DNA of 64,000 nucleotides. Source: Noviherbaspirillum sp. Root189 (GTDB lineage: Bacteria > Pseudomonadota > Gammaproteobacteria > Burkholderiales > Burkholderiaceae_D). The stretch covers positions 1 through 64,000 of the forward strand of contig NZ_LMHZ01000056.1 of assembly GCF_001428545.1 (NCBI RefSeq), written 5' to 3'. Under the pieces are notes generated by a model. It was not told where the DNA came from, did no database searches, and saw nothing but the letters and a program-made list of their open reading frames with translations. A program made the position numbers and the translations under genes. This document shows, piece by piece, positions 1-64,000 of this stretch (positions within the stretch are counted from its first letter, which is position 1; each line of letters opens with the position of its first letter).

Positions 1-399
1 GATAGCCGTCGTCCCGAGATGGATGTCATGGAAGCGTACGCAGGCGGCGCCGCACCATGGGGCAAGAACATTGATGGCGTTGCGCATCCGACAGCGTATG
101 CACCGACAGTATGGAAGGGCGACCAGGAAGGCCAGCTGGTTGGTTCGCGCCAGTACGACACGGGCATGGACCTGTCGGCCGGCTTCCACAAGTATGCGGT
201 CAAGTGGGAACCGAACAAGCAGACCTACTACTTCGATGGCAAGGAAGTCCTGACGTTGAACGTCAGCATGGGCGATCCGATGTATCTGATGCTGGACCTG
301 TGGTATGGCAGCGCTTCCGGCACACCGGATGATTCGACGCCGCAGGGCAAGACCAACTCCTTCGAAGTCAATTACGTTCGCGCATGGCAGTTCAAATAA
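1..399 (+). CDS. Glycoside hydrolase family 16 protein, C-terminal part (left-truncated)
   Basis: The reading frame is open from base 1 and ends at 397-399, so the N-terminus lies outside the window. The first residues read DSRRPEMDVMEA, which contains the GH16 catalytic signature E-x-D-x-x-E (EMDVME: nucleophile and acid/base glutamates). The following 120 residues look like the second half of the GH16 beta-jelly-roll (FHKYAVKWEPNKQTYYFDGK, then a YVRAW-type end). GH16 enzymes are endo-beta-glycanases or transglycosylases, usually secreted. Next to an EPS locus the likely role is trimming or release of the polymer made by the neighbouring genes; substrate cannot be read from this fragment. 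Family call is firm, role is inferred. Confidence 0.85.
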   Translation, partial: DSRRPEMDVMEAYAGGAAPWGKNIDGVAHPTAYAPTVWKGDQEGQLVGSRQYDTGMDLSAGFHKYAVKWEPNKQTYYFDGKEVLTLNVSMGDPMYLMLDLWYGSASGTPDDSTPQGKTNSFEVNYVRAWQFK

Positions 400-536
400 G
401 ACAGAAGCGTGAAATTTGAGATATCGATAGTGACCGTGAGTGAGGTGAGACACATCCCTCTCACGAACCAAGGCGTGTTAAATATGCTGTGATCTTGAAA
501 ATATTTCCCAAGCATGTAACTGCGTCACTACGCGAC

Positions 537-572
537 AAAGAAAAAGCCGGCTGAATAGCCGGCTTTTTCTTT
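537..572 (+). terminator. Intrinsic terminator after the GH16 gene
   Basis: A perfect 16-bp inverted repeat (537-552 and 557-572) with a 4-nt GAAT loop; the core is GCCGGCT/AGCCGGC and the flanks are A-rich on the left and T-rich on the right, so it could work on both strands. It sits 138 bp after the GH16 stop codon. Confidence 0.8.
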
Positions 573-1046
573 GTTCAACGTTTGTTCCCAAGAATGATTG
601 GGCCACCAATCTCGATCTGAAATATCGCAAATGCGCTGTTCATTCACATGGCGTTGCATTACACGCCGCAAATTCATCAGCAAGGTTGGCCTTACTCAAA
701 GGTGCAGAGGTGTTTCTCGGAATACTGAGTTGCACATGATGTCGAAACGCGGAAGGACATGGGATGGAAAACCAGTGCGTTACAGCTATAAATGCAGTTG
801 GTCCATGTCTTGCTAAGAGTCTGTAACAAGTAAATGTGTGGCCGAAGGCTAAAGCACCATGGGCACTTCAAGACCGCTGACGCATTTTTGTATGACAGAA
901 GAAACATAACTTCCTCAGTAGAGACAAGAAGCAATGCAAGCTTTTCCAGCAACGGCAGATGCGTCCGGTAAGTTTTTTCCCTGCAGTAGGCGGCTGTTTT
1001 AATACCGTCGCCAGTCTTCTTCTTCCATCACACTGTCAGGTGAACC
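573..1046. other. Intergenic region without a supported gene
   Basis: Between the terminator and the acyltransferase gene there is about 470 bp with only short, unconvincing frames on both strands (up to 86 codons, no recognisable protein). The base composition is more AT-rich than the flanking genes. The only functional signal I see is the ribosome-binding sequence CAGGTGA just before the ATG at 1047. Confidence 0.4.
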
Positions 1047-2183
1047 ATGAACGTAGCAACCACCATCGATCACGACATCAGCATCACGTGCTACGACAAT
1101 GAAGTGCCGCCCTTTGTCGAAGCCGAGATGGACCGCCTGTACGGCAATATCTTTTCCTCGCTCCTTGAATTTCGCGTCTATGGCTGGGTGGCCGGCACCA
1201 CCAGCACCTATGTCGTCCGCTGCGGTGGGCAGATCATCACACTGTTAATGTTCAAGCGAGACCATGGTCGTATCCAGGTGCTCAACGAAACCATCCGTCT
1301 CGAAGGAGACGACATCCAGCGTTTTGCCGATTTTGTTTTCCAGCGTTATCCGGATGTGCAGACCATTTCGTTCAAGGCGATCGAGATCGACGGCGATGAC
1401 TTGAGCTTTCCCCATCAGCGCTTCAATCATCTTGAAGACATCACGCTGCGCCTGCCTGCCTCCACCGAACAGTATCTGGCCAGCCTCGGCAAGAATACGC
1501 GGCGCAACATCAAGCGCTATACGGACCGTCTCATGCGTACCTTCCCAAGCTGTCGCTTCGAGATTTATGAAGGCAGTTCCGTGCGCGAAGAGGACGTGCG
1601 AGCGCTGATTCAGTTTAATCATGACCGCATGGCTGACAAGCATATTGTCTCTGTCATCGATGAGGACGAGACCCGGCGCATCATTCGTCTGGTAAAGGGT
1701 TGCGGGCTGATGGGCATCATGACCATCGATGGCCAGGTCGCGGGCGGCGCGCTGAGCTATCGTGCTGGCACGAATTATTTCCTGAATGTCCTGGCGCATG
1801 CTCCGTGCTATGACGATTACTGGGTCGGTTTTTTATGCTGCTATCGGACCATTTGCGAGTGCATCGCGCGTGGAGGGACGGAATTTCATTTTCTGTGGGG
1901 CCGGTATGACTACAAGTTCACGTTGGGTGCGGTACGGCGCGATCTCGACAATGTGACGCTGTACCGGTCATGGATGCATGTGGCACGCCATGCCGACCTG
2001 GCTTTGCAGCAGGCAAGGGACGGCTATGCGCGGCAGGCCAAACTCTGGCTCAAGTATGGCGATACCGCGATGTCGCGACGTGCCCGTCAGCTCATGCAAC
2101 ATCTACGAAAAGCAAAGCATGCTGCCCAGGATCTTTCTCGGGGAAAAAGGCCGGGCTTGATCCAGTCTGCTCCTGAGAACTGA
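1047..2183 (+). CDS. GNAT/FemAB-like acyltransferase (BioF2-like domain)
   Basis: A 378-residue soluble protein. The segment around residues 140-160 (SLGKNTRRNIKRYTDR) and the second half with GQVAGGALSYR followed by FLWGRYDYKF resemble the Acetyltransf_6/FemAB-like GNAT fold often found in exopolysaccharide and lipid-linked sugar loci, where such enzymes acylate sugars or amino sugars. No signal peptide or membrane segment is seen, so it should act in the cytoplasm. The start is supported by AGGTGA a few bases before the ATG. It is the first gene of a plus-strand block with a glycosyltransferase and a deacetylase. Acceptor and acyl donor are unknown; the fold call rests on motif resemblance only. 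Confidence 0.6.
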   Translation: MNVATTIDHDISITCYDNEVPPFVEAEMDRLYGNIFSSLLEFRVYGWVAGTTSTYVVRCGGQIITLLMFKRDHGRIQVLNETIRLEGDDIQRFADFVFQRYPDVQTISFKAIEIDGDDLSFPHQRFNHLEDITLRLPASTEQYLASLGKNTRRNIKRYTDRLMRTFPSCRFEIYEGSSVREEDVRALIQFNHDRMADKHIVSVIDEDETRRIIRLVKGCGLMGIMTIDGQVAGGALSYRAGTNYFLNVLAHAPCYDDYWVGFLCCYRTICECIARGGTEFHFLWGRYDYKFTLGAVRRDLDNVTLYRSWMHVARHADLALQQARDGYARQAKLWLKYGDTAMSRRARQLMQHLRKAKHAAQDLSRGKRPGLIQSAPEN

Positions 2184-2368
2184 TGTTCAACCCGCCGGAA
2201 TTGCACGTTTATTGCTTCAACGCAGATCGCCGGCTACCAAGCGTCTGGTATTACTCAAGGGTGTAACGAAACCGGCCAGCTAATATCGAGCCCAGGCTGC
2301 TGGACTGGTTTTGCCTCTTTCATGATTTAGCTCAGTTGCTGTGTCTCTACAAACATTACCATTTACCC

Positions 2369-3499
2369 ATGACAAGACTTGCCCTTATTACCAACGAGCC
2401 GCCGCCGTATCGCATCCCTGTATTTAACCGCATTGCGCGTATTCCCGGGATCACCTTGCAAGTGATTTTTTGTGCTCGTCGCGAGCCAAACCGGCACTGG
2501 GATTTGCCGGCATTTGAATTCGACCATTGTTTTCTGAATGAGCGGATCACGACAGTCAAAGGTCGTTACATCCACAATAATCCGGATGTAGTCCTTGCGC
2601 TCAAACGTTTCGGACCGGACGTGATAGTTACAGACGGGTTGAATCCGACCCAGCTTTACGCCTTCGGCTATGCCATGGTCAAGGGTATCCCGCATGTACC
2701 GCTGACCGACGGCACCTACGAATCTGAATTGAATTTGAGTAAAGTGCACAAGCTGATTCGTCGAATTGTCTACGGGCGTTCAAAAGCTTATCTGTCGGCG
2801 AGCATGGGCGGACAACGCCTCTTCGAGAGCTATGGTGTCGTCCCCGAACAATGCTTTAAATCGTATCTGTGTATCGATAACGATGCCTACCAGTCCACGC
2901 CGCAACACGAGGGTGACAAGTTCGACCTGATTTTTTGTGGGCGCATGGTACCGGAAAAAGGCCCGATGTTTGCGCTGGAAGTCGCCGAAGAAGTTTCTCG
3001 TCGCCTGGGGCGTAAGGCCAGTATCCTTTTCGTCGGCTCAGGAAGCGAAGAACAACGCGTGAAGTCTGCCGCAGAAGGCAAGAAGAGCCGTGTCGTGGCG
3101 TATTTCCATGGCTTTGCAAAGCAGGGGGAACTGCCTTCGCTGTACCGTTCAGCCCGACTTTTTCTGTTTCCCACACATGCAGATGTCTGGGGTGTGGTTG
3201 CTAATGAAGCTTGCGCCGCTGGATTGCCGGTGATCGTCACACCGTATGCCGGGGCAGCTGGCGAACTTGTCGTCCATGGAGAAAACGGTTTTGTGGCGGA
3301 ACTCGATGTCGGACGATGGGCCGATCACGCAACGTCGCTGCTCAGGGACCAGACAATGTGGGAGAAATTTTCTCGCCGTAGCCTGACGCTGGTGAGAGAA
3401 TATAGTTTCGATAACGCCGCAATGGGTGTCGCCGATGCTTGTCGTTATGCGTTGTCGTCCGGTGCGTCACGTAAGGCGAGCAGGGCGATGAGCTCCTGA
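2369..3499 (+). CDS. Glycosyltransferase family 4 (copy A of a paralogous pair)
   Basis: A 376-residue retaining GT4 enzyme of GT-B fold. The C-terminal domain shows DLIFCGRMVPEKGP, KASILFVGSGSEE and the nucleotide-sugar site around NEACAAGLPVIVTPYAGAAGE (the E-x7-E region). I start it at the ATG at 2369 because its protein begins MTRLALITNEPPPYR, matching the paralogue; an upstream in-frame ATG at 2336 would add 11 residues unlike the family. No clear Shine-Dalgarno is visible for either. It is strikingly similar along its whole length to the minus-strand gene at 9048-10190, sharing REPNRHWDLP and IHNNPDV. It probably adds one sugar to the EPS repeat unit on the cytoplasmic side; sugar and linkage unknown. 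Confidence 0.85.
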   Translation: MTRLALITNEPPPYRIPVFNRIARIPGITLQVIFCARREPNRHWDLPAFEFDHCFLNERITTVKGRYIHNNPDVVLALKRFGPDVIVTDGLNPTQLYAFGYAMVKGIPHVPLTDGTYESELNLSKVHKLIRRIVYGRSKAYLSASMGGQRLFESYGVVPEQCFKSYLCIDNDAYQSTPQHEGDKFDLIFCGRMVPEKGPMFALEVAEEVSRRLGRKASILFVGSGSEEQRVKSAAEGKKSRVVAYFHGFAKQGELPSLYRSARLFLFPTHADVWGVVANEACAAGLPVIVTPYAGAAGELVVHGENGFVAELDVGRWADHATSLLRDQTMWEKFSRRSLTLVREYSFDNAAMGVADACRYALSSGASRKASRAMSS

Positions 3500-3562
3500 T
3501 CCAGAACGGGATAAGGGCATGAAGCAGAACATCTGCGTCGACGATTCAATAGGGATCCGCTT

Positions 3563-4447
3563 ATGGCTGCAGTACTTTCTACGGACCACCGTTCCCGCAC
3601 AAGCAATTCCTCTGCGGTTGATTCCGGTTTTCCCAAGGGAATGCCGCCGGAGGCTGAAGGAGAAAATCGAGTGGAGCCAATGATGGGTCCTTTATTTACG
3701 TGTTCTATCGACGATGGCCATCCGTCCGATATGAAGACTGCCGAACTTTTGCACAAGCATGGCTTGAGTGGTACGTTTTTCGTACCGATCCGAAACTGCG
3801 AGGGCGATGAGGTTTTGCCGGATGCGCAGATCCGGGAGATCGGCAGAAGATTCGAAATCGGCTCGCATACCTATGACCATCGCTATCTGAAAAAAGTCGA
3901 TATCTGGCAGGCCTACCATCAGATAAATGATGGAAAGAAATACCTGGAGGACGTGCTGGGCATGCCGGTAAACGGCTTCTGCTACCCGGGCGGTCGGTAT
4001 CTGGCTCGCGATGTCGAACTTGTGCGTGCCTGCGGTTTTAGTTACGCACGTACGACGATGAACTTGTGCTTCGACGCCGGTCAGCGGCCTTTTGAAATGC
4101 CGACCACCGTACAGTTTTACCCTCATGACCGTGCAGTGTACTTGCGTAATTTCGCCGGATCGGGCAACTGGTTCAGGCGTACGACCGGGTTGCAACTTGC
4201 CATGCAGCATGGTGACTGGATGAAGCGGCTATATGCGATGTTTGACCATGCAGTGCGTAGCAATGGCACCTTCCATCTATGGGGACATTCGAAGCAATTC
4301 GATGAGCTCAACGCGTGGCAACAACTTGATGCCTTCCTTGCGCATGTCGCTCGCGCCGTTTCAAGCCAGAATCGCCTTACCAATGAAGAACTTGCCGTCC
4401 GCTCGCTGTGGGTGCCCGGTACCGCCAGAGCGGTAGGGCCTGCCTGA
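3563..4447 (+). CDS. Polysaccharide deacetylase (NodB homology domain)
   Basis: A 294-residue carbohydrate esterase 4-type protein. The metal-binding signature is visible: SIDDGH with Asp50-Asp51, and SHTYDH with His102 and His106; GTFFVP and YPGGRY are further NodB-fold landmarks. The first 40 residues are polar with no signal peptide, so the enzyme is probably cytoplasmic and may deacetylate an amino sugar on a lipid-linked intermediate rather than the finished polymer. A second possible start is the ATG pair at 3680/3683 with GGAG just upstream, which would drop the polar leader. It follows the GT4 gene by 63 bp and ends at a good terminator. Function class is firm; substrate is inferred. 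Confidence 0.85.
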   Translation: MAAVLSTDHRSRTSNSSAVDSGFPKGMPPEAEGENRVEPMMGPLFTCSIDDGHPSDMKTAELLHKHGLSGTFFVPIRNCEGDEVLPDAQIREIGRRFEIGSHTYDHRYLKKVDIWQAYHQINDGKKYLEDVLGMPVNGFCYPGGRYLARDVELVRACGFSYARTTMNLCFDAGQRPFEMPTTVQFYPHDRAVYLRNFAGSGNWFRRTTGLQLAMQHGDWMKRLYAMFDHAVRSNGTFHLWGHSKQFDELNAWQQLDAFLAHVARAVSSQNRLTNEELAVRSLWVPGTARAVGPA

Positions 4448-4469
4448 AGTTTCACTATCCTCAAAACAT

Positions 4470-4498
4470 CGCGGCCTCAACAGGGCCGCTTTTTTTTG
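4470..4498 (+). terminator. Intrinsic terminator after the deacetylase gene
   Basis: GCGGCC (4471-4476) pairs with GGCCGC (4484-4489) around a 7-nt loop and is followed directly by eight T residues (4490-4497). It closes the plus-strand EPS block 23 bp after the stop codon. Confidence 0.85.
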
Positions 4499-4583
4499 CC
4501 TACAGGTTTCCGGCTTATTCGTAATGGCTCCGGCAAATAAAAATCGCACCCCGTTCAGGAGATCCCAACCTGTAACGTAACGA

Positions 4584-4687
4584 ATGAGATCGATGGATTT
4601 TTTTGACTGGCAAGGCGCAGGAGGAGTCAATAGCGGGCTATTGACGACGAGTGCAACGCGGCCAGACGGGAAAAGACGCGATCTCAT
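4584..4687. repeat. Candidate short inverted-repeat element between convergent EPS genes
   Basis: The ends ATGAGATCG (4584-4592) and CGATCTCAT (4679-4687) are perfect inverted repeats that extend weakly outward. Inside lies a second perfect inverted repeat, GTCAATAGC-GG-GCTATTGAC (4626-4645). The 104-bp unit sits between the terminator of the plus-strand block and the stop of the acyltransferase gene, 26 bp away. This nested symmetry is typical of REP- or MITE-like intergenic elements. No second copy is visible in this window, so repeat status is inferred from the structure only. Confidence 0.45.
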
Positions 4688-4712
4688 GGTGCGTTATGGG
4701 GTGGGATTGGTA

Positions 4713-6725
4713 TTACTTCAGCGGTTCCGCATGTGCCTGCGCCATCTCTGCGTGCGCGTGCTCGCTTGCGGGAACCAAGGGCACAGGACCAGCAAGAGGA
4801 TTGCCTACCTTGGCGAGATATCGGGCGCCCAGCAGCTGCGACGCCTTGGTATTGATGTGATTGGCGTCCTTGTACAAAGCGGTCTTGCCCATGTAAGTGA
4901 CGCATTCCTCCGTGGTGCACATGATTTTTTTCGGATCGATGATCACCGTCTTCGGGTATCTCGCCTTTACTTTGTCGATAATCTCATCGACGCCGGTCTG
5001 GGTTTCCTTCACAAAGCTGAGCGGAATATTGCAATTGCGATCCGCAGGAAGCCAGCCGCGCGTACGATGCAGGATGCACTGTGAGAGGTCTGGTTCAAAG
5101 AATGGATTGTCCTTGAAAATGACAGGGGTTGCGCCCGCGTCGACGACTTTGCCGGTCGCGTACATCATTTCTTTTTCCAGGTCGCGCCAGGGTTCCGATG
5201 CCCAGAAGCCGGCCATGACCACGTACTTGACCTGGTGGGCCAACTCCAGCAGGTCCACATTGCGCTGCTGGCATGTCGATGGCCCTTCTTCCGGATGCTT
5301 ATCCGTGACCTGAAAAGCAGTCGGGAAGCAGGTTCCCTGAACATGGTAGACCGCCTTGAGACCGGCAGCCTTCGCCAGTTCATCCACGAAGGGCTTGAAG
5401 TGGTGTGCGTGCGAATCTCCCATCAGCAAGACATCGGCCTTGCCCCGGGTCGTGTCGCCGAAGGCACAATTACCCAGCAGGTAGTCCATCGTGATCTTGC
5501 GGTAATCCTCGGACCGGATGGAGCAGGAACGTGTCAGGTCACGTTCAAACGAGTAGCTTGCGATCAGCTCACGGATCTCGACTGAGAAACGCTGCGGTGC
5601 GCCTTCAGTGACGTAGGACGCCAGGCCGACCGCCATAAAGGCCATGGCAGGGAGCAGGTATATCTGCACAAAAGCACGCTTGAACTGGATCGATCTGCTT
5701 TTTCGGATCGGTGTCTCCACGAATTTCCATGTCAGCCACGAGAGCAGGAAGGCGAGCGCCACGGCAGCGATGCCTACCCAAAAGGTGATCTCGATGCGGC
5801 GGTAACGGAGAAAGGAAAAGATTGGCCAATGCCATAAGTAAAGCGAATAGGAAATGAGCCCGACGCCGACGAAGGGCTTGCTGCCAAGGACCAGCTTGAT
5901 TGCATTGCTGCCGGTGCAGGCATAGATCACCAAAGCGGTGCCGATGCAGGGGTAGAGTGAATTGACCCCGGGAAAGGACGACCCCTTGTTAATCATGAAC
6001 AGCGAACCCAGCATCAACGCCAACCCGAGACTTGCACACGCGTTGGACGCTGCCGCCGAACGAACCGGCGACTTCTGCGAAATGAAGTACGTCAGTGCGC
6101 CGATGATCAATTCATGGGCGCGTGAGGTCAAGAGAAAGTAGGCCTTGATTTCGCCGGTCTTCATTTCCGACAGCACGGCGAAGCCGATACCGAGAACCAC
6201 CAGCGCAGGAACGACCTGCTTTCGCGCATAGCGGTAAAGAAGAATCAGCAGAACGGGAAAAATAAAATAGAACTGCTCTTCGACTGAAAGGGACCAGGTA
6301 TGCAGCAGCGGAAACTCTTCCGTCCGTTGTCCGAAGTAACCCCAGCTAAGCATGGAGAAGAACACATTGGATAGAAACGCCCACGACGCTGCGAGCGATG
6401 TGGTGTAGAAGATGTAGTCGTTTGGAATCAGCAGATACGATGAGATTACCAGCGTGGTCGCCGCCACAAGAATATATGCCGGGAAGATTCGCTTGATTCG
6501 CCGGGTGTAAAACTCAGTGAAGGTAAAGCTGTCGGCATCCAGCGCTTTGGCAATCAGTCCGGTAATCAGGAACCCTGAAATCACGAAGAAAATATCAACA
6601 CCGACAAAGCCGCCCGGAACAAGTGTTGAGCTCGCATGAAAAGCGATGACCGCAAGTACCGCGATGGCACGCAGGCCATCGATATCAGGACGGTAAACAG
6701 GATGAGCAGATGGATTCATCGTCAT
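4713..6725 (-). CDS. Membrane acyltransferase (OafA-like) fused to a SGNH domain
   Basis: About 670 residues in two parts. The N-terminal half is a multi-helix Acyltransferase_3 domain beginning YRPDIDGLRAIAVLAVIAFH and continuing FVGVDIFFVISGFLIT; the C-terminal 270 residues form a SGNH/GDSL-like domain with LMGDSHAHH (block I) and DANHIN (block V Asp-x-x-His). This architecture is typical of enzymes that O-acetylate surface polysaccharides: the membrane part passes the acyl group across and the extracytoplasmic SGNH part transfers it. I use the ATG at 6723-6725; an in-frame TTG 27 bp upstream and an ATG 6 bp downstream are alternatives. It is the last minus-strand gene of the EPS locus, separated from the glycosyltransferases by 320 bp. 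Confidence 0.88.
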   Translation of the reverse strand: MTMNPSAHPVYRPDIDGLRAIAVLAVIAFHASSTLVPGGFVGVDIFFVISGFLITGLIAKALDADSFTFTEFYTRRIKRIFPAYILVAATTLVISSYLLIPNDYIFYTTSLAASWAFLSNVFFSMLSWGYFGQRTEEFPLLHTWSLSVEEQFYFIFPVLLILLYRYARKQVVPALVVLGIGFAVLSEMKTGEIKAYFLLTSRAHELIIGALTYFISQKSPVRSAAASNACASLGLALMLGSLFMINKGSSFPGVNSLYPCIGTALVIYACTGSNAIKLVLGSKPFVGVGLISYSLYLWHWPIFSFLRYRRIEITFWVGIAAVALAFLLSWLTWKFVETPIRKSRSIQFKRAFVQIYLLPAMAFMAVGLASYVTEGAPQRFSVEIRELIASYSFERDLTRSCSIRSEDYRKITMDYLLGNCAFGDTTRGKADVLLMGDSHAHHFKPFVDELAKAAGLKAVYHVQGTCFPTAFQVTDKHPEEGPSTCQQRNVDLLELAHQVKYVVMAGFWASEPWRDLEKEMMYATGKVVDAGATPVIFKDNPFFEPDLSQCILHRTRGWLPADRNCNIPLSFVKETQTGVDEIIDKVKARYPKTVIIDPKKIMCTTEECVTYMGKTALYKDANHINTKASQLLGARYLAKVGNPLAGPVPLVPASEHAHAEMAQAHAEPLK

Positions 6726-7045
6726 GTCGAAAAACAAAAGTAAGAGGAACAAAGCAGGGGAAACCCCAGTGATGAAGCGACCAGCGCCTCGATTTCAGGC
6801 AGCTACCCGGCTTATGTTGCCTGATTGCTATCATTGCACTGTAGTGCCTTGTCGATTTGATTTGCCATAAAGGACCATGTTGACTTTGTATAAGCGTGGT
6901 AATGGCGAGACACGAAAGAAATAATTTAAGGCAATTGCGGGATATGTGATGCAGGATGGCGATGCAGAGAAGGGCAGGAAGCGCGGAATGGAGATCTTTA
7001 GTAGCAGGCGCTGCTATCTCCAGCACCTGCTACTTCAATGCAGCA
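6726..7045. other. Intergenic region between the acyltransferase and WecG-like genes
   Basis: About 320 bp with no convincing gene. It holds a strong hairpin near the stop of the WecG-like gene (listed separately). The gap suggests that the acyltransferase gene may have its own promoter, but no clear -35/-10 pair could be assigned on the minus strand. Confidence 0.4.
7001..7033 (-). terminator. Hairpin after the WecG-like gene, possible terminator
   Basis: GTAGCAGG plus GCTG on the left arm (7001-7013) pairs with CAGC plus CCTGCTAC on the right arm (7021-7033), with one C/A mismatch and a 7-nt loop. It lies 12 bp beyond the stop codon on the minus strand. There is no T-tract after it, so it may stabilise the 3' end or act as a weak terminator. 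Confidence 0.45.
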
Positions 7046-7813
7046 TCATGTGTCGCCGAGTGGCAGCTTGGCGATGACGAACTGGCGAAGGAAGCCAACC
7101 ACAAACAAGGTGTTAGTCACCATGTAGCGCTTGAACAAACGACGTGGTTCGGATCCAAGGCGATAGAGCCATTCAAGGCCGTTGCGTTGCCACCAGATCG
7201 GCGCCCGCTTGATGACACCAGCATGGTAATCGAATGCGGCACCAACACCGATCATCACCGCGTTGATCCGTCCGCGATGTTCGGCCATCCATTTCTCCTG
7301 CTTTGGACATCCCAATCCGACAAAGACAACATTTGCGCCTGACCCATTGATCATTTCAACGATCTCTTCGTCCTCTTCGAGCGACAGGGAACGGAACGGA
7401 GGCGAATACGTTCCGCCGATGCGCAGGCCGGGAAACAGTTTGTCCAACGCGACACGCAACTTGGCGAGCGTTGCATCGGTACTGCCATAAAAGAACACGG
7501 TCTGGCCCAGCCGTTCCGCCTCCGCCAGATACTTCAACATCAGATCAGGGCCGTTGATACGCTCTTGCGAAGCATAGCCGAACTGCCGTAACGCCCAGGC
7601 AATCGGGGCGCCATCCGGCGTCGCCATGTCAGCATTGTTCACGGCGATCTTGAATTCGACGTCGCTGGTTGTCGTCACCACGGAATGGACATTGCAGATA
7701 CAGACGTAGCGCGACTCGCGTGCCGCTCCCCATCTTGTGATCTGCCCTACGGCTTCGTCCCAGGTCAAAGCGTCGATGAAAGCTTCCAGCACGGCTTGGC
7801 CCTTACGCGGCAT
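7046..7813 (-). CDS. WecG/TagA/CpsF-family glycosyltransferase (GT26)
   Basis: About 255 residues showing the GT26 hallmarks: IDALTWDEAV near the N-terminus, NADMATPDGAPIAW, FFYGST, VFVGLGCPKQEKW, and GVGAAFDYHAG, then a basic C-terminal stretch that resembles the membrane-association region of this family. GT26 enzymes such as WecG and TagA transfer a sugar to an undecaprenyl-diphosphate-linked acceptor on the inner face of the membrane. Start chosen at 7813 (MPRKGQAVLEAF), which leaves an 11-bp overlap with the upstream GT4 gene; an ATG at 7849 would make a 47-bp overlap. It is co-transcribed with the GT4 gene at 7803-8972. Sugar specificity cannot be read. Confidence 0.88.
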   Translation of the reverse strand: MPRKGQAVLEAFIDALTWDEAVGQITRWGAARESRYVCICNVHSVVTTTSDVEFKIAVNNADMATPDGAPIAWALRQFGYASQERINGPDLMLKYLAEAERLGQTVFFYGSTDATLAKLRVALDKLFPGLRIGGTYSPPFRSLSLEEDEEIVEMINGSGANVVFVGLGCPKQEKWMAEHRGRINAVMIGVGAAFDYHAGVIKRAPIWWQRNGLEWLYRLGSEPRRLFKRYMVTNTLFVVGFLRQFVIAKLPLGDT

Positions 7814-8972
7814 GACGTTCTCTTCTAAGTGTGGAAATTGCATCTTCATATATGTCCATCAGCATTTCATAATTGCGATCCGGCGTGTACTTCGCCTCGT
7901 ATTCCGCACGAGCGGATCGGCCCATGCGTGTCATCTGCTCAGGATGTGCCGTCGCCCATGCCATTTTTTGCGCAAGGTCCGCGGCATCGCCCGGATTAAA
8001 TAGAAGTCCTGTGACGCCTTCCTGCACGATATCGACCAATGCTCCAAGCCGGCTCGCGATAACGGGCAAGCCGCATGAAAACGCTTCGACTATGGTGCGC
8101 GGCGAATTCTCATAACAGATACTCGGCAATACCAGGAATTGCGCGGTGCCCATCCTGTGCATGATGTCTTCCAGCGGTCGGAAGCCCAGGTAGCGCGCGC
8201 CGAATGCCTCATGTGCAAGCGCTTCCAGCGGGCCGCTGCCGATAACGTCAACGCCAATTGAAGGCGCGTGGCGAACCGCGTCAGCAAGTACATCCAATCC
8301 TTTTTCCGATGACAGTCGGCCGACATACATACCGCCGCTGCGTGCGTTCCAGGAAGGTTCCGCGGCCGAGGGCACGAAATTCGGCTTGATCCGGAAGCGA
8401 TCGGCAGGAAGGCCGCCTTCAATGTATTTGGCGCGGGCAAACTCGTTCAAGGCAATGTAACGCGTTACCCGATCGCGATACGTCCCGATGGCGCGGTGCG
8501 TTGTCAGCATGCCGGTGAGCACTGCCGACTGCATCGCGGATTCGCGGTAGCACTTACGTGTGACCGAGCGCCACGGCACCTTTCCGATGCAATCCTCGCA
8601 AATCTTCCCTTCGCGCAGAAAAATCGCTTGCGGGCATAACAGCCGGAAGTTGTGCAAGGTCTGAACCACTGGCACCCGCCGTTTCCCCGCTGCCCAGTAC
8701 AGGGAAGGAGAGATCAATGGAAAGGTATTGTGGACATGGATGACATCTGGCACAAAGCGATCGCAAAGCGCATCGATATCGCTCGCGGAGCGCCGCGACC
8801 AGATCGTGGAGACGGCAGCCACGGCGCGCGGCATGTGGTTCAGTGCATCATTGTGCTGTTGATAGACTTCGACCGCGTGGCCGCGGGATCGCAGCAAGGC
8901 GACTTCGGCATCGACAACGGCATCCTCGCCGCCACGATGCTGATAAGCATTGTGTGCAACCAGGATCTTCAT
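7803..8972 (-). CDS. Glycosyltransferase family 4
   Basis: A 389-residue GT-B fold enzyme. It starts MKILVAHNAYQHRGGED, a glycine-rich loop typical of GT4 acceptor domains, and has TLHNFRLLCP in the N-domain, a VGRLSSEKGLDVL donor-domain start and the E-x7-E region ENSPRTIVEAFSCGLPVIAS. It contains a Cys-rich motif (CEDCIGKVPW) seen in several EPS GT4 enzymes. No membrane segment. It overlaps the WecG-like gene by 11 bp and follows the next GT4 gene by about 75 bp, so the three are probably co-transcribed. It adds a sugar to the growing lipid-linked unit; donor unknown. Confidence 0.9.
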   Translation of the reverse strand: MKILVAHNAYQHRGGEDAVVDAEVALLRSRGHAVEVYQQHNDALNHMPRAVAAVSTIWSRRSASDIDALCDRFVPDVIHVHNTFPLISPSLYWAAGKRRVPVVQTLHNFRLLCPQAIFLREGKICEDCIGKVPWRSVTRKCYRESAMQSAVLTGMLTTHRAIGTYRDRVTRYIALNEFARAKYIEGGLPADRFRIKPNFVPSAAEPSWNARSGGMYVGRLSSEKGLDVLADAVRHAPSIGVDVIGSGPLEALAHEAFGARYLGFRPLEDIMHRMGTAQFLVLPSICYENSPRTIVEAFSCGLPVIASRLGALVDIVQEGVTGLLFNPGDAADLAQKMAWATAHPEQMTRMGRSARAEYEAKYTPDRNYEMLMDIYEDAISTLRRERHAA

Positions 8973-9047
8973 CGGCAGACCCCGTGGTAACCGCAGGAGC
9001 AGCGGGAGCAGCAGTAATAGCAGGAGAGAGGGCGCAGAATCATTTAT

Positions 9048-10190
9048 TTACCCTACTTTCCAGTCTGACAAATCTGGCGTGACGTCGCGGTGCAGACCGA
9101 CTGCGTAGCGACAGGCATCGACGATTCCCATTGCGGCGTGGTCGAAGGTGTAATGGGATGCCAGTGCGCGGCTGCGTTGCGAGAAACGCTGATACACCGC
9201 GTCGTTGCTCAGCAATAACACCGCACGATCGATCCACTGTTCTAGCTCCAGGCCACAGACAAAACCGTTTTCGCCTTCCAGAACAAGCTCGTCTGCTACG
9301 CCAGCCTCCGGTGAAACAATGATGGGCAGGCCGGCGGCGCACGCTTCGTTGCCGACCACTCCCCAGACATCGCGCGCGGTGGGGAAAAGGAAAACCCGTG
9401 CGGAGGCATACAGAGCCGGAAGCTCATCCTGTTGCGCGTGGCCATTGATAAGGGTTTCTACGCGATCGGACAAGAATGCTGCCCGTCGGGTGAGCTCTTG
9501 CTCCAGTTCGCCGCTGCCAACGAAAAGAATGCTGACCTTGCGGCCCAGTCTGGCAGCGACGCCGGCAGCGACATCCAGCGCGAACAAGGGATTCTTGTCC
9601 GGCACGATGCGTCCGCAAAAGATCAGGTCGAAACTTTTCCCGGTCGCATTTGCCGCGTTCGCCGCCTCTGAATAGGCATTATTGTCAATGCAAAGGCAGG
9701 ATTGAAAGCATTTTTCACGAGGAATGCCATAGCTCTCATACAGCTTGAGACCGCCATGGCTCGCCGCGATGAAGGCCTTGGAGCGGCGGTAAATGATGCG
9801 GCGGATTGCCTTATGCCAGCGCGATAGCGATTCCTCCGATATATCGGTACCATCGGTCATCGGTACATACGCGATGCTCTTTGCTACTGCATAGCCAAAG
9901 GCATACAGGAAGGTCGGGTTAAAACCGGTCGTCACCATGACGTCCGGTGACAGTTTGCCGAGTGCAGACAGTACGTCCGGATTATTGTGAATAAAATTAT
10001 CGCCGCGAGTAACGAAACGCTCCTTCAGGAATACATGGTTGAAACGCAGCGGCGGTAAATCCCAATGCCGGTTTGGCTCGCGCTCACTGCAGAAGATGGC
10101 AGAGAAATCGATACCGGGCGTCTTCGCTACCCGCTCATAAATGGGGATGCGAAAGGGCGGCGGATGGTTGGTGATCAATGCGACCTTCAA
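9048..10190 (-). CDS. Glycosyltransferase family 4 (copy B of a paralogous pair)
   Basis: A GT-B fold GT4 enzyme of about 380 residues, closely related to the plus-strand gene at 2369-3499: both start with a (K/R)LALITN- or KVALITN-type strand followed by PPPF/YRIP, and share REPNRHWDLP, IHNNPDV, FDLIFCGR and NEACAAGLPIIVSP. I choose the TTG at 10190 because AAAGGTG lies five bases upstream and the product then aligns with the start of the paralogue. An in-frame ATG at 10277 would add 29 residues with no counterpart. It is separated by about 490 bp from the preceding GT2 gene. Probably a cytoplasmic EPS enzyme with a donor or acceptor related to that of copy A. Confidence 0.85.
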   Translation of the reverse strand: MKVALITNHPPPFRIPIYERVAKTPGIDFSAIFCSEREPNRHWDLPPLRFNHVFLKERFVTRGDNFIHNNPDVLSALGKLSPDVMVTTGFNPTFLYAFGYAVAKSIAYVPMTDGTDISEESLSRWHKAIRRIIYRRSKAFIAASHGGLKLYESYGIPREKCFQSCLCIDNNAYSEAANAANATGKSFDLIFCGRIVPDKNPLFALDVAAGVAARLGRKVSILFVGSGELEQELTRRAAFLSDRVETLINGHAQQDELPALYASARVFLFPTARDVWGVVGNEACAAGLPIIVSPEAGVADELVLEGENGFVCGLELEQWIDRAVLLLSNDAVYQRFSQRSRALASHYTFDHAAMGIVDACRYAVGLHRDVTPDLSDWKVG

Positions 10191-10277
10191 GGACGCACCT
10201 TTCCCGGACCTCGCGCAATGCGGTTTAAGTTCCGTTACTGGCGCGATGTGCGACCTGTTATTTTTTCGATCTTCCAT

Positions 10278-10684
10278 ATTCGAGTTATTGGTCGTGTAAG
10301 GGGATCCTGTCCAATTCTGAGCGTTGCAAGAACTGTGCTTGCGTTGCCTGGCCGGTAGTCGGGATAGGCGACGCATTAATCTGGCGCTGTCTATCGTCAC
10401 AGGTCCTGCTTGATCCACTGCGCTGACAATCAATCGCACAATTCGAAGATTGCCGTGATGCAGTTATTGTGAAGGCGGCAACGCATCGCAATCGGCGAAA
10501 AATCAAATGAAAGGCATTTCCACACGACTCATTTGTAACTTTATTTAACGCGATCTTCATTCGCACACACATAGCGGAGCCTGTGTATTGGCGTAAGCAA
10601 CGCAAACGGCAGATCAAGCGCGCAGACGAACAGATACGCCGCTACCTGTGTGAGGCGGCGGCGTATCTGGCTTGAATGAAAGGA
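10278..10684. other. Intergenic gap inside the glycosyltransferase run
   Basis: About 400 bp (490 bp if the GT4 gene starts at the TTG at 10190) with no supported gene, although genes on either side run in the same direction. Apart from a 12-bp hairpin next to the GT2 stop codon I see nothing recognisable; no protein-like frame longer than 110 codons and no decayed gene that I can identify. The break could mark separate transcription units. Confidence 0.4.
10631..10669 (-). terminator. Hairpin after the GT2 gene, possible terminator
   Basis: CAGATACGCCGC (10631-10642) pairs perfectly with GCGGCGTATCTG (10658-10669) around a 15-nt loop. It starts 15 bp beyond the GT2 stop codon on the minus strand. 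No T-tract follows, so the terminator call is tentative. Confidence 0.45.
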
Positions 10685-11542
10685 TCAGGAATGCATGCGT
10701 CGCCAGCCAAGCATGCCGTCGATGCGGCCCATCATGGTGGCGTAGCCAAGCGAGAGCTCAGCGCCGAAAGAGCCTTTGAGCAAAGGCCGTAACAAGGGAG
10801 CAGCAAGGCCACGTGCGATAACCCAGGCCGGCAGGCGATGTTTGGCATAGAGCGCACCGGTACCGCGGGCACGATGACGCACGGCCAGCTTGGTCTGACT
10901 GTTGGCTTGCGGCTTGTGCGGATTGACTGCATGGTGGACTTCACCCAACGGTTCGTAGGTGAAGAAGGCGCCGGCGCGCAGTGCGCGCAGCGCGAAATCG
11001 GTTTCCTCTCCGGCACCGAACCATTGGCCGACGCCGAGGCGACTATCGAACCCGCCAATTTCCTTGAATAGCGCACGGCTGCAGAAGAGGGTGATCGAGC
11101 TCACCGGAATATCGCGGAAGGCCCGTGAGCGCTCCCAGGACAGGTCTGCGGCCGACAAGGGTTGCTCATCCTGCTCGACCCAGCGCACGATGATGCCAGC
11201 CGGTTCATCCGCACAGCCAAAGCGCGTGGCGAGGCGTTCCAGCAAGCGTGGCGAATACCAGCAGTCATCGTCCGGAAAACCTATCCATTTACCAGTGGCG
11301 GCTTCAATGCCGACGTTACGCGCAGCAGCCAGGTTGGCCGGGCGGTGGCGCAGATGGCGGACCGCGATGCCAAGGTAACGTGCGCGGTCCAGATGTGGCA
11401 AAAGGCGGTCGTCGTCATTCTGGTCCACAACGATGACTTCAAAATTACTGTAAGTCTGTGCGGCAAGTGAGTCAAACAGACGGCCGAGTTCATCGGTGCG
11501 GCCGACAGTGGCCAGGATCAACGAAATATCCGGTGTTCTCAT
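10685..11542 (-). CDS. Glycosyltransferase family 2
   Basis: A 285-residue inverting GT-A enzyme. The N-terminal fold is clear: SLILATVGRTDELGRLFDSL, EVIVVDQNDDD, then the donor/metal site FPDDDCWY and, later, GAGEETDFALR, which fits the catalytic-base region of this family. The start ATG overlaps the stop of the upstream GT2 gene by 4 bp (11539-11542), so the two are translationally coupled. No membrane helix is obvious apart from a hydrophobic patch near residue 245. It should work in the cytoplasm on the lipid-linked EPS unit; sugar unknown. Confidence 0.9.
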   Translation of the reverse strand: MRTPDISLILATVGRTDELGRLFDSLAAQTYSNFEVIVVDQNDDDRLLPHLDRARYLGIAVRHLRHRPANLAAARNVGIEAATGKWIGFPDDDCWYSPRLLERLATRFGCADEPAGIIVRWVEQDEQPLSAADLSWERSRAFRDIPVSSITLFCSRALFKEIGGFDSRLGVGQWFGAGEETDFALRALRAGAFFTYEPLGEVHHAVNPHKPQANSQTKLAVRHRARGTGALYAKHRLPAWVIARGLAAPLLRPLLKGSFGAELSLGYATMMGRIDGMLGWRRMHS

Positions 11543-12300
11543 GCATTCCCCTTGGCATGGATAACGCGCTGACGGCGTACAAAATAACGTGCGTAATGAG
11601 CGAGTCGCTCGACTGGATTCTTGCTGCTGTAAGCAAGCCGGACCCGAAAATCTTCCGCCATGGCGGCCAGTCGCGTACGTGAAGAACTCGACAAGCTGCC
11701 TTCATGTTCACGGAAAGCAGCAAGTGCCTCGTCCAGCTGTACCGGATCGGCCATCTTTGCCAGCTTCAGCCAGAGGTCGTAATCCATTGCATACTTCAGG
11801 CTAGTAGAGAAGCCGCCGGCACGCAACATGAGTTCACGCTTGACGAAGGTCGCCGGATGCGGAATGAAGTTACCGCGCAGGAGATTGGCGTAACTGAAAC
11901 GAGGCGAAACATAATCATCGGGATAAAGCTTGCCATCGAGCAGCGTCATGGTGCGACCGAACAGCCATTGCCGGCCGGTTTCCTCAAGGTGACGCGCGAC
12001 AGTCGACAAGATATCGGGGCGCAGATAGTAATCGTCGGAATGGATATAGGCGATCACATCGCCGGTGGCGACGCGCAAACCTTCATTCATTGCGCGGCTC
12101 ACCCCGCCGCGCACGTTTTCGAGCAGTTGGTAAGGGCGGTCGAGCGCACGGATCTGCTCCAGCGTGCCATCGGTGGAGCCGCCATCGACGAAGATGTATT
12201 CGATATGAGGATGGTCTTGTGCGAGCACTGAAGCAATCGATTCCTGGAGATAAGTCTCGCTGTTCCAGGTACAGGTGATAACGGAAAAAGTAAGCGCCAT
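11539..12300 (-). CDS. Glycosyltransferase family 2
   Basis: About 253 residues, starting MALTFSVITCTWNSETYL at 12300, a typical GT2 beginning. An upstream in-frame extension to 12417 would run into the preceding gene and has no family resemblance. The nucleotide-sugar site reads EYIFVDGGSTDGT and the metal site IHSDDYY; AMDYDLWLKLAKM is the usual acceptor-side (ED/DYDLWL) motif. This short WcaA/colanic-type GT2 probably adds one residue to the repeat unit. It begins 13 bp after the preceding GT4 gene and overlaps the next GT2 gene by 4 bp. Confidence 0.9.
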   Translation of the reverse strand: MALTFSVITCTWNSETYLQESIASVLAQDHPHIEYIFVDGGSTDGTLEQIRALDRPYQLLENVRGGVSRAMNEGLRVATGDVIAYIHSDDYYLRPDILSTVARHLEETGRQWLFGRTMTLLDGKLYPDDYVSPRFSYANLLRGNFIPHPATFVKRELMLRAGGFSTSLKYAMDYDLWLKLAKMADPVQLDEALAAFREHEGSLSSSSRTRLAAMAEDFRVRLAYSSKNPVERLAHYARYFVRRQRVIHAKGNA

Positions 12301-12313
12301 GAGGCAGGGCCTT

Positions 12314-13573
12314 TCAACTGGTAGAACTAACACTAACGGGATGGCGGGAAGGCATACGGTAAATTTCCAGCAATTGCATGGCTGCGCTGTCGGCGCATCC
12401 CAGGCCCTCCAGCGCATAGCCGTATCGGGTATGCGGGTCGAAGCTCACCAGATCATCGACCAGCGATTCCATGTCGCGATGCAGTCGCAGTTGTCCAGGT
12501 TCCGCGCCGTAACGTGACAACTCCGGCGTGCCGCCGCGCTCCAGCGCGAAGGTCGGCTTGCCGAGAAAGAGACCTTCCAGCACGGTCGTCGCGCACGGTT
12601 CTTCCCAGACCGAAGGCACCACCACTGCGTTCGCTGAAGCAGCAAGCTTGAGCGTCTGCTCGGGCGAGCACCAGCCGAGGAACTCGATCTGGCTGCTTGC
12701 GAATTCTTCGCGCAGACGCGGTTCATCTGGGCCATCTCCTGCGATGGTAAGACGCATGTGCGAGGGAAGCCTGGGCGCAAGCATCCGCAGGAAAGGTTCT
12801 ACACCCTTGGCGGGATAAAGCTTTGCCGCAACAAAAATCTGGAAGCTTTCCGAAGCGGGTAACAATGCCGCGGATTCGCGGATTTTCTCCAGCTTGGCGC
12901 GATCGACAAAATTGTGGACGGTGACACCCCAGTCGCCATTGCCGAGTGTGCGCGATAGATTGCGCAACAGCATGTCTGAAACAAAGACGGTTTTATGCGC
13001 GCTGAAGCTTTCCGCTACCTCTTTGCGATAGCGCACCACTGCGGCGGTGGAAACCGCACGCTGGATAGGATTGGGCCTGGCGGTGATGCATTCCGCGCAT
13101 ACAGACGGGTCCGATGTGCTGCAGACTTCGCCATTGCGGAAGCGGGTGTGCTTGAAACAATCGCTACCCTGATCATGTCGTGTCTGCACAAAGTTAAGAT
13201 CGGCGGGCAGAAACTTCGCGACGTTGGGAATATGGCCATGGTAGTGCACCACATCATATTGTCCGGCGCGGCGCATGATGAGCTGAGCAAAGTTTTTTGC
13301 GATCGAGGTGCGCTTGGGCGGCATGAACATACCGAAGCTGATTTCCTTCCAGCCGGCATGATGTCCATTCAGTTCGCCAAAAAAGCGTCCGCCGAAGTCG
13401 CCTTCTTCGCCGCACACCGAGATCGGATGTTCGTCGTTACCCATCAAATCCACCTGATGCCCTGCGCGCACGAGCGCTCTTGCAAGGTTCAGCACATGTT
13501 TGGCGAGGCCGCCCATGTTTGGATACGGAATGTCTTCGCTGACGAGGAGGATACGCATGTTGCCTGACCTCAT
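12314..13573 (-). CDS. Glycosyltransferase family 4
   Basis: A 419-residue GT-B enzyme. MRILLVSEDIPYPNMGGLAKH carries the N-terminal glycine-rich acceptor loop; the donor domain shows FVAAKLYPAKGVEPFL, LTIAGDGPDE and PSVWEEPCATTVLEGLFLGK (E-x7-E region). A cysteine-containing insert (residues about 150-165, CSTSDPSVCAEC) resembles that of other EPS GT4 enzymes. The start overlaps the stop of the flippase gene by 4 bp (13570-13573); a second ATG at 13558 is equally close to the family start. Part of the EPS minus-strand operon; sugar and linkage unknown. Confidence 0.9.
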   Translation of the reverse strand: MRSGNMRILLVSEDIPYPNMGGLAKHVLNLARALVRAGHQVDLMGNDEHPISVCGEEGDFGGRFFGELNGHHAGWKEISFGMFMPPKRTSIAKNFAQLIMRRAGQYDVVHYHGHIPNVAKFLPADLNFVQTRHDQGSDCFKHTRFRNGEVCSTSDPSVCAECITARPNPIQRAVSTAAVVRYRKEVAESFSAHKTVFVSDMLLRNLSRTLGNGDWGVTVHNFVDRAKLEKIRESAALLPASESFQIFVAAKLYPAKGVEPFLRMLAPRLPSHMRLTIAGDGPDEPRLREEFASSQIEFLGWCSPEQTLKLAASANAVVVPSVWEEPCATTVLEGLFLGKPTFALERGGTPELSRYGAEPGQLRLHRDMESLVDDLVSFDPHTRYGYALEGLGCADSAAMQLLEIYRMPSRHPVSVSSTS

Positions 13574-15063
13574 GAACGCAGACGGCGGGCCATCGACATC
13601 ATCGCGGCACGTTCATCGACGCTGACAATAAAGAATAAGCCTGCCAGTCCCAATGTCACCAGCGCGGTGGACACGATTGCAATGGTGCTGACCAGACCGC
13701 CGGGGATCATCCACTTCAACGGAACCAGTACGCAGATGATCGCCGCGCCTATCGCCAGGCTGCGTCCAAATCCGCTGCGCAGGCTTTCGACAAAGGTGAT
13801 CGGCACGGTACGGCCATGGACAAAGAGCAGGAAACCGACACCCAGCGCCAATGAAGACAGCAGATGTCCGGTGGCCGCACCGATGATTCCGCCAACATGT
13901 GTACCGATATAGACCATTGCGACACCCGAGATGCCATTGGCGAGCGCGAAGCGGCCGGTGACACGCGGATGACCGAGGGCGTCGTTGACGAGCGACGGTA
14001 CGTTGGTCAGCGAATCGACAAGCAGGGCCAGCGTCATCAGCACCAGTACCGGGTATCCCTGGGAGACAAATTCTTCTCCCACCCAGCGGCGGAGGAATTC
14101 ATCACCGGCAAGGACGATGACACCGAGGGCTGCAAGATTGATATAGGTTACGTAGCGGGTCACACCGAGATAGACCGGGCGCAGCTCACTGATGCGGCCA
14201 GCACCGGCCAGTGCGGATGCGCGGGGATAGATGACGCTCGACAAGCGATAGGTCAACCCGAGGATGCGTCCGGCGAGGGTCACAGGAACGGTATAGAAGG
14301 TGAGGGCAACTGGACCGGCGATCGCACCAACGATGACTTTGTCGGCATGCTGGTGCAAGGTAGACGCGATCTTGCTGAGATAGGCGTATGCGCTGAATGA
14401 CGTCAGTGCGGCCCGCACGTCCGGTCGCGGCCAGCGAGGAGATAGAGCCAGGTCGAAGCCACGAATCAACCAGACCAGGTAAAGAATGTTCAACGCGGAA
14501 ACACTGACACGCGCAATGATGACGCCGGCAACGCCGAAGCCTGCCACTGCGGCGCCAACCGAAGCGAGGTTAACCAGAATGCCGAAAAAAGCTTCGCTCT
14601 GTGCCGAACGGTCATAGCGCTGCAAGGCTTGTGGCACCACCAGCAGGTAGTTCTGGGCCTGTGTGAGTGCAAACCCGAGACCGGCCAGCTGGAACGCCAG
14701 GATGGTCTGCTCGCGCATTGCCGGAGACACTTCGAAAAAGCGTGCGACCAGCATATCGGCAGCAAAGAAAATGCCGAATGCACCGAGCAGGCCGAGGCAG
14801 CCGTAGAACATGATCCCAAACCAGAATGTTTCCGCAAAGCGCTCGCGATCATTGGCTGCATGATGCTCCGCGAGGTACTTGATGGAACCCGCGCTCAGGT
14901 TGATGTCCAGCACGCCGAAGTAGCCAATCAGCGAACCGACCAGGGTGACAATACCGAAACCCTCGACGCCGAGTGCGCCGATAAGCAGCGGCACGGTGGC
15001 CAGGGCCACCACCATGGGGATTGCGGAACCGCTCAGGTTCCAGAGAGAATTACGCAACAGCAT
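13570..15063 (-). CDS. Wzx-like polysaccharide flippase (MOP superfamily)
   Basis: About 497 residues with roughly 12-14 hydrophobic helices. The start MLLRNSLWNLSGSAIPMVV and GALGVEGFGIVTLVGSLIGYF are typical of the polysaccharide-specific transport family that flips undecaprenyl-diphosphate-linked repeat units across the inner membrane. I start at 15063; a longer frame to 15099 adds a charged, unlikely leader. It overlaps the end of the polymerase gene by 14 bp and the following GT4 gene by 4 bp. The presence of flippase and polymerase together argues for a Wzx/Wzy-dependent route rather than an ABC-transporter or synthase route. Confidence 0.88.
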   Translation of the reverse strand: MLLRNSLWNLSGSAIPMVVALATVPLLIGALGVEGFGIVTLVGSLIGYFGVLDINLSAGSIKYLAEHHAANDRERFAETFWFGIMFYGCLGLLGAFGIFFAADMLVARFFEVSPAMREQTILAFQLAGLGFALTQAQNYLLVVPQALQRYDRSAQSEAFFGILVNLASVGAAVAGFGVAGVIIARVSVSALNILYLVWLIRGFDLALSPRWPRPDVRAALTSFSAYAYLSKIASTLHQHADKVIVGAIAGPVALTFYTVPVTLAGRILGLTYRLSSVIYPRASALAGAGRISELRPVYLGVTRYVTYINLAALGVIVLAGDEFLRRWVGEEFVSQGYPVLVLMTLALLVDSLTNVPSLVNDALGHPRVTGRFALANGISGVAMVYIGTHVGGIIGAATGHLLSSLALGVGFLLFVHGRTVPITFVESLRSGFGRSLAIGAAIICVLVPLKWMIPGGLVSTIAIVSTALVTLGLAGLFFIVSVDERAAMMSMARRLRS

Positions 15064-16486
15064 ATTGTGTCCGCATCTGATAGGTACGAACCTGCGCATG
15101 TTGCAGGCCGACTGCGACGAAAGGCATTGCCAGCGTCAGGCCAAACAGCATCATGGTTCGGAATTCGATAATCGGCGTGCCGATCAGCAAGGTCGGGATC
15201 CAGAACAGGAACCCTGCGAAGCCTGCATCAGCCAGCAGGCTCGCATTGCCGAAGACCGACTTCCTGTGACGCAGGTAGAAGGTGATGAAGGTGACGAGCA
15301 TCGCGATGAACAGGCCGACGCCGAACAAACCGCTCTTCAGGATCAGGTGGCCGAAGCCGCTGTGCACGAAACCGAAGTCATCGCCGTGGTAGGACAGCAG
15401 TTCGCGGTCGCCCGTAAAGGTACCCCACGTGCCACGACCAAACAGCCAGTGGCCTTCCATGCTTTGCGCCGCTGCGTACAGCTCATAGAAACGGTTGTCC
15501 TTGATGCTGCCACGCGATGGCGCGATGTCGTAGATCAGCGATTGCAGGATGCCTCCACCGCTTGCCGTATTGAACTGCAGGCGGTGCTGGAAGAATACCG
15601 AAGCGACCATGGCCAGCAGGGCGGCGGCGGCTATCGCGAAGAACAGCTTGCGTCGAGCCGGAAGACGAAGGAAAAGAAACACGAACATCAGGCCGAGGCC
15701 GATCAGCGATGAGCGGCGGAACGAGAGCGCAACGGCCGCGACTTCAAGTGCCACCACGCCGAGCAGGAGGACTTTAGTGAAGATGTTCAGTTTTACCTGT
15801 GGCGTCGTCAGCAGCCATGCCGAGCAGAACGCGGCGAGAGCCGCAACGTAGTTATCGCTGATGTCGAAAAAGTAAATCTTGATATTGAGGCCTTCGAAAT
15901 TCCGGTAAGGATTGGCTGTGTCGCCATCGAACAGGAAATAGCGAACGCCGCCGAACACGCCCCGTATCACGGCGATCGACAGAATCATGAAGATCAGGGT
16001 AGTCATGTCGCGATCTTTTTCAAACGCGCTGATGACAAGGAACATGAATACGAACATGTTCAGTACATTGAAGAACCCGTTCAGTCCCAGGATGACATTG
16101 AGGTCCTTGCCGATCATGAGCCCTACGACAACGTGTCCGGCCAGCATGAAGACGAAGGCCGCAAAATACTTAGTCATGGGCGGTGCCAGCTGTGGCCCGT
16201 ACGGATTGGCGAGCCGCTTGATGAACAGGGCAAGTCCTGCGGTAAGAAGGACAAGGTTCAGCAGCGAGAAATAAAACAGACCCACGCCGCGCGAATAGAT
16301 ATTGCCGGATTGCGCCTCTACCTGTCCCCAGGTGGAATCGGCGAAGCCGAACAGAACCACTAGAAAGCCGAGGACAACCCATTTGGGCGCCTTGATAACG
16401 AATCCACATACGATCGGGATGACAATCAATGCCCCGATCACATTGGTCATGACTTCTGTTGGTGAAAGCGGTGGTGGTGTAATCAT
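15050..16486 (-). CDS. Wzy-like EPS polymerase / O-antigen ligase-family membrane protein
   Basis: About 478 residues with at least ten hydrophobic segments (for example IGALIVIPIVCGFVI, FYFSLLNLVLLTAGLALFI, LLLGVVALEVAAVALSF) and a large periplasmic-type loop around residues 300-400 (FQHRLQFNTASGG to HSGFGHLILKSGLFG). The sequence FRRSSLIGLGLMFVFLFL followed by the loop and a short hydrophilic HSGFGH motif fits the Wzy_C/O-antigen ligase superfamily, which join repeat units at the outer face of the inner membrane. I use the ATG at 16484-16486; upstream starts add a polar leader. Wzy proteins are poorly conserved, so the call rests on topology, motif and position beside a flippase. Confidence 0.78.
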   Translation of the reverse strand: MITPPPLSPTEVMTNVIGALIVIPIVCGFVIKAPKWVVLGFLVVLFGFADSTWGQVEAQSGNIYSRGVGLFYFSLLNLVLLTAGLALFIKRLANPYGPQLAPPMTKYFAAFVFMLAGHVVVGLMIGKDLNVILGLNGFFNVLNMFVFMFLVISAFEKDRDMTTLIFMILSIAVIRGVFGGVRYFLFDGDTANPYRNFEGLNIKIYFFDISDNYVAALAAFCSAWLLTTPQVKLNIFTKVLLLGVVALEVAAVALSFRRSSLIGLGLMFVFLFLRLPARRKLFFAIAAAALLAMVASVFFQHRLQFNTASGGGILQSLIYDIAPSRGSIKDNRFYELYAAAQSMEGHWLFGRGTWGTFTGDRELLSYHGDDFGFVHSGFGHLILKSGLFGVGLFIAMLVTFITFYLRHRKSVFGNASLLADAGFAGFLFWIPTLLIGTPIIEFRTMMLFGLTLAMPFVAVGLQHAQVRTYQMRTQYAVA

Positions 16487-16792
16487 GGTTATGCTCGATG
16501 AGTGGAAGCGCGGCATCCTGAGACAGGCATACGTCCTGCGCCGGGCCGTCGACATGGCTTTGGGCTTGGTGTCGGCCGAGATGATGACGACTGCAGTGTC
16601 AGTTGCTGTTCGACTTCCTTGCTACCGTTTCTCCGTGTTGCGCCGCAGGCGGCATTGCCTGCGGCGACTTGGTCCTAGTACCGCCGCGGCAGCGATCCGC
16701 CGCAGTGTTTGTTTCAGTTTCCGTTTTTGTTCCGTCCCGCCATCCAGGCTTTGTACTTGTCGTCGTTTGCTTGACGGGAAGGGGCATTACGC
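16487..16792. other. Intergenic region between polymerase and fucose synthase genes
   Basis: About 306 bp of GC-rich DNA with no supported gene. It contains a perfect 10-bp hairpin (16641-16666) that is listed separately, plus a run of CCGCCG-type sequence. A promoter for the downstream polymerase-flippase-glycosyltransferase genes could sit here, but I cannot assign one. Confidence 0.35.
16641..16666 (-). terminator. GC-rich hairpin downstream of the fucose synthase gene
   Basis: CGCCGCAGGC (16641-16650) pairs with GCCTGCGGCG (16657-16666) around GGCATT. It is 127 bp beyond the fcl stop on the minus strand and lacks a T-tract, so it could be a pause, a processing site or a weak terminator that reduces expression of the polymerase genes relative to the nucleotide-sugar genes. 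Confidence 0.35.
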
Positions 16793-17758
16793 CTATCCCT
16801 TGTAGTCTGCCTGAAAGTGCGCGTAGGTTTCCTTGATGCCTTCACCCAAGCGCATCCCGGGTCGCCAGCCGAGCGCAGTGAGCTTGGCTGTATTCATCAG
16901 TTTGCGCGGCGTACCGTCTGGCTTGCTCGTATCAAACTCGATGTCACCCTGGAAGCCGGTTGCTTTTCTTATGACTTCAGCAACTTCACGTATTGTGACG
17001 TCCTCGCCTGTGCCTACATTGATGTGGGACAACATTGGTGTGGTGTGTTTTTCATAGGTATCACGGTCCAGTTCCATGACGTGCAGGCAGGCATCCGCCA
17101 TGTCGTCGACATACAGGAATTCGCGACGTGGCGTACCGGTACCCCAGATGGTGACCTTCTTCGCCCCGCTCAGTTTTGCTTCATGGAAGCGGCGGATCAG
17201 GGCCGGGATCACGTGGCTGTTTTCAGGGTGATAGTTGTCGCCGGGACCGTAGAGATTGGTCGGCATGACGCTGCGGTAGTCGGTGCCGTACTGACGGTTG
17301 TAACTTTCACACATCTTGATGCCGGCGATCTTTGCGATTGCGTAGGGTTCGTTGGTGGGTTCCAGCGGGCCGTTCATCAAGTACTCTTCGCGAATCGGTT
17401 GTTCTGCAAGGCGCGGATAAATGCACGACGAACCGAGGAACAGCAGACGCTTGACGCCGGCATGGTAAGCTTCATTGATGACGTTGGCCTGCACCATCAT
17501 GTTGTCGTAGATGAACTCGGCAGGGTAGGTATTGTTGGCATGAATGCCGCCGACGCGCGCAGCGGCGAGGTAAACCTCATCGATCTGGTTTTCCGCGAAG
17601 AAAGCGCGAACCTGAGCCTGATCGGTCAGTTCAAGTTCGGAATGGGTACGGGTAATGATGTTGGTGTAATCGCGCTTGCGAAGTGCGCGCACAATGGCGG
17701 AACCAACAAGTCCACGGTGTCCGGCGACGTAAATACGTTTTTGTAGATTGGTTTTCAT
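16793..17758 (-). CDS. fcl: GDP-L-fucose synthase
   Basis: A 321-residue short-chain dehydrogenase of the extended type. [10 protein letters not shown] gives the NAD(P)-binding G13-x2-G16-x2-G19 motif; LGSSCIYPR and [10 protein letters not shown] supply the catalytic Ser and the Tyr-x3-Lys pair; [20 protein letters not shown] is diagnostic for GDP-4-keto-6-deoxymannose epimerase/reductase. It converts the Gmd product to GDP-L-fucose with NADPH. The start at 17758 is supported by AAAGGAAG at the right distance. It follows gmd by 76 bp in the same operon, so fucose (or a derivative) is probably in the polymer. Confidence 0.95.
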
Positions 17759-17834
17759 GTGCTTCCTTTTGATGGCTAATCGCAATCGCTGTAGCGGTTG
17801 AGAGCGGGTGGATCACAACCGATGTGGCGATCAA

Positions 17835-19022
17835 TCAAACGTTGTATGCATGTGATGCATGGTCGTGCTGCTGGAAGAAATGGTCCTTCCCTGCGGACTC
17901 GAGATCAGCCCGGACCATCTCCCTTACCAGTTCTTCAAAACTCACCTTGGGTTTCCACCCAAGCTTTTCCCTGGCCTTTGTCGCGTCGCCGAGCATGCTG
18001 TCGACTTCCGTGGGACGGAAGTAACGCGGATCGATGCGTACGATGACTTGCCCCTTGGCTACGCCTTTATGCGTGCCGGGATCAACAACGGCGGCGGTTT
18101 CTTCGAGACCTTCCCCCGTCCACTCGATACGCAGGCCGAGTTCACTGGCGGCGGCATTGATAAAGTCGCGCACGCTGTGCTGAATGCCTGTGGCAATGAC
18201 AAAGTCTTCCGGCTTGTCCTGTTGCAGCATGCGCCACTGCATCTCGACATAATCCTTTGCATGACCCCAGTCGCGCCGTGCGTTCAGGTTGCCGAGATAA
18301 ACGCAGTCCTGATGTCCGAGCACAATGCGCGCCAGGCCGCGCGTGATCTTGCGCGTGACAAAGGTCTCGCCGCGCAAGGGCGATTCATGGTTGAAAAGAA
18401 TGCCGTTGCAGGCATACATGCCATAGGCTTCGCGGTAGTTCACCGTCATCCAGTGCGCATACAGCTTGGCGATTGCATACGGGCTGCGCGGCTTGAACGG
18501 GGTATCTTCTGATGCAGGCGCATCGTGTACGTCGCCGTACATTTCTGACGTCGACGCCTGATAGAAACGGGTTTTCTTTTCCAGCCCGAGACGCCGCAGT
18601 GTTTCGAGGATGCGTAGCGGCCCCAAGGCATCGGAATTGGCCGTGTATTCCGGTTCCTCGAACGATACCGCGACATGGCTTTGCGCTGCGAGGTTGTAGA
18701 TCTCGTCTGGCTGTGTTTCCTGGATGATCCGCAGCAGTGAAGTCGAGTCGGTCATATCACCGTGGTAGAGAATGAAACGTCGCTCTTCTTCCTGCGGCCC
18801 TTGATACAGATGATCGATACGCTCGGTATTGAATTTCGACGTGCGGCGTTTGATACCGTGCACGATGTAACCCTTGCCAAGCAGGAACTCGGCGAGGTAG
18901 GCGCCGTCCTGTCCGCTGACACCGGTGATCAGTGCTACCTTGCGCACCGGTTCGGAACGTGTCGGCACCAGATGATCTGGTACTTGCGGATTGGTTGTCA
19001 TCGGGGATTCCTTGGTGTTCAT
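17835..19022 (-). CDS. gmd: GDP-mannose 4,6-dehydratase
   Basis: A 395-residue extended SDR enzyme making GDP-4-keto-6-deoxy-D-mannose from GDP-mannose. The NADP site is [33 protein letters not shown] and [19 protein letters not shown] are characteristic of Gmd, and [12 protein letters not shown] holds the Tyr-x3-Lys pair; [17 protein letters not shown] follows. About 25 extra residues precede the core, somewhat longer than usual (typical about 370). The start ATG overlaps the stop of galU by 4 bp and is preceded by CAGGT. The GDP-mannose supply genes (manB/manC) are not in this window. Confidence 0.95.
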
Positions 19023-20041
19023 GATTTAACCTGCAGTGGCTGTTGCATTGGCATTGGTATAGGTATTGACATTGGGTTAGGCCGGTGGTTTGCCGGCGCG
19101 CCAGGCGTTGTTGTGTCCGTAGAAAAAATGGCTTCCACGGCGTGTCCGAATGGAAGGTGCTGCAGGAAGGCGCGAAACTCATCACGTACTTCCGGATGCC
19201 GAAGTGCGAACTGCACAGTCGCCTGCAGATAACCGAACTTCGTGCCGCAGTCGTAGCGGATGCCTTCAAACTGATAGGCCATTACCTGCTCGCTGGCGAG
19301 CAGGCTGCCGATAGCATCTGTCAGGTGTAACTCGCCACTGGGGCTCGGACGCAGATTGCGCAGATGTTCGAAGATGGCAGGCGTGAGAATGTAGCGGCCT
19401 ACCACGCCAAGTGTTGAGGGCGCGTTCTCTGGCGCAGGCTTTTCCACGATGCCGTGCATCTTGATCAGACGTTCTTCATGCGTACTGCCTGCGATGACGC
19501 CGCATGTGCGGCTATGCTCGCGCGCAATGATTTCGACACCGATAACGCTGTTACCCAGCTTTTCATACTGCGCCACCATCTGGCTGATCACCGGTGTCTG
19601 GGAATCGAGCAAGTCATCCGCGAGAATGACGGCAAACGCTTCGTCCTTGATCAGGCGCTCGGCACACAGTACTGCGTGGCCAAGCCCAAGCGCTTCTTCC
19701 TGACGTACATAGAAACACTCGACGTGCTCCGGCTTGATGCTTCGGATCATGTGGAGCAGGGTCTCTTCATTTCGTGCTTCGAGTTCTGCTTCCAGTTCCA
19801 AGGCCTTGTCGAAGTGGTCTTCGATCGCACGCTTGTTGCGCCCGGTGACAAAGATCATTTCGGTGATGCCTGCGGCAATGGCTTCTTCGACTGCATACTG
19901 GATCAGCGGCTTGTCGACGATCGCCAGCATTTCCTTCGGACTGGTCTTGGTGGCGGGCAGGAAGGACGTGCCTACGCCCGCAACAGGAAATACCGCTTTG
20001 GTAATCTTCTTCGGCATAATGTTCTTGTTCGGAAAGGACAT
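19019..20041 (-). CDS. galU: UTP-glucose-1-phosphate uridylyltransferase, with altered signature
   Basis: A 340-residue nucleotidyltransferase making UDP-glucose from UTP and glucose-1-phosphate. [57 protein letters not shown] and [17 protein letters not shown] all fit GalU. The odd point is residue 26: the G-x-G-T-R-F-L-P signature normally has Arg, here Ser (codon TCC), a position that contacts the nucleotide triphosphate in this superfamily. A proline-rich C-terminal tail of about 40 residues (ending [19 protein letters not shown]) is also unusual. It starts 4 bp after the VanZ-like gene and overlaps gmd by 4 bp. It may be active, weak, or GalF-like regulatory; a second galU elsewhere would change the reading. 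Confidence 0.85.
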
Positions 20042-20045
20042 GGAG

Positions 20046-20516
20046 TTACGGCTTTCGCGCCGGGCGGTAGTTAATTCGCTCGATACGCAAAGCGTGGCGC
20101 GCCGTGATGACCGGATGAAGAAGCATCAGCATGCCGACACAGGTCAAGGCAGCCAGCATGTCGAACTTCCAGTCCAGCCAGTTCGGATTGCGATATGGAA
20201 GGGCAAGCTGGATCATTTCGTCGATGCAGCCAAGAACAAAGATGAAAGCCAGGGTACGCAATGCGCGAGCCGCCGGCGCGCCACGCAAGCCGGCGTACAC
20301 CAGCGTGCTGATCAACGCATAAGCAGTGAAGTGCAACAGCTTGTCGTAGAAGACAGCCGACAGCGCGTTTGCTGTATCCGACACGGCACCGATAGCGACC
20401 AGCACGCAGAAGAAGGCGATGGCGGCGATCAGGCAAGATCTCTGCGACATACTTGAAGAAGCTGTCCCCGCGGTGTCATTGCGTTCAAAATTTTGCATAA
20501 ATGTTTGCTTGTCCAT
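20046..20516 (-). CDS. VanZ-like membrane protein
   Basis: A 156-residue protein with about four hydrophobic segments (residues 28-46, 61-80, 83-102, 117-134). DKLLHFTAYALISTLVYAGL and the E-x2-Q segment GCIDEMIQLALPYRNPNWLDWKFDMLAAL fit the VanZ-like family. VanZ-like proteins occur in many EPS loci, but their job is not established. It lies between the initiating phosphoglycosyltransferase gene and galU, and stops 4 bp before galU, so co-transcription is likely. The ATG at 20516 has no clear Shine-Dalgarno; an internal ATG at 20450 would start just before the first helix. Confidence 0.75.
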   Translation of the reverse strand: MDKQTFMQNFERNDTAGTASSSMSQRSCLIAAIAFFCVLVAIGAVSDTANALSAVFYDKLLHFTAYALISTLVYAGLRGAPAARALRTLAFIFVLGCIDEMIQLALPYRNPNWLDWKFDMLAALTCVGMLMLLHPVITARHALRIERINYRPARKP

Positions 20517-20579
20517 TGTGGTGTCTGGTGGGTAAGTCGCACCATGGTGCAGCTCGCAAGGTCAGAATGTGGTCCTGAC

Positions 20580-21986
20580 TCAGTACGCGTTCTTGCCGGT
20601 CCATCCCTTAAACGCGGTCCAGATGATGATCCGCACATCCATCCAGAGCGACCAGTGCTGGATGTAATGCAGATCGAATTCGACGCGACGGGCCATCTTG
20701 TCGACGGTGTCGGTTTCACCACGGTGGCCGTGAATCTGTGCCCATCCGGTAATCCCGGGCTTGACTCGATGGCGCAACATGTAGGTTTCGAGGAGGTCTT
20801 TGTACATCTCGTTGTGCTGCAGGGCATGTGGGCGTGGACCGACGACCGACATGTCGCCTAGCAGGACGTTGATGAACTGAGGAAGTTCATCCAGGCTGGT
20901 GCGGCGCAGGAAACCGCCAATGGGCGTGATGCGCGGGTCGTTCTTGGTAGCCTGCGTCACGGTGTTCTGCTCCTGGTGTACCTTCATGGTCCTGAACTTG
21001 TACACCTTGAATTCACGACCGTTCAAGCCGAGACGAGGCTGACGGAACAACACCGGCCCCGGCGAGCTCTGCTTGATCAGAATAGCGATCACGACGAACA
21101 GCGGCAGTAGCAGGATGAGTGCAACGATGGCAAAGGTGCGATCAAACAGGTCCTTGACAATGCCATTCACGCCGCTGGAGATGGGCTGGTTAAGGTCGAC
21201 GACAGGCAGGCCGAGGAAGTTACCCATCTTGTTGCCGAGCATGTGAAGGCCGAGGATGTCCGGTACCCAACGAATATCAACCAGGGTATTGCGTAACTGG
21301 TACTGCAATTCCTGCAGACGCGGCGATGCCATCAGCGGCAACGTAATCCAGATTTCATGGATATGGTTGGCAACCACGTAGTCGTGGATTTGCTTGGCAT
21401 CGTTGATGCGAGTGATGGAAGGATCGAGAATCTTGTCGACGTCTTCCGGATCTGCGCATACGGCCTTGACGTCATAGCCGGTCCAGTCCTGTTGTAAAGC
21501 GCGGCGATGCATTTCCCTACCTGTGTTGCCATAGCCGACGATCACTACGCGCTTGTTGTTGAGTCCCTTGGCGCGCAGATAGCGCAGGACGTAGTAGACG
21601 ATGAATCGGAACAGCGCAAGCGACGCCAACCCGCTGGCATACCAGTAAAACATCCACAAGCGCGATACATTGCCGACGTGGTGGACCAGAAAGCTGAAGA
21701 ACAGACCGATCAGCAGAACAACTCCCCAGGCTGCGCCAAGGCGGACAAACATGTCGGGCAGCGAACGTCCGCGCCAGGATGTGTACAACTCGAACTGAGG
21801 AAACAGCAGGAAAGCAAGGGCGCTGCAGAAATGCAGCAGTACGGTATGGATCGGTGGTGTGTCCGCCAGGGGTACATGGAAATGGATCAGGCTTGCCAGC
21901 CCACCAGCGATTTCCAGTATCAGGATATCCATGAGACGCATGGATAATTCCAACCGGGAAGAATTCGTGATCATCAAGTCTCGCAT
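20580..21986 (-). CDS. WcaJ-type undecaprenyl-phosphate glucose phosphotransferase (EPS initiation)
   Basis: A 468-residue polyprenyl-phosphate hexose-1-phosphate transferase. Four N-terminal helices (residues about 20-130) are followed by a CoA-binding-like domain (KRVVIVGYGNTGREMH) and the C-terminal catalytic domain with a membrane re-entrant helix (FAIVALILLLPLFVVIAILI), KVYKFRTMK, RRTSLDELPQFINVLLGDMS and VVGPRP. Such enzymes transfer glucose-1-phosphate (sometimes another hexose) from the UDP-sugar to undecaprenyl phosphate, starting each repeat unit. It is the first gene of the minus-strand EPS operon, next to GalU, which would supply UDP-glucose. The operon promoter must lie in 21987-22400. 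Confidence 0.92.
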   Translation of the reverse strand: MRDLMITNSSRLELSMRLMDILILEIAGGLASLIHFHVPLADTPPIHTVLLHFCSALAFLLFPQFELYTSWRGRSLPDMFVRLGAAWGVVLLIGLFFSFLVHHVGNVSRLWMFYWYASGLASLALFRFIVYYVLRYLRAKGLNNKRVVIVGYGNTGREMHRRALQQDWTGYDVKAVCADPEDVDKILDPSITRINDAKQIHDYVVANHIHEIWITLPLMASPRLQELQYQLRNTLVDIRWVPDILGLHMLGNKMGNFLGLPVVDLNQPISSGVNGIVKDLFDRTFAIVALILLLPLFVVIAILIKQSSPGPVLFRQPRLGLNGREFKVYKFRTMKVHQEQNTVTQATKNDPRITPIGGFLRRTSLDELPQFINVLLGDMSVVGPRPHALQHNEMYKDLLETYMLRHRVKPGITGWAQIHGHRGETDTVDKMARRVEFDLHYIQHWSLWMDVRIIIWTAFKGWTGKNAY

Positions 21987-22407
21987 GGTGTTTCTACCAG
22001 GTATGTCGATTACAACAATCTCAAGCCTCTGATCGCCCGTTGCGTTATGCTTTGCACACGTTCCGGAGCTGTCGGCCGAGCTCTTTTCATTTGGAAATAA
22101 GTTGCCCGGAAATCCCTTTCGGGTGGTGTTTCCGTATTACCTTTTAAACAATGGTAATCATTAAACTAGAGGGGAAATTGCTAAGTAGTCTTTACTTGCG
22201 AAGCCTCAAAGCAGTGGTTGCCACACGTCAAACTTGCTGTTGCGAAGTATCAAAAACACGCAACAAGTGCTTAAAAAATAGGCATTATTTCCATATGGAA
22301 GCGTGCATGCGCGCGGCAATTAACGCTGCTTGACGGAACATTCAGGGCGATGAGAATGGGCTGATTTCAATTCCGTCAGGACATTCGAATGCGTTATCAT
22401 TCAACTT
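21987..22407. other. Divergent control region between the EPS operon and truncated haemoglobin
   Basis: A 421-bp, AT-rich (mainly 22130-22330) intergenic stretch between divergent genes. The EPS operon promoter should lie here on the minus strand, but no strong -35/-10 pair is visible. On the plus strand TTGACG (22330-22335), a 16-bp gap and GAGAAT (22352-22357) form a possible promoter for the haemoglobin gene. I saw no clear sigma-54 signature. Such a long, AT-rich region before an EPS operon often carries regulator or H-NS-type sites; that is inference. Confidence 0.4.
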
Positions 22408-22809
22408 ATGACTACCGAAGAAACGCAACAATCGACCGTGTTCGAACGCATCGGCGGGGCGGAAAAAATCCGCGAACTCGTTGATCGCTTTTACGACCTG
22501 ATGGAACTCGAACCCGAATTTGCATTGATACGCGGATTGCATCCGACACCAATGGACGGTTTGCGTGACAAACTCTATTGGTTTCTCTGTGGCTGGACCG
22601 GCGGGCCGGATATGTATGTCGAGCGCTTTGGTCATCCGCGTCTGCGCGCACGGCATCTTCCTTACGCGATCGCCTCGCAGGAACGCGATCAATGGCTGCG
22701 CTGCATGGCCTTCGCCATGCAGGATGTCGGCATCGAAGAAGGTTTGCGGGACCGGCTATTGCATTCCTTCCATCAGACTGCCGACTGGATGCGTAACAAG
22801 GCTGGCTGA
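22408..22809 (+). CDS. Group II truncated haemoglobin
   Basis: A 133-residue 2-over-2 globin. Landmarks of the group II (YjbI-like) family are VFERIGGAEKIRELVDRFYD (A/B helices, Tyr29 at B10), YWFLCGWTGGPDMYVERFGHPRLRARHLPYAI with proximal His83 (F8), and QWLRCM with Trp96 at G8. These proteins bind O2, NO or sulfide and are usually linked with oxidative or nitrosative stress. Length and all key residues are normal. It lies 82 bp before rmuC on the same strand and is divergent from the EPS operon. Confidence 0.95.
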   Translation: MTTEETQQSTVFERIGGAEKIRELVDRFYDLMELEPEFALIRGLHPTPMDGLRDKLYWFLCGWTGGPDMYVERFGHPRLRARHLPYAIASQERDQWLRCMAFAMQDVGIEEGLRDRLLHSFHQTADWMRNKAG

Positions 22810-22890
22810 TTCGACAGGCCGCAATTTGCATTCTGCAGATTGCGATGTGCAATTGCATTCAACTTCTTCACCCTTGCAGGGTCAACACCC

Positions 22891-24345
22891 ATGACTTCCA
22901 CTGAATTGATCCTCGTGATTGCGGCAACGGTGATCGTGCTTCTACAACTTGCGATCCTGTTGCGTCCACGCGGTACCGAGAGCGAGGCGCAACTCGTGCA
23001 TCTTCAGAATGAACTGCAGCGTCATCAGCAGCAAACCGGCGAAAGGCTGGAACGTGAGCTTCGTAATGAAGTACGTTCTGCCGCGCAAAGCACCCGACAG
23101 GAAATGGGCGGCAACTTCACGCAATTCCAGCAGGCGCTATTGGGACAGTTCACCAACGTCGCACGATTGCAGAACAGCCAGATCGACAGTTTTGCGCAAC
23201 AACTTGCCAAGCTCAATGAAGCAAATGCGCAGCAACTTGAGGCCATGCGTCAGGCGATTACGGCACAGGCACATGCCGCGCGTGAAGAGCAGGCTAGTTC
23301 ACTCAAGCGCTTCGGCGATTCCCTGAACCAGGGGCTGGCGCAGCTGACCGAATCCAATTCGCAACGCATGGGAGAAGTGCGCGCCACGCTGGAAGCAAAA
23401 ATTCGCGATCTGCAGACTGACAACGGTACGCGCCTTGAAGAAATGCGCCGGACGGTCGACGAAAAACTGCATGCGACGCTGGAACAGCGTCTTGGTGAAT
23501 CTTTCAAGCTGGTCTCGGACAGGCTGGAGAAAGTCCACCAGGGATTGGGCGAGATGCAACAGCTCGCCATTGGCGTGGGTGACCTCAAGCGTGTGCTGAC
23601 CAATGTAAAGACCCGGGGAACGTGGGGCGAAGTGCAACTGGGGATGCTGCTTGAGCAAGTATTGACGCCGGATCAGTACGGGAAGAATGTAGAAACCGTG
23701 CCTGGCACCGGAGAGCGGGTTGAATTTGCCATCCGTCTGCCAGGACAGGACGATACCGCACGCCCGGTATGGATGCCAATCGATGCCAAGTTTCCGAAGG
23801 AACAGTACGAACGTCTAGCTGAAGCAGCCGAGCACGCTGATGCCGATGGCGTGGCGACCGCCGGGCGCGACCTGGAGCGTGCAATCCGCATCGAAGCAAA
23901 AACCATTGCCGAGAAATACCTGTCGCCACCGCTGACGACAGACTTCGCCATCCTGTTCCTGCCGACCGAAGGACTCTACGCGGAGGTTATGCGTCGTCCC
24001 GGCCTTGCCGATGAATTGCAGCGTGTATGCCGAGTTACGATCGCCGGCCCTTGCACGTTGTCGGCGTTGCTGAACAGCCTGCAAATGGGCTTCCGCACGC
24101 TGGCGCTTGAGAAGCGCTCATCGGAAGTCTGGCAGGTGCTAGGCGCGGTCAAGACGGAGTTCGGCAAATTCGGCGACGTCCTTGCGGCTACCAAAACGAC
24201 GCTGGAGCGCGCGGCAAAGAATATCGAACAGGCCGAGACGAGGACGCGCCAGATGACGCGCAAGCTTAAGTCGGTGGAAGCTTTACCTTCCGAAACGGCA
24301 CAACTCGTGCTCGGGACCGCTACGTCCGACATGGCGGAAGAATAG
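22891..24345 (+). CDS. rmuC: DNA recombination protein RmuC
   Basis: About 484 residues. One N-terminal membrane helix (TELILVIAATVIVLLQLAILL) is followed by a long coiled coil (residues about 30-215, rich in Q, E, R and L) and the RmuC nuclease-like domain: GTWGEVQLGMLLEQVLTPDQY, MPIDAKFPKEQYERL, TDFAILFLPTEGLYAEVM. RmuC limits inversions and is proposed to act on DNA recombination intermediates. The ATG at 22891 is used because an upstream frame from 22840 adds a hydrophobic leader without family match. It follows the haemoglobin gene on the same strand; no functional link is evident. Confidence 0.92.
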   Translation: MTSTELILVIAATVIVLLQLAILLRPRGTESEAQLVHLQNELQRHQQQTGERLERELRNEVRSAAQSTRQEMGGNFTQFQQALLGQFTNVARLQNSQIDSFAQQLAKLNEANAQQLEAMRQAITAQAHAAREEQASSLKRFGDSLNQGLAQLTESNSQRMGEVRATLEAKIRDLQTDNGTRLEEMRRTVDEKLHATLEQRLGESFKLVSDRLEKVHQGLGEMQQLAIGVGDLKRVLTNVKTRGTWGEVQLGMLLEQVLTPDQYGKNVETVPGTGERVEFAIRLPGQDDTARPVWMPIDAKFPKEQYERLAEAAEHADADGVATAGRDLERAIRIEAKTIAEKYLSPPLTTDFAILFLPTEGLYAEVMRRPGLADELQRVCRVTIAGPCTLSALLNSLQMGFRTLALEKRSSEVWQVLGAVKTEFGKFGDVLAATKTTLERAAKNIEQAETRTRQMTRKLKSVEALPSETAQLVLGTATSDMAEE

Positions 24346-24520
24346 AAATCGGACCCTTAACGCTGATCAGCGCAAAACTGTGGCGTAAGCGATGAACCGC
24401 CGGTCTGCCGACGCGTCTGTATTCGTCGGTGTTTTGTGATAAGTTCTATCCATCATTGCATCATTGCATCGCGGCACGTGGCCACTGCCACCAATTCTTG
24501 CGTCTTTACGTCCGTAGCCT

Positions 24521-25834
24521 ATGGAAATCGCCATCTTATTTGGCCTGATTATTATCAATGGCATCTTCGCGATGTCGGAAATTGCGCTGGTGACGGCGCG
24601 CAGGGCACGACTGCAGCGGCTTGCCGACGCAGGGGATGCGGCAGCCGCGGCGGCAATTCAGCTTGGCGACGATCCCAATCGGTTTCTGTCAACGGTGCAG
24701 ATCGGTATTACCTCAATCGGTGTGCTCAACGGTATCGTCGGTGAAGCAACCTTGGCGCAACCCTTTGGCAACTGGCTGGTCAAGATGGGCATTGAGCCTC
24801 CGACCTCGCAGTATCTCGCTACCGGCCTGGTGGTTGTCTGCATCACGTATTTTTCGATTGTGCTCGGCGAACTCGTTCCTAAGCGGTTGGGACAGATCAG
24901 CCCGGAACCGATTGCACGTCTTGTCGCCCGGCCCATGCTATGGCTGGCCGCCATCACCAAGCCCTTCGTCAAACTGTTGTCGGGTTCTACGCAACTGATG
25001 CTGCGTTTTTTCGGTGTTCGGGAAAATACCGAACCGAGCGTTACACAAGAAGAAATCAACCTGATGCTAGCCGAGGGGTCCAGCGCAGGGGTAATTGAGC
25101 ATCATGAACACCAGATGGTACGCAACGTGTTCCGATTGGACGATCGCCAGATCGCTTCGCTGATGGTTCCACGCAGCGACATTGTGTACTTCGACGTTGA
25201 ACAGCCGCTAGAGGAAAACCTCAAGCGCTTCGAACGCAGCGACCATTCTCGCTATCCGGTCGTGCGTGGCGGATGGAATGAAGTGCTTGGCGTTGCCAAT
25301 GCACGCCAGTTACTCGCTCAAAGCCTGCGCGGCGAAAAACCCAGCCTCGATACCAGCCTGCAACCTGCAGTGTTTGTGCCTGAATCGCTGACCGGGATGG
25401 AGTTGTTAGAAAACTTCAAAAACTCAGGTGTGCAGCTGGCGTTCATCGTGGATGAATACGGTGAAGTGCAGGGCATCGTCACCCTGCAGGACGTGATGGA
25501 AGCCATCACCGGAGAGTTCAAGACGCATCGCGCCGAAGATGCCTGGGCCGTGCAGCGCGAAGATGGCTCATGGCTGCTGGATGGACTGATTCCAATCCCG
25601 GAACTCAAGGACAGGTTAAGCCTTAAGGGCGTACCGGAAGAAGAACGCGGACGCTACAACACCCTGAGCGGGATGATGATGCTGCTGCTCGGACGCATTC
25701 CGGCGACGGCGGATCAGTGCGAATGGGAAGGCTGGACCTTTGAGATCATGGATCTGGATGGAAAACGGATTGATAAGGTTCTTGCGACGCCAAAACAGGC
25801 TGAGACTGAATCAGTTGCCACGCCCGAACCGTAG
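24521..25834 (+). CDS. CNNM/CorC-family transporter (DUF21, CBS pair, CorC_HlyC)
   Basis: A 437-residue inner-membrane protein. The N-terminal DUF21 domain has three to four helices (residues about 1-20, 60-80, 96-115, 125-150; for example ILFGLIIINGIFAMSEIALV and VLGELVPKRLG), then a CBS pair (IASLMVPRSDIVYFD, AFIVDEYGEVQGIVTLQDV) and a CorC_HlyC domain ending around WEGWTFEIMDLDGKRID. Members are often called hemolysin-like but several transport or sense Mg2+ or Co2+. Start ATG at 24521 follows an upstream region without a strong Shine-Dalgarno. It stands alone between rmuC and the CoA-transferase gene. Confidence 0.92.
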   Translation: MEIAILFGLIIINGIFAMSEIALVTARRARLQRLADAGDAAAAAAIQLGDDPNRFLSTVQIGITSIGVLNGIVGEATLAQPFGNWLVKMGIEPPTSQYLATGLVVVCITYFSIVLGELVPKRLGQISPEPIARLVARPMLWLAAITKPFVKLLSGSTQLMLRFFGVRENTEPSVTQEEINLMLAEGSSAGVIEHHEHQMVRNVFRLDDRQIASLMVPRSDIVYFDVEQPLEENLKRFERSDHSRYPVVRGGWNEVLGVANARQLLAQSLRGEKPSLDTSLQPAVFVPESLTGMELLENFKNSGVQLAFIVDEYGEVQGIVTLQDVMEAITGEFKTHRAEDAWAVQREDGSWLLDGLIPIPELKDRLSLKGVPEEERGRYNTLSGMMMLLLGRIPATADQCEWEGWTFEIMDLDGKRIDKVLATPKQAETESVATPEP

Positions 25835-26002
25835 AGAACCCTCCAAACCCGGCGCGGCACGAACTGCCATGCGGTTGCCAAAATCATAACCATGCCGTGT
25901 TGTCAATATCGTCGATTGCTATCGTAATTGCTCCGCGCCGAAATGCTGTTGCTTACGGCATAATCTGCCGCATACCGCATGTAGTCCACCACGGAGGAAC
26001 CC

Positions 26003-28006
26003 ATGGTACATCGCATCTCCGACCCGATGTCGGGAGGATCCCGGCCATCGCACCGGCATAAGATTGTCACCGCCGCCGAGGCGGTGCGTCTGATTCACAA
26101 TGGCGATACCATCGCGACCGGCGGCTTCGTGGGAATCGGCTTTGCCGAAAACATTGCGGTTGCACTGGAAAAACGCTTCCTCGAAAGCGAGGAAGAACTG
26201 CTCGGTAAAGGCACACCGTCCAACCTGACACTGATCTATGCCGCCGGACAGGGCGACGGTAAAGATCGTGGACTCAATCACCTTGGCCACGAAGGCCTGG
26301 TCAAGCGCGTTATCGGCGGGCATTGGGGATTGGTGCCCAAGCTTCAGCAGCTGGCCATTGCCAATAAAATCGAAGCGTACAACCTGCCACAGGGTGTCAT
26401 TACCCATCTCTTCCGCGACATCGCAGCAGGCAAACCGGGCGTGCTCTCCGAGGTGGGCCTCGGCACCTTCGTCGATCCACGACATGGCGGCGGCAAGATC
26501 AATGAATCGACCACCGAAGATCTGGTCGAGTTGATGACGATTGGCGGCAAGGAATACCTTTTTTACAAAGCCTTGCCAATCAACGTGGGCATTATCCGGG
26601 GCACTACCGCCGATCCCGACGGTAATGTCACCATGGAAAAAGAAGCGCTGACGCTGGAAGCTCTGGCCATTGCCATGGCAGCGCACAACTCCGGCGGCAT
26701 TGTGATCGTACAGGTGGAGCGTATTGCCGAAAGCGGCTCGCTCAATCCACGCCAGGTAAAGATCCCGGGAATTCTCGTGGATTGCGTCGTCGTCGCGGAA
26801 AAGCCGGAATACCAGATGCAGACCTTCGTCGAACCCTATAGTCCGGCATTTGCCGGCGAAATGCGGGTGCCAATGTCATCGATCCAGCCAATGGAAATGA
26901 GCGAGCGCAAGATTATTGCCCGCCGCGCACTTCTGGAAATCAAGCCGAACAATGTCGTCAATCTCGGTATCGGCATGCCGGAAGGCGTGGCTGCCGTCGC
27001 CGCGGAAGAAAAGGTGCTAGACCTCGTTACCCTCACGGCAGAGCCTGGGGTCATTGGCGGCATCCCCGCAGGCGGGCTGAATTTTGGCGCCGCGACAAAT
27101 GCCGAGGCGATTATCGATCAGCCTTATCAGTTTGATTTTTATGATGGCGGTGGACTCGACGTCGCTTTCCTCGGACTGGCCCAGGCCGATCGCCACGGCA
27201 ATCTGAATGTCAGCAAATTTGGTCCCCGGCTCGCCGGGGCCGGCGGTTTCATCAATATCAGCCAGAATGCCAAAAAGGTCGTCTTTGTCGGCACATTTAC
27301 CGCCGGCGGTCTGGATATCGCGATCGCGGATGGCAAGCTCGCCATCCGGCGTGAAGGCGTGGCGCAAAAATTTGTCGAGGAAGTGGAGCACCGCACCTTC
27401 AGCGGCGACTATGCGATGCAGCGTGGCCAATCAGTGCTCTACATTACCGAGCGTTGCGTGTTCCGTCTGGTGCATGCCGGACTGGAAGTCATCGAGATTG
27501 CACCGGGCATCGACCTTGAACGCGATGTGCTGTCGCAGATGAACTTCAGACCGGTAGTCAGTCCCGACCTGAAGTTAATGGACGCCAGAATTTTCAGGCC
27601 GAACCCGATGGGACTGCGCAATGACATTCTCTACCTGCCGCTAGCGCAACGGCTAACGTACAGCCAAAAACGGAATATCTTCTTTGTGAACTTCGAAGGT
27701 TTCGAAGTACGCAACGTCGCGGATATCGAAGCGATCCGTGAACATGTCTGCGCGTTGCTGGCGCCGTTAGGCAAAAAAGTGCCTGCCGTCATCAACTATG
27801 ACAACTTTGCAATCACGCCCGAGTTGCTCGATACCTATGTCGATATGGTGCACGAACTGTCGGCATGCTATTACAGCCGTGTGACCCGCTATACCAGCAG
27901 CGCTTTCATGCGCAGCTATTTTGGCAGCGCGTTCAAACGGCATGATGCCGAGCCGTCACTGTATGCGAGCCAGGAAGAAGCGTTTTCGCATCTGAACGAG
28001 AGGTAG
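26003..28006 (+). CDS. Acyl-CoA:acetate/3-ketoacid CoA-transferase with C-terminal extension
   Basis: A 667-residue family I CoA-transferase, made of an alpha-like (residues about 20-290) and a beta-like half (about 300-530) in one chain, as in YdiF and propionate CoA-transferase. [15 protein letters not shown] starts the alpha half; the catalytic glutamate is in [15 protein letters not shown] of the beta half. The usual length is about 520-530; here about 135 residues are added (from about 535: [16 protein letters not shown] to the end), with no identified domain. It moves CoA between short acyl groups. GGAGG sits five bases before the ATG. It is convergent with moaA, 14 bp from its stop. 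Substrate preference unknown. Confidence 0.9.
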
Positions 28007-28020
28007 GGACTGAAAGGCGG

Positions 28021-29136
28021 TCAGCCACCGATGTAAGACATCTCCACCTTGCGTACAGCCTGTGTAAGGCCTTCCGTGCTGGCGGTGCGAAGTTCGGAAT
28101 AACGATCCGAGCGTGCACGCCACAAGTGCGCAATCACAGTTGAAATTTCTTCATCGCTGCGACCGGCACGCACCAGTGCACGCAAATCATGTCCACTCGT
28201 TGCAAACAGGCAGGTGTAGAGCTTGCCTTCGGTCGACAGGCGTGCCCGCGTACAGTCATGGCAGAATGCCTGCGTGACGCTGGAGATGACGCCAATCTCA
28301 CCGCTGCCATCTTTGTACTGCCAGCGCTCCGCCGTTTCCCCGGTATAGTTCGGCTCGATTTCCTGCAATGGCATCTCAGCACCGATGCGGCGTACCACTT
28401 CGGCAGAGGGAATGACCTCGTCCATTTTCCAGCCGTTGCTGGCGCCCACGTCCATATACTCGATAAAGCGAAGAATGAAAGGCGAGCCCTTGAAGTAGCG
28501 TGCCATCGGAACGATCTCCTGATCGTTCATGCCACCCTTGACGACCATATTGATCTTGATCGGACCAAGGCCGACGCGGTGGGCTTCTTCGATGCCGCGC
28601 AGCACATCGGCAACCGGGAAGTCGACATCGTTCATACGGCGGAAGGTGGCCTCGTCCAATGAGTCGAGCGATACCGTGACGCGTTGCAGACCGGCGTCTT
28701 TCAAGGCTTGCGCCTTGCGTGCCAGCAGGGATGCGTTGGTAGTCAGGGTCAAATCGAGCGCCGCGCCGTCGGGTGTTTTCAGGTCGCTCAGCATCGCGAT
28801 CAGCTTTTCCAGGTTTTTGCGCAGGAGCGGCTCGCCGCCGGTCAGACGAATCTTGCGAACACCATGTGCCACAAAAATCTTTGCAATGCGGGTAATTTCC
28901 TCGAACGACAACAGGGAAGAATGCGGCAGGAATGCATAGTTCTTGTCGAACACTTCTTTCGGCATGCAGTAGACGCAGCGGAAATTACAGCGATCGGTCA
29001 CTGAAATCCGCAGATCCTGCAATGGGCGCGCAAGCGTGTCCGACAGCAGGCCATTCGGCGCTTCCAGCGTCGACGGGACGACCGGCGCCGTATTGAGCAG
29101 GCGGTGGTCGGCGAGAGGAATGATTCGTTCAGCCAT
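28021..29136 (-). CDS. moaA: GTP 3',8-cyclase MoaA (molybdenum cofactor synthesis)
   Basis: A 371-residue radical SAM enzyme of the first Moco step. The SAM-binding cluster is Cys50-x3-Cys54-x2-Cys57 ([13 protein letters not shown]); [17 protein letters not shown] follows. The second 4Fe-4S site is visible in [11 protein letters not shown] and LYTCLF, and the chain ends with the conserved Gly-Gly. It needs about 40 N-terminal residues more than E. coli MoaA, which is normal in this lineage. It lies downstream of the ChrA gene (35 bp) on the same strand; other moa genes are not in the window. All key cysteines are intact. Confidence 0.97.
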
Positions 29137-29171
29137 GCTATTCGTTGCGTTGTAAGGATTTCAGGCGGTTC

Positions 29172-30518
29172 CTAGTGCAGATAAGATACCACGAGCCCCG
29201 CGACTGCACAGGCTCCGATTAGTTTGATTGTGCCTACCTTGTAGCGAAAGAGCGCCACGGCTGCTGTGAGGGCAATCAGCATTGCGGAAATGTCCCACCC
29301 GCCGGGCATCTGCGCAACGCGAAAGACGTGCTCGCCAAAAAATACGGCAAGGCTGACGATTACGCCGACCACTGCGGCTGAAATTGCGGTGAGGGGCGCG
29401 GTGAGCCGAATATTGCCGCGGGTGGATTCTACGAGCGGGCCGCCCACCAGGATAAAAATAAAAGAGGGTAGAAACGTAAAGAAGGTCGCCACCGAGGCGC
29501 CCGCCCATCCGGCGAGCAGAGTGCTTCCCGGGCCGAATATCTCCTTGGTCCAGCCACCAACGAAACCGATGAAGGCGACGATCATGATCAAGGGTCCCGG
29601 CGTCGTTTCACCAAGGGCAAGACCATCAATCATCTGCACCGGAGATAGCCAGTGAAAGTTGGTGACGGCGCCCTGGTAAACATAGGGAAGGACGGCATAG
29701 GCGCCACCGAAGGTCAGCATCGCGGCCTTGGTAAAAAACCAGCCCATTTGAGTCAATACACCGTCGATACCGAAACGGCTGGCCAGCATTGCCCAGCCTG
29801 CAAGACCGAGGGCCAGACCGGATGCTGCAACTACAACCAGCTTGGCCCAGGAAAATCTGGCGTGATCCGGTGTTGGTGTCGTGTCGTCTATCAGTGCCGG
29901 GCCATATGACGTCTTGACCGAATTGGCATGCCCGCCAGCCGTACGGAATTTTTCAGGATGCCAGCGCCCACCTGCAAAACCAATGACGGCGGCGGCCAGG
30001 ACGATCAGGGGAAAGGGGATGCGCGCAACGGTAATGGCAAGGAATGCGGCGATGGCGATGCTGATTAGTACGCCATTTTTTAAGGTACGCGACCCGATAC
30101 GCCATGCAGCGGCGAGGACGATGGCGACAACCGCCGGTTTGATTCCGTAGAGGACACCGGCAATCACCGGGACGCTGCCAAAAGCCAGATAAATCCATGA
30201 CAGCACGCCGAGAAGCAGCAGCGATGGCAGTACGAACAAGACGCCGGCAAGCACACCACCCCAGGTCCGGTGCATCAACCATCCGATATAGATGGCCAGC
30301 TGCGTAGCTTCCGGCCCAGGCAGGAGCATGCAGTAGTTAAGCGCATGCAGGAAACGCTGCTCGGAAATCCAGCGTTTTCGTTCGACCAGGTCAGTATGCA
30401 TGATGGCTATTTGCCCAGCCGGACCGCCAAAACTGATGAACCCAAGTTTCAGCCAGTACCAGAAAGCTTCCTGGACTGAAACGGCAGCGGGACGACTGAG
30501 GTGGTGGGGTAAGGTCAT
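29172..30518 (-). CDS. chrA: Chromate transporter ChrA (long-chain type)
   Basis: About 448 residues with two homologous halves, each with several membrane helices. The first half has FISFGGPAGQIAIMH and ALNYCMLLPGPEATQLAIYIGW; the second has AMLTFGGAYAVLPYVY and DGLALGETTPGPLIMIVAFIGFVGGW. These are the CHR-domain signatures of inner-membrane chromate/sulfate exporters that drive chromate out. Start at 30518 (MTLPHHLSRP); an upstream frame to 30554 is longer without added match. Adjacent to moaA; no chrB regulator is seen in the window. Confidence 0.92.
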   Translation of the reverse strand: MTLPHHLSRPAAVSVQEAFWYWLKLGFISFGGPAGQIAIMHTDLVERKRWISEQRFLHALNYCMLLPGPEATQLAIYIGWLMHRTWGGVLAGVLFVLPSLLLLGVLSWIYLAFGSVPVIAGVLYGIKPAVVAIVLAAAWRIGSRTLKNGVLISIAIAAFLAITVARIPFPLIVLAAAVIGFAGGRWHPEKFRTAGGHANSVKTSYGPALIDDTTPTPDHARFSWAKLVVVAASGLALGLAGWAMLASRFGIDGVLTQMGWFFTKAAMLTFGGAYAVLPYVYQGAVTNFHWLSPVQMIDGLALGETTPGPLIMIVAFIGFVGGWTKEIFGPGSTLLAGWAGASVATFFTFLPSFIFILVGGPLVESTRGNIRLTAPLTAISAAVVGVIVSLAVFFGEHVFRVAQMPGGWDISAMLIALTAAVALFRYKVGTIKLIGACAVAGLVVSYLH

Positions 30519-30584
30519 AACGCAGTGCAAGAAGATACGTGGCGAACGCCGCATATATTGCGCGACGATTTATCCTTCAGGCAA

Positions 30585-30613
30585 GAAAAAAGGGAGCGCA
30601 GCTCCCTTTTTTC
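30585..30613 (-). terminator. Rho-independent terminator of rne
   Basis: GAAAAAAGGGAGC (30585-30597) and GCTCCCTTTTTTC (30601-30613) form a perfect 13-bp stem with a GCA loop. On the minus strand the T-run falls at the end of the 3' arm, 120 bp after the rne stop, just before the ChrA gene starts. Confidence 0.85.
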
Positions 30614-30700
30614 AGATTTGCAGGCATCGAATTGTGTATTCCGGCCAATATCGGCTCGACTTCCTTTTGGCTCGGAACGATCATTCGGCGAACAAAGCCG

Positions 30701-30728
30701 GGGAATTCCATTAATCAATGGAATTCCC
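30701..30728 (-). terminator. Perfect 12-bp hairpin right after the rne stop
   Basis: GGGAATTCCATT (30701-30712) pairs with AATGGAATTCCC (30717-30728) around AATC. It begins 8 bp beyond the rne stop codon. No long T-tract follows, so it could protect the 3' end or assist the terminator about 90 bp further on. Confidence 0.6.
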
Positions 30729-30735
30729 GACTTTA

Positions 30736-33735
30736 TCAGCGACGTGTTTCTACCTGAACCAGCGGTTCGTTCGACACTGGCGGCAACGGCTTACGCTCAC
30801 GCGGCACATGCGGGGCGGGAGCAATTGCTGCCGAGGCTTCCTGTGCGGCACGCAGTTTGAGCGGATCGGTTACTGCGAGCGTCAGTCCAGCCTTCGCCAG
30901 CATGTCTTGCAAGCTATCCGCTTGCATCGACGCCGGCGCGACAGATACAGGCGCTTGCGCGGCGACAGGTTCCGGCACCGGCACAGGAGCCGGCACTGGG
31001 GCAGGTTCCGGGACAGGTACAGGAACTGGGGTCGGGGCGGCAACAGGCTCAGGTACGGGAGCCGGTGCTGGTGCTGGTTCCGCGGCAGCTTCGGCCATCG
31101 ACTCTGCAGCGACTGGCGCTTCAATGGTCTGGGCCGGAGTGACTACCTGTTCAGCCGGTGCGGAGTACGCTTCGGCAACAGGCGTTGCTTCGGCCGGTTG
31201 AACCGGTTGCTCAGCGGCGGCGGTATCGCTGCCTGCAGTTCTGGTTGGCAGGGTAAAGGCCGATGTGGACGCTGCATGGTCCACCCGCTGAACTTCGGGC
31301 ACCGGGGTCACGGTGGCAACCTTGACCGGCGAGGTCGCCTCGGTCACTTCGGTAATTTCCAATTGAACCGGTTGTTCGTCCGTTGTAGCTGCAGTTGCAG
31401 TTACAGTTGCGTCCGCATTTTCCTGCTCGCTGCCTGTTCCGCTGAACTCCATGCCTTCGCGTTCACGTCGGTTACGGTTGCGGCCGCCACGACGGCGACG
31501 GCGACGGCGTTCTTCGCCTTGTTCGCCTGACTCGTTTTCGCCACCTTCCAGGCCGGCAAATGTTTCAACGTCGGAAGCGGTGAGATCAACCGAGGCAAGG
31601 GGAACTGCCGCAGAAATGCCTGCCGCCTGAGCGACGTTCAACAGTTCTTCGGGTGCTGCTGTTTCCTTGCGCTCTTCGCGCTGGCGCTGCTGACGCTCAC
31701 CACGCTCACGTTTTCCTTCATTTCCTTCACGGGCTTCACGCTCGCGGCCTTCACGTGGCTCACGTGCCTCTTTCGGTTCGCGTCCCTCTTTCGGCTCGCG
31801 TGGTGGGCGAGGCTGGCGTGGTTCACGCTGTGGCGGTTGCACGTCGGTTGCTGGTGCGACCGTCTGTTTAGTTGTGGTTTCTTCACGCTCCTCATTGCGG
31901 TCGCGACCACGGCCGCGGCCACGATTGCGATTGCGTCCAGTGCGGTCATTCCGCTCACGGCTTTGCTGGGGCTTTTCTTCGACCACCGGGGCCGGCGCGG
32001 CGACCGGGGCAACCGGCTTCTTGCGGAAGAAGCCAAACATGCGGCTGAAGAAACCTTCTTCGGCCGGCTGCATGACCGGGGCTGGGATGGGAGCAGGCTG
32101 GACCGGCTTGCGTTCGACGATCGGTGCCGGTTGGTCGGGAGTGATTCCCTTGACCACGGCTTCCTGGCGCGGACGCAATTCTTCTTTCTGGCGCTTCTCA
32201 TAGCTGATGTCGGTGTCAGCTTCCTCAGCCATATCGTAGCTGGCCTGCACTTCTTCCAGGCGCGGATCGTCATGCTTGATCCGTTCAAGCTTGTAATGCG
32301 GAGTTTCGAGATGCTTGTTGGGAATCAGGATGATCGTCACACGATGGCGTGTTTCGATTTTCAGGATTTCGCCACGTTTTTCGTTCAGCAGGAATGCCGC
32401 TACGTCAACCGGCGCCTGAACGTGGATGGCGGCGGAATTTTCCTTCATCGACTCTTCCTGGATAATGCGCAGGACTTGCAATGCGGAGGATTCGGTATCG
32501 CGGATATGCCCAGTGCCGTTGCAGCGCGGACAGGTCACATGGCTGCCTTCGGACAGTGAGGGACGCAGGCGCTGACGGGAAAGCTCCATCAGGCCAAAAC
32601 GGGAAATCTTGCCCATCTGAACGCGGGCGCGGTCATAGCGCAGGGCGTCCTTGAGGCGGGTTTCTACTTCACGCTGGTTCTTGGCATTCTCCATGTCGAT
32701 GAAGTCGATCACAATCAGGCCACCCAGGTCGCGCAGGCGCAACTGGCGCGCAACTTCGTCGGCGGCTTCAAGATTGGTATGGAGTGCAGTTGTCTCGATG
32801 TCACTGCCGCGAGTCGCGCGTGCCGAGTTGACGTCGATGGACACCAGGGCTTCGGTGTGGTCGATGACGATAGCGCCACCGGAGGGAAGGGGAACCGTGC
32901 GGGAGTAGGCGGTTTCGATCTGGTGTTCGATCTGGAAGCGGGAGAACAGCGGCACGTCGTCGCGGTAGCGCTTGACCCGGTGCACCATGTCCGGCATCAC
33001 GTGGCTCATGAACTGCTGGGCCTGTTCGTAGATGTCATCGGTGTCGATCAGGATTTCGCCGATATCAGGCTGGAAATAATCGCGGATCGCGCGAATTACC
33101 AGCGAGGACTCCTGGTAAATCAGGAAAGCGCCTGGGGCCGATTTGCCGGCGCCTTCGATGGCGCGCCACAATTGCATCAGGTAATTCAGGTCCCACTGCA
33201 GTTCTTCGACGTTGCGGCCGATCCCGGCGGTACGGGCAATGACGGACATTCCGGACGGCAGATCCAGCTTGTCCATGGTTTCGCGCAATTCCTGGCGGTC
33301 CTCTCCTTCGACCCGGCGCGAGACGCCGCCACCTCGGGGGTTGTTCGGCATCAGGACTAAGTAGCGGCCAGCCAGCGAAATGAAGGAGGTCAGTGCGGCG
33401 CCCTTGTTGCCGCGCTCTTCCTTTTCGACCTGGACCATGATTTCCTGGCCTTCGCGCAGCGCTTCCTTGATGGAGGCGTTACGGACGTCGACGCCATCCT
33501 TGAAATAACTACGGGCTACTTCCTTGAAGGGAAGGAAGCCATGACGTTCTTCGCCGTAATTGACAAAGCAGGCTTCCAGCGAGGGTTCGATACGGGTAAT
33601 GATGCCCTTATAGATATTGGACTTGCGTTGCTCGCGCCCCGTTGTCTCGATATCAATATCGATGAGCTTCTGCCCATCGACAATCGCCACGCGCAGTTCT
33701 TCCTGCTGCGTAGCGTTAAACAACATGCGTTTCAT
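30736..33735 (-). CDS. rne: Ribonuclease E
   Basis: A 999-residue single-strand endonuclease and degradosome scaffold. The catalytic half carries an S1 domain near residues 40-120, the catalytic Asp301 ([12 protein letters not shown]) and Asp344 ([11 protein letters not shown]), and the Zn-link CPRCNGTG (Cys402, Cys405), matching E. coli spacing. From about residue 500 the chain is low-complexity, with Arg/Glu-rich tracts (about 600-680), a GGRNRNRR segment and a Pro/Val/Glu/Ala repeat run (coded around 30930-31110). This half probably binds RNA, membrane or degradosome partners. It faces rluC; the 690-bp intergenic leader suggests a long 5' UTR, as in E. coli autoregulation. Full length and intact. 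Confidence 0.97.
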
Positions 33736-34428
33736 TTTTTGTGCTCCGTGACTCTGAGGTCATTTTTAGTGCCACATCCGGCGAAGTCGCCAACGTGGCC
33801 AAGGTACAGGGATGTACGCGAGAACGGAGAGCTTGAGAGAGGTAAAGCCTTAGTGTGCGGGAGCGCGATACAGACACAAATGCGCTGGGACCACAACGGG
33901 GCGCGGATGGAATTGAACAGCCTGCCGAACGCACGCTTCATCCGCGTTGCGCATGTCGAACGAGTCGAGCGCAACGGCGGGCAGCGAGCAGTAAATTTGA
34001 GCCAAACACATCATGGGTCAAGCAGAATCGGCAAACAGGGGTCAACCACATCAACCAGCGAGCAACCTGTCAACAGCAGCGTTCGCGCCGCGCTTGAGCC
34101 AATCCTGAAGCGATGCCCGCCATACCTTGTGCATGGCGGCGCGTCTCCTCCGACTTTGGTCCCGTATGCGCCAACGAATCCTGCCGTACAGGCGTGCTTG
34201 CCGGACTTATCCTATAAATTTCAAGCAATCTTGTTCAACATCGATGCGCGCTATCCGATTGCAACAGCGGTGCAACCCTGACTCGCGCAAGGATGGTGCA
34301 TACACATCTTTTCCATCGAATTTGCAATTCGGCGAGGCCGATGGAGACGCCCCTGTGTAGAATGTGCTTTTTATTCTTACACGCGCACCAGGTTTGTAAC
34401 CAGTGCGAAACAAAGTATATCATTCAAA
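33736..34428. other. Long leader/intergenic region between divergent rne and rluC
   Basis: 693 bp with no supported gene. A 7-bp hairpin CCGCCAT/ATGGCGG (34117-34123 and 34133-34139) stands out. If rne starts from the promoter near 34414, its 5' UTR would be about 670 nt. In E. coli the rne 5' UTR (361 nt) senses RNase E level through its own cleavage; a similar loop is possible here but is inference. Confidence 0.45.
34394..34421. promoter_or_regulatory. Overlapping divergent promoters for rluC and rne
   Basis: Plus strand: TTGTAA (34394-34399), 16 bp, TATATC (34416-34421), only 8 bp before the rluC ATG, so the mRNA would be nearly leaderless. Minus strand: TGATATACT, an extended -10 (TATACT at 34414-34419), for rne. 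The two boxes share bases, so use of one could block the other. No SD is seen before rluC. Confidence 0.4.
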
Positions 34429-35436
34429 ATGAAGGACTTAGCGAGATTTTCTGGGGAACGGACTGTTTCTTCTGCGCTTGACCAGTCTGCCCGGCTTCCC
34501 GCTCAGGTCCGACTGGTGACTATTTCAGACGAAGAAGCCGACCAGCGTATTGATAATTTTCTATTGCGCATCTGTAAAGGTGTTCCCAAAAGCCATATTT
34601 ACCGTGTACTGCGGTCCGGAGAGGTGCGTGTCAACAAAGGCCGTATCGACCAGACGTATCGGCTGAAGGAGGGCGATGTTGTCCGAATCCCGCCGATCAG
34701 GGTTGCGGAGAAGGCCGCCCATGCGGTACCCGGCGCCGAGTTCAGGATACTGCTCGAAGACAATCATTTGCTAGTAATCGACAAGCCGGCGGGTGTGGCG
34801 GTTCACGGTGGGTCGGGCGTCAGCTATGGGGTTATCGAACAGTTGCGCGCCGCACGGCCCGACGCGAAATTTCTTGAACTGGTGCACCGCCTGGATCGTG
34901 AAACCTCAGGCATCCTGATGCTGGCAAAAAAACGCTCGGCCCTGACCAACCTGCATGAACAGATGCGGGATGGCGAAACGGACAAGCGCTATCTGGCCCT
35001 GGTGCATGGCGACTGGCAAAACTCCCGGCAGCACGTCAAATTGCCCTTGTTCAAGTACAACACGCCGGATGGGGAGCGCCGTGTCCGGGTGCAGGCGGAC
35101 GGGATGCCGTCGCATACTGTTTTCAATCTGGTAAGGCGATTCGGTGATTTTGTCCTGCTGGAAGCCGAACTTAAGACTGGCCGGACCCACCAGATTCGTG
35201 TGCACCTTGCTTCGACTGGATTTCCAATTGCCGGGGACGATAAGTACGGTGATTTCGGTCTCAATCGTGCGCTGCAAAAACCCGAAGGCGCACGCATCGC
35301 GCTCAAGCGCATGTTTTTGCACGCGCATCAGATTACTTTCCGGCATCCGGACAGTGGTCAGCCGGTAACATTAAGGGCTCAACTTGCGACAGAATGCGAG
35401 CAGTTCCTGAAAAGTCTTGAAAAAGCATCCGCCTGA
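34429..35436 (+). CDS. rluC: 23S rRNA pseudouridine synthase RluC
   Basis: A 335-residue RluA-family enzyme. An S4 RNA-binding domain (about residues 36-95: QRIDNFLLRICKGVP, GEVRVNKGRID) precedes the catalytic domain with Asp156 in HRLDRETSGILMLAKK and the TGRTHQIRVHLAS motif. It makes pseudouridines in 23S rRNA (positions 955, 2504, 2580 in E. coli numbering) and lies divergent from rne, as in many proteobacteria. The start has no Shine-Dalgarno and a promoter -10 box lies 8 bp upstream; a later start is possible but would cut into the N-terminal region. Confidence 0.93.
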   Translation: MKDLARFSGERTVSSALDQSARLPAQVRLVTISDEEADQRIDNFLLRICKGVPKSHIYRVLRSGEVRVNKGRIDQTYRLKEGDVVRIPPIRVAEKAAHAVPGAEFRILLEDNHLLVIDKPAGVAVHGGSGVSYGVIEQLRAARPDAKFLELVHRLDRETSGILMLAKKRSALTNLHEQMRDGETDKRYLALVHGDWQNSRQHVKLPLFKYNTPDGERRVRVQADGMPSHTVFNLVRRFGDFVLLEAELKTGRTHQIRVHLASTGFPIAGDDKYGDFGLNRALQKPEGARIALKRMFLHAHQITFRHPDSGQPVTLRAQLATECEQFLKSLEKASA

Positions 35437-35491
35437 TCGCGGACCATTCGAATGAATATCAGATAATCAGCAGTCAATGCTGCCGGAGACA

Positions 35492-36151
35492 ATGGCAAGA
35501 AAGAAATTTGATCTGATCGTGTTTGACTGGGATGGCACGCTGATGGATAGCACCGCGACCATCGTGACCTGCATCCAGGCTGCTGCCAAGGATCTGGGCC
35601 TGCCCGTACCCGGCAACAAGCAAGCCGCGTACGTCATCGGTCTAGGGCTGCATGAGGCGATGCAGACCGTGCTACCGGGTCTGGACGCCAAGGACTACCC
35701 ACACATGGTCGAGCGTTATCGTTTTCATTACCTGACCAAGGATAAGGGGCTGACCTTGTTTGATGGAGTAAGGGAAATGCTGACCGACCTGTCGCAGCAA
35801 GGATATTTTCTTGCCGTGGCAACTGGCAAGAGCCGGGTTGGCCTCAATCGCGCGCTCGACTCTGCCAAACTTTTATCCTTGTTTGACGCGACCCGTTGTG
35901 CTGATGAAACCTTTTCCAAGCCGCATCCGGCAATGCTACAGGAGTTGACGCGAGAACTCGGTCAGGACATGGCAAGAACCGTGATGGTCGGTGATACCAC
36001 TCATGATTTGCAAATGGCGATCAATGCAGGGGCTACCGGTATCGCGGTGCATTATGGGGCACACGCGCCCCGGGAACTGGAGGAGCTGAACCCGATTTAT
36101 GCGGCAACCTCCGTTCCTGATCTGCACGCATGGCTTAACGATAACGCATAA
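35492..36151 (+). CDS. HAD-superfamily hydrolase (phosphoglycolate phosphatase-like)
   Basis: About 219 residues. The HAD motifs are in place: motif I FDWDGTLMDS (Asp12 nucleophile, Asp14), motif II ATGKSR, motif III FSKPHP, motif IV VGDTTHDLQMA. This subfamily IA protein is placed between rluC and a Rieske protein in many Burkholderiales and is annotated as phosphoglycolate phosphatase-like, but the true substrate is unproven. I use the ATG at 35492 (GGAGACA upstream); an ATG at 35477 adds five residues. It follows rluC by 55 bp and likely shares its transcript. Confidence 0.9.
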   Translation: MARKKFDLIVFDWDGTLMDSTATIVTCIQAAAKDLGLPVPGNKQAAYVIGLGLHEAMQTVLPGLDAKDYPHMVERYRFHYLTKDKGLTLFDGVREMLTDLSQQGYFLAVATGKSRVGLNRALDSAKLLSLFDATRCADETFSKPHPAMLQELTRELGQDMARTVMVGDTTHDLQMAINAGATGIAVHYGAHAPRELEELNPIYAATSVPDLHAWLNDNA

Positions 36152-36157
36152 TTGCTT

Positions 36158-36529
36158 ATGGACGATATCGCGATCCCGGTCTGTGAATCCGGACAGCTTG
36201 AAGAAGGCGGCAAAGGCGTACGCTTTCCGGTGACGGCTGGTGGAGATGACAGCACCGGATTTGTCGTGCGCTTCGAAGGCATCGTGCGTGGCTATCTCAA
36301 CCGATGCGCACATGTGCCGATTGAGCTCGACTGGAATGAGGGAGAATTCTTCGAATCGAGCGGGCTTTACCTAATGTGTTCCACCCACGGTGCCCTTTAC
36401 ACTCCCGAGGATGGCCGCTGCGCCGGGGGACCTTGCCGTGGCGGACGCCTGCGCCCGATCACGGTATTCGAAAGGGGTGGACAGGTTTTCTGGGAACCAG
36501 ATGATTACGTTAGACCGGCGAGAGCCTGA
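36158..36529 (+). CDS. Rieske [2Fe-2S] domain protein
   Basis: A 123-residue soluble Rieske protein. The cluster ligands are Cys50-x-His52 (CAHVP) and Cys74-x2-His77 (CSTHG), with the usual 15-23 residue separation. Such small Rieske proteins act as electron carriers for oxygenases or nitrite reductase-like partners; none is in the window, so the partner is unknown. The start at 36158 is chosen over a TTG 6 bp upstream; it lies 6 bp after the HAD gene stop, suggesting tight co-translation. It precedes the sppA-like peptidase gene by 23 bp. Confidence 0.9.
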   Translation: MDDIAIPVCESGQLEEGGKGVRFPVTAGGDDSTGFVVRFEGIVRGYLNRCAHVPIELDWNEGEFFESSGLYLMCSTHGALYTPEDGRCAGGPCRGGRLRPITVFERGGQVFWEPDDYVRPARA

Positions 36530-36552
36530 ATTACCTTGTAAAGCAATCAACA

Positions 36553-37548
36553 ATGAACGAAAACAACTACGAACAAAACAGGGCGTCCACACCGTCTAAC
36601 CCGGGACGCAATGAAGGTTGGGAGCGTGATGTGCTCGAAAGGCTTGCCTTTGCAACACTAGCGGAGCAACGCGCACGTCGGCGCTGGAATATCTTCTTCC
36701 GCTTTCTGACATTGGCTGTCATTGCCGTCGGCATCTGGATGGCGTTCGGAATGACCAACAACGAAGATGAAATCGTTGGTCCGCACACTGCATTGATCGA
36801 GATCGACGGCACCATCGAGGCCGGCACGTCGGGGGCCGCCGATGCCGTCATTCCGGCGCTCAATCGCGCCTATACGGACGATACAGCCGTCGGCGTCGTA
36901 TTGCGCATCAATAGCCCGGGCGGTAGTCCTGTGCAGGCCGGGATGATCAATGACGAGATCACCCGACTGCGGAAGGCCTATCCGAAGAAGCCTTTGTATG
37001 TGGTGGTTGACGAGATCTGCGCTTCGGGCGGCTATTACATCGCTGCGGCAGCGGACAAGATATTTGTCAACAAGGCGAGTATCGTCGGATCGATTGGTGT
37101 GCTGATGGAAGGCTTCGGTTTTACCGGACTAATGGACAAGGTCGGCGTTGAGCGTCGCCTGATGACTGCCGGCGAGAACAAGGGCTTCATGGACCCTTTT
37201 AGCCCTCAATCGGCTCAGCAAAAAGGTTATGCACAGGATATGTTGAACGAGGTGCATCAACAGTTCATCGACGTGGTGAGGCAGGGCCGGGGCAAGCGCC
37301 TGAAGGAAACGCCGGAAACCTTTTCGGGGCTGTTCTGGAGTGGGTCGAAAGCGGTTGAAATCGGCCTTGCAGATGGCTATGGCACCGTCGACACGGTTGC
37401 GCGTGACGAACTCAAGGCTGAAGATATCATCGACTACACGCAGCACGAAGGGCTATCTGAGCGCCTTCTGAAGAAGTTCGGTGGGGCGGTCGGTACCGCA
37501 GCGATGGCAAGTCTGCAGAGCAGGCTCGAGAAGCCGTCTTTGCGGTAA
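36553..37548 (+). CDS. sppA: S49-family signal peptide peptidase
   Basis: A 331-residue membrane-anchored peptidase with one helix (residues about 46-67: NIFFRFLTLAVIAVGIWMAF). The Ser/Lys dyad is readable: Ser158 in CASGGYY and Lys210 52 residues later, the same spacing as in Bacillus SppA (Ser147/Lys199); ASIVGSIGVL is another family motif. It cuts leftover signal peptides in the membrane. It is the short, single-domain type (about 330 residues), not the 618-residue E. coli type. Last gene of the rluC-HAD-Rieske-sppA run, followed by the candidate sRNA and a hairpin. Confidence 0.93.
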   Translation: MNENNYEQNRASTPSNPGRNEGWERDVLERLAFATLAEQRARRRWNIFFRFLTLAVIAVGIWMAFGMTNNEDEIVGPHTALIEIDGTIEAGTSGAADAVIPALNRAYTDDTAVGVVLRINSPGGSPVQAGMINDEITRLRKAYPKKPLYVVVDEICASGGYYIAAAADKIFVNKASIVGSIGVLMEGFGFTGLMDKVGVERRLMTAGENKGFMDPFSPQSAQQKGYAQDMLNEVHQQFIDVVRQGRGKRLKETPETFSGLFWSGSKAVEIGLADGYGTVDTVARDELKAEDIIDYTQHEGLSERLLKKFGGAVGTAAMASLQSRLEKPSLR

Positions 37549-37658
37549 GTGAATAGAAAAATTTGCTGCACATGCAAAGGGCGTGATTTCACCGTAGAAA
37601 TGCACTGGGTCATCGCGAATTGGCTCTGGGGAAAAAAGAAAAAAGTCGAAGAACGCGC

Positions 37659-37686
37659 TTGAATCTTCAGAATGGGGCTTTATACT
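37659..37686 (+). promoter_or_regulatory. Sigma70 promoter of the candidate sRNA
   Basis: TTGAAT (37659-37664), a 16-bp spacer and TATACT (37681-37686). It is better than most promoters in this window and points into the gap rather than to a protein gene, with a start expected near 37693. Confidence 0.6.
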
Positions 37687-37692
37687 GCACTT

Positions 37693-37860
37693 GTCCGGCA
37701 TCAGTTTCGATCCTTACAGCATAAGAATATGCAATCGGGAAAAACTCGTGATCCGGGCATAAAGCGCCACGTCTCGGACGCGGCTTTGAGAGGCTTAGGC
37801 TTACTCATAAACTGCCCAAGGGGCATGCAAAACGGCGGCGCAATACCGCCGTTTTGCGCG
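37693..37860 (+). ncRNA. Candidate small RNA of about 165-170 nt
   Basis: Downstream of the sigma70 promoter the sequence can fold into several local stems: GCATA-AGAA-TATGC (about 37720-37733), AAAGC...GCTTT enclosing CGTC-TCG-GACG, TGCCC-AAG-GGGCA, and the last, GCAAAACGGCGG/CCGCCGTTTTGC (37827-37857). Boundaries come from the expected start and the terminal stem. It lacks the GAGGAAAGTCCGGGC core of RNase P RNA, and no long closing stem typical of 6S RNA is evident. Function and family unknown; expression not shown. Confidence 0.45.
37827..37857. terminator. Bidirectional-type terminator between convergent genes
   Basis: GCAAAACGGCGG (37827-37838) pairs perfectly with CCGCCGTTTTGC (37846-37857) around a 7-nt loop. 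The A-run and T-run lie inside the stem, so it can stop transcripts of both strands, though no separate T-tract follows it. Confidence 0.7.
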
Positions 37861-37890
37861 TCTGGAGGTTTTAAAATTCGAGCTTAAATC

Positions 37891-38643
37891 TCAGACGGCC
37901 AGAAGCAGGAATACAGTCGGCTTCTTGTGAAAATCGGGCATTGTCCCGGCAGCCAGTTCCGCTTTCCATTTCGTCGCTGTCTGAGTCCTGATCGATTCCG
38001 ACGGCAGGCTCAGATCAGTTGCCACACTTACCAGAGTAGAAGGGCTGCAGCTTGCAACGATCGCTTCCAGCAGCGCGCTATTGCGGTAAGGCGTCTCGAT
38101 AAAGAGTTGCGTTTGCTTTTCACTACGGGAACGCTCTTCCAATGTCTTGAGCCTTTTCATGCGCTGTCCGGCATCGGTAGGGAGGTAGCCGTTGAATGCA
38201 AAGCTCTGGCCATTCAAGCCGCTTGCCATCACTGCCAATAACAGCGACGAAGGACCGACCAGCGGACGGACCGTGATGCCTTTGGCATGAGCAAGCCTGA
38301 CTAGGTTTGCGCCCGGGTCTGCGACAGCTGGCACGCCGGCTTCCGAGATAAGTCCTGCGTTTCTGCCGGCCAGCAATGGTTCCAGTAAAGCGGGAAGTGC
38401 ATCGGCAGGCGTATTGATGTTCAGTTCACTGATCTGGATTTCTTGCAGCGGACGTGACAATGGAAGGGTCTGTCCCACCAACTTGAGATAGGCGCGAGTG
38501 GTTTTTGCGTTTTCGGCTATGAAGTAGTCCAGGCGCGAGGTGATCGCCTTGACATCCGGTGGTATGACAAAGGCTAGTGGATCCAGGCCTGCGCCGTCAG
38601 CAGGGCCCAGGGTATTGGGGACTAGATAAAGAATGCCGGCCAT
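37891..38643 (-). CDS. SAM-dependent methyltransferase, RsmI-like (TP_methylase family)
   Basis: About 250 residues of the tetrapyrrole-methylase fold used by RsmI. MAGILYLVPNTLG starts the family; GLISEAGVPAVADPGANLV and GPSSLLLAVMASGLNGQSFAFNGYLP are the SAM-site and active-site regions. It is close to RsmI (16S rRNA C1402 2'-O-methyltransferase) but shorter and without the typical C-terminal extension, so it is best seen as a paralogue rather than RsmI itself. The start at 38643 is preferred; a frame reaching 38769 would overlap the maf gene. It sits 22 bp after maf and is convergent with sppA. Confidence 0.85.
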   Translation of the reverse strand: MAGILYLVPNTLGPADGAGLDPLAFVIPPDVKAITSRLDYFIAENAKTTRAYLKLVGQTLPLSRPLQEIQISELNINTPADALPALLEPLLAGRNAGLISEAGVPAVADPGANLVRLAHAKGITVRPLVGPSSLLLAVMASGLNGQSFAFNGYLPTDAGQRMKRLKTLEERSRSEKQTQLFIETPYRNSALLEAIVASCSPSTLVSVATDLSLPSESIRTQTATKWKAELAAGTMPDFHKKPTVFLLLAV

Positions 38644-38665
38644 ATATATTTTTATGTTCGAAGGG

Positions 38666-39277
38666 TTATCCGGTGAAAAATGCAATTCCGGCCCGTCGCA
38701 GCATGGAGCAAAGCGCAATGAGGGGGAGGCCGGTGAGGGCGGTGGGATCCGAGCTGTCAATCTTCTCAATCAGCGCAATGCCCAGGCCTTCATTCTTGGC
38801 ACTGCCTGCGCAGTCGTAAGGCTGCTCAATGTGCAAATAGGCGTCGAGTTCATGGTCCGGCAGGTCACGAAAGCGTACAAAGGTCAGTGTATTGGTTACT
38901 TGCGCCGCCTCATCCGGTGGGCGGCGTGAATCCCACAGGCAGAGTGCGGTATGAAAAATGACCTCCCGGCCACGCATCATCTGTAGTTGTTGCAAGGCAT
39001 TCTCATGATTGCCAGGTTTGCCAATTTGCATACCGTCAAGCGTTGCGACCTGATCTGAGCCGATGACCAGGCTATCCGGCCGATCAGATGCGATCTTTGC
39101 GGCCTTTTCCTGGGCCAGCCTTACGGCGGTATGTTCGGGAAGCTCATTGGCTAACGGGCTTTCATCGATGTCCGGTGAAACCGCCTCGAAAGAAAGCCGC
39201 AGGCGCGAGAGCAATTCCTGTCGATAGCGAGAACTTGACGCGAGGATCAAATGAGGAAGAACTAGCCGATCAGTCAT
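38666..39277 (-). CDS. Maf/YceF-family nucleotide pyrophosphatase
   Basis: A 203-residue house-cleaning pyrophosphatase. The start LPHLILASSSRYRQELLSRL carries the S-S-x-R-x2-L motif; SLVIGSDQVATLDGMQIGKP and the late segment YDCAGSAKNEGLGIALIE fit the YceF subgroup, which prefers m7GTP-type nucleotides. It removes modified nucleoside triphosphates and may help division checkpoints. It is divergent from yceD by 106 bp and followed by the RsmI-like gene. Substrate within the family is not certain. Confidence 0.93.
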   Translation of the reverse strand: MTDRLVLPHLILASSSRYRQELLSRLRLSFEAVSPDIDESPLANELPEHTAVRLAQEKAAKIASDRPDSLVIGSDQVATLDGMQIGKPGNHENALQQLQMMRGREVIFHTALCLWDSRRPPDEAAQVTNTLTFVRFRDLPDHELDAYLHIEQPYDCAGSAKNEGLGIALIEKIDSSDPTALTGLPLIALCSMLRRAGIAFFTG

Positions 39278-39325
39278 TGTCTAGACGGGAATTGAATGTA
39301 AGCTGAAGAAAAGCGCCCTAACGCT

Positions 39326-39355
39326 TTGACGAATAAGGGAAAAGCCTGTTATTAT
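39326..39355 (+). promoter_or_regulatory. Promoter of the yceD-rpmF-fab cluster
   Basis: TTGACG (39326-39331), an 18-bp spacer and TATTAT (39350-39355), with TG at 39347-39348 giving an extended -10. The transcript would begin near 39362, 22 bp before the yceD ATG. Confidence 0.65.
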
Positions 39356-39383
39356 CGCAGGTTTTCCGGGTTCGGCTTGATCT

Positions 39384-39881
39384 ATGAATGCTTATGTGAT
39401 CGACGCCTTTGAGTTCTGTCGTATCAAAGAACACCGTGATGGCGAACTGAAAGTCGCTGAACTTCCCCGCCTGGCGGAGGAAGCGGTCGACCAGTCGGGC
39501 TTTGTCCGCTGGGCGCTGAAAGGCGGCGCCAATATGCACGGACATCCTCAGTTGAACTTGTCTGTGACGGGTTCGGTGAAGTTGATGTGCCAGCGCTGCC
39601 TGACGCCGTTCGAGTTCATGATTGAATCGGATTCCGTTCTGGTGCTGGCGCCGGACGAGGGTAGTGCCGACGAAATCGATGCCTTGCTTGCCGATGAAGA
39701 GGTTGAAGTCATTGTGGGGAGCAGGACTTTCGATATCAGGCAACTGATTGAGGACGAAGCACTGCTGACAATACCGTTGTCGCCAAAACATGAAACCTGC
39801 CCGGACCAGTTAGCTCTGGAACCGGAGAAGGAAGTGGAAAAGGTGTCGCCATTCGCAGTGCTGAAGAACTTAAAGCAATAA
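39384..39881 (+). CDS. yceD: YceD/DUF177 large-ribosomal-RNA accumulation protein
   Basis: A 165-residue member of the DUF177 family, which is needed for normal 23S rRNA levels in E. coli and nearly always precedes rpmF. The conserved LMCQRCLTPFEF motif is present, with CPDQL near the end supplying a further cysteine. Its acidic middle (residues 90-125) is typical. It is separated by 116 bp from rpmF, the usual partner, and has its own extended -10 promoter upstream. Confidence 0.92.
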   Translation: MNAYVIDAFEFCRIKEHRDGELKVAELPRLAEEAVDQSGFVRWALKGGANMHGHPQLNLSVTGSVKLMCQRCLTPFEFMIESDSVLVLAPDEGSADEIDALLADEEVEVIVGSRTFDIRQLIEDEALLTIPLSPKHETCPDQLALEPEKEVEKVSPFAVLKNLKQ

Positions 39882-39941
39882 GTGGCAAGCGGCCATGATG
39901 CACGCCGAAGAACAAGTGCAGCAAAGTTTCCCAGTCGGCAA

Positions 39942-39970
39942 GAAATTGACGGGCTGGAATATGTTAAAAT
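39942..39970 (+). promoter_or_regulatory. Possible rpmF promoter (extended -10)
   Basis: TGTTAAAAT (TG at 39962-39963, TAAAAT at 39965-39970) forms an extended -10 box; upstream only a weak -35 candidate GAAATT (39942-39947) fits a 17-bp spacer. It would give rpmF a leader of about 20-25 nt and an extra transcript within the cluster. Confidence 0.4.
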
Positions 39971-39997
39971 TTCAGATCTTAAGGTTTAGGAGTCATC

Positions 39998-40180
39998 ATG
40001 GCCGTTCAACAGAACAAAAAATCTCCCTCGAAGCGCGGTATGCATCGTTCGCACGATCACCTGAGCGTTCCACCACTGGCAGTCGAACCAACTACCGGTG
40101 AAACACATTTGCGCCACCACATCAGCCCGAACGGCTACTACCGTGGTCGCAAGGTCCTGAAGACCAAAAACGACGAGTAA
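39998..40180 (+). CDS. rpmF: 50S ribosomal protein L32
   Basis: A 60-residue basic protein, [20 protein letters not shown] at the start, typical of L32. The cysteine-free form (no zinc ribbon) is the common one in proteobacteria. AGGAG lies six bases before the ATG. It lies between yceD and plsX in the usual order and is followed by a terminator-like hairpin, so its transcript may end or be attenuated before the lipid genes. Confidence 0.97.
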
Positions 40181-40202
40181 TCTCGGTCATCATCCGAAGC
40201 GA

Positions 40203-40239
40203 AAAGCGGCGCAGTAAGTTTGACTTGGCGCCGTTTTTT
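40203..40239 (+). terminator. Terminator or attenuator between rpmF and plsX
   Basis: CGGCGC (40207-40212) pairs with GCGCCG (40228-40233), flanked by AAAA/TTTT with one bulge, and ends with six T residues (40234-40239). It lies inside the yceD-rpmF-plsX run, so it may act as a partial terminator. Confidence 0.7.
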
Positions 40240-40277
40240 CATATGCTGAACAAGCACTTCGCGTCATTTTGAATCAC

Positions 40278-40289
40278 GCCAGATCTGGC
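40278..40289. promoter_or_regulatory. Perfect palindrome upstream of plsX, possible operator
   Basis: GCCAGATCTGGC is a 12-bp perfect palindrome, 37 bp before the plsX ATG and after the rpmF terminator. A binding site for a dimeric regulator of lipid synthesis is possible; the sequence itself does not name one. Confidence 0.3.
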
Positions 40290-40326
40290 CCGCTAGGCGG
40301 TTAGAGCGAGGTACTGAGTCAAAACA

Positions 40327-41418
40327 ATGACAATAAAAATATCTATTGACTGCATGGGCGGCGATCATGGCCCGTCAGTTACTATTCCTGCGGCCGTCTC
40401 CTTCGCTAATCACGAACCTGACGCTGAACTGATCTTGGTCGGTCTTGAATCCGTCATTGCGGCGGAACTCAACAAGCTCGGCGCATCACAGCATCCGCGC
40501 ATTTCCATTGTGAATGCGACGGAAATGGTGACGATGGATGATCCAATTGAAGTCGCTTTGCGACGCAAGAAAGATTCTTCCATGCGTGTCGCTGTCGCCT
40601 TGATCAAAGAGGGCAAGGCTCAGGCATGCGTTTCGGCCGGCAATACCGGTGCACTAATGGCGGTCTCCCGCTATGTGCTCAAAACCATTCCTGGTGTTGA
40701 CCGTCCGGCCATCTGCTTTCCAATGCCGAATCAGAAGGACTCCCCGACTTATATGTTGGACCTCGGGGCCAATGTGGATTGCGAGCCGCAGCATTTGCAT
40801 CAGTTTGCACTGATGGGGTCGGCGCTGGTGTCCGCACTCGAAGGCAGGGACCAGCCCACGGTTGGTCTGCTGAATATCGGCGAAGAGGATATCAAGGGTA
40901 ATGAAGTGGTCAAGCAGACTGCGGCATTGCTGCGCGCCGACCACGAAAAAGGTATCCTCAATTTCTACGGAAACGTGGAAGGAAACGATATCTTCGAAGG
41001 CACGACGGATATCGTCGTCTGCGATGGCTTCGTCGGCAATGTTGTATTGAAGGCATCCGAAGGCCTGGGGCGCTTCCTGAAAAGCATCGTGAAAAGCGAG
41101 TTCAAGAGCAACCCTATCAATATGCTCGGTGCCATAATTGCACAAGGTGCACTCAAGTCGATTTCTCAAAGGATGAATCCTTCGCGCTATAACGGCGCTA
41201 GTCTTCTTGGTTTGCGTGGTCTGGTATTCAAGAGTCATGGCGGAGAAGACGCTTATGGTTATGAGTGGGCAATCAAGCGCGCATACGACGCAGCCAACCA
41301 TGACGTTTTGTCCAAGATATCCACGACCATTGCCGCACTGATGCCTCAGGATGATGGAGCAAGTGCTGGTGAAGCGCCTGTCACCACCCCGGAACCAACA
41401 CAACAGAAAACGGCATGA
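40327..41418 (+). CDS. plsX: Phosphate acyltransferase PlsX
   Basis: A 363-residue peripheral enzyme that converts acyl-ACP to acyl-phosphate for phospholipid synthesis. [12 protein letters not shown] opens the family; [21 protein letters not shown] and [14 protein letters not shown] are further motifs. The chain ends with about 25 extra polar residues. Its stop overlaps the fabH start by 4 bp (41415-41418), so PlsX and FabH are translationally coupled. The ATG has no strong Shine-Dalgarno. Confidence 0.96.
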
Positions 41419-42401
41419 CTCTCTATAGCAAAATAGTAGGTACAGGAAGTTATTTGCCCCCGAAACGCGTGACGAATAGCGATCTGGCGGCCCAGTTGGC
41501 AGAAAAAGGCGTCGAAACTTCCGACGAATGGATCGTCTCGCGTAGCGGCATTTCTGCCCGGCATTATGCGGAGCCCGAAGTGCAGTCAAGCGATCTCGCC
41601 GTCGAGGCGTCAAAGCGAGCAATCGAGATGGCCGGCCTCGCGCCAAACGATGTGGACCTGATCATTCTCGCCACTTCAACACCGGATCATTTTGGTGGCT
41701 TTCCAAGCACCGCGTGCGTCGTGCAGCGAAAGCTGGGAATCAATAATGGATGCGCGGCTGTCGATGTCCAGGCTGTCTGTAGCGGTTTCGTCTACGCCGT
41801 ATCTGTAGCAGATAGCTTCATTAAGTCGGGTGCGCATAAAAATGCTCTCGTCATTGGCACCGAAGTCTTTTCACGCATACTTAATTTTGAAGATCGCACC
41901 ACTTGTGTGCTCTTCGGCGATGGTGCTGGCGCCATTGTGCTCACAGCCTCTGAAGAACCTGGCATTCTAGCGACCAAGCTCCATGCGGATGGCAGCCATG
42001 GCGATATTTTGTGTATCCCGGGTAGTGTTAGCGGAGGCGTCGTCGAAGGCAGCGCATTCCTTCACATGGATGGTCAGGCCGTGTTCAAACTTGCCGTCTC
42101 GGTCCTGGAAAAAGTCGCCAATGAAGCGCTGCAGGCAGCCGACATGAAAGCTGCGCAGATCGACTGGTTGATTCCTCATCAAGCAAACATCCGTATCATG
42201 CAGGGGACGGCAAAGAAGCTTGGTTTGCCGCTTGAGAAGATGGTTGTGACTGTTGACCAGCATGGCAATACCTCGGCTGCATCCATTCCACTGGCGCTCG
42301 ACGCAGCAGTACGCGATGGACGCGTCAAACCTGGGCAGAATGTCATGATGGAAGGAGTCGGTGGCGGCTTTACCTGGGGTGCGGTTCTCGCACGCATGTG
42401 A
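41415..42401 (+). CDS. fabH: 3-oxoacyl-ACP synthase III FabH
   Basis: A 328-residue condensing enzyme that starts fatty-acid synthesis from acetyl-CoA and malonyl-ACP. The Cys122 ([11 protein letters not shown]), His255 ([10 protein letters not shown]) and Asn285 ([10 protein letters not shown]) triad is complete, and [14 protein letters not shown] is the usual beginning. It overlaps plsX by 4 bp and is followed by fabD after 35 bp. Length is normal. Confidence 0.97.
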
Positions 42402-42436
42402 TCACACCTTACTAAACACTTTTTACGCTAGCAAGC

Positions 42437-43369
42437 ATGACCAAATTCGCATTTGTATTTCCAGGGCAGGGATCGCAGGCCATCGGCATGTTGAACGGGT
42501 TCGCCGCCAATACGACGGTACAGGAAACAGTCGAAGAGGCATCCCAGGCATTAGGATTCGATCTGGGGAAACTGATTTCCGAAGGGCCGAAAGAAGCGCT
42601 TGACCTGACTACCAATACCCAGCCGGTCATGCTAACCGCAGCAGTTGCAATGTACCGTGCCTGGATCGCCGCCGGCGGCAAGGCACCCGCCGTTGTGGCT
42701 GGCCACAGCTTGGGAGAATACTCGGCCCTTGTCGCGGCGGGCGTTATTCCTTTTAAAGATGCTGTGCCCCTCGTGCGTTTCCGTGCGCAGGCGATGCAGG
42801 AGGCGGTGCCTGTTGGGCAGGGCGGAATGGCTGCCATTCTGGGGTTGAGCGATGAAGATGTCCGTGCTGCCTGCGTAGAAGCAGCACAAGGCGAAGTGGT
42901 CGAAGCCGTCAATTTTAATGCACCCGCTCAAGTAGTCATTGCCGGACATAAAGCTGCGGTGGAGCGCGCTTGCGAAGTAGCCAAGGCAAAAGGCGCGAAA
43001 CGCGCGCTGCCTTTACCGGTCTCCGCGCCATTCCACTCCTCGCTGCTCAAGCCAGCATCGGATCGCTTGCGTGAATACATGGAAAAGCTGATGTTTAGTG
43101 CGCCTGCAATTCCACTGATCAACAACGTCGATGTGGTAATGGCTACTGATCCGACCTTAATCAAAGATGCGCTGGTGCGCCAGGCTGCAAGCCCCGTACG
43201 CTGGGTGGAAACAGTCCAAAAAATGGCCGCCGACGGTGTTACGCATGTCGTTGAATGCGGACCCGGCAAAGTTCTTGCCGGCCTGACAAAGCGTATTCAT
43301 GGCGAACTGGTCGGCGAAGCCATCACTGATCAGGCCACTCTCGATAAAGTGCTGGAGATTCTCAAGTGA
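42437..43369 (+). CDS. fabD: Malonyl-CoA:ACP transacylase FabD
   Basis: A 310-residue enzyme that loads malonate from CoA onto ACP. FVFPGQGSQAIGML is the family start, Ser91 lies in the GHSLGEYSA nucleophile elbow, and PVSAPFHSSLL carries the second catalytic residue (His). It ends with 4 bp overlapping the GTG start of fabG (43366-43369). Length and motifs are normal. Confidence 0.97.
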   Translation: MTKFAFVFPGQGSQAIGMLNGFAANTTVQETVEEASQALGFDLGKLISEGPKEALDLTTNTQPVMLTAAVAMYRAWIAAGGKAPAVVAGHSLGEYSALVAAGVIPFKDAVPLVRFRAQAMQEAVPVGQGGMAAILGLSDEDVRAACVEAAQGEVVEAVNFNAPAQVVIAGHKAAVERACEVAKAKGAKRALPLPVSAPFHSSLLKPASDRLREYMEKLMFSAPAIPLINNVDVVMATDPTLIKDALVRQAASPVRWVETVQKMAADGVTHVVECGPGKVLAGLTKRIHGELVGEAITDQATLDKVLEILK

Positions 43370-44112
43370 ATTTGAATAATGAAATAGCGCTGGTCACTGG
43401 TGCATCGCGTGGTATCGGCCGGGCGATAGCCCAGGAACTTGCACGGCAAGGCGCAAGGGTTGTCGGCACGGCGACATCCGAATCCGGGGCGGCCGCCATC
43501 TCGGAATATCTTGAGGCAGTGCGACCAGGCTGCGGCAAAGGTGTCGTGCTGAATGTCACCAATACCGAAGCTTGCCATGCAGCGGTCGAACAGGTGCAAA
43601 AAGAGTTCGGAGGCCTTTCCATCCTGGTCAATAACGCCGGTATTACACAAGATCAGCTCGCGATGCGGATGAAGGAAGAAGAGTGGGATGCCGTCATCGC
43701 CACCAACCTGACAGCCGTTGGCAGACTTTCACGCGCAGTGCTGCGCGGCATGATGAAGGCCAAGCATGGTCGTATCATCAATATCACGTCAGTCGTGGGA
43801 TCTGCAGGCAATCCAGGCCAAATGAACTATGCGGCGGCAAAGGCTGGCGTGGCAGGCATGAGTAGGGCGCTTGCGCGCGAAATCGGAAGTCGCAATATTA
43901 CGGTTAACTGCATTGCTCCAGGTTTCATCGATACGGATATGACACGCGAACTCGGCGAACAGCAAGTCGCGGCGCTCATGCAGCAAATTCCCCTTGGCAG
44001 ATTTGGCCTGCCAGAAGATATTGCGTCAGCTGTTGCGTTTCTTTCCTCGCCGCAAGCAGGTTACATTACAGGTACAACGCTGCACGTCAATGGCGGCATG
44101 TACATGAGTTAA
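43366..44112 (+). CDS. fabG: 3-oxoacyl-ACP reductase FabG
   Basis: A 248-residue short-chain dehydrogenase that reduces 3-ketoacyl-ACP with [19 protein letters not shown] is the nucleotide site; [20 protein letters not shown] supplies the Ser142-Tyr155-Lys159 catalytic set, and NNAGIT is intact. It starts with GTG overlapping the fabD stop (GTGA), indicating coupling. The next gene, acpP, begins 122 bp later. Confidence 0.97.
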
Positions 44113-44171
44113 GTAATACTTCGACGCTTTTGGCAGACGTTTCGGCCTTATTGAAAACAGAAGTCAAAAGT

Positions 44172-44200
44172 GAATTTTCATTGCGCAAACCTGATAAAAT
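44172..44200 (+). promoter_or_regulatory. Possible acpP promoter (extended -10)
   Basis: TGATAAAAT carries TG (44192-44193) and TAAAAT (44195-44200), an extended -10 without a good -35. The start would fall about 30 bp before the acpP ATG, giving the abundant carrier protein its own transcript. Confidence 0.4.
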
Positions 44201-44234
44201 GCGCGCACTTTCTGCAACCCATTGGAGGGATAAT

Positions 44235-44474
44235 ATGTCCGATATCGAACAACGCGTTAAGAAGATCGTCGCCGAGCAACTTGGCGTCGCCGAAGCCGAC
44301 ATCAAGAACGAGTCTTCATTCGTCGATGACCTCGGTGCTGATTCGCTTGACACGGTCGAGCTCGTAATGGCACTCGAAGACGAGTTCGAAATGGAGATTC
44401 CGGACGAGCAGGCCGAGAAGATCACGACAGTGCAGCAGGCAATCGATTACGCCAAAGCGCACGTCAAAGCCTAA
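44235..44474 (+). CDS. acpP: Acyl carrier protein
   Basis: A 79-residue acidic protein. Ser37 in [12 protein letters not shown] receives the phosphopantetheine arm from AcpS (encoded here at 57609). It carries growing acyl chains between the Fab enzymes around it. I start it at 44235, after GGAGGGA, because the protein then matches ACP exactly; the frame upstream is spurious. It lies between fabG and fabF. Confidence 0.98.
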
Positions 44475-44505
44475 TTCCGTTTTTGAATGATTCCAGGAGA
44501 ACCGC

Positions 44506-45753
44506 TTGAGCCGCTCACGTGAACGTCGTGTTGTAGTGACTGGCCTCGGTTGCGTATCCCCTGTCGGCAATACCATCGCCGACGCCTGGGCTGCGCTAAT
44601 CGAAGGCAAATCAGGCATTGCGACCATCACAAAATTCGACGCCACGCCTTTTTCTACGCGTTTTGCGGGTGAAGTAAAGGGCTTCAATATCGAGGATTAC
44701 ATCCCTGGTAAGGAAGCACGCCACATGGACACGTTCATCCATTACGGAATGGCTGCGGGGATCCAGGCGATTCAAGACAGTGGCTTGGCCGTTACCGAAG
44801 AAAATGCCGATAAAATCGGCGTGATTGTCGGTTCCGGTATTGGTGGCCTGCCTCTGATTGAAGAAACTCATGCCGAGTTGACCAACCGTGGTCCACGACG
44901 TATTAGCCCATTCTTCGTACCAGCATCCATCATCAATATGATCTCTGGCCACTTGTCAATCAAGTATGGCTTCAAAGGTCCGAATCTCGCCATCGTCACG
45001 GCATGTACCACAGGCCTTCATTGTATAGGCGCTGCGGCACGCATGATCGAATATGGCGATGCGGATGTGATGGTGGCGGGTGGGGCCGAATCTACGGTTT
45101 CCCCGTTGGGTGTCGGCGGCTTCGCCGCGGCACGTGCACTTTCTGCGCGCAACGACGACCCTGCTACTGCATCCCGGCCTTGGGATAAAGATCGCGACGG
45201 TTTTGTCCTCGGCGAGGGTGCTGGTGTCATGGTGCTTGAAGAGTATGAACATGCAAAAGCACGTGGCGCAAAAATCTATGCAGAAGTGCTTGGCTTTGGC
45301 ATGAGCGCAGACGCACACCACATGACAGCACCACTTGAAGATGGGGACGGCGCAAGGCGCTGCATGATCTCGGCGATGAAAAATGCCGGCATCAATGCAG
45401 ACCAGGTTAACTACGTCAACGCCCATGGCACATCGACACCGCTTGGCGATATCGCCGAAACGGTAGCGATTAAACGTGCCCTTGGCGATCATGCGCCCAA
45501 GATCGTGGTCAATTCAACCAAGTCGATGACTGGTCACTTGCTCGGCGGTGCCGGGGGGCTTGAGTCTGTTTTCACCGTCCTTGCGGTGCACAATCAGGTA
45601 TCTCCACCGACCATTAATATCTTCAACCAGGATCCTGCCTGCGATCTTGATTACTGCGCCAACACTGCGCGTAATATGACGATCGACATCGCAGTGAAGA
45701 ACTCCTTCGGATTCGGCGGTACCAACGGTACCCTGATTTTCGGTAAAGTCTGA
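44506..45753 (+). CDS. fabF: 3-oxoacyl-ACP synthase II FabF
   Basis: A 415-residue condensing enzyme that elongates acyl-ACP. The Cys167 ([14 protein letters not shown]), His307 ([11 protein letters not shown]) and His344 ([13 protein letters not shown]) active site is complete. It starts at TTG, justified by AGGAG seven bases before it and by the protein start [14 protein letters not shown]. It follows acpP by 31 bp and is followed by a strong hairpin. Confidence 0.97.
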
Positions 45754-45758
45754 TCCCA

Positions 45759-45788
45759 AGCTTTCCCTTCTGAGAGGAAGGGAAAGCT
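45759..45788 (+). terminator. Hairpin after fabF
   Basis: AGCTTTCCCTTC (45759-45770) pairs perfectly with GAAGGGAAAGCT (45777-45788) around TGAGAG, starting 6 bp after the fabF stop. No long T-tract follows, so it may be a 3'-end protector or a weak terminator of the fab cluster. Confidence 0.6.
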
Positions 45789-45806
45789 CTCTAGACCCTC
45801 ATTAGC

Positions 45807-46313
45807 ATGTCTATCGCGGTATCCGCAATAGTACAGCCCTCCCGGTGGCTCTCTTCGCTTGTGGGTGCAATGTCTTCCATCGTACTTGCAGGTGGCGTAG
45901 CAATTGCTGCGGGCCTGGTGGTTGATCTATCCCCGCTCCTGCGATGGTCCCTCGCATCTTCAATCGTTTTTCTCTCATTTTTTGGGTTTTATCATGGCAC
46001 TCGTAGCCAAAAACCCATACAACTGAGTATCTCCGGCACGGGTCAAATTTGGCTGACTGAAGTTGACTCTTTCAGACCTTGCAGAGAGCAGGAATGGCCG
46101 CATGTAGACCTGTATGGTGAAGCGTTTGTCTTAATGAGCGATTCGACCTTATTCGCCTACGCGTTGCTGCTGAGGCTGCAAGCTGAAAGTGGAAGGATCA
46201 TCACAGTGCCGGTCTTGCCCGATAGCGTTTCGCGGGACACTTTTCGGGCTTTATCGGCAGCATGTCGATGGATTGCGACTCAAAACAAACCATCGGGGCC
46301 GGAAAGAAAGTAA
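45807..46313 (+). CDS. YgfX/CptA-like membrane protein
   Basis: A 168-residue protein with two hydrophobic segments (residues about 20-40 and 45-62) followed by a soluble region. The C-terminal stretch VLPDSVSRDTFRALSAACRW resembles the V-x-PDS-x5-FR-x-L-R pattern of the YgfX family, encoded in E. coli next to the antitoxin YgfY/CptB. In Burkholderiales a protein of this kind often lies between fabF and rpoE. No partner antitoxin is next to it, so a toxin role is not supported. Moderate confidence for the family. Confidence 0.6.
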   Translation: MSIAVSAIVQPSRWLSSLVGAMSSIVLAGGVAIAAGLVVDLSPLLRWSLASSIVFLSFFGFYHGTRSQKPIQLSISGTGQIWLTEVDSFRPCREQEWPHVDLYGEAFVLMSDSTLFAYALLLRLQAESGRIITVPVLPDSVSRDTFRALSAACRWIATQNKPSGPERK

Positions 46314-46330
46314 TTTTTATTTGCAAATAT

Positions 46331-46357
46331 TGAACCAATTGCATTTCCACACGTCAA
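46331..46357 (+). promoter_or_regulatory. Possible sigma-E-type promoter before rpoE
   Basis: TGAACC (46331-46336) and GTCAA (46353-46357) with the spacing of a GAAC-N17-GTC element resemble the -35/-10 of ECF sigma-E promoters (consensus GGAACTT, GTCTAA), only loosely. An autoregulated rpoE start near 46364 would fit the usual biology. Confidence 0.35.
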
Positions 46358-46402
46358 CTACACAAGCCGCGTAGATGTTGCAATGAAACAAGGGACCGGG
46401 GA

Positions 46403-47005
46403 TTGACGACAGAACGCGATATCGATCAACTGCTTGTCGAGCGAGTACAGCGCGGCGATAAAAAGGCGTTCGAGCTGCTGGTAAGCAAATATCAGCGCAA
46501 GCTCATGCGTCTTGTATCGCGGCTCGTCCGCGACCAGGCAGAAGCTGAGGATGTAGTCCAGGAAGCGTTCATTAAAGCGTACCGGGCACTACCTCAGTTC
46601 AGGGGCGATTCTGCGTTTTACACATGGCTATATCGGATCGGTATCAATACCGCGAAGAACTACCTTGTGACGCAGGGTCGGCGCGCACCGACCTCTACTG
46701 AGGCCGATGCTGAAGAAGCAGAAACTTTTGATGACGGTGAGCATCTCAGGGACATCAATACGCCTGAATCAATGCTCGCAACAAAACAGATCGCCGAAAC
46801 GGTGAATGTTGCAATGGATGCTCTTCCCGATGAGTTGCGCATAGCAATTACATTGCGTGAAATCGAAGGGTTGAGCTACGATGAAATTGCGGAAGCGATG
46901 GGTTGTCCGATCGGAACAGTTCGGAGCCGGATTTTCCGTGCTCGCGAAGCTATCGCAGAAAAATTGAGGCCATTGCTAGGAACCGCGATCGACAAGCGCT
47001 GGTAG
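46403..47005 (+). CDS. rpoE: RNA polymerase sigma factor RpoE (sigma-E/AlgU type)
   Basis: A 200-residue ECF sigma factor with sigma2 (VQEAFIKAYRALPQFRGDSAFYTWLYRI) and sigma4 (LREIEGLSYDEIAEAMGCPIGTVRSRIFRAREAI) domains. It directs the envelope-stress response. The start is TTG at 46403, with AAGGGACCGGGGA upstream; the product begins TTERDIDQLLVERV as in AlgU. Next are rseA, rseB and mucD, the regulatory module that holds it inactive, so it is the sigma-E regulator of this bacterium. Key residues are intact. Confidence 0.96.
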   Translation: MTTERDIDQLLVERVQRGDKKAFELLVSKYQRKLMRLVSRLVRDQAEAEDVVQEAFIKAYRALPQFRGDSAFYTWLYRIGINTAKNYLVTQGRRAPTSTEADAEEAETFDDGEHLRDINTPESMLATKQIAETVNVAMDALPDELRIAITLREIEGLSYDEIAEAMGCPIGTVRSRIFRAREAIAEKLRPLLGTAIDKRW

Positions 47006-47073
47006 TAGCAGGGATAAGTAAAACAGCGTTATTGAAGCAAAAACAGGGTTGGCGCAACCTGAACGGGGTAGGT

Positions 47074-47715
47074 ATGAATACGAATGAGATGTCTGGGGAA
47101 AAAATTTCTGCTCTGGCAGACGGGGAGATCACGGATGAGCAACTAGATCTCGCTCTCGCCACGCTAAAGAAAGGCAATGCCTGCGCAGACTGGGCACTGT
47201 ACCACCAGATCGGCGATGTGTTGCGTTCAAGCGACATGGCACTCAACATGAGTCCCGATTTCAGTGCGCGATTCGCAGCTCGCCTCGAAGCCGAGCCGAC
47301 CATAATTGCGCCGGCAGCCAATATCACTCTCACCAGCGGTCTTATGAGTAGAGAAGCCCGAAGTGATAAGGTTTCCGTACAAAAGGACTCACGCAATGCA
47401 AAGCGCTGGGCTTTGCCGGGCATGGCCGCAGCTGCCGCCATGGCAGCTGTTGCATTTGTTGCAACGCCGCAATTAATGGTTGCCATGCATGGCAATCCTA
47501 CTTCCGCTGAAACCAGCATCGCAAGCGTCAGCGCGGACAAGCCGAGTGCCGCAGGCAGTGCAATTGTTACGGCTGCCTCAGACTCGGGTGAGGTTGTTAT
47601 GCGTGATCCACGCATTGACGATTACCTGTTTGCGCACCAGCGTTTTTCTCCATCGCTCTACAGCACTGCGCAATATGCGCGTTCGGCGACATTTGCAACC
47701 GAATCCACTAAATAA
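47074..47715 (+). CDS. rseA: Sigma-E anti-sigma factor RseA (MucA-like)
   Basis: A 213-residue inner-membrane anti-sigma factor. The N-terminal domain EKISALADGEITDEQLDLAL with CADWALYHQIGDVLR binds sigma-E; one membrane helix follows (residues about 110-130, ALPGMAAAAAMAAVAFVA), then a periplasmic tail. I use the ATG at 47074 because the frame further upstream is not RseA-like. It follows rpoE by about 70 bp in the usual order. Periplasmic cleavage would release the sigma factor. Confidence 0.92.
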   Translation: MNTNEMSGEKISALADGEITDEQLDLALATLKKGNACADWALYHQIGDVLRSSDMALNMSPDFSARFAARLEAEPTIIAPAANITLTSGLMSREARSDKVSVQKDSRNAKRWALPGMAAAAAMAAVAFVATPQLMVAMHGNPTSAETSIASVSADKPSAAGSAIVTAASDSGEVVMRDPRIDDYLFAHQRFSPSLYSTAQYARSATFATESTK

Positions 47716-47720
47716 TCTGT

Positions 47721-48728
47721 ATGCGGCAAACACATGCTTTAATTAGGTTTGTCGTCGCCGTTTCGATGTGCTTCGCATTTTCCGCCTCGGCGGAAAATGC
47801 TGACCAAGTATCGGAACGCAGGGATGCGCAAGCTTGGCTCAAAAAAATTCAGGTAGCCGCGCAAAAACTCAATTACTCCGGCACCTTTGTGTATCAACAG
47901 GCAAACCAGATGCGCACGTCGCGCATCACCCATCTCCTTGATGGCAAGAACGAGTTAGAAAAGCTCGAAATTCTTGACGGAAAGCCGCGAGAATACATTC
48001 GTAATAACGACGAAGTTATTTGCTACGTTCCGGACGCAAAGACGCTTTTTGTCGAAAAACGTGTTACGCATGATGTTTTTCCAGCCATTCTCGCAACCAA
48101 CCCGAGCGAACTGAGCGACTTTTACAATGTCCGTAAGGACGAATCGGGGCGTATTGCCGGGCATGATTGCCAGGCAATCGTCCTCGAACCCAAAGACAAT
48201 CTGCGTTATGGGTACAAACTATGGGCCGAGAAAGGCAGCGGCTTATTGCTGCGGGCACAGACTCTTAACGAAAAAAGTGAAGTCGTGGAGCAGATTTCCT
48301 TTACACAAATTGCCATCGGCGGCATAGACCGTAACAGTGTTCGGCCCAGCATCTCCAATACGCATGGCTGGCATGTCGAAAACGCTGTGATGAGCCCGTC
48401 CACTACTTCATCCGGTTGGGCCGCCAAGTTTCTGCCCCCTGGCTTTCGCAAGATTCGTGAAGTTAAAAGGACGTTATCCGAAGAGCCGGCTGGAGCAGGC
48501 CAGCCATCGCCACGGGAAGTGCTGCAAATGGTTTACTCCGACGGTATTGCCGCCATTTCTGTCTTTATCGAACCAGGCACGCAAAGTAGGACGGAAGGTT
48601 CGACGCAGCAGGGTGCAATGAACATTATCGGCAAGCGACACGGTGATTTTTGGCTTACCATTGTTGGTGAGGTACCCTCAACAGCAATTAGGCAGGTCGC
48701 CAATTCCATTGAATTCAAATCTAAATAG
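47721..48728 (+). CDS. rseB: Sigma-E regulatory protein RseB (MucB)
   Basis: A 335-residue periplasmic protein with a signal peptide (residues 1-24, RFVVAVSMCFAFSASA). The MucB_RseB domain is seen in the body: QKLNYSGTFVYQQANQMRTSRITHL, ILDGKPREYIRNNDEVICYVPD, YGYKLWAEKGSGLLLRAQTL and the late MVYSDGIAAISVFIEP. It binds RseA and lipid-like stress signals to control RseA cleavage. It begins 5 bp after rseA and ends 19 bp before mucD. Confidence 0.94.
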   Translation: MRQTHALIRFVVAVSMCFAFSASAENADQVSERRDAQAWLKKIQVAAQKLNYSGTFVYQQANQMRTSRITHLLDGKNELEKLEILDGKPREYIRNNDEVICYVPDAKTLFVEKRVTHDVFPAILATNPSELSDFYNVRKDESGRIAGHDCQAIVLEPKDNLRYGYKLWAEKGSGLLLRAQTLNEKSEVVEQISFTQIAIGGIDRNSVRPSISNTHGWHVENAVMSPSTTSSGWAAKFLPPGFRKIREVKRTLSEEPAGAGQPSPREVLQMVYSDGIAAISVFIEPGTQSRTEGSTQQGAMNIIGKRHGDFWLTIVGEVPSTAIRQVANSIEFKSK

Positions 48729-48747
48729 CCAACAATAATAGGATTCC

Positions 48748-50229
48748 ATGAAAACTGTTTCCATCGCCCGTAACGTCGTGCTCGCAGCCTTGCTTAGTCC
48801 CTTGGGCAGCTTGGTTTATCCGCCGTCAATGAGTCTTGCCACGGCGCAGGTGGCATCGGTTGCTGGTCTGCCTGATTTTGCGGATTTGGCCGAGAAGACA
48901 GGGCCGGCTGTTGTTAATATTCGCACCACTGAACGGATTAAACCTGGTCAGGGAGGCATCCCTGGTGCAGATGACGAAGAAATGCAGGAATTTTTCAGGC
49001 GCTTCTTCGGTGTCCCCATGCCCAAACAGCAACCGGACAAAACGCCGCGTAATGGTCGTAAGCAGATGCCACAACAGGAAGAGGAGGTGCCGCGTGGCGT
49101 CGGATCGGGCTTCATTATTTCACCCGACGGTTATGTGCTGACTAATGCACATGTTGTAGATGGGGCCGACGAAATGTACGTTACGCTGACCGATAAGCGT
49201 GAGTTCAAGGCCAAGATCATCGGCGTCGACAAACGCACGGATGTAGCGGTAGTCAAGATTGAGGGAAATAATTTGCCTCGCCTCACTATCGGTGATCCAA
49301 ACCGCCTGCGTGTAGGTGAATGGGTCATTGCCATCGGCTCGCCATTCGGTCTGGAAAACACCGTTACGGCAGGAATTATTTCTGCCAAGGCGCGAGACAC
49401 GGGCGAATATCTACCGCTTATCCAGACTGACGTAGCTGTCAATCCGGGTAACTCTGGCGGTCCGCTCATTAATATGCGTGGCGAAGTGATTGGAATTAAT
49501 TCGCAGATCTATAGCCGCTCTGGCGGTTACATGGGAATTTCATTCGCTGTGCCGATTGACGAGGCAATGAGAGTCGCTGAACAACTCAGAACGACCGGTC
49601 GTGTAACGCGTGGTCGAATCGGCGTTCAAATCGGCGAAGTCACCAAGGATGTCGCGGAATCGCTCGGCATGCAACGCGCTCAAGGCGCGCTTATTCAGCG
49701 CGTCGAGCCGGGCGGTCCAGCAGAGAAGAGTGGCCTTGAGGCCGGCGACATTATTCTGAAGTTCAACGGAACCAACATTGAAAAGTCTTCCGACCTGCCG
49801 CGCCTGGTAGGTGCCACTAAGCCAGGTACGCGTTCGACGGTGACGATTTGGCGCAAGGGTGCAAACAAGGACGTGACCTTGTCGGTGGCCGAACTTGAAC
49901 CTGAAAAGGTGGCCAAGAAGGAAGAGCGCAAGCAAAAGCCGGAACAGGTGGCCAACGCGCTGGGATTGGTGGTCAGTGACCTCTCGGATGCACAAAGGAA
50001 AGAACTCAAGATCGATGGCGGTGTACTGGTTGACTCTGCAGAGGGTGCCGCATCCCGTGCCGGCTTGCGCGCTGGCGATGTCATTCTTCGTTTAAACAAC
50101 AGCGATGTGAAAGATGCAAAGCAGTTCAACGCCCTTGTCACCAAACTGGAGCCAAAAAAGACTGCAGTCGTCCTCGTTCGCCGAGGTGACGCATCGCAAT
50201 TTGTTCCTATTCGTCCAAACGGACAGTAA
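48748..50229 (+). CDS. mucD: Periplasmic serine protease MucD/DegP
   Basis: A 493-residue Do-family protease/chaperone with a signal peptide (residues 1-33). The triad His135 (TNAHVVDGA), Asp165 (RTDVAVV) and Ser236 (GNSGGPL) is complete; two PDZ domains follow (from about 290 and about 400; RVEPGGPAEKSGLEAGD, DSAEGAASRAGLRAGD). It degrades misfolded envelope proteins and dampens sigma-E signalling. It is the last gene of the rpoE-rseA-rseB-mucD module and is followed by a hairpin. Confidence 0.96.
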   Translation: MKTVSIARNVVLAALLSPLGSLVYPPSMSLATAQVASVAGLPDFADLAEKTGPAVVNIRTTERIKPGQGGIPGADDEEMQEFFRRFFGVPMPKQQPDKTPRNGRKQMPQQEEEVPRGVGSGFIISPDGYVLTNAHVVDGADEMYVTLTDKREFKAKIIGVDKRTDVAVVKIEGNNLPRLTIGDPNRLRVGEWVIAIGSPFGLENTVTAGIISAKARDTGEYLPLIQTDVAVNPGNSGGPLINMRGEVIGINSQIYSRSGGYMGISFAVPIDEAMRVAEQLRTTGRVTRGRIGVQIGEVTKDVAESLGMQRAQGALIQRVEPGGPAEKSGLEAGDIILKFNGTNIEKSSDLPRLVGATKPGTRSTVTIWRKGANKDVTLSVAELEPEKVAKKEERKQKPEQVANALGLVVSDLSDAQRKELKIDGGVLVDSAEGAASRAGLRAGDVILRLNNSDVKDAKQFNALVTKLEPKKTAVVLVRRGDASQFVPIRPNGQ

Positions 50230-50273
50230 GCACACGTCAAAGAAGACAACCAGAAAAGCGACTGGAAATTCGC

Positions 50274-50308
50274 GGTAGGTCGCATTCAAGCGTGGTTTGC
50301 GACCTACC
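50274..50308 (+). terminator. Terminator-like hairpin after mucD
   Basis: GGTAGGTCGCA (50274-50284) pairs perfectly with TGCGACCTACC (50298-50308) around a 13-nt loop, followed by a T-rich stretch. It ends the sigma-E module 45 bp after the mucD stop. Confidence 0.7.
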
Positions 50309-50453
50309 AATCCTTTCATTTTTAAATGTCGTGCCAAGTCGGCGTGGGTCAAGCATGATGTCAGTCGCCCATATCGGCCTAGGCGTTATACTGGAACGTA
50401 CCAAGTATCGAACCTGTGGTTGGAATAACCCTCTACCTGGACAGGCGTAAAAC

Positions 50454-50717
50454 GTGATTCATTTCACCCTGTATTCCCGCTCGTACTGCCATCTCTGCGA
50501 CGATATGCTCGAGGCCTTACAATCCCTGAGTAGTGAATATCCGTTCACAACAGAAATCATTGACGTCGATACCGACGAGGCACTGATTGCGCAATTTGAT
50601 GAACTCGTTCCTGTTCTGTTTGGTCGGAAAGGCCAAGGCGATGCGATCGAACTCTGCCATTATTTTCTTGACGAGCATAAGGTAAGGGAATTTCTGGTTA
50701 CGACGCCTCAGGCCTGA
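50454..50717 (+). CDS. Glutaredoxin-family protein
   Basis: An 87-residue thioredoxin-fold protein. FTLYSRSYCHLCDDMLEAL contains the redox pair Cys12-x2-Cys15 (CHLC); VDTDEALIAQFDELVPVLF is the cis-Pro region. It is shorter than classic glutaredoxins and belongs to the small DUF836-like group. It starts with GTG; AGG lies about eight bases upstream. It is located between mucD and lepA, a common place in Burkholderiales; its target is unknown. Confidence 0.85.
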   Translation: MIHFTLYSRSYCHLCDDMLEALQSLSSEYPFTTEIIDVDTDEALIAQFDELVPVLFGRKGQGDAIELCHYFLDEHKVREFLVTTPQA

Positions 50718-50818
50718 GCATTTCGAAACAGACCTCTCTGCATCTTTCCGAGGCAGTTTTACGGGCTTTCCCCTTCGAAATCCGGTAAAATGCCCCACAT
50801 CGAACAACCTTCTGTCAT

Positions 50819-50864
50819 AAGGCGCTCGCTTAGGGGCTAACCCCTTGCTCAGAGCGCCTTTTTT
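50819..50864 (+). terminator. Stem-loop with T-tract just upstream of lepA
   Basis: AAGGCGCTC (50819-50827) pairs with GAGCGCCTT (50852-50860), with an inner AGGGG/CCCCT stem, and is followed by T at 50859-50864. It ends 18 bp before the lepA ATG, so it can act as an attenuator for the whole lepA-lepB-rnc-era run or end a transcript from the glutaredoxin side. Confidence 0.7.
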
Positions 50865-50882
50865 GTAGTTGCAACTTAGTCA

Positions 50883-52672
<1,790 letters not shown>

Positions 52673-52676
<4 letters not shown>

Positions 52677-53584
52677 GTCTGCAAGCGATTCTCGGCAATT
52701 TTGCGTTAATCCTTTTCATACTGACCATCGCGACAGGAATTATCTGGTTCCTGGATGTGTTCCATTTCTCCCGCGTACGTCGCGCAAAGGCCGATCAGGC
52801 GTTGGCCGAGTTCGATGCCCGGCATGCCAAGCTAAAAGCCGATGGCATCAAAACTGACGATAGTGGTCGCGCGAAGATTGAAGCGGAGATTCTTCGGCAG
52901 CCCACATGGATAGAGTATTCCGGAAGTTTCTTCCCTGTGATCGCATTGGTATTTTTCCTGCGATCCTTTCTTTATGAGCCGTTCAAGATCCCGTCCAGCT
53001 CGATGGTGCCGACGCTTGTCATTGGAGACCTGATCCTGGTGAATAAATTCACGTACGGAATTCGGCTTCCGGTGATCAATAAGAAAATCATCAGCATCAA
53101 CGACCCACAACGCGGTGATGTAATGGTCTTCAAATTCCCCAAGGACACATCTCTGGACTACATCAAACGTGTTATTGGCGTTCCCGGTGATAAAATCGTC
53201 TATAAAAACAAACGTTTAACTATCAATGGTAAAGAAGTTTCTTATCAACCTCTACCAGATTATCTTGATGAAGAACATTTGAGCTACTCAAAGCAATACG
53301 TCGAACAGTTGACAGGAGTTCAACACAAGATTCTGAATGACGACAGGGCTCCAGCGTATGTACAAAACCCGGATCCTTTTCCGATGCACGACCGTTGTAC
53401 ATATAACCTAGAAGGCTTCACCTGTACCGTCCCCACTGGACATTACTTCATGATGGGTGATAATCGGGATAACAGCCTCGATAGTCGTTATTGGGGATTT
53501 GTGCCAGATGAAAATATTGTTGGAAAAGCTTTTTTTGTATGGATGAATTTCAGCAACATTCGTCGGATCGGTAGTTTTCAGTAA
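52673..53584 (+). CDS. lepB: Signal peptidase I LepB
   Basis: A 303-residue inner-membrane peptidase. Two N-terminal helices (residues 4-28 and 84-100) are followed by the Ser/Lys dyad: Ser110 in [10 protein letters not shown] and Lys165 in [12 protein letters not shown], 55 apart as in E. coli (Ser90/Lys145). [14 protein letters not shown] is the family's late motif. It cleaves signal peptides of exported proteins. A stretch near 53185-53300 is more AT-rich than neighbouring genes. The start overlaps lepA by 4 bp. Confidence 0.96.
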
Positions 53585-53609
53585 ATAATTCGAAACTAGG
53601 GAGCGGAGA

Positions 53610-53999
53610 ATGAGGGTACGCACGTACACACGCGACGTAGAGCGCGGTTTGTCGTTGATTGGGTTTCTATTCGTTATTGTCATTGTCGCAATGCTGGCGG
53701 TCTTGGGCCTGAAGGTCGTGCCCACGGTAGTCGAGTATTCAGCAATCAAGAAGGCAATTGTGACTGCAAAGAACAGCGGAACGACTGCCCGTGAAATTCA
53801 GGATTCTTTTGAAAAGCAGCGCACGACAGCGTATATCGATTCGGTTAGCGGCAAGGATCTTGAAATTATCAAGACCGGTGATGGATTCGATGTCAGCATC
53901 GAATATGAGAAACGTATTCCCTTAGTCGGGCCTGCTAGCCTGGTCATTGACTATGTAGCCTCCACAGGCAAGGGACCGGCCGCAGAAACGGCGCAGTAA
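53610..53999 (+). CDS. DUF4845 family membrane protein
   Basis: A 129-residue protein with one N-terminal helix (residues about 13-36, LSLIGFLFVIVIVAMLAVLGLKVVP) and a soluble tail with YIDSVSGKDLEI. It matches the DUF4845 group, found between lepB and rnc in many beta- and gammaproteobacteria. Function is not known; position suggests a link with secretion or RNA processing. It follows lepB by 25 bp and precedes rnc by 36 bp. Confidence 0.85.
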   Translation: MRVRTYTRDVERGLSLIGFLFVIVIVAMLAVLGLKVVPTVVEYSAIKKAIVTAKNSGTTAREIQDSFEKQRTTAYIDSVSGKDLEIIKTGDGFDVSIEYEKRIPLVGPASLVIDYVASTGKGPAAETAQ

Positions 54000-54035
54000 T
54001 AAGAAGTACCAAGAGGAATTAGGCGACGGAGCGAG

Positions 54036-55025
54036 ATGGATTTCAAGTTATTGCAAGATCGGCTGGGCCACACGTTCAAGGATGCTGCTTTATTGCAGCA
54101 AGCCCTGACACATCGCAGCCACAGCAGCGTGCATAACGAGCGGCTGGAGTTTCTTGGGGACTCCGTGCTGAATTGCGTCGTCGCCTCGCTTTTGTTCGAA
54201 CGCTATAACAAGATCGACGAAGGTGATTTGTCCCGGCTTCGCGCCAACCTCGTCAAGCAGCAGTCGCTGTATGAAATTGCTCAACGTCTTGAGTTGTCGC
54301 AGTTCCTGCGACTCGGCGAAGGTGAACTGAAATCGGGCGGCTTCCGACGTCCTTCGATTCTTGCCGACACCCTGGAAGCCTTGTTTGGGGCAATCTTTCT
54401 CGACGCTGGTTTCAACGCGGCCCGTGATGTAATTCGCTCGCTCTACATACCCATTCTCGATACCGTCGATCCAAAAACCTTGGGCAAAGACGCCAAGACT
54501 CTGTTGCAAGAGTATTTGCAGGGCAAAAAATTGGCCTTGCCACAATACAACGTCGTTGCGACGCATGGCGCGGCGCATAATCAGGAATTTGAAATTGAGT
54601 GCCTGGTCCCGAAGCTTGATATTCAGGTGTTCGGCACGGGCGGCAGTCGTAGGGCAGGTGAACAGGCAGCCGCTAAATTGGCCCTGGAAGCTGTACAAAG
54701 CGCGCTTGTGAAAACAACCGCGTCGGGGCGCAAGGCGCGTCCCCGTGCTTCACAGCTGAAACTTGCAGGAATCGCCACGATCCAACCTGATGCCCCCGTC
54801 GAAGAAGAAGCGCGAAAACCCGCCAAGATTTCTGCCAAGTCTGATCACAAGGTGGAATCCGGTGCAGAGGCAAAGACGGATACAAAGCAAAGCAGGCTGG
54901 ATTTAAAATCTGATAGCAAAGCCGAAAGCGCACCTGTTGATGGCAAAAATACCGGCACATCGGCACAACCCAAAGGCAGTACAACTGGTCAGAACACAGC
55001 ATCACCTGAATCGAAAACTGCATGA
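54036..55025 (+). CDS. rnc: Ribonuclease III
   Basis: A 329-residue double-strand RNA endonuclease. The nuclease domain includes [12 protein letters not shown] (Glu38/Asp42 of the metal site) and a dsRNA-binding domain about residues 155-225 ([38 protein letters not shown]). The C-terminal 100 residues are a charged, low-complexity tail ([16 protein letters not shown] and similar), so the chain is longer than the usual 225. It processes rRNA and mRNA. It overlaps era by 4 bp (55022-55025). Confidence 0.95.
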
Positions 55026-55924
55026 CATTACCTGACGCTTCTCCCGGTTTCCGATGCGGTTATATCGCCATCGTTGGCCGTCCCAATGTCGGTAAATCGA
55101 CACTCATGAACGCCTTGATCGGCGCCAAAGTCAGCATTACGTCGCGCAAAGCGCAAACGACGCGTCATCGAATTACCGGTATCCAGACCAAGGAGTCTGC
55201 GCAGTTTGTCTATGTCGATACGCCAGGCTTCCAGACGCGACACGCGAATGCTCTCAACAAGACACTCAATAGAACGGTGACCAACACCTTGACGGCTGCT
55301 GACGTCATTCTGTTCATCATTGAGGCAGGGACGTTCGGACAACCTGATAAGCAGGTGCTTGACCTCTTGCCCGCCAATGTTCCGTGCATACTTGTCATCA
55401 ACAAGGCCGATCGCATGAAGGACAAGGCGGTCATGATGCCTTTTGCCCAGCAAGTGGCTGCGCAGCGTGACTTTACCGCCATTGTTCCGGTGTCAGCCAA
55501 GCAGCGCTTTCAACTTGATATCCTTGAAAAGGAAATCGAAAAGTATTTACCCGAAAATGCGCCGATGTTTGGAGAAGACGACATCACGGACCGCAGCGAG
55601 AAGTTTCTTGCAGCAGAAATTATCCGGGAAAAAGTATTTCGCTTCGTCGGCGATGAGCTACCTTACACCAGCACTGTTCTTATTGAAAAGTTCGAGGAAG
55701 AAGGTGACCTGCGCCGTGTCTTCGCAGCGATTCTGGTAGAACGCGACGGACACAAGGCAATGGTTATCGGTCAAAAGGGCGCTCGTCTGAAAGAAATCTC
55801 GACGCAGGCCCGGCTTGATATGGAAAAACTTTTTGGCGGTCCAGTCTATCTTGAAATTTGGGTAAAGGTGAAATCCGGCTGGGCGGATAACGAAGCCGGC
55901 CTGCGCGCCTACGGTTACGAATAA
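55022..55924 (+). CDS. era: GTPase Era
   Basis: A 300-residue GTPase needed for 30S maturation and cell division. [18 protein letters not shown] (P-loop, residues 18-35), DTPGFQ (G3) and VINKADRM (G4) are visible, as is the C-terminal KH domain with [18 protein letters not shown]. It binds 16S rRNA near its 3' end. It overlaps rnc by 4 bp and is followed by recO. Confidence 0.97.
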
Positions 55925-55969
55925 CCTGACTTGCGCCTCGTCCGGGCGCCGACTCCAAACCGATACCTG

Positions 55970-56830
55970 ATGTCCCTGCCATCAACACATGTCGATGAAC
56001 AACCGGGTGACGACACTGCTCAAACCGCTTCGTCTGTCCCGGCGACCATAGATCAGGCACCACAAACTAGCCGGGGACGACGTACCGCAACGGCAGAAAG
56101 ACGCCGTCCGGCGGAAAAGGAGACCCGCATCACGGGTCAGCCGGGTTTTGTCCTCCACAGTTATCCCTATAAAGAAACGAGTCTGATCGTCGACGTATTT
56201 ACACGCGACTACGGCCGTATAGCACTGGTTGCCAAGGGGGCCAAACGTCCACATTCGAAACTTCGTGGTGTACTGCAGACTTTCCAGCCGTTATCCGTGG
56301 GATGGACAGGAAAATCCGAAATTCGTACGCTTACTGAAGCTGAATGGATTGGCGGTCTCTTGCCATTGGAGAAGTCAGCACTGCTTTGCGGCTTTTATCT
56401 CAACGAGCTGCTTGTCAAACTGCTTGCCCGCGATGATCCGCATCCGGCGTTGTTCGATCACTATGTATCGACCCTGAACCAGCTTGCCCACGATGAGCCA
56501 CCGCCAATTGTGCTCCGTAAATTTGAGCGGGCCCTATTGAAGGAAACCGGCGTCGGCGGCAGATTGAGTATTAATGCACTGTCCGGTGAGCCGGTTAGTC
56601 CTGACGAGACGTACGTCGTCGACCCGGAGCGGGGTCCTCGTCATGCGCTTCCTGCGGATACCTTTCCACGTGTTTCAGGCAAGACCCTGATCGACATGGA
56701 AGGCGAGGACTATTCCGATGCGACGACTCAGTTGCAAAGCAAATTCCTGATGCGCTTCTTGCTGTCGCATCACCTAGGCGGTACGCCGCTCAATACGCGG
56801 CAAATTCTGTTAGATTTGATGCAACTTTAG
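55970..56830 (+). CDS. recO: DNA repair protein RecO
   Basis: A 286-residue RecF-pathway mediator. The OB-fold begins at about residue 55 ([20 protein letters not shown]) and the helical domain follows ([19 protein letters not shown]). The 50-residue polar N-terminal extension (rich in T, A and R) is unusual; RecO normally starts at the OB-fold. I use the ATG at 55970 because a TTG start at 55931 has no support. RecO helps RecA load on SSB-coated DNA. It is 45 bp after era and 14 bp before pdxJ. Confidence 0.92.
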
Positions 56831-56844
56831 TCCTTGCCTTTGCC

Positions 56845-57612
56845 ATGAGCCTCCTACATCCCCATACACCCGTCATTGACCTTGGCGTCAATATTGATCA
56901 TGTCGCAACCGTTCGTAATGCGCGCGGAGCCGTTTATCCAGATCCGGTTCAGGCCGCCCTGCTGGCGGAAGAAGCCGGCGCCGACTGCATTACCTTGCAC
57001 CTGCGTGAAGATCGAAGGCATATTCGCGATGCCGACGTCGAAGCGATCCTTCCGCAACTCCGTACGCGTATGAATCTTGAGTCCGCCGTGACCTCGGAAA
57101 TGCTGGACTTCGCTTGCCGCATCAAACCCCAGGATGTCTGCCTGGTTCCGGAGCGACGCAACGAGGTGACGACGGAAGGAGGCCTTGATGTCGTCAAGTA
57201 CTTTACCGATGTCCAGGCGGCCGTTCGCCAATTGCAGCGCGAAGGAATCCGGGTCAGCCTCTTCATCGATCCGGACGCGACGCAAATCAAGGCGGCAGCC
57301 GAATGCGGAGCGCCGGTGATCGAAATCCATACCGGCCGCTATGCGGATGCGACGGTCGACACTGAAATCCAGCATGAATTGGAGCGCGTCCAGCGGGCAG
57401 TCCTGGAAGGAATGCGTTATGGGCTGAAGGTGAATGCCGGACATGGCCTTCACTACACCAACGTACAGGCCATCGCTGCGATCGCGGAAATTGCAGAACT
57501 CAATATCGGCCACGCGATTGTTGCGCAATCCATCTTTGTCGGCTGGCAGAATGCCGTCAAGGAAATGAAGGCAATCATGATTGCAGCACGCCTTGGTATT
57601 CACAAGAAATGA
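56845..57612 (+). CDS. pdxJ: Pyridoxine 5'-phosphate synthase
   Basis: A 255-residue TIM-barrel enzyme that closes the B6 ring from 1-deoxyxylulose 5-phosphate and aminoacetone phosphate. [39 protein letters not shown] and [12 protein letters not shown] are characteristic motifs. It follows recO by 14 bp and overlaps acpS by 4 bp (57609-57612), the classical pdxJ-acpS arrangement. Length is normal. Confidence 0.97.
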
Positions 57613-58001
57613 TCTACGGCATCGGAACCGATATTATCCAGATTTCCCGGATTGAATCTGCTCTGCAACGGCACGGTGAACGTTTTGCCTCTAAGATTCT
57701 CGGGCCCGAAGAACTGGAAAAATATCGGCGCAGAAAAGACAAGGTAGAAGCAAGAGGCATACGATTTCTTGCAACGCGTTTTGCGGCGAAAGAAGCGTTT
57801 TCCAAGGCGATCGGCCTCGGTATGCATATGCCCATGACATGGCGCTCGATGCAGACGTTGAACGCGCCAAGCGGCAAGCCTGTCGCAGTACTAAGTGGTG
57901 CGCTGAAAGAATTTATGGAAACGAATGGATTGACTGCGCAGGTATCGCTTACCGATGAGGCAGAATACGCAGTCGCCTTTGTCATTGTGGAGAAGACATG
58001 A
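57609..58001 (+). CDS. acpS: Holo-ACP synthase AcpS
   Basis: A 130-residue enzyme that transfers phosphopantetheine from CoA to Ser37 of [19 protein letters not shown] gives the start and [17 protein letters not shown] the metal- and CoA-binding region. It serves AcpP encoded at 44235. It overlaps pdxJ and nagZ by 4 bp each, which indicates coupled translation. Length is normal. Confidence 0.97.
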
Positions 58002-59050
58002 GTGTAAAGGGAGCAAACGGCGGGCTTGGGCCAGTCATGCTGGATGTAGTCGGCAAGACGCTGACAGATGAGGACATTCGCCGTATCCAGCATCCATTGA
58101 CCGGTGGCGTAATTCTGTTTGCCCGGAATTATGAAAACCGCCGACAGCTGACCGCGCTGACGGAAGCAATTCATGCGGCTCGTCCCGGCGTCTTGATCTC
58201 GGTCGACCATGAAGGCGGACGCGTTCAGCGTTTCAGAACGGACGGCTTTACACGCCTGCCGGCGATGAGAAAACTAGGGGAGCTGTGGGATACGAATGTG
58301 CTTGAAGCGATGCGCGCGGCGACGGATGTCGGCTTCGTCCTCGCGACTGAGTTGCGTGCCTGCGGAATAGATCTTTCTTTCACGCCAGTGCTTGACCTCG
58401 ACTATGGCGAGTCCGGTGTCATTGGCGACCGCTCGTTCCACCGTGATCCTCGTGTCGTCACCGCACTCGCAAAAAGCCTCAACCATGGATTGGCGCTCGC
58501 AGGCATGGCAAACTGCGGCAAGCACTTTCCGGGACATGGCTTCGTCAAGGCCGATTCGCATGTTGATATTCCCGTGGACGAGCGCAGTCTACAAGAAATC
58601 CTCACAGATGACGCTGCTCCTTATGACTGGATAGGGATGAGCCTGACCGCCGTCATGCCAGCTCACGTCATCTTCCCCAAGGTCGACAAACACCCGGCTG
58701 GCTTCTCAAGAAAATGGCTAACAATGTTGCGAGAGCAGTTTGGTTTCCAGGGAGTCATTTTTAGTGATGACCTCAGTATGGAAGGCGCGAGCGTTGCCGG
58801 TTCCGTCGTCGACGGTGCGACGGCTGCATTGACGGCAGGCTGCGATATGGTCCTGATCTGTAATTCGCCGGACAAGGCCGACCAGTTGCTCAACGGGCTC
58901 AAGCCTGAATCCGGCGCGGGCAGTTCTGCCTCGTCCGCGCGCATTGCCTCGCTTGTACCGCAGGGCAGGGCGATGGACTGGGAGACGTTGCAGCAGGACC
59001 CTCGGTATCGTGCGGCAAGGCAAACCGCACAGTCGCTGGTGGGTGATTAA
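57998..59050 (+). CDS. nagZ: Beta-N-acetylhexosaminidase NagZ
   Basis: A 350-residue family 3 glycosidase. [28 protein letters not shown] (catalytic His/Asp loop) and SDDLSMEGA (nucleophile Asp) are clear. It removes GlcNAc from 1,6-anhydromuropeptides during cell-wall recycling in the cytoplasm; no signal peptide is present. It overlaps acpS by 4 bp and precedes uvrC by 15 bp. Confidence 0.96.
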
Positions 59051-59065
59051 GAAAGAGTTCTACCG

Positions 59066-60922
59066 ATGTCCGACATTCCAGCACCTGATCCGCGGGCGGT
59101 CGTCCTCGAGACAGTCGCCAAGCTGCCGCACCTGCCTGGTGTCTATCGGTATTTCGATGCCGATGACAAGCTGCTGTACGTCGGGAAGGCGCGCGATCTC
59201 AAAAAACGTGTGTCGAGTTATTTTCAAAAGAATCTTGCCAGTCCGCGCACCGCCATGATGGTCGAGCGTATAGCCCGTCTTGAAACGACGGTCACGCGGA
59301 GCGAAGCAGAGGCCTTGCTACTTGAAAATAACCTGATCAAGACGCTTCAGCCTCGCTTTAACATCCTTTTCCGAGATGACAAGTCCTATCCATATCTGAA
59401 AATCACCGCGCAGGAAACACCGCGCATGGCTTATTACCGCGGCTCGGTTGATAAAAAGAATCAGTACTTCGGCCCGTTTCCCAGTGCCTGGGCCGTCAAG
59501 GAATCCATGCAGATCCTGCAGAAGGTGTTCCAGATCAGGACCTGCGAGGATACGGTATTTGCCAACCGTACGCGTCCCTGCCTGTTGCACCAGATTCAAC
59601 GCTGTAGCGGTCCCTGCGTCAACGCAATCAGCAAGGAAGACTACGCGCTCGATGTCGAAAATGCGGCGAAGTTTCTGCGCGGCCGCCAAAAGGAAGTCCT
59701 GGAAACCCTCGAAAAAAAGATGCACGGCTTCGCTGAAGAACTAAAGTTCGAGCAAGCTGCGGCAGTGCGTAATCAGATCACTGCATTGTCTCGCGTGCTT
59801 CACCAGCAGACCATGGAAACTGTTGGTGACGCCGATATCGATATTATCGCGGTTGTCGTCCAGGGTGGCCGTGCCTGCGTCAATCTGGCCATGGTCCGTG
59901 GAGGCCGTCATCTCGGCGATCGCGCCTATTTTCCGACGCATGTTGACGACGCGATTGCGACGGCAGAGGGTTCGGTAGAGATCGAGGTAGTGAAGGCATT
60001 CCTCGCGCAGCATTACATTGATACCTTCATACCGTCGGTACTCATCCTGAACATCGAGCTGGATGAGCCGGCGCTCATGATGGCGCTCATGGAGCAATGT
60101 GGTCATCGGATCTCGCTGGTCTTCCAACCCCAGGGGCAACGGCGCCAATGGCTCGAAATGGCACAAAAGGGCGCTGAAATTGCACTTGCACGCCTCTTGT
60201 CCGAACAAGGGTCACAACAGGCTCGCACGCGAGCACTCGTCGAAGTGCTTGGTCTCGACGTCACTGACATCGAGACCGTGCGCATCGAATGCTTTGATAT
60301 CAGCCATACCCAAGGCGAGGCTACTCAGGCATCTTGCGTGGTATTTCATCATCATGCGATGCAAAATGGCGAATACCGTCGCTATAACATCCACGATATT
60401 ACGCCCGGCGACGACTATGCCGCGATGCGTCAGGTCCTGATGCGCCGTTACGAGAAAGTGGCAAACGGAGACGGCATCATGCCAGATATTGTTTTGATTG
60501 ACGGAGGCAAGGGGCAGGTAGAAATGGCTCGCCAGGTATTCAGCGAGCTCGGCCTCGACATCAGCCTCATCGTTGGCGTCGCGAAAGGCGAAGGCCGCAA
60601 GGTCGGACTCGAAACACTGGTGTTTGCCGACGAGCGGACGCCACAGGAATTGGGCAAAGAGTCCGCCGCGCTCATGCTCATCGCTCAGATTCGCGATGAG
60701 GCGCACCGCTTTGCCATCACGGGTATGCGCGCCAAGCGTGCGAAGGCACGACAGACGTCTCGTCTTGAAGAAATTGAAGGCATCGGTGCCAAACGCCGTC
60801 AGAAATTGTTGGCGCGGTTTGGCGGTTTGCGCGGCGTTGCAGACGCGAGCATAGAGGACCTTGCATCCGTTGATGGCATCTCCCGACAGCTTGCCGAAGA
60901 GATCTACAAGCAATTGCATTAG
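59066..60922 (+). CDS. uvrC: Excinuclease ABC subunit C
   Basis: A 618-residue nuclease of nucleotide excision repair. An N-terminal GIY-YIG domain ([20 protein letters not shown]) is followed by a Cys-rich segment ([25 protein letters not shown]), a UVR domain ([18 protein letters not shown]), an RNase H-like domain ([22 protein letters not shown]) and two C-terminal helix-hairpin-helix motifs ([18 protein letters not shown]). It makes both incisions around a lesion. Full length; last of the block before pgsA. Confidence 0.97.
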
Positions 60923-61005
60923 CGCTGTGTCGGATTCCAGTCGGTAATTCATTGCAGTCAACGCAAGTTCCACGCGATAATCGCGGTAAATTACAGGCGC
61001 CGACT

Positions 61006-61581
61006 ATGCCACTCAATATTCCTATTTTACTTACCTGGTTGCGCGTTGCGCTCATTCCCCTTGTGGTGGGGGTATTTTATTTGCCAGATGATTGGCTGAC
61101 TCCCTACGCAAAGGGGCTCGCCTCGACAGTAGTCTTTATTGTGGCCGCAGTCACAGACTGGTTCGATGGCTTTCTTGCGCGTCGCTGGAATGAAACCTCT
61201 GCCTTTGGTGCGTTTCTCGACCCGGTTGCCGATAAATTGATGGTCGCTGGTGCTTTACTGGTATTGGTTGAGTTTGATCGCGTCAATGCGGTAGTGGCTT
61301 TCATCATCATTGGTCGTGAGATCGCCATTTCCGCTTTGCGCGAATGGATGGCCCAACTGGGGGCGTCCAAATCCGTAGCGGTCAGTTCGCTGGGTAAGAT
61401 CAAGACTATGGCGCAGATGGTCGCAATTCCCATGCTGCTGTTCAGCGACATGCTGTTTGGCGTAATTGATACGCGCGTGCTGGGGGCTTGGCTGTTACTG
61501 ATCGCAGCTGTCCTTACCGTATGGTCAATGTTCTATTATCTGCGCAAGGCCTGGCCTTTGATCAAGGAAAAGGCAGGATGA
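61006..61581 (+). CDS. pgsA: CDP-diacylglycerol-glycerol-3-phosphate 3-phosphatidyltransferase
   Basis: A 191-residue membrane enzyme making phosphatidylglycerol-phosphate. The CDP-alcohol motif D-G-x2-A-R-x8-G-x3-D-x3-D is complete (DGFLARRWNETSAFGAFLDP and VADK). About six helices. Start at 61006 (MPLNIPILLTWLRV) is chosen, with AGG about eight bases upstream; a longer frame from 60952 is unlike the family. It follows uvrC by 83 bp, a common pair. The tRNA genes follow after about 230 bp. Confidence 0.95.
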   Translation: MPLNIPILLTWLRVALIPLVVGVFYLPDDWLTPYAKGLASTVVFIVAAVTDWFDGFLARRWNETSAFGAFLDPVADKLMVAGALLVLVEFDRVNAVVAFIIIGREIAISALREWMAQLGASKSVAVSSLGKIKTMAQMVAIPMLLFSDMLFGVIDTRVLGAWLLLIAAVLTVWSMFYYLRKAWPLIKEKAG

Positions 61582-61767
61582 ATATCTGGGACACGATCAT
61601 TCTTGACCGTACCCGAGAATAGCTGTGAACCCGCGCTGTATTGACTCTTGAGCGGCAAAACGAAAGGCAAATCTGCGGCGTACTACGGGTGACAATCGAT
61701 CAGCTGAGACAGTGAGTCCCGATGGCTATATGACGGAGTTTCATGCCTTTGTACCAATTGCCAACGG

Positions 61768-61795
61768 TTGACAAACATCTCTAATCCTCTATAAT
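61768..61795 (+). promoter_or_regulatory. Consensus promoter of the first tRNA-Gly gene
   Basis: TTGACA (61768-61773), a 16-bp spacer and TATAAT (61790-61795), both perfect. A start near 61802 would leave about 11 nt before the mature tRNA. This is the best promoter in the window. Confidence 0.85.
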
Positions 61796-61812
61796 GCGTG
61801 TCTGTTGTGAAC

Positions 61813-61888
61813 GCGGGAGTAGCTCAGTTGGTAGAGCGCAACCTTGCCAAGGTTGAGGTCGAGAGTTCGAGACTCTTCTCCCGCTCCA
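61813..61888 (+). tRNA. tRNA-Gly (GCC), copy 1
   Basis: 76 nt with CCA encoded. The acceptor arms GCGGGAG/CTCCCGC, the D-loop GCTCAGTTGGTAGAGC, the anticodon loop TTGCCAA (anticodon GCC) and the TTCGAGA T-loop are all in place. It is followed directly by a terminator. Confidence 0.97.
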
Positions 61889-61895
61889 GAATCCG

Positions 61896-61923
61896 AAAGG
61901 AAGCTGACCTAGCTTCCTTTTTT
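61896..61923 (+). terminator. Terminator between the two tRNA-Gly genes
   Basis: AAAGGAAGCT (61896-61905) pairs with AGCTTCCTTT (61911-61920) around GACCT and ends in a T-run (61918-61923). It starts 7 bp after the CCA of copy 1, so the two tRNA genes seem to be separate units. Confidence 0.8.
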
Positions 61924-61979
61924 ATTTCACAGGATTTCGATGTCCCGATTTCCTTAGTGAAGTAAGCCATGCAGCATAT

Positions 61980-62055
61980 GCGGGAATAGCTCAGTTGGTA
62001 GAGCGCAACCTTGCCAAGGTTGAGGTCGAGAGTTCGAGACTCTTTTCCCGCTCCA
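61980..62055 (+). tRNA. tRNA-Gly (GCC), copy 2
   Basis: 76 nt with CCA encoded; nearly identical to copy 1. It differs at the seventh acceptor pair, A-T instead of G-C (GCGGGAA/TTCCCGC), a compensated change that keeps the stem. Anticodon GCC in loop TTGCCAA. No strong promoter is visible between the terminator and this gene. Confidence 0.97.
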
Positions 62056-62165
62056 GTTTTTGAAGAGGACAATTAATTTGTCTTCAGGCGCGACAGACCG
62101 CTTCGATTTCACCGGTCTGATCTAAAAAGCGCCGTTTGAGTTTTGTAGTTAAAATATCACTCCAT

Positions 62166-62239
62166 GGCGGGGTAGCAAAGTGGTTATGCAGCGGCCTGCA
62201 AAGCCGTTTACGCCGGTTCGATCCCGACCCCCGCCTCCA
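62166..62239 (+). tRNA. tRNA-Cys (GCA)
   Basis: 74 nt with CCA encoded. Acceptor arms GGCGGGG/CCCCGCC, anticodon loop CTGCAAA (anticodon GCA), T-loop GGTTCGATCC. The -10-like TAAAAT at 62150-62155 is the only upstream promoter hint. Confidence 0.96.
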
Positions 62240-62246
62240 AATATTT

Positions 62247-62278
62247 AATGGGTTAGCTATTGATAGCTAACCCATTTT
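62247..62278 (+). terminator. Terminator after tRNA-Cys
   Basis: AATGGGTTAGCTA (62247-62259) pairs perfectly with TAGCTAACCCATT (62264-62276), a 13-bp stem with loop TTGA, and runs into TTTT. It lies 8 bp after the tRNA-Cys CCA. Confidence 0.85.
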
Positions 62279-62279
62279 C

Positions 62280-62810
62280 ATTTCAGGCGTCCGTTATGAT
62301 AGGAGAGGTTTTACCTCCTCGGCGTTTGTATGCTTTCGAACCATCCTCGCGATTTCTATAAGGTCGCACATACATCCTCTGTGTAAAAAGCCAGCGATAA
62401 TCACGAGACTCTTTGCTGTTTTATGGAAGACATGCGTGATTCGTGATTGCGCAGGGCCTGTAAGCCTTAATATGGCTTGACCATCCGGGCGTAGCAGCAA
62501 ATGTTGGGGCTGTCCCGTCGCCTCCATACGGCTCATCGCCTAAACAATCTCCGCAAGGGCATACTGAATCGTGACATGAAGGAATTTCCTTCCGGCTTAC
62601 ACGTGGTGAAGTCGCCAAAAAGATCGCAATTCATCAATCCACGGCGAACAATCCATTTCACATTTTTGTCAAAAAGCTGTGCGTTGATAAGTTGCGATGC
62701 TGAAGATTTGGGGTGCAGGCAGGTATTAACGAAGCATGGACACTCTGTTCTTAAATGTGCACGGTGCATCGGGTTGCTCATCACCGTGGAGATCTCATGA
62801 GGAGGGCAAT
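62280..62810. other. Intergenic region with no firmly supported gene
   Basis: About 530 bp downstream of tRNA-Cys. I see no transposase, integrase or direct repeat of the tRNA 3' end. A small minus-strand frame at 62294-62536 is listed separately with low confidence. The plus-strand gene starting at 62811 has a good ribosome-binding site at the end of this region. Confidence 0.4.
62294..62536 (-). CDS. Small hypothetical protein (doubtful)
   Basis: An 80-residue frame starting MSRMEATGQPQHLLLRPDGQ. Its sequence looks protein-like, with a cysteine pair (GCMCDLIEI), but I do not recognise a family and no clear Shine-Dalgarno precedes it. It stops 16 bp before the tRNA-Cys terminator. It could be a real small gene, a remnant or chance. 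Confidence 0.25.
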   Translation of the reverse strand: MSRMEATGQPQHLLLRPDGQAILRLTGPAQSRITHVFHKTAKSLVIIAGFLHRGCMCDLIEIARMVRKHTNAEEVKPLLS

Positions 62811-63251
62811 ATGTTGCTCAGGAACGATGTGCAGGTCGCCTTGAACCAGGTCGAGGAACTCTGTATTGAAGCCTCGGACCACTTCGCGGGCAGTGCCAAA
62901 CGTTCCGACGATATAGTACTTAGTGAAGAGTTCGAATCACTGGCCGGACGCCATAATGAACTCGCGCTTGAAATCGCCGAAGAACTGCGCCGTATGGACG
63001 ACCTCCCGAAAATGCCTGATCCGGACCGCGAGGCCGCAGTAGAAGTATTAAGTGCGGTAAAAGAGTTCTTTTCAGGTGATACCCAGGCAACCATGCTGGA
63101 AGAACTCATCATCACGGAAACAAAACTGGCCGACGCTGCAAATGCAGCTTTAAAGACAACCACATCGGCCAACGTGGAAAAATTACTTCTTAAGGCACAG
63201 GCCTTGGCTGAGGCAGCCAAGCAGCGTCTCGCCACAATTTCAGCCCGTTGA
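62811..63251 (+). CDS. DUF2383-like four-helix-bundle protein
   Basis: A 146-residue helical, acidic protein: NDVQVALNQVEELCIEASDHF, then long helices ending VEKLLLKAQALAEAAKQRLAT. Its pattern resembles the PA2169/DUF2383 group of ferritin-like four-helix proteins, though metal ligands are not clear. The ATG at 62811 is preceded by GAGGAGG, a strong ribosome-binding site; the frame further upstream is not supported. No neighbour suggests a role; family assignment is moderate. Confidence 0.6.
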   Translation: MLLRNDVQVALNQVEELCIEASDHFAGSAKRSDDIVLSEEFESLAGRHNELALEIAEELRRMDDLPKMPDPDREAAVEVLSAVKEFFSGDTQATMLEELIITETKLADAANAALKTTTSANVEKLLLKAQALAEAAKQRLATISAR

Positions 63252-63492
63252 ATCGCGATCGATTGTCATATCGCACAGGAGCCTTACGTACAGCTTGCGC
63301 AATGGCCATTCGGGTATTGATGCCACAGCCCTAACCAGGACTGACTGCAGGAACCAGCACGCATGCTGTACCTCCCGAAGTGCTTGCAATAGCACTTACG
63401 GTGCGAATTGTGTCTGCAGTAGCTTTACATTGCTACGCCATTGTTTCCATCCTGTAGCCGTTACAAGGCCGTACCTTGGCGTAGCAAACTGA

Positions 63493-63807
63493 TCACTGCC
63501 GCTTTTTGAGTTCGAGATTATTGACAACTCGGCTGACTCCAGACACGCCCATGGCAGCTTTTGCTGCACTGGCACGTTGCTGTTCGGAATCGACGAAACC
63601 GGCAAGCGATACCACTCCCCGATAGGTATCAATGTTAATCATTGCGGCCTCGCCAACCCCGGCCGTTTTTGCGATCTCCGTCTTTACGCGTGCAGTAATG
63701 GCAGCGTCATCCAACGCCTGCCCGGTGGAACGCGAAGTTTGCGTTGGTGCACAAGCGGCAATGAACAGGGATAAGAGTAGGGGAAGAACGAGTTTCAGGA
63801 TGTTCAT
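63493..63807 (-). CDS. BON-domain lipoprotein (OsmY-like)
   Basis: A 104-residue outer-membrane or periplasmic lipoprotein. The signal peptide ends in lipobox LFIAAC with Cys19 as the lipidated residue; the rest is one BON domain (DAAITARVKTEIAKTAGV, INIDTYRGVVSLAGFVDS, VSGVSRVVNNLEL). BON proteins help envelope stability under osmotic stress and may bind phospholipids. AGAGGA lies seven bases before the ATG. It stands alone and is convergent with the DUF2383-like gene. Confidence 0.93.
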   Translation of the reverse strand: MNILKLVLPLLLSLFIAACAPTQTSRSTGQALDDAAITARVKTEIAKTAGVGEAAMINIDTYRGVVSLAGFVDSEQQRASAAKAAMGVSGVSRVVNNLELKKRQ

Positions 63808-64000
63808 TGGATTTCCTCTTTAGTATGCGGGCGTCCGTATGTATTAAACGGCTTAGTCCCATTGATTGAAACGGAAATGTCCCTCTCGGGTCGTCTCTCA
63901 GTTGCATTTTTCATACCCAATACTCAACTCTGGGCGATTAGCCTTTCAGCGAGCAACTGAAGCGATGGATGCGCCGGAGTCAAATAAAAACAGGCTGTTG
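63808..64000. other. Right end of the window
   Basis: About 190 bp upstream of the lipoprotein gene, on the minus side its probable promoter area. An ATG at 63965 opens a plus-strand frame that runs to the window end (12 codons), too short to judge. Confidence 0.3.

Follow-up and report, generated by a model that had tools for sequence, protein, structure and literature searches.

The described RNAs closest to the one reported here are the trans-encoded small RNAs (sRNAs) that associate with Hfq or ProQ and, in some respects, 6S RNA (RF00013), whose shape is one long interrupted hairpin. From Herbaspirillum seropedicae, a relative that probably belongs to the same family as our source bacterium, there is a set of sRNAs designated Hsnc001 to Hsnc117 (PMC7011215). 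The opening part of that article names no RNA like ours, and a term search of its main text returned neither sppA nor RsmI, the neighbours of our locus. Abstract openings and the terms searched in the main texts of PMC7011215, PMC6337395 and PMC8632094 likewise yielded no description of it.

The window is a 64,000-nt stretch of the 6.15-Mb genome of Noviherbaspirillum sp. Root189. Within it, the stop codon of sppA and a convergent rsmI-like gene enclose a gap of 342 nt whose plus strand holds no recognisable protein gene; a Pfam search of the open reading frames in the gap (71 aa on the plus strand, 82 aa on the minus strand) gave zero matches. The initial annotation had placed a candidate small RNA gene between sppA and an RsmI-like gene, and both of these neighbours are found where it put them. 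The genes of this region follow one another as rluC, gph, a gene for a Rieske protein, sppA, the RNA, and then the convergent rsmI-like gene and maf. Pfam backs sppA, the rsmI-like gene and maf; the Rieske-like protein has no Pfam match, and we assigned the names rluC, gph and Rieske by reading the sequences. The features of the locus are as follows.

36553–37548, plus strand: sppA (peptidase S49; Pfam PF01343, 128.9 bits), the usual upstream neighbour, outside the RNA.
37659–37686, plus strand: sigma70-type promoter TTGAAT-N16-TATACT (TTGAAT at 37659–37664, TATACT at 37681–37686, spacer of 16 nt).
37693–37859, plus strand: small RNA gene with a predicted transcript of about 165 nt, from fold, covariance model and conservation; start and end are predicted positions.
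37693–37758, plus strand: 5' domain, with closing helix GUCCGG/CCGGGC, inner helices and an apical hairpin, from fold and covariation.
37767–37783, plus strand: hairpin H2, CCACGUC UCG GACGCGG, with one A·C mismatch in the window copy, from covariation.
37787–37807, plus strand: hairpin H3, from fold and covariation.
37813–37825, plus strand: short hairpin H4, UGCCC AAG GGGCA, from fold and covariation.
37827–37857, plus strand: terminal 12-bp hairpin H5, the presumed terminator, from fold, covariation and conservation.
37891–38769, minus strand: RsmI-like methylase gene (PF00590, 27.2 bits, cut-off 27.8), the convergent neighbour, outside the RNA.

Alignments of the RsmI-like protein to its relatives mostly start near residue 43, so the annotated TTG start is probably too early, and the true start of this gene would lie inside the frame 37891–38769.

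The near-consensus sigma70 promoter that had been noticed pointing into the gap is present and matches the consensus at 9 of 12 positions. A promoter scan of 1.5 kb found three such sites against 0.9 expected by chance, which alone is not decisive, and a simple terminator scan of the same length found none where 1.9 would be expected by chance. Chance expectations of this size are what could be said for the proposal that the hairpins and promoter are fortuitous and that only a terminator shared by two convergent genes is real; we find this hardly credible, since it is contradicted by the covariation, the sharp borders and the synteny-blind model matches given below. A terminator shared with rsmI was also rejected as the sole source of the conservation: loci in which no rsmI was detected nearby still have the RNA.

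DNA matching the gap occurs in 21 of 60 genomes, namely the source genome itself, all 14 others of the same genus and six from other genera of the family. At these 21 homologous loci sppA is present in every case and rsmI in 19. A TTG-N-TAT[A/T]NT site with a 16-nt spacer lies in the gap of 21/21, and CTTG and TATANT are unchanged in all 20 copies of the promoter alignment, which omits the locus L017 with its long insertion. Mean pairwise identity among the 15 genus copies (own included) is 0.75 in the promoter, 0.69 in the RNA and 0.96 in H5, against 0.55–0.57 in shuffles. The flanks in these same copies lie at baseline, both in the 60 nt upstream (0.58 versus 0.56) and in the 30 nt downstream (0.57 versus 0.55); over the final 150 nt of sppA, identity is 0.74. 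Conservation that is bounded by promoter and hairpin in this way is, on the evidence of the alignments, the profile of a separate gene.

The RNA had been described as able to fold into several stems over about 165 nt and to end in a perfect 12-bp hairpin. Both statements hold. The stretch 37693–37859 folds into five domains at −70.6 kcal/mol, compared with −48.4 ± 3.9 kcal/mol for 200 dinucleotide shuffles (z = −5.7, with no shuffle as good), and H5, with its perfect 12 bp and 7-nt loop at 37827–37857, reaches −20.3 kcal/mol (z = −5.7) on its own. H2 by itself has a fold z of only −1.45. The window copy scores 159 bits against the covariance model, a value reached by construction since the copy is part of the model.

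We counted covariation on a hand-built structure of 52 pairs, using a model-fitted alignment of 23 copies (A5) and a plain MAFFT alignment of 15 copies (A2); the unfitted alignment was counted as well because fitting leans towards the structure. In A5, 92.1% of cells are paired, and double changes occur in 34 of the 52 pairs versus 16.4 ± 2.5 in shuffles (0/500 as high), with a covariation score of 0.295 versus 0.154 ± 0.007. When the partner is slid by 1–3 columns, at most 17 pairs show double changes and the score is at most 0.094. The signal in A2 is weaker than in A5: double changes in 18 of 52 pairs versus 10.2 ± 2.2, and a score of 0.204 versus 0.161 ± 0.008; one of five measures, further pair types, is not above shuffles in this alignment (99/500). 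Unguided RNAalifold on A2 recovers only 31 pairs, of which 12 show double changes, with H3 and H4 absent. Among the individual helices in A5, pairing reaches 98.4% of cells in the closing helix, with double changes in 6/6 pairs; the corresponding values are 95.7% and 4/7 for H2 and 84.6% and 8/8 for H3. Most copies of the window's clade have GUCYGG/CCGGAC as their closing helix, and a majority of the 18 aligned Janthinobacterium-Massilia-like copies have GUAGUUC/GAACUAC. A lack of conserved promoter and stems in relatives with the sppA/RsmI-like order had been named in advance as grounds for giving up the proposed gene; both are conserved, and the stems covary.

At the 3' end there is only UUUU, placed within the 3' arm of H5, and no separate U-tract follows the hairpin; the earlier caveat on this point was thus correct, in keeping with the empty terminator scan. 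Some other genera have longer U-runs at the 3' end of the RNA. The sequence of H5 is near-invariant within the genus. Elsewhere it can be altered on both sides, as in ACGACGG/CCGUCGU (L103) and ACAGCGG/CCGCUGU (L046). We rejected the idea of a repeated terminator element, because the core pattern of H5 occurs only once in the source genome at up to two mismatches. Scanning the contigs of 84,980 species for this core gave 44 stretches, 40 of them with sppA upstream on the same strand. One further stretch has rsmI adjoining and scores 78.7 bits in the model (L065), and another runs to the end of the fetched piece and scores 65.2 bits (L095); two without sppA, in a Clostridia metagenome-assembled genome (L063) and in Stutzerimonas (L071), are taken as chance occurrences.

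No known family accounts for the RNA. Rfam 15 at the gathering score assigns none to it in the whole window or in nine homologous loci, and relaxing to E ≤ 10 adds only mir-703 and Chloroflexi-1, both on the minus strand and both dismissed as chance. The only matches in the window at the gathering score are three consecutive tRNA genes at 61813–62236. The initial annotation had seen no conserved core of RNase P RNA and, tentatively, none of 6S RNA. Searches of the window with covariance models for RNase P RNA, tmRNA and SRP RNA gave no match to our RNA, nor did RF00013 match it at E ≤ 10; the identification as 6S RNA is further ruled out by the genome's own 6S gene, which lies elsewhere (C6:119233–119413, 72.6 bits). 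From the Rfam result and the literature covered above, we propose that this is probably a new family within a known kind of RNA.

How widely is this RNA distributed? Of 294 family genomes (own included), drawn evenly from a larger group, 149 matched a covariance model (R1) at E ≤ 1e-3, and these represent 23 of 44 genera. The other 145 genomes have no detectable copy by R1, so the RNA is not essential to the family. H5 by itself scores approximately 20–31 bits in the model, and therefore 40 of the weaker R1 matches, spread over many genera, were fetched in two batches of 20 for a check of their surroundings. The RNA lay behind sppA on the same strand in 17/20 of the first batch and 18/20 of the second. 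The model is blind to sppA, and this synteny thus validates it. Two matches of about 30 bits located elsewhere (L114 and L115) are probably chance.

Such constancy behind sppA, in 35 of the 40 weaker matches, could suggest that the RNA belongs to the sppA transcript, as its 3' UTR or as a piece processed from that UTR. We regard this as very improbable. The RNA has its own conserved promoter, the stretch between sppA and that promoter is unconserved, and in three genomes of one genus (L113, L180 and L181, genus g66) the RNA is kept in the rluC-gph-Rieske neighbourhood, behind the Rieske gene, with sppA missing; these genomes encode only a distant, long S49 protein (30–32% identity). With its position unchanged in a genus that has lost this sppA, the RNA must be more than a 3' UTR of sppA and is independent of that gene. 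At L055, L058, L064, L092 and other Janthinobacterium/Massilia loci the fetched piece shows no rsmI, yet the RNA lies behind sppA. Because the RNA persists where rsmI is not found nearby, and also where sppA is gone, adjacency to RsmI is, as far as these loci tell, incidental.

We also examined 22 sppA loci within the family (L127–L148), from genomes chosen mostly for having no or a weak R1 match. By eye, 20 of them have no RNA and two (L139 and L140) have a divergent one. A second model (R2) gave 33.0 bits for L140, 30.9 for L139, 18.5 for L132 (the level of a hairpin) and 10.2 for L137, with no match at E ≤ 1 in the remaining loci of a set that included the second S49 matches L149 and L150. 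Three of these loci (L135–L137, genus g50) we take, as a guess, to be Herbaspirillum-like; in them approximately 83–132 nt separate the stop codon of sppA from the rsmI match, inspection by eye shows just a short hairpin, and the model score is at best 10 bits. At sppA loci of other families (L153–L179) R2 found no match in 27/27 at E ≤ 1; the in-family control L152 was recovered in the same search with 57.7 bits. Out-of-family matches (6 of 11 among 399 genomes of the order, at most 40.4 bits) were rejected, with sppA and rsmI absent from the approximately 3 kb fetched. The RNA family is one found in the source bacterium's own family, Oxalobacteraceae in the record titles.

The 3' half of the RNA (H2–H5) is common to the clades, and the 5' domain is clade-specific. 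In many copies outside Noviherbaspirillum, AAGG(A/G)GG or a near form of it lies mostly 12–23 nt from the predicted start (e.g. L021, L046, L106 and L121). At least six contiguous pairs with the anti-Shine-Dalgarno (anti-SD) sequence, with G·U allowed at A positions, can form within the first 75 nt in 28 of 38 non-redundant copies outside the genus, compared with a mean of 9.6 and a maximum of 15 in 100 shuffles, in a test devised after the tract had been seen and on a set from crude clustering (first 90 nt, ratio under 0.85) whose related copies are not independent. The tract lies at nt 12–23 in 25 of the 28 carriers and further in for three. An AU triplet follows 4–6 nt behind it in 26/28 (AUA in 18, AUU in six, AUC in two, AUG in none) and is lacking in two.

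This arrangement suggests a reading in which a structured RNA with a near-perfect 5' SD tract engages ribosomes, either through an IF3-sensitive, non-AUG start of a very short open reading frame at AUA, AUU or AUC, or as a decoy that titrates the 16S anti-SD or SD-binding sRNAs. The frequency of the tract and the regular spacing of the triplet speak for it, but the evidence across clades makes it improbable in our estimation. In the window's own genus the tract occurs in 2/12 copies versus 1.4 in shuffles, which is not above chance, and AAGGA, where present, is paired with UCCUU in a stem; by eye, the tract is also absent from most of seven copies from genus g47 (L182–L188), which we take to be probably Herminiimonas. 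The triplet is replaced by ACA in L080 and L193 and by AAG in L198, and it sits in a wider conserved GAUAU-like stretch, so its conservation may have a different cause. Copies without the triplet rule out a non-AUG start as a universal feature, and a conserved open reading frame inside the RNA is ruled out by eye, as frames disagree and the encoded peptides are unlike each other. The seven Herminiimonas-like copies have another 5' domain, with the stretch GUGAAUGCAACAACGUCUGCAA in five of them and with one mismatch in a sixth.

That positions 37659–37859 of the plus strand constitute a complete small-RNA gene in Noviherbaspirillum is well supported by these comparisons, and the candidate gene of the initial annotation stands, on its conserved promoter, its covarying stems and the absence of an Rfam family. 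By pattern and conservation the promoter is the RNA's own, and compensatory changes back the structure, as is looked for in bacterial small regulatory RNAs. Going further, we think it likely, with moderate confidence, that the product of this independent gene, a structured non-coding RNA about 165 nt long, is a trans-acting regulatory sRNA of a new family. The supports for this, as read from sequence, are the promoter, the compensated helices, the sharp borders, the single genomic copy and a place in the chromosome that outlives its neighbours.

The housekeeping sigma70 holoenzyme would transcribe the RNA, and the transcript would end at the 12-bp hairpin. The RNA may then act in trans, with the clade-specific, replaceable 5' domain serving for target recognition by base pairing and the common 3' part (H2–H5) serving for stability and as a chaperone platform. 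A ProQ/FinO-type platform is the candidate for that chaperone; such a platform would suit a strong hairpin with a short U-tail, and the source genome encodes a ProQ homologue (79.8 bits).

The main rival to a regulator that acts by base pairing is a structured RNA that binds a protein and sequesters or scaffolds it, in principle like 6S RNA and Csr sponges. Copies from the window's genus are largely paired and consist almost wholly of helix; conserved single-stranded stretches are few, and no long conserved seed is left unpaired apart from the terminal loop. An RNA paired to this extent may suit protein binding no less than base pairing. The near-invariance of H5, where 9 of 12 pairs never vary in the 23-copy alignment, would also fit a protein partner. 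Nevertheless, the 5' domain has been rebuilt between clades, which would be odd for a fixed protein target, H5 does vary on both sides in other genera, 6S RNA is a separate gene here, and by eye there is no repeated GGA-in-loop pattern such as a CsrA sponge needs. We therefore consider the protein-binding alternative unlikely, and retain the trans-acting regulatory sRNA as the preferred reading.

An RNA family without an Rfam match is hereby added to the family that contains Janthinobacterium, Massilia and Noviherbaspirillum, for which we found little sRNA work. Its fixed genomic address, promoter and structure make it usable for annotating many genomes, and a 5' domain that can be replaced beside a common 3' part, together with the SD-like tract of many genera, offers a handle on how the specificity of an sRNA may change while its scaffold is kept.

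Compared with known systems, the RNA behind sppA resembles 6S RNA in its similar length, its own promoter and its high degree of structure, but differs in being a chain of hairpins without an RF00013 match. It stands apart from the familiar trans-encoded, Hfq- or ProQ-associated sRNAs in having no Rfam family and, in the window's clade, only a short U-tail; it is like them in being intergenic, in its sigma70-type promoter, in its length of about 165 nt, in its stem-loops, in its hairpin 3' end and in its restriction to one lineage.
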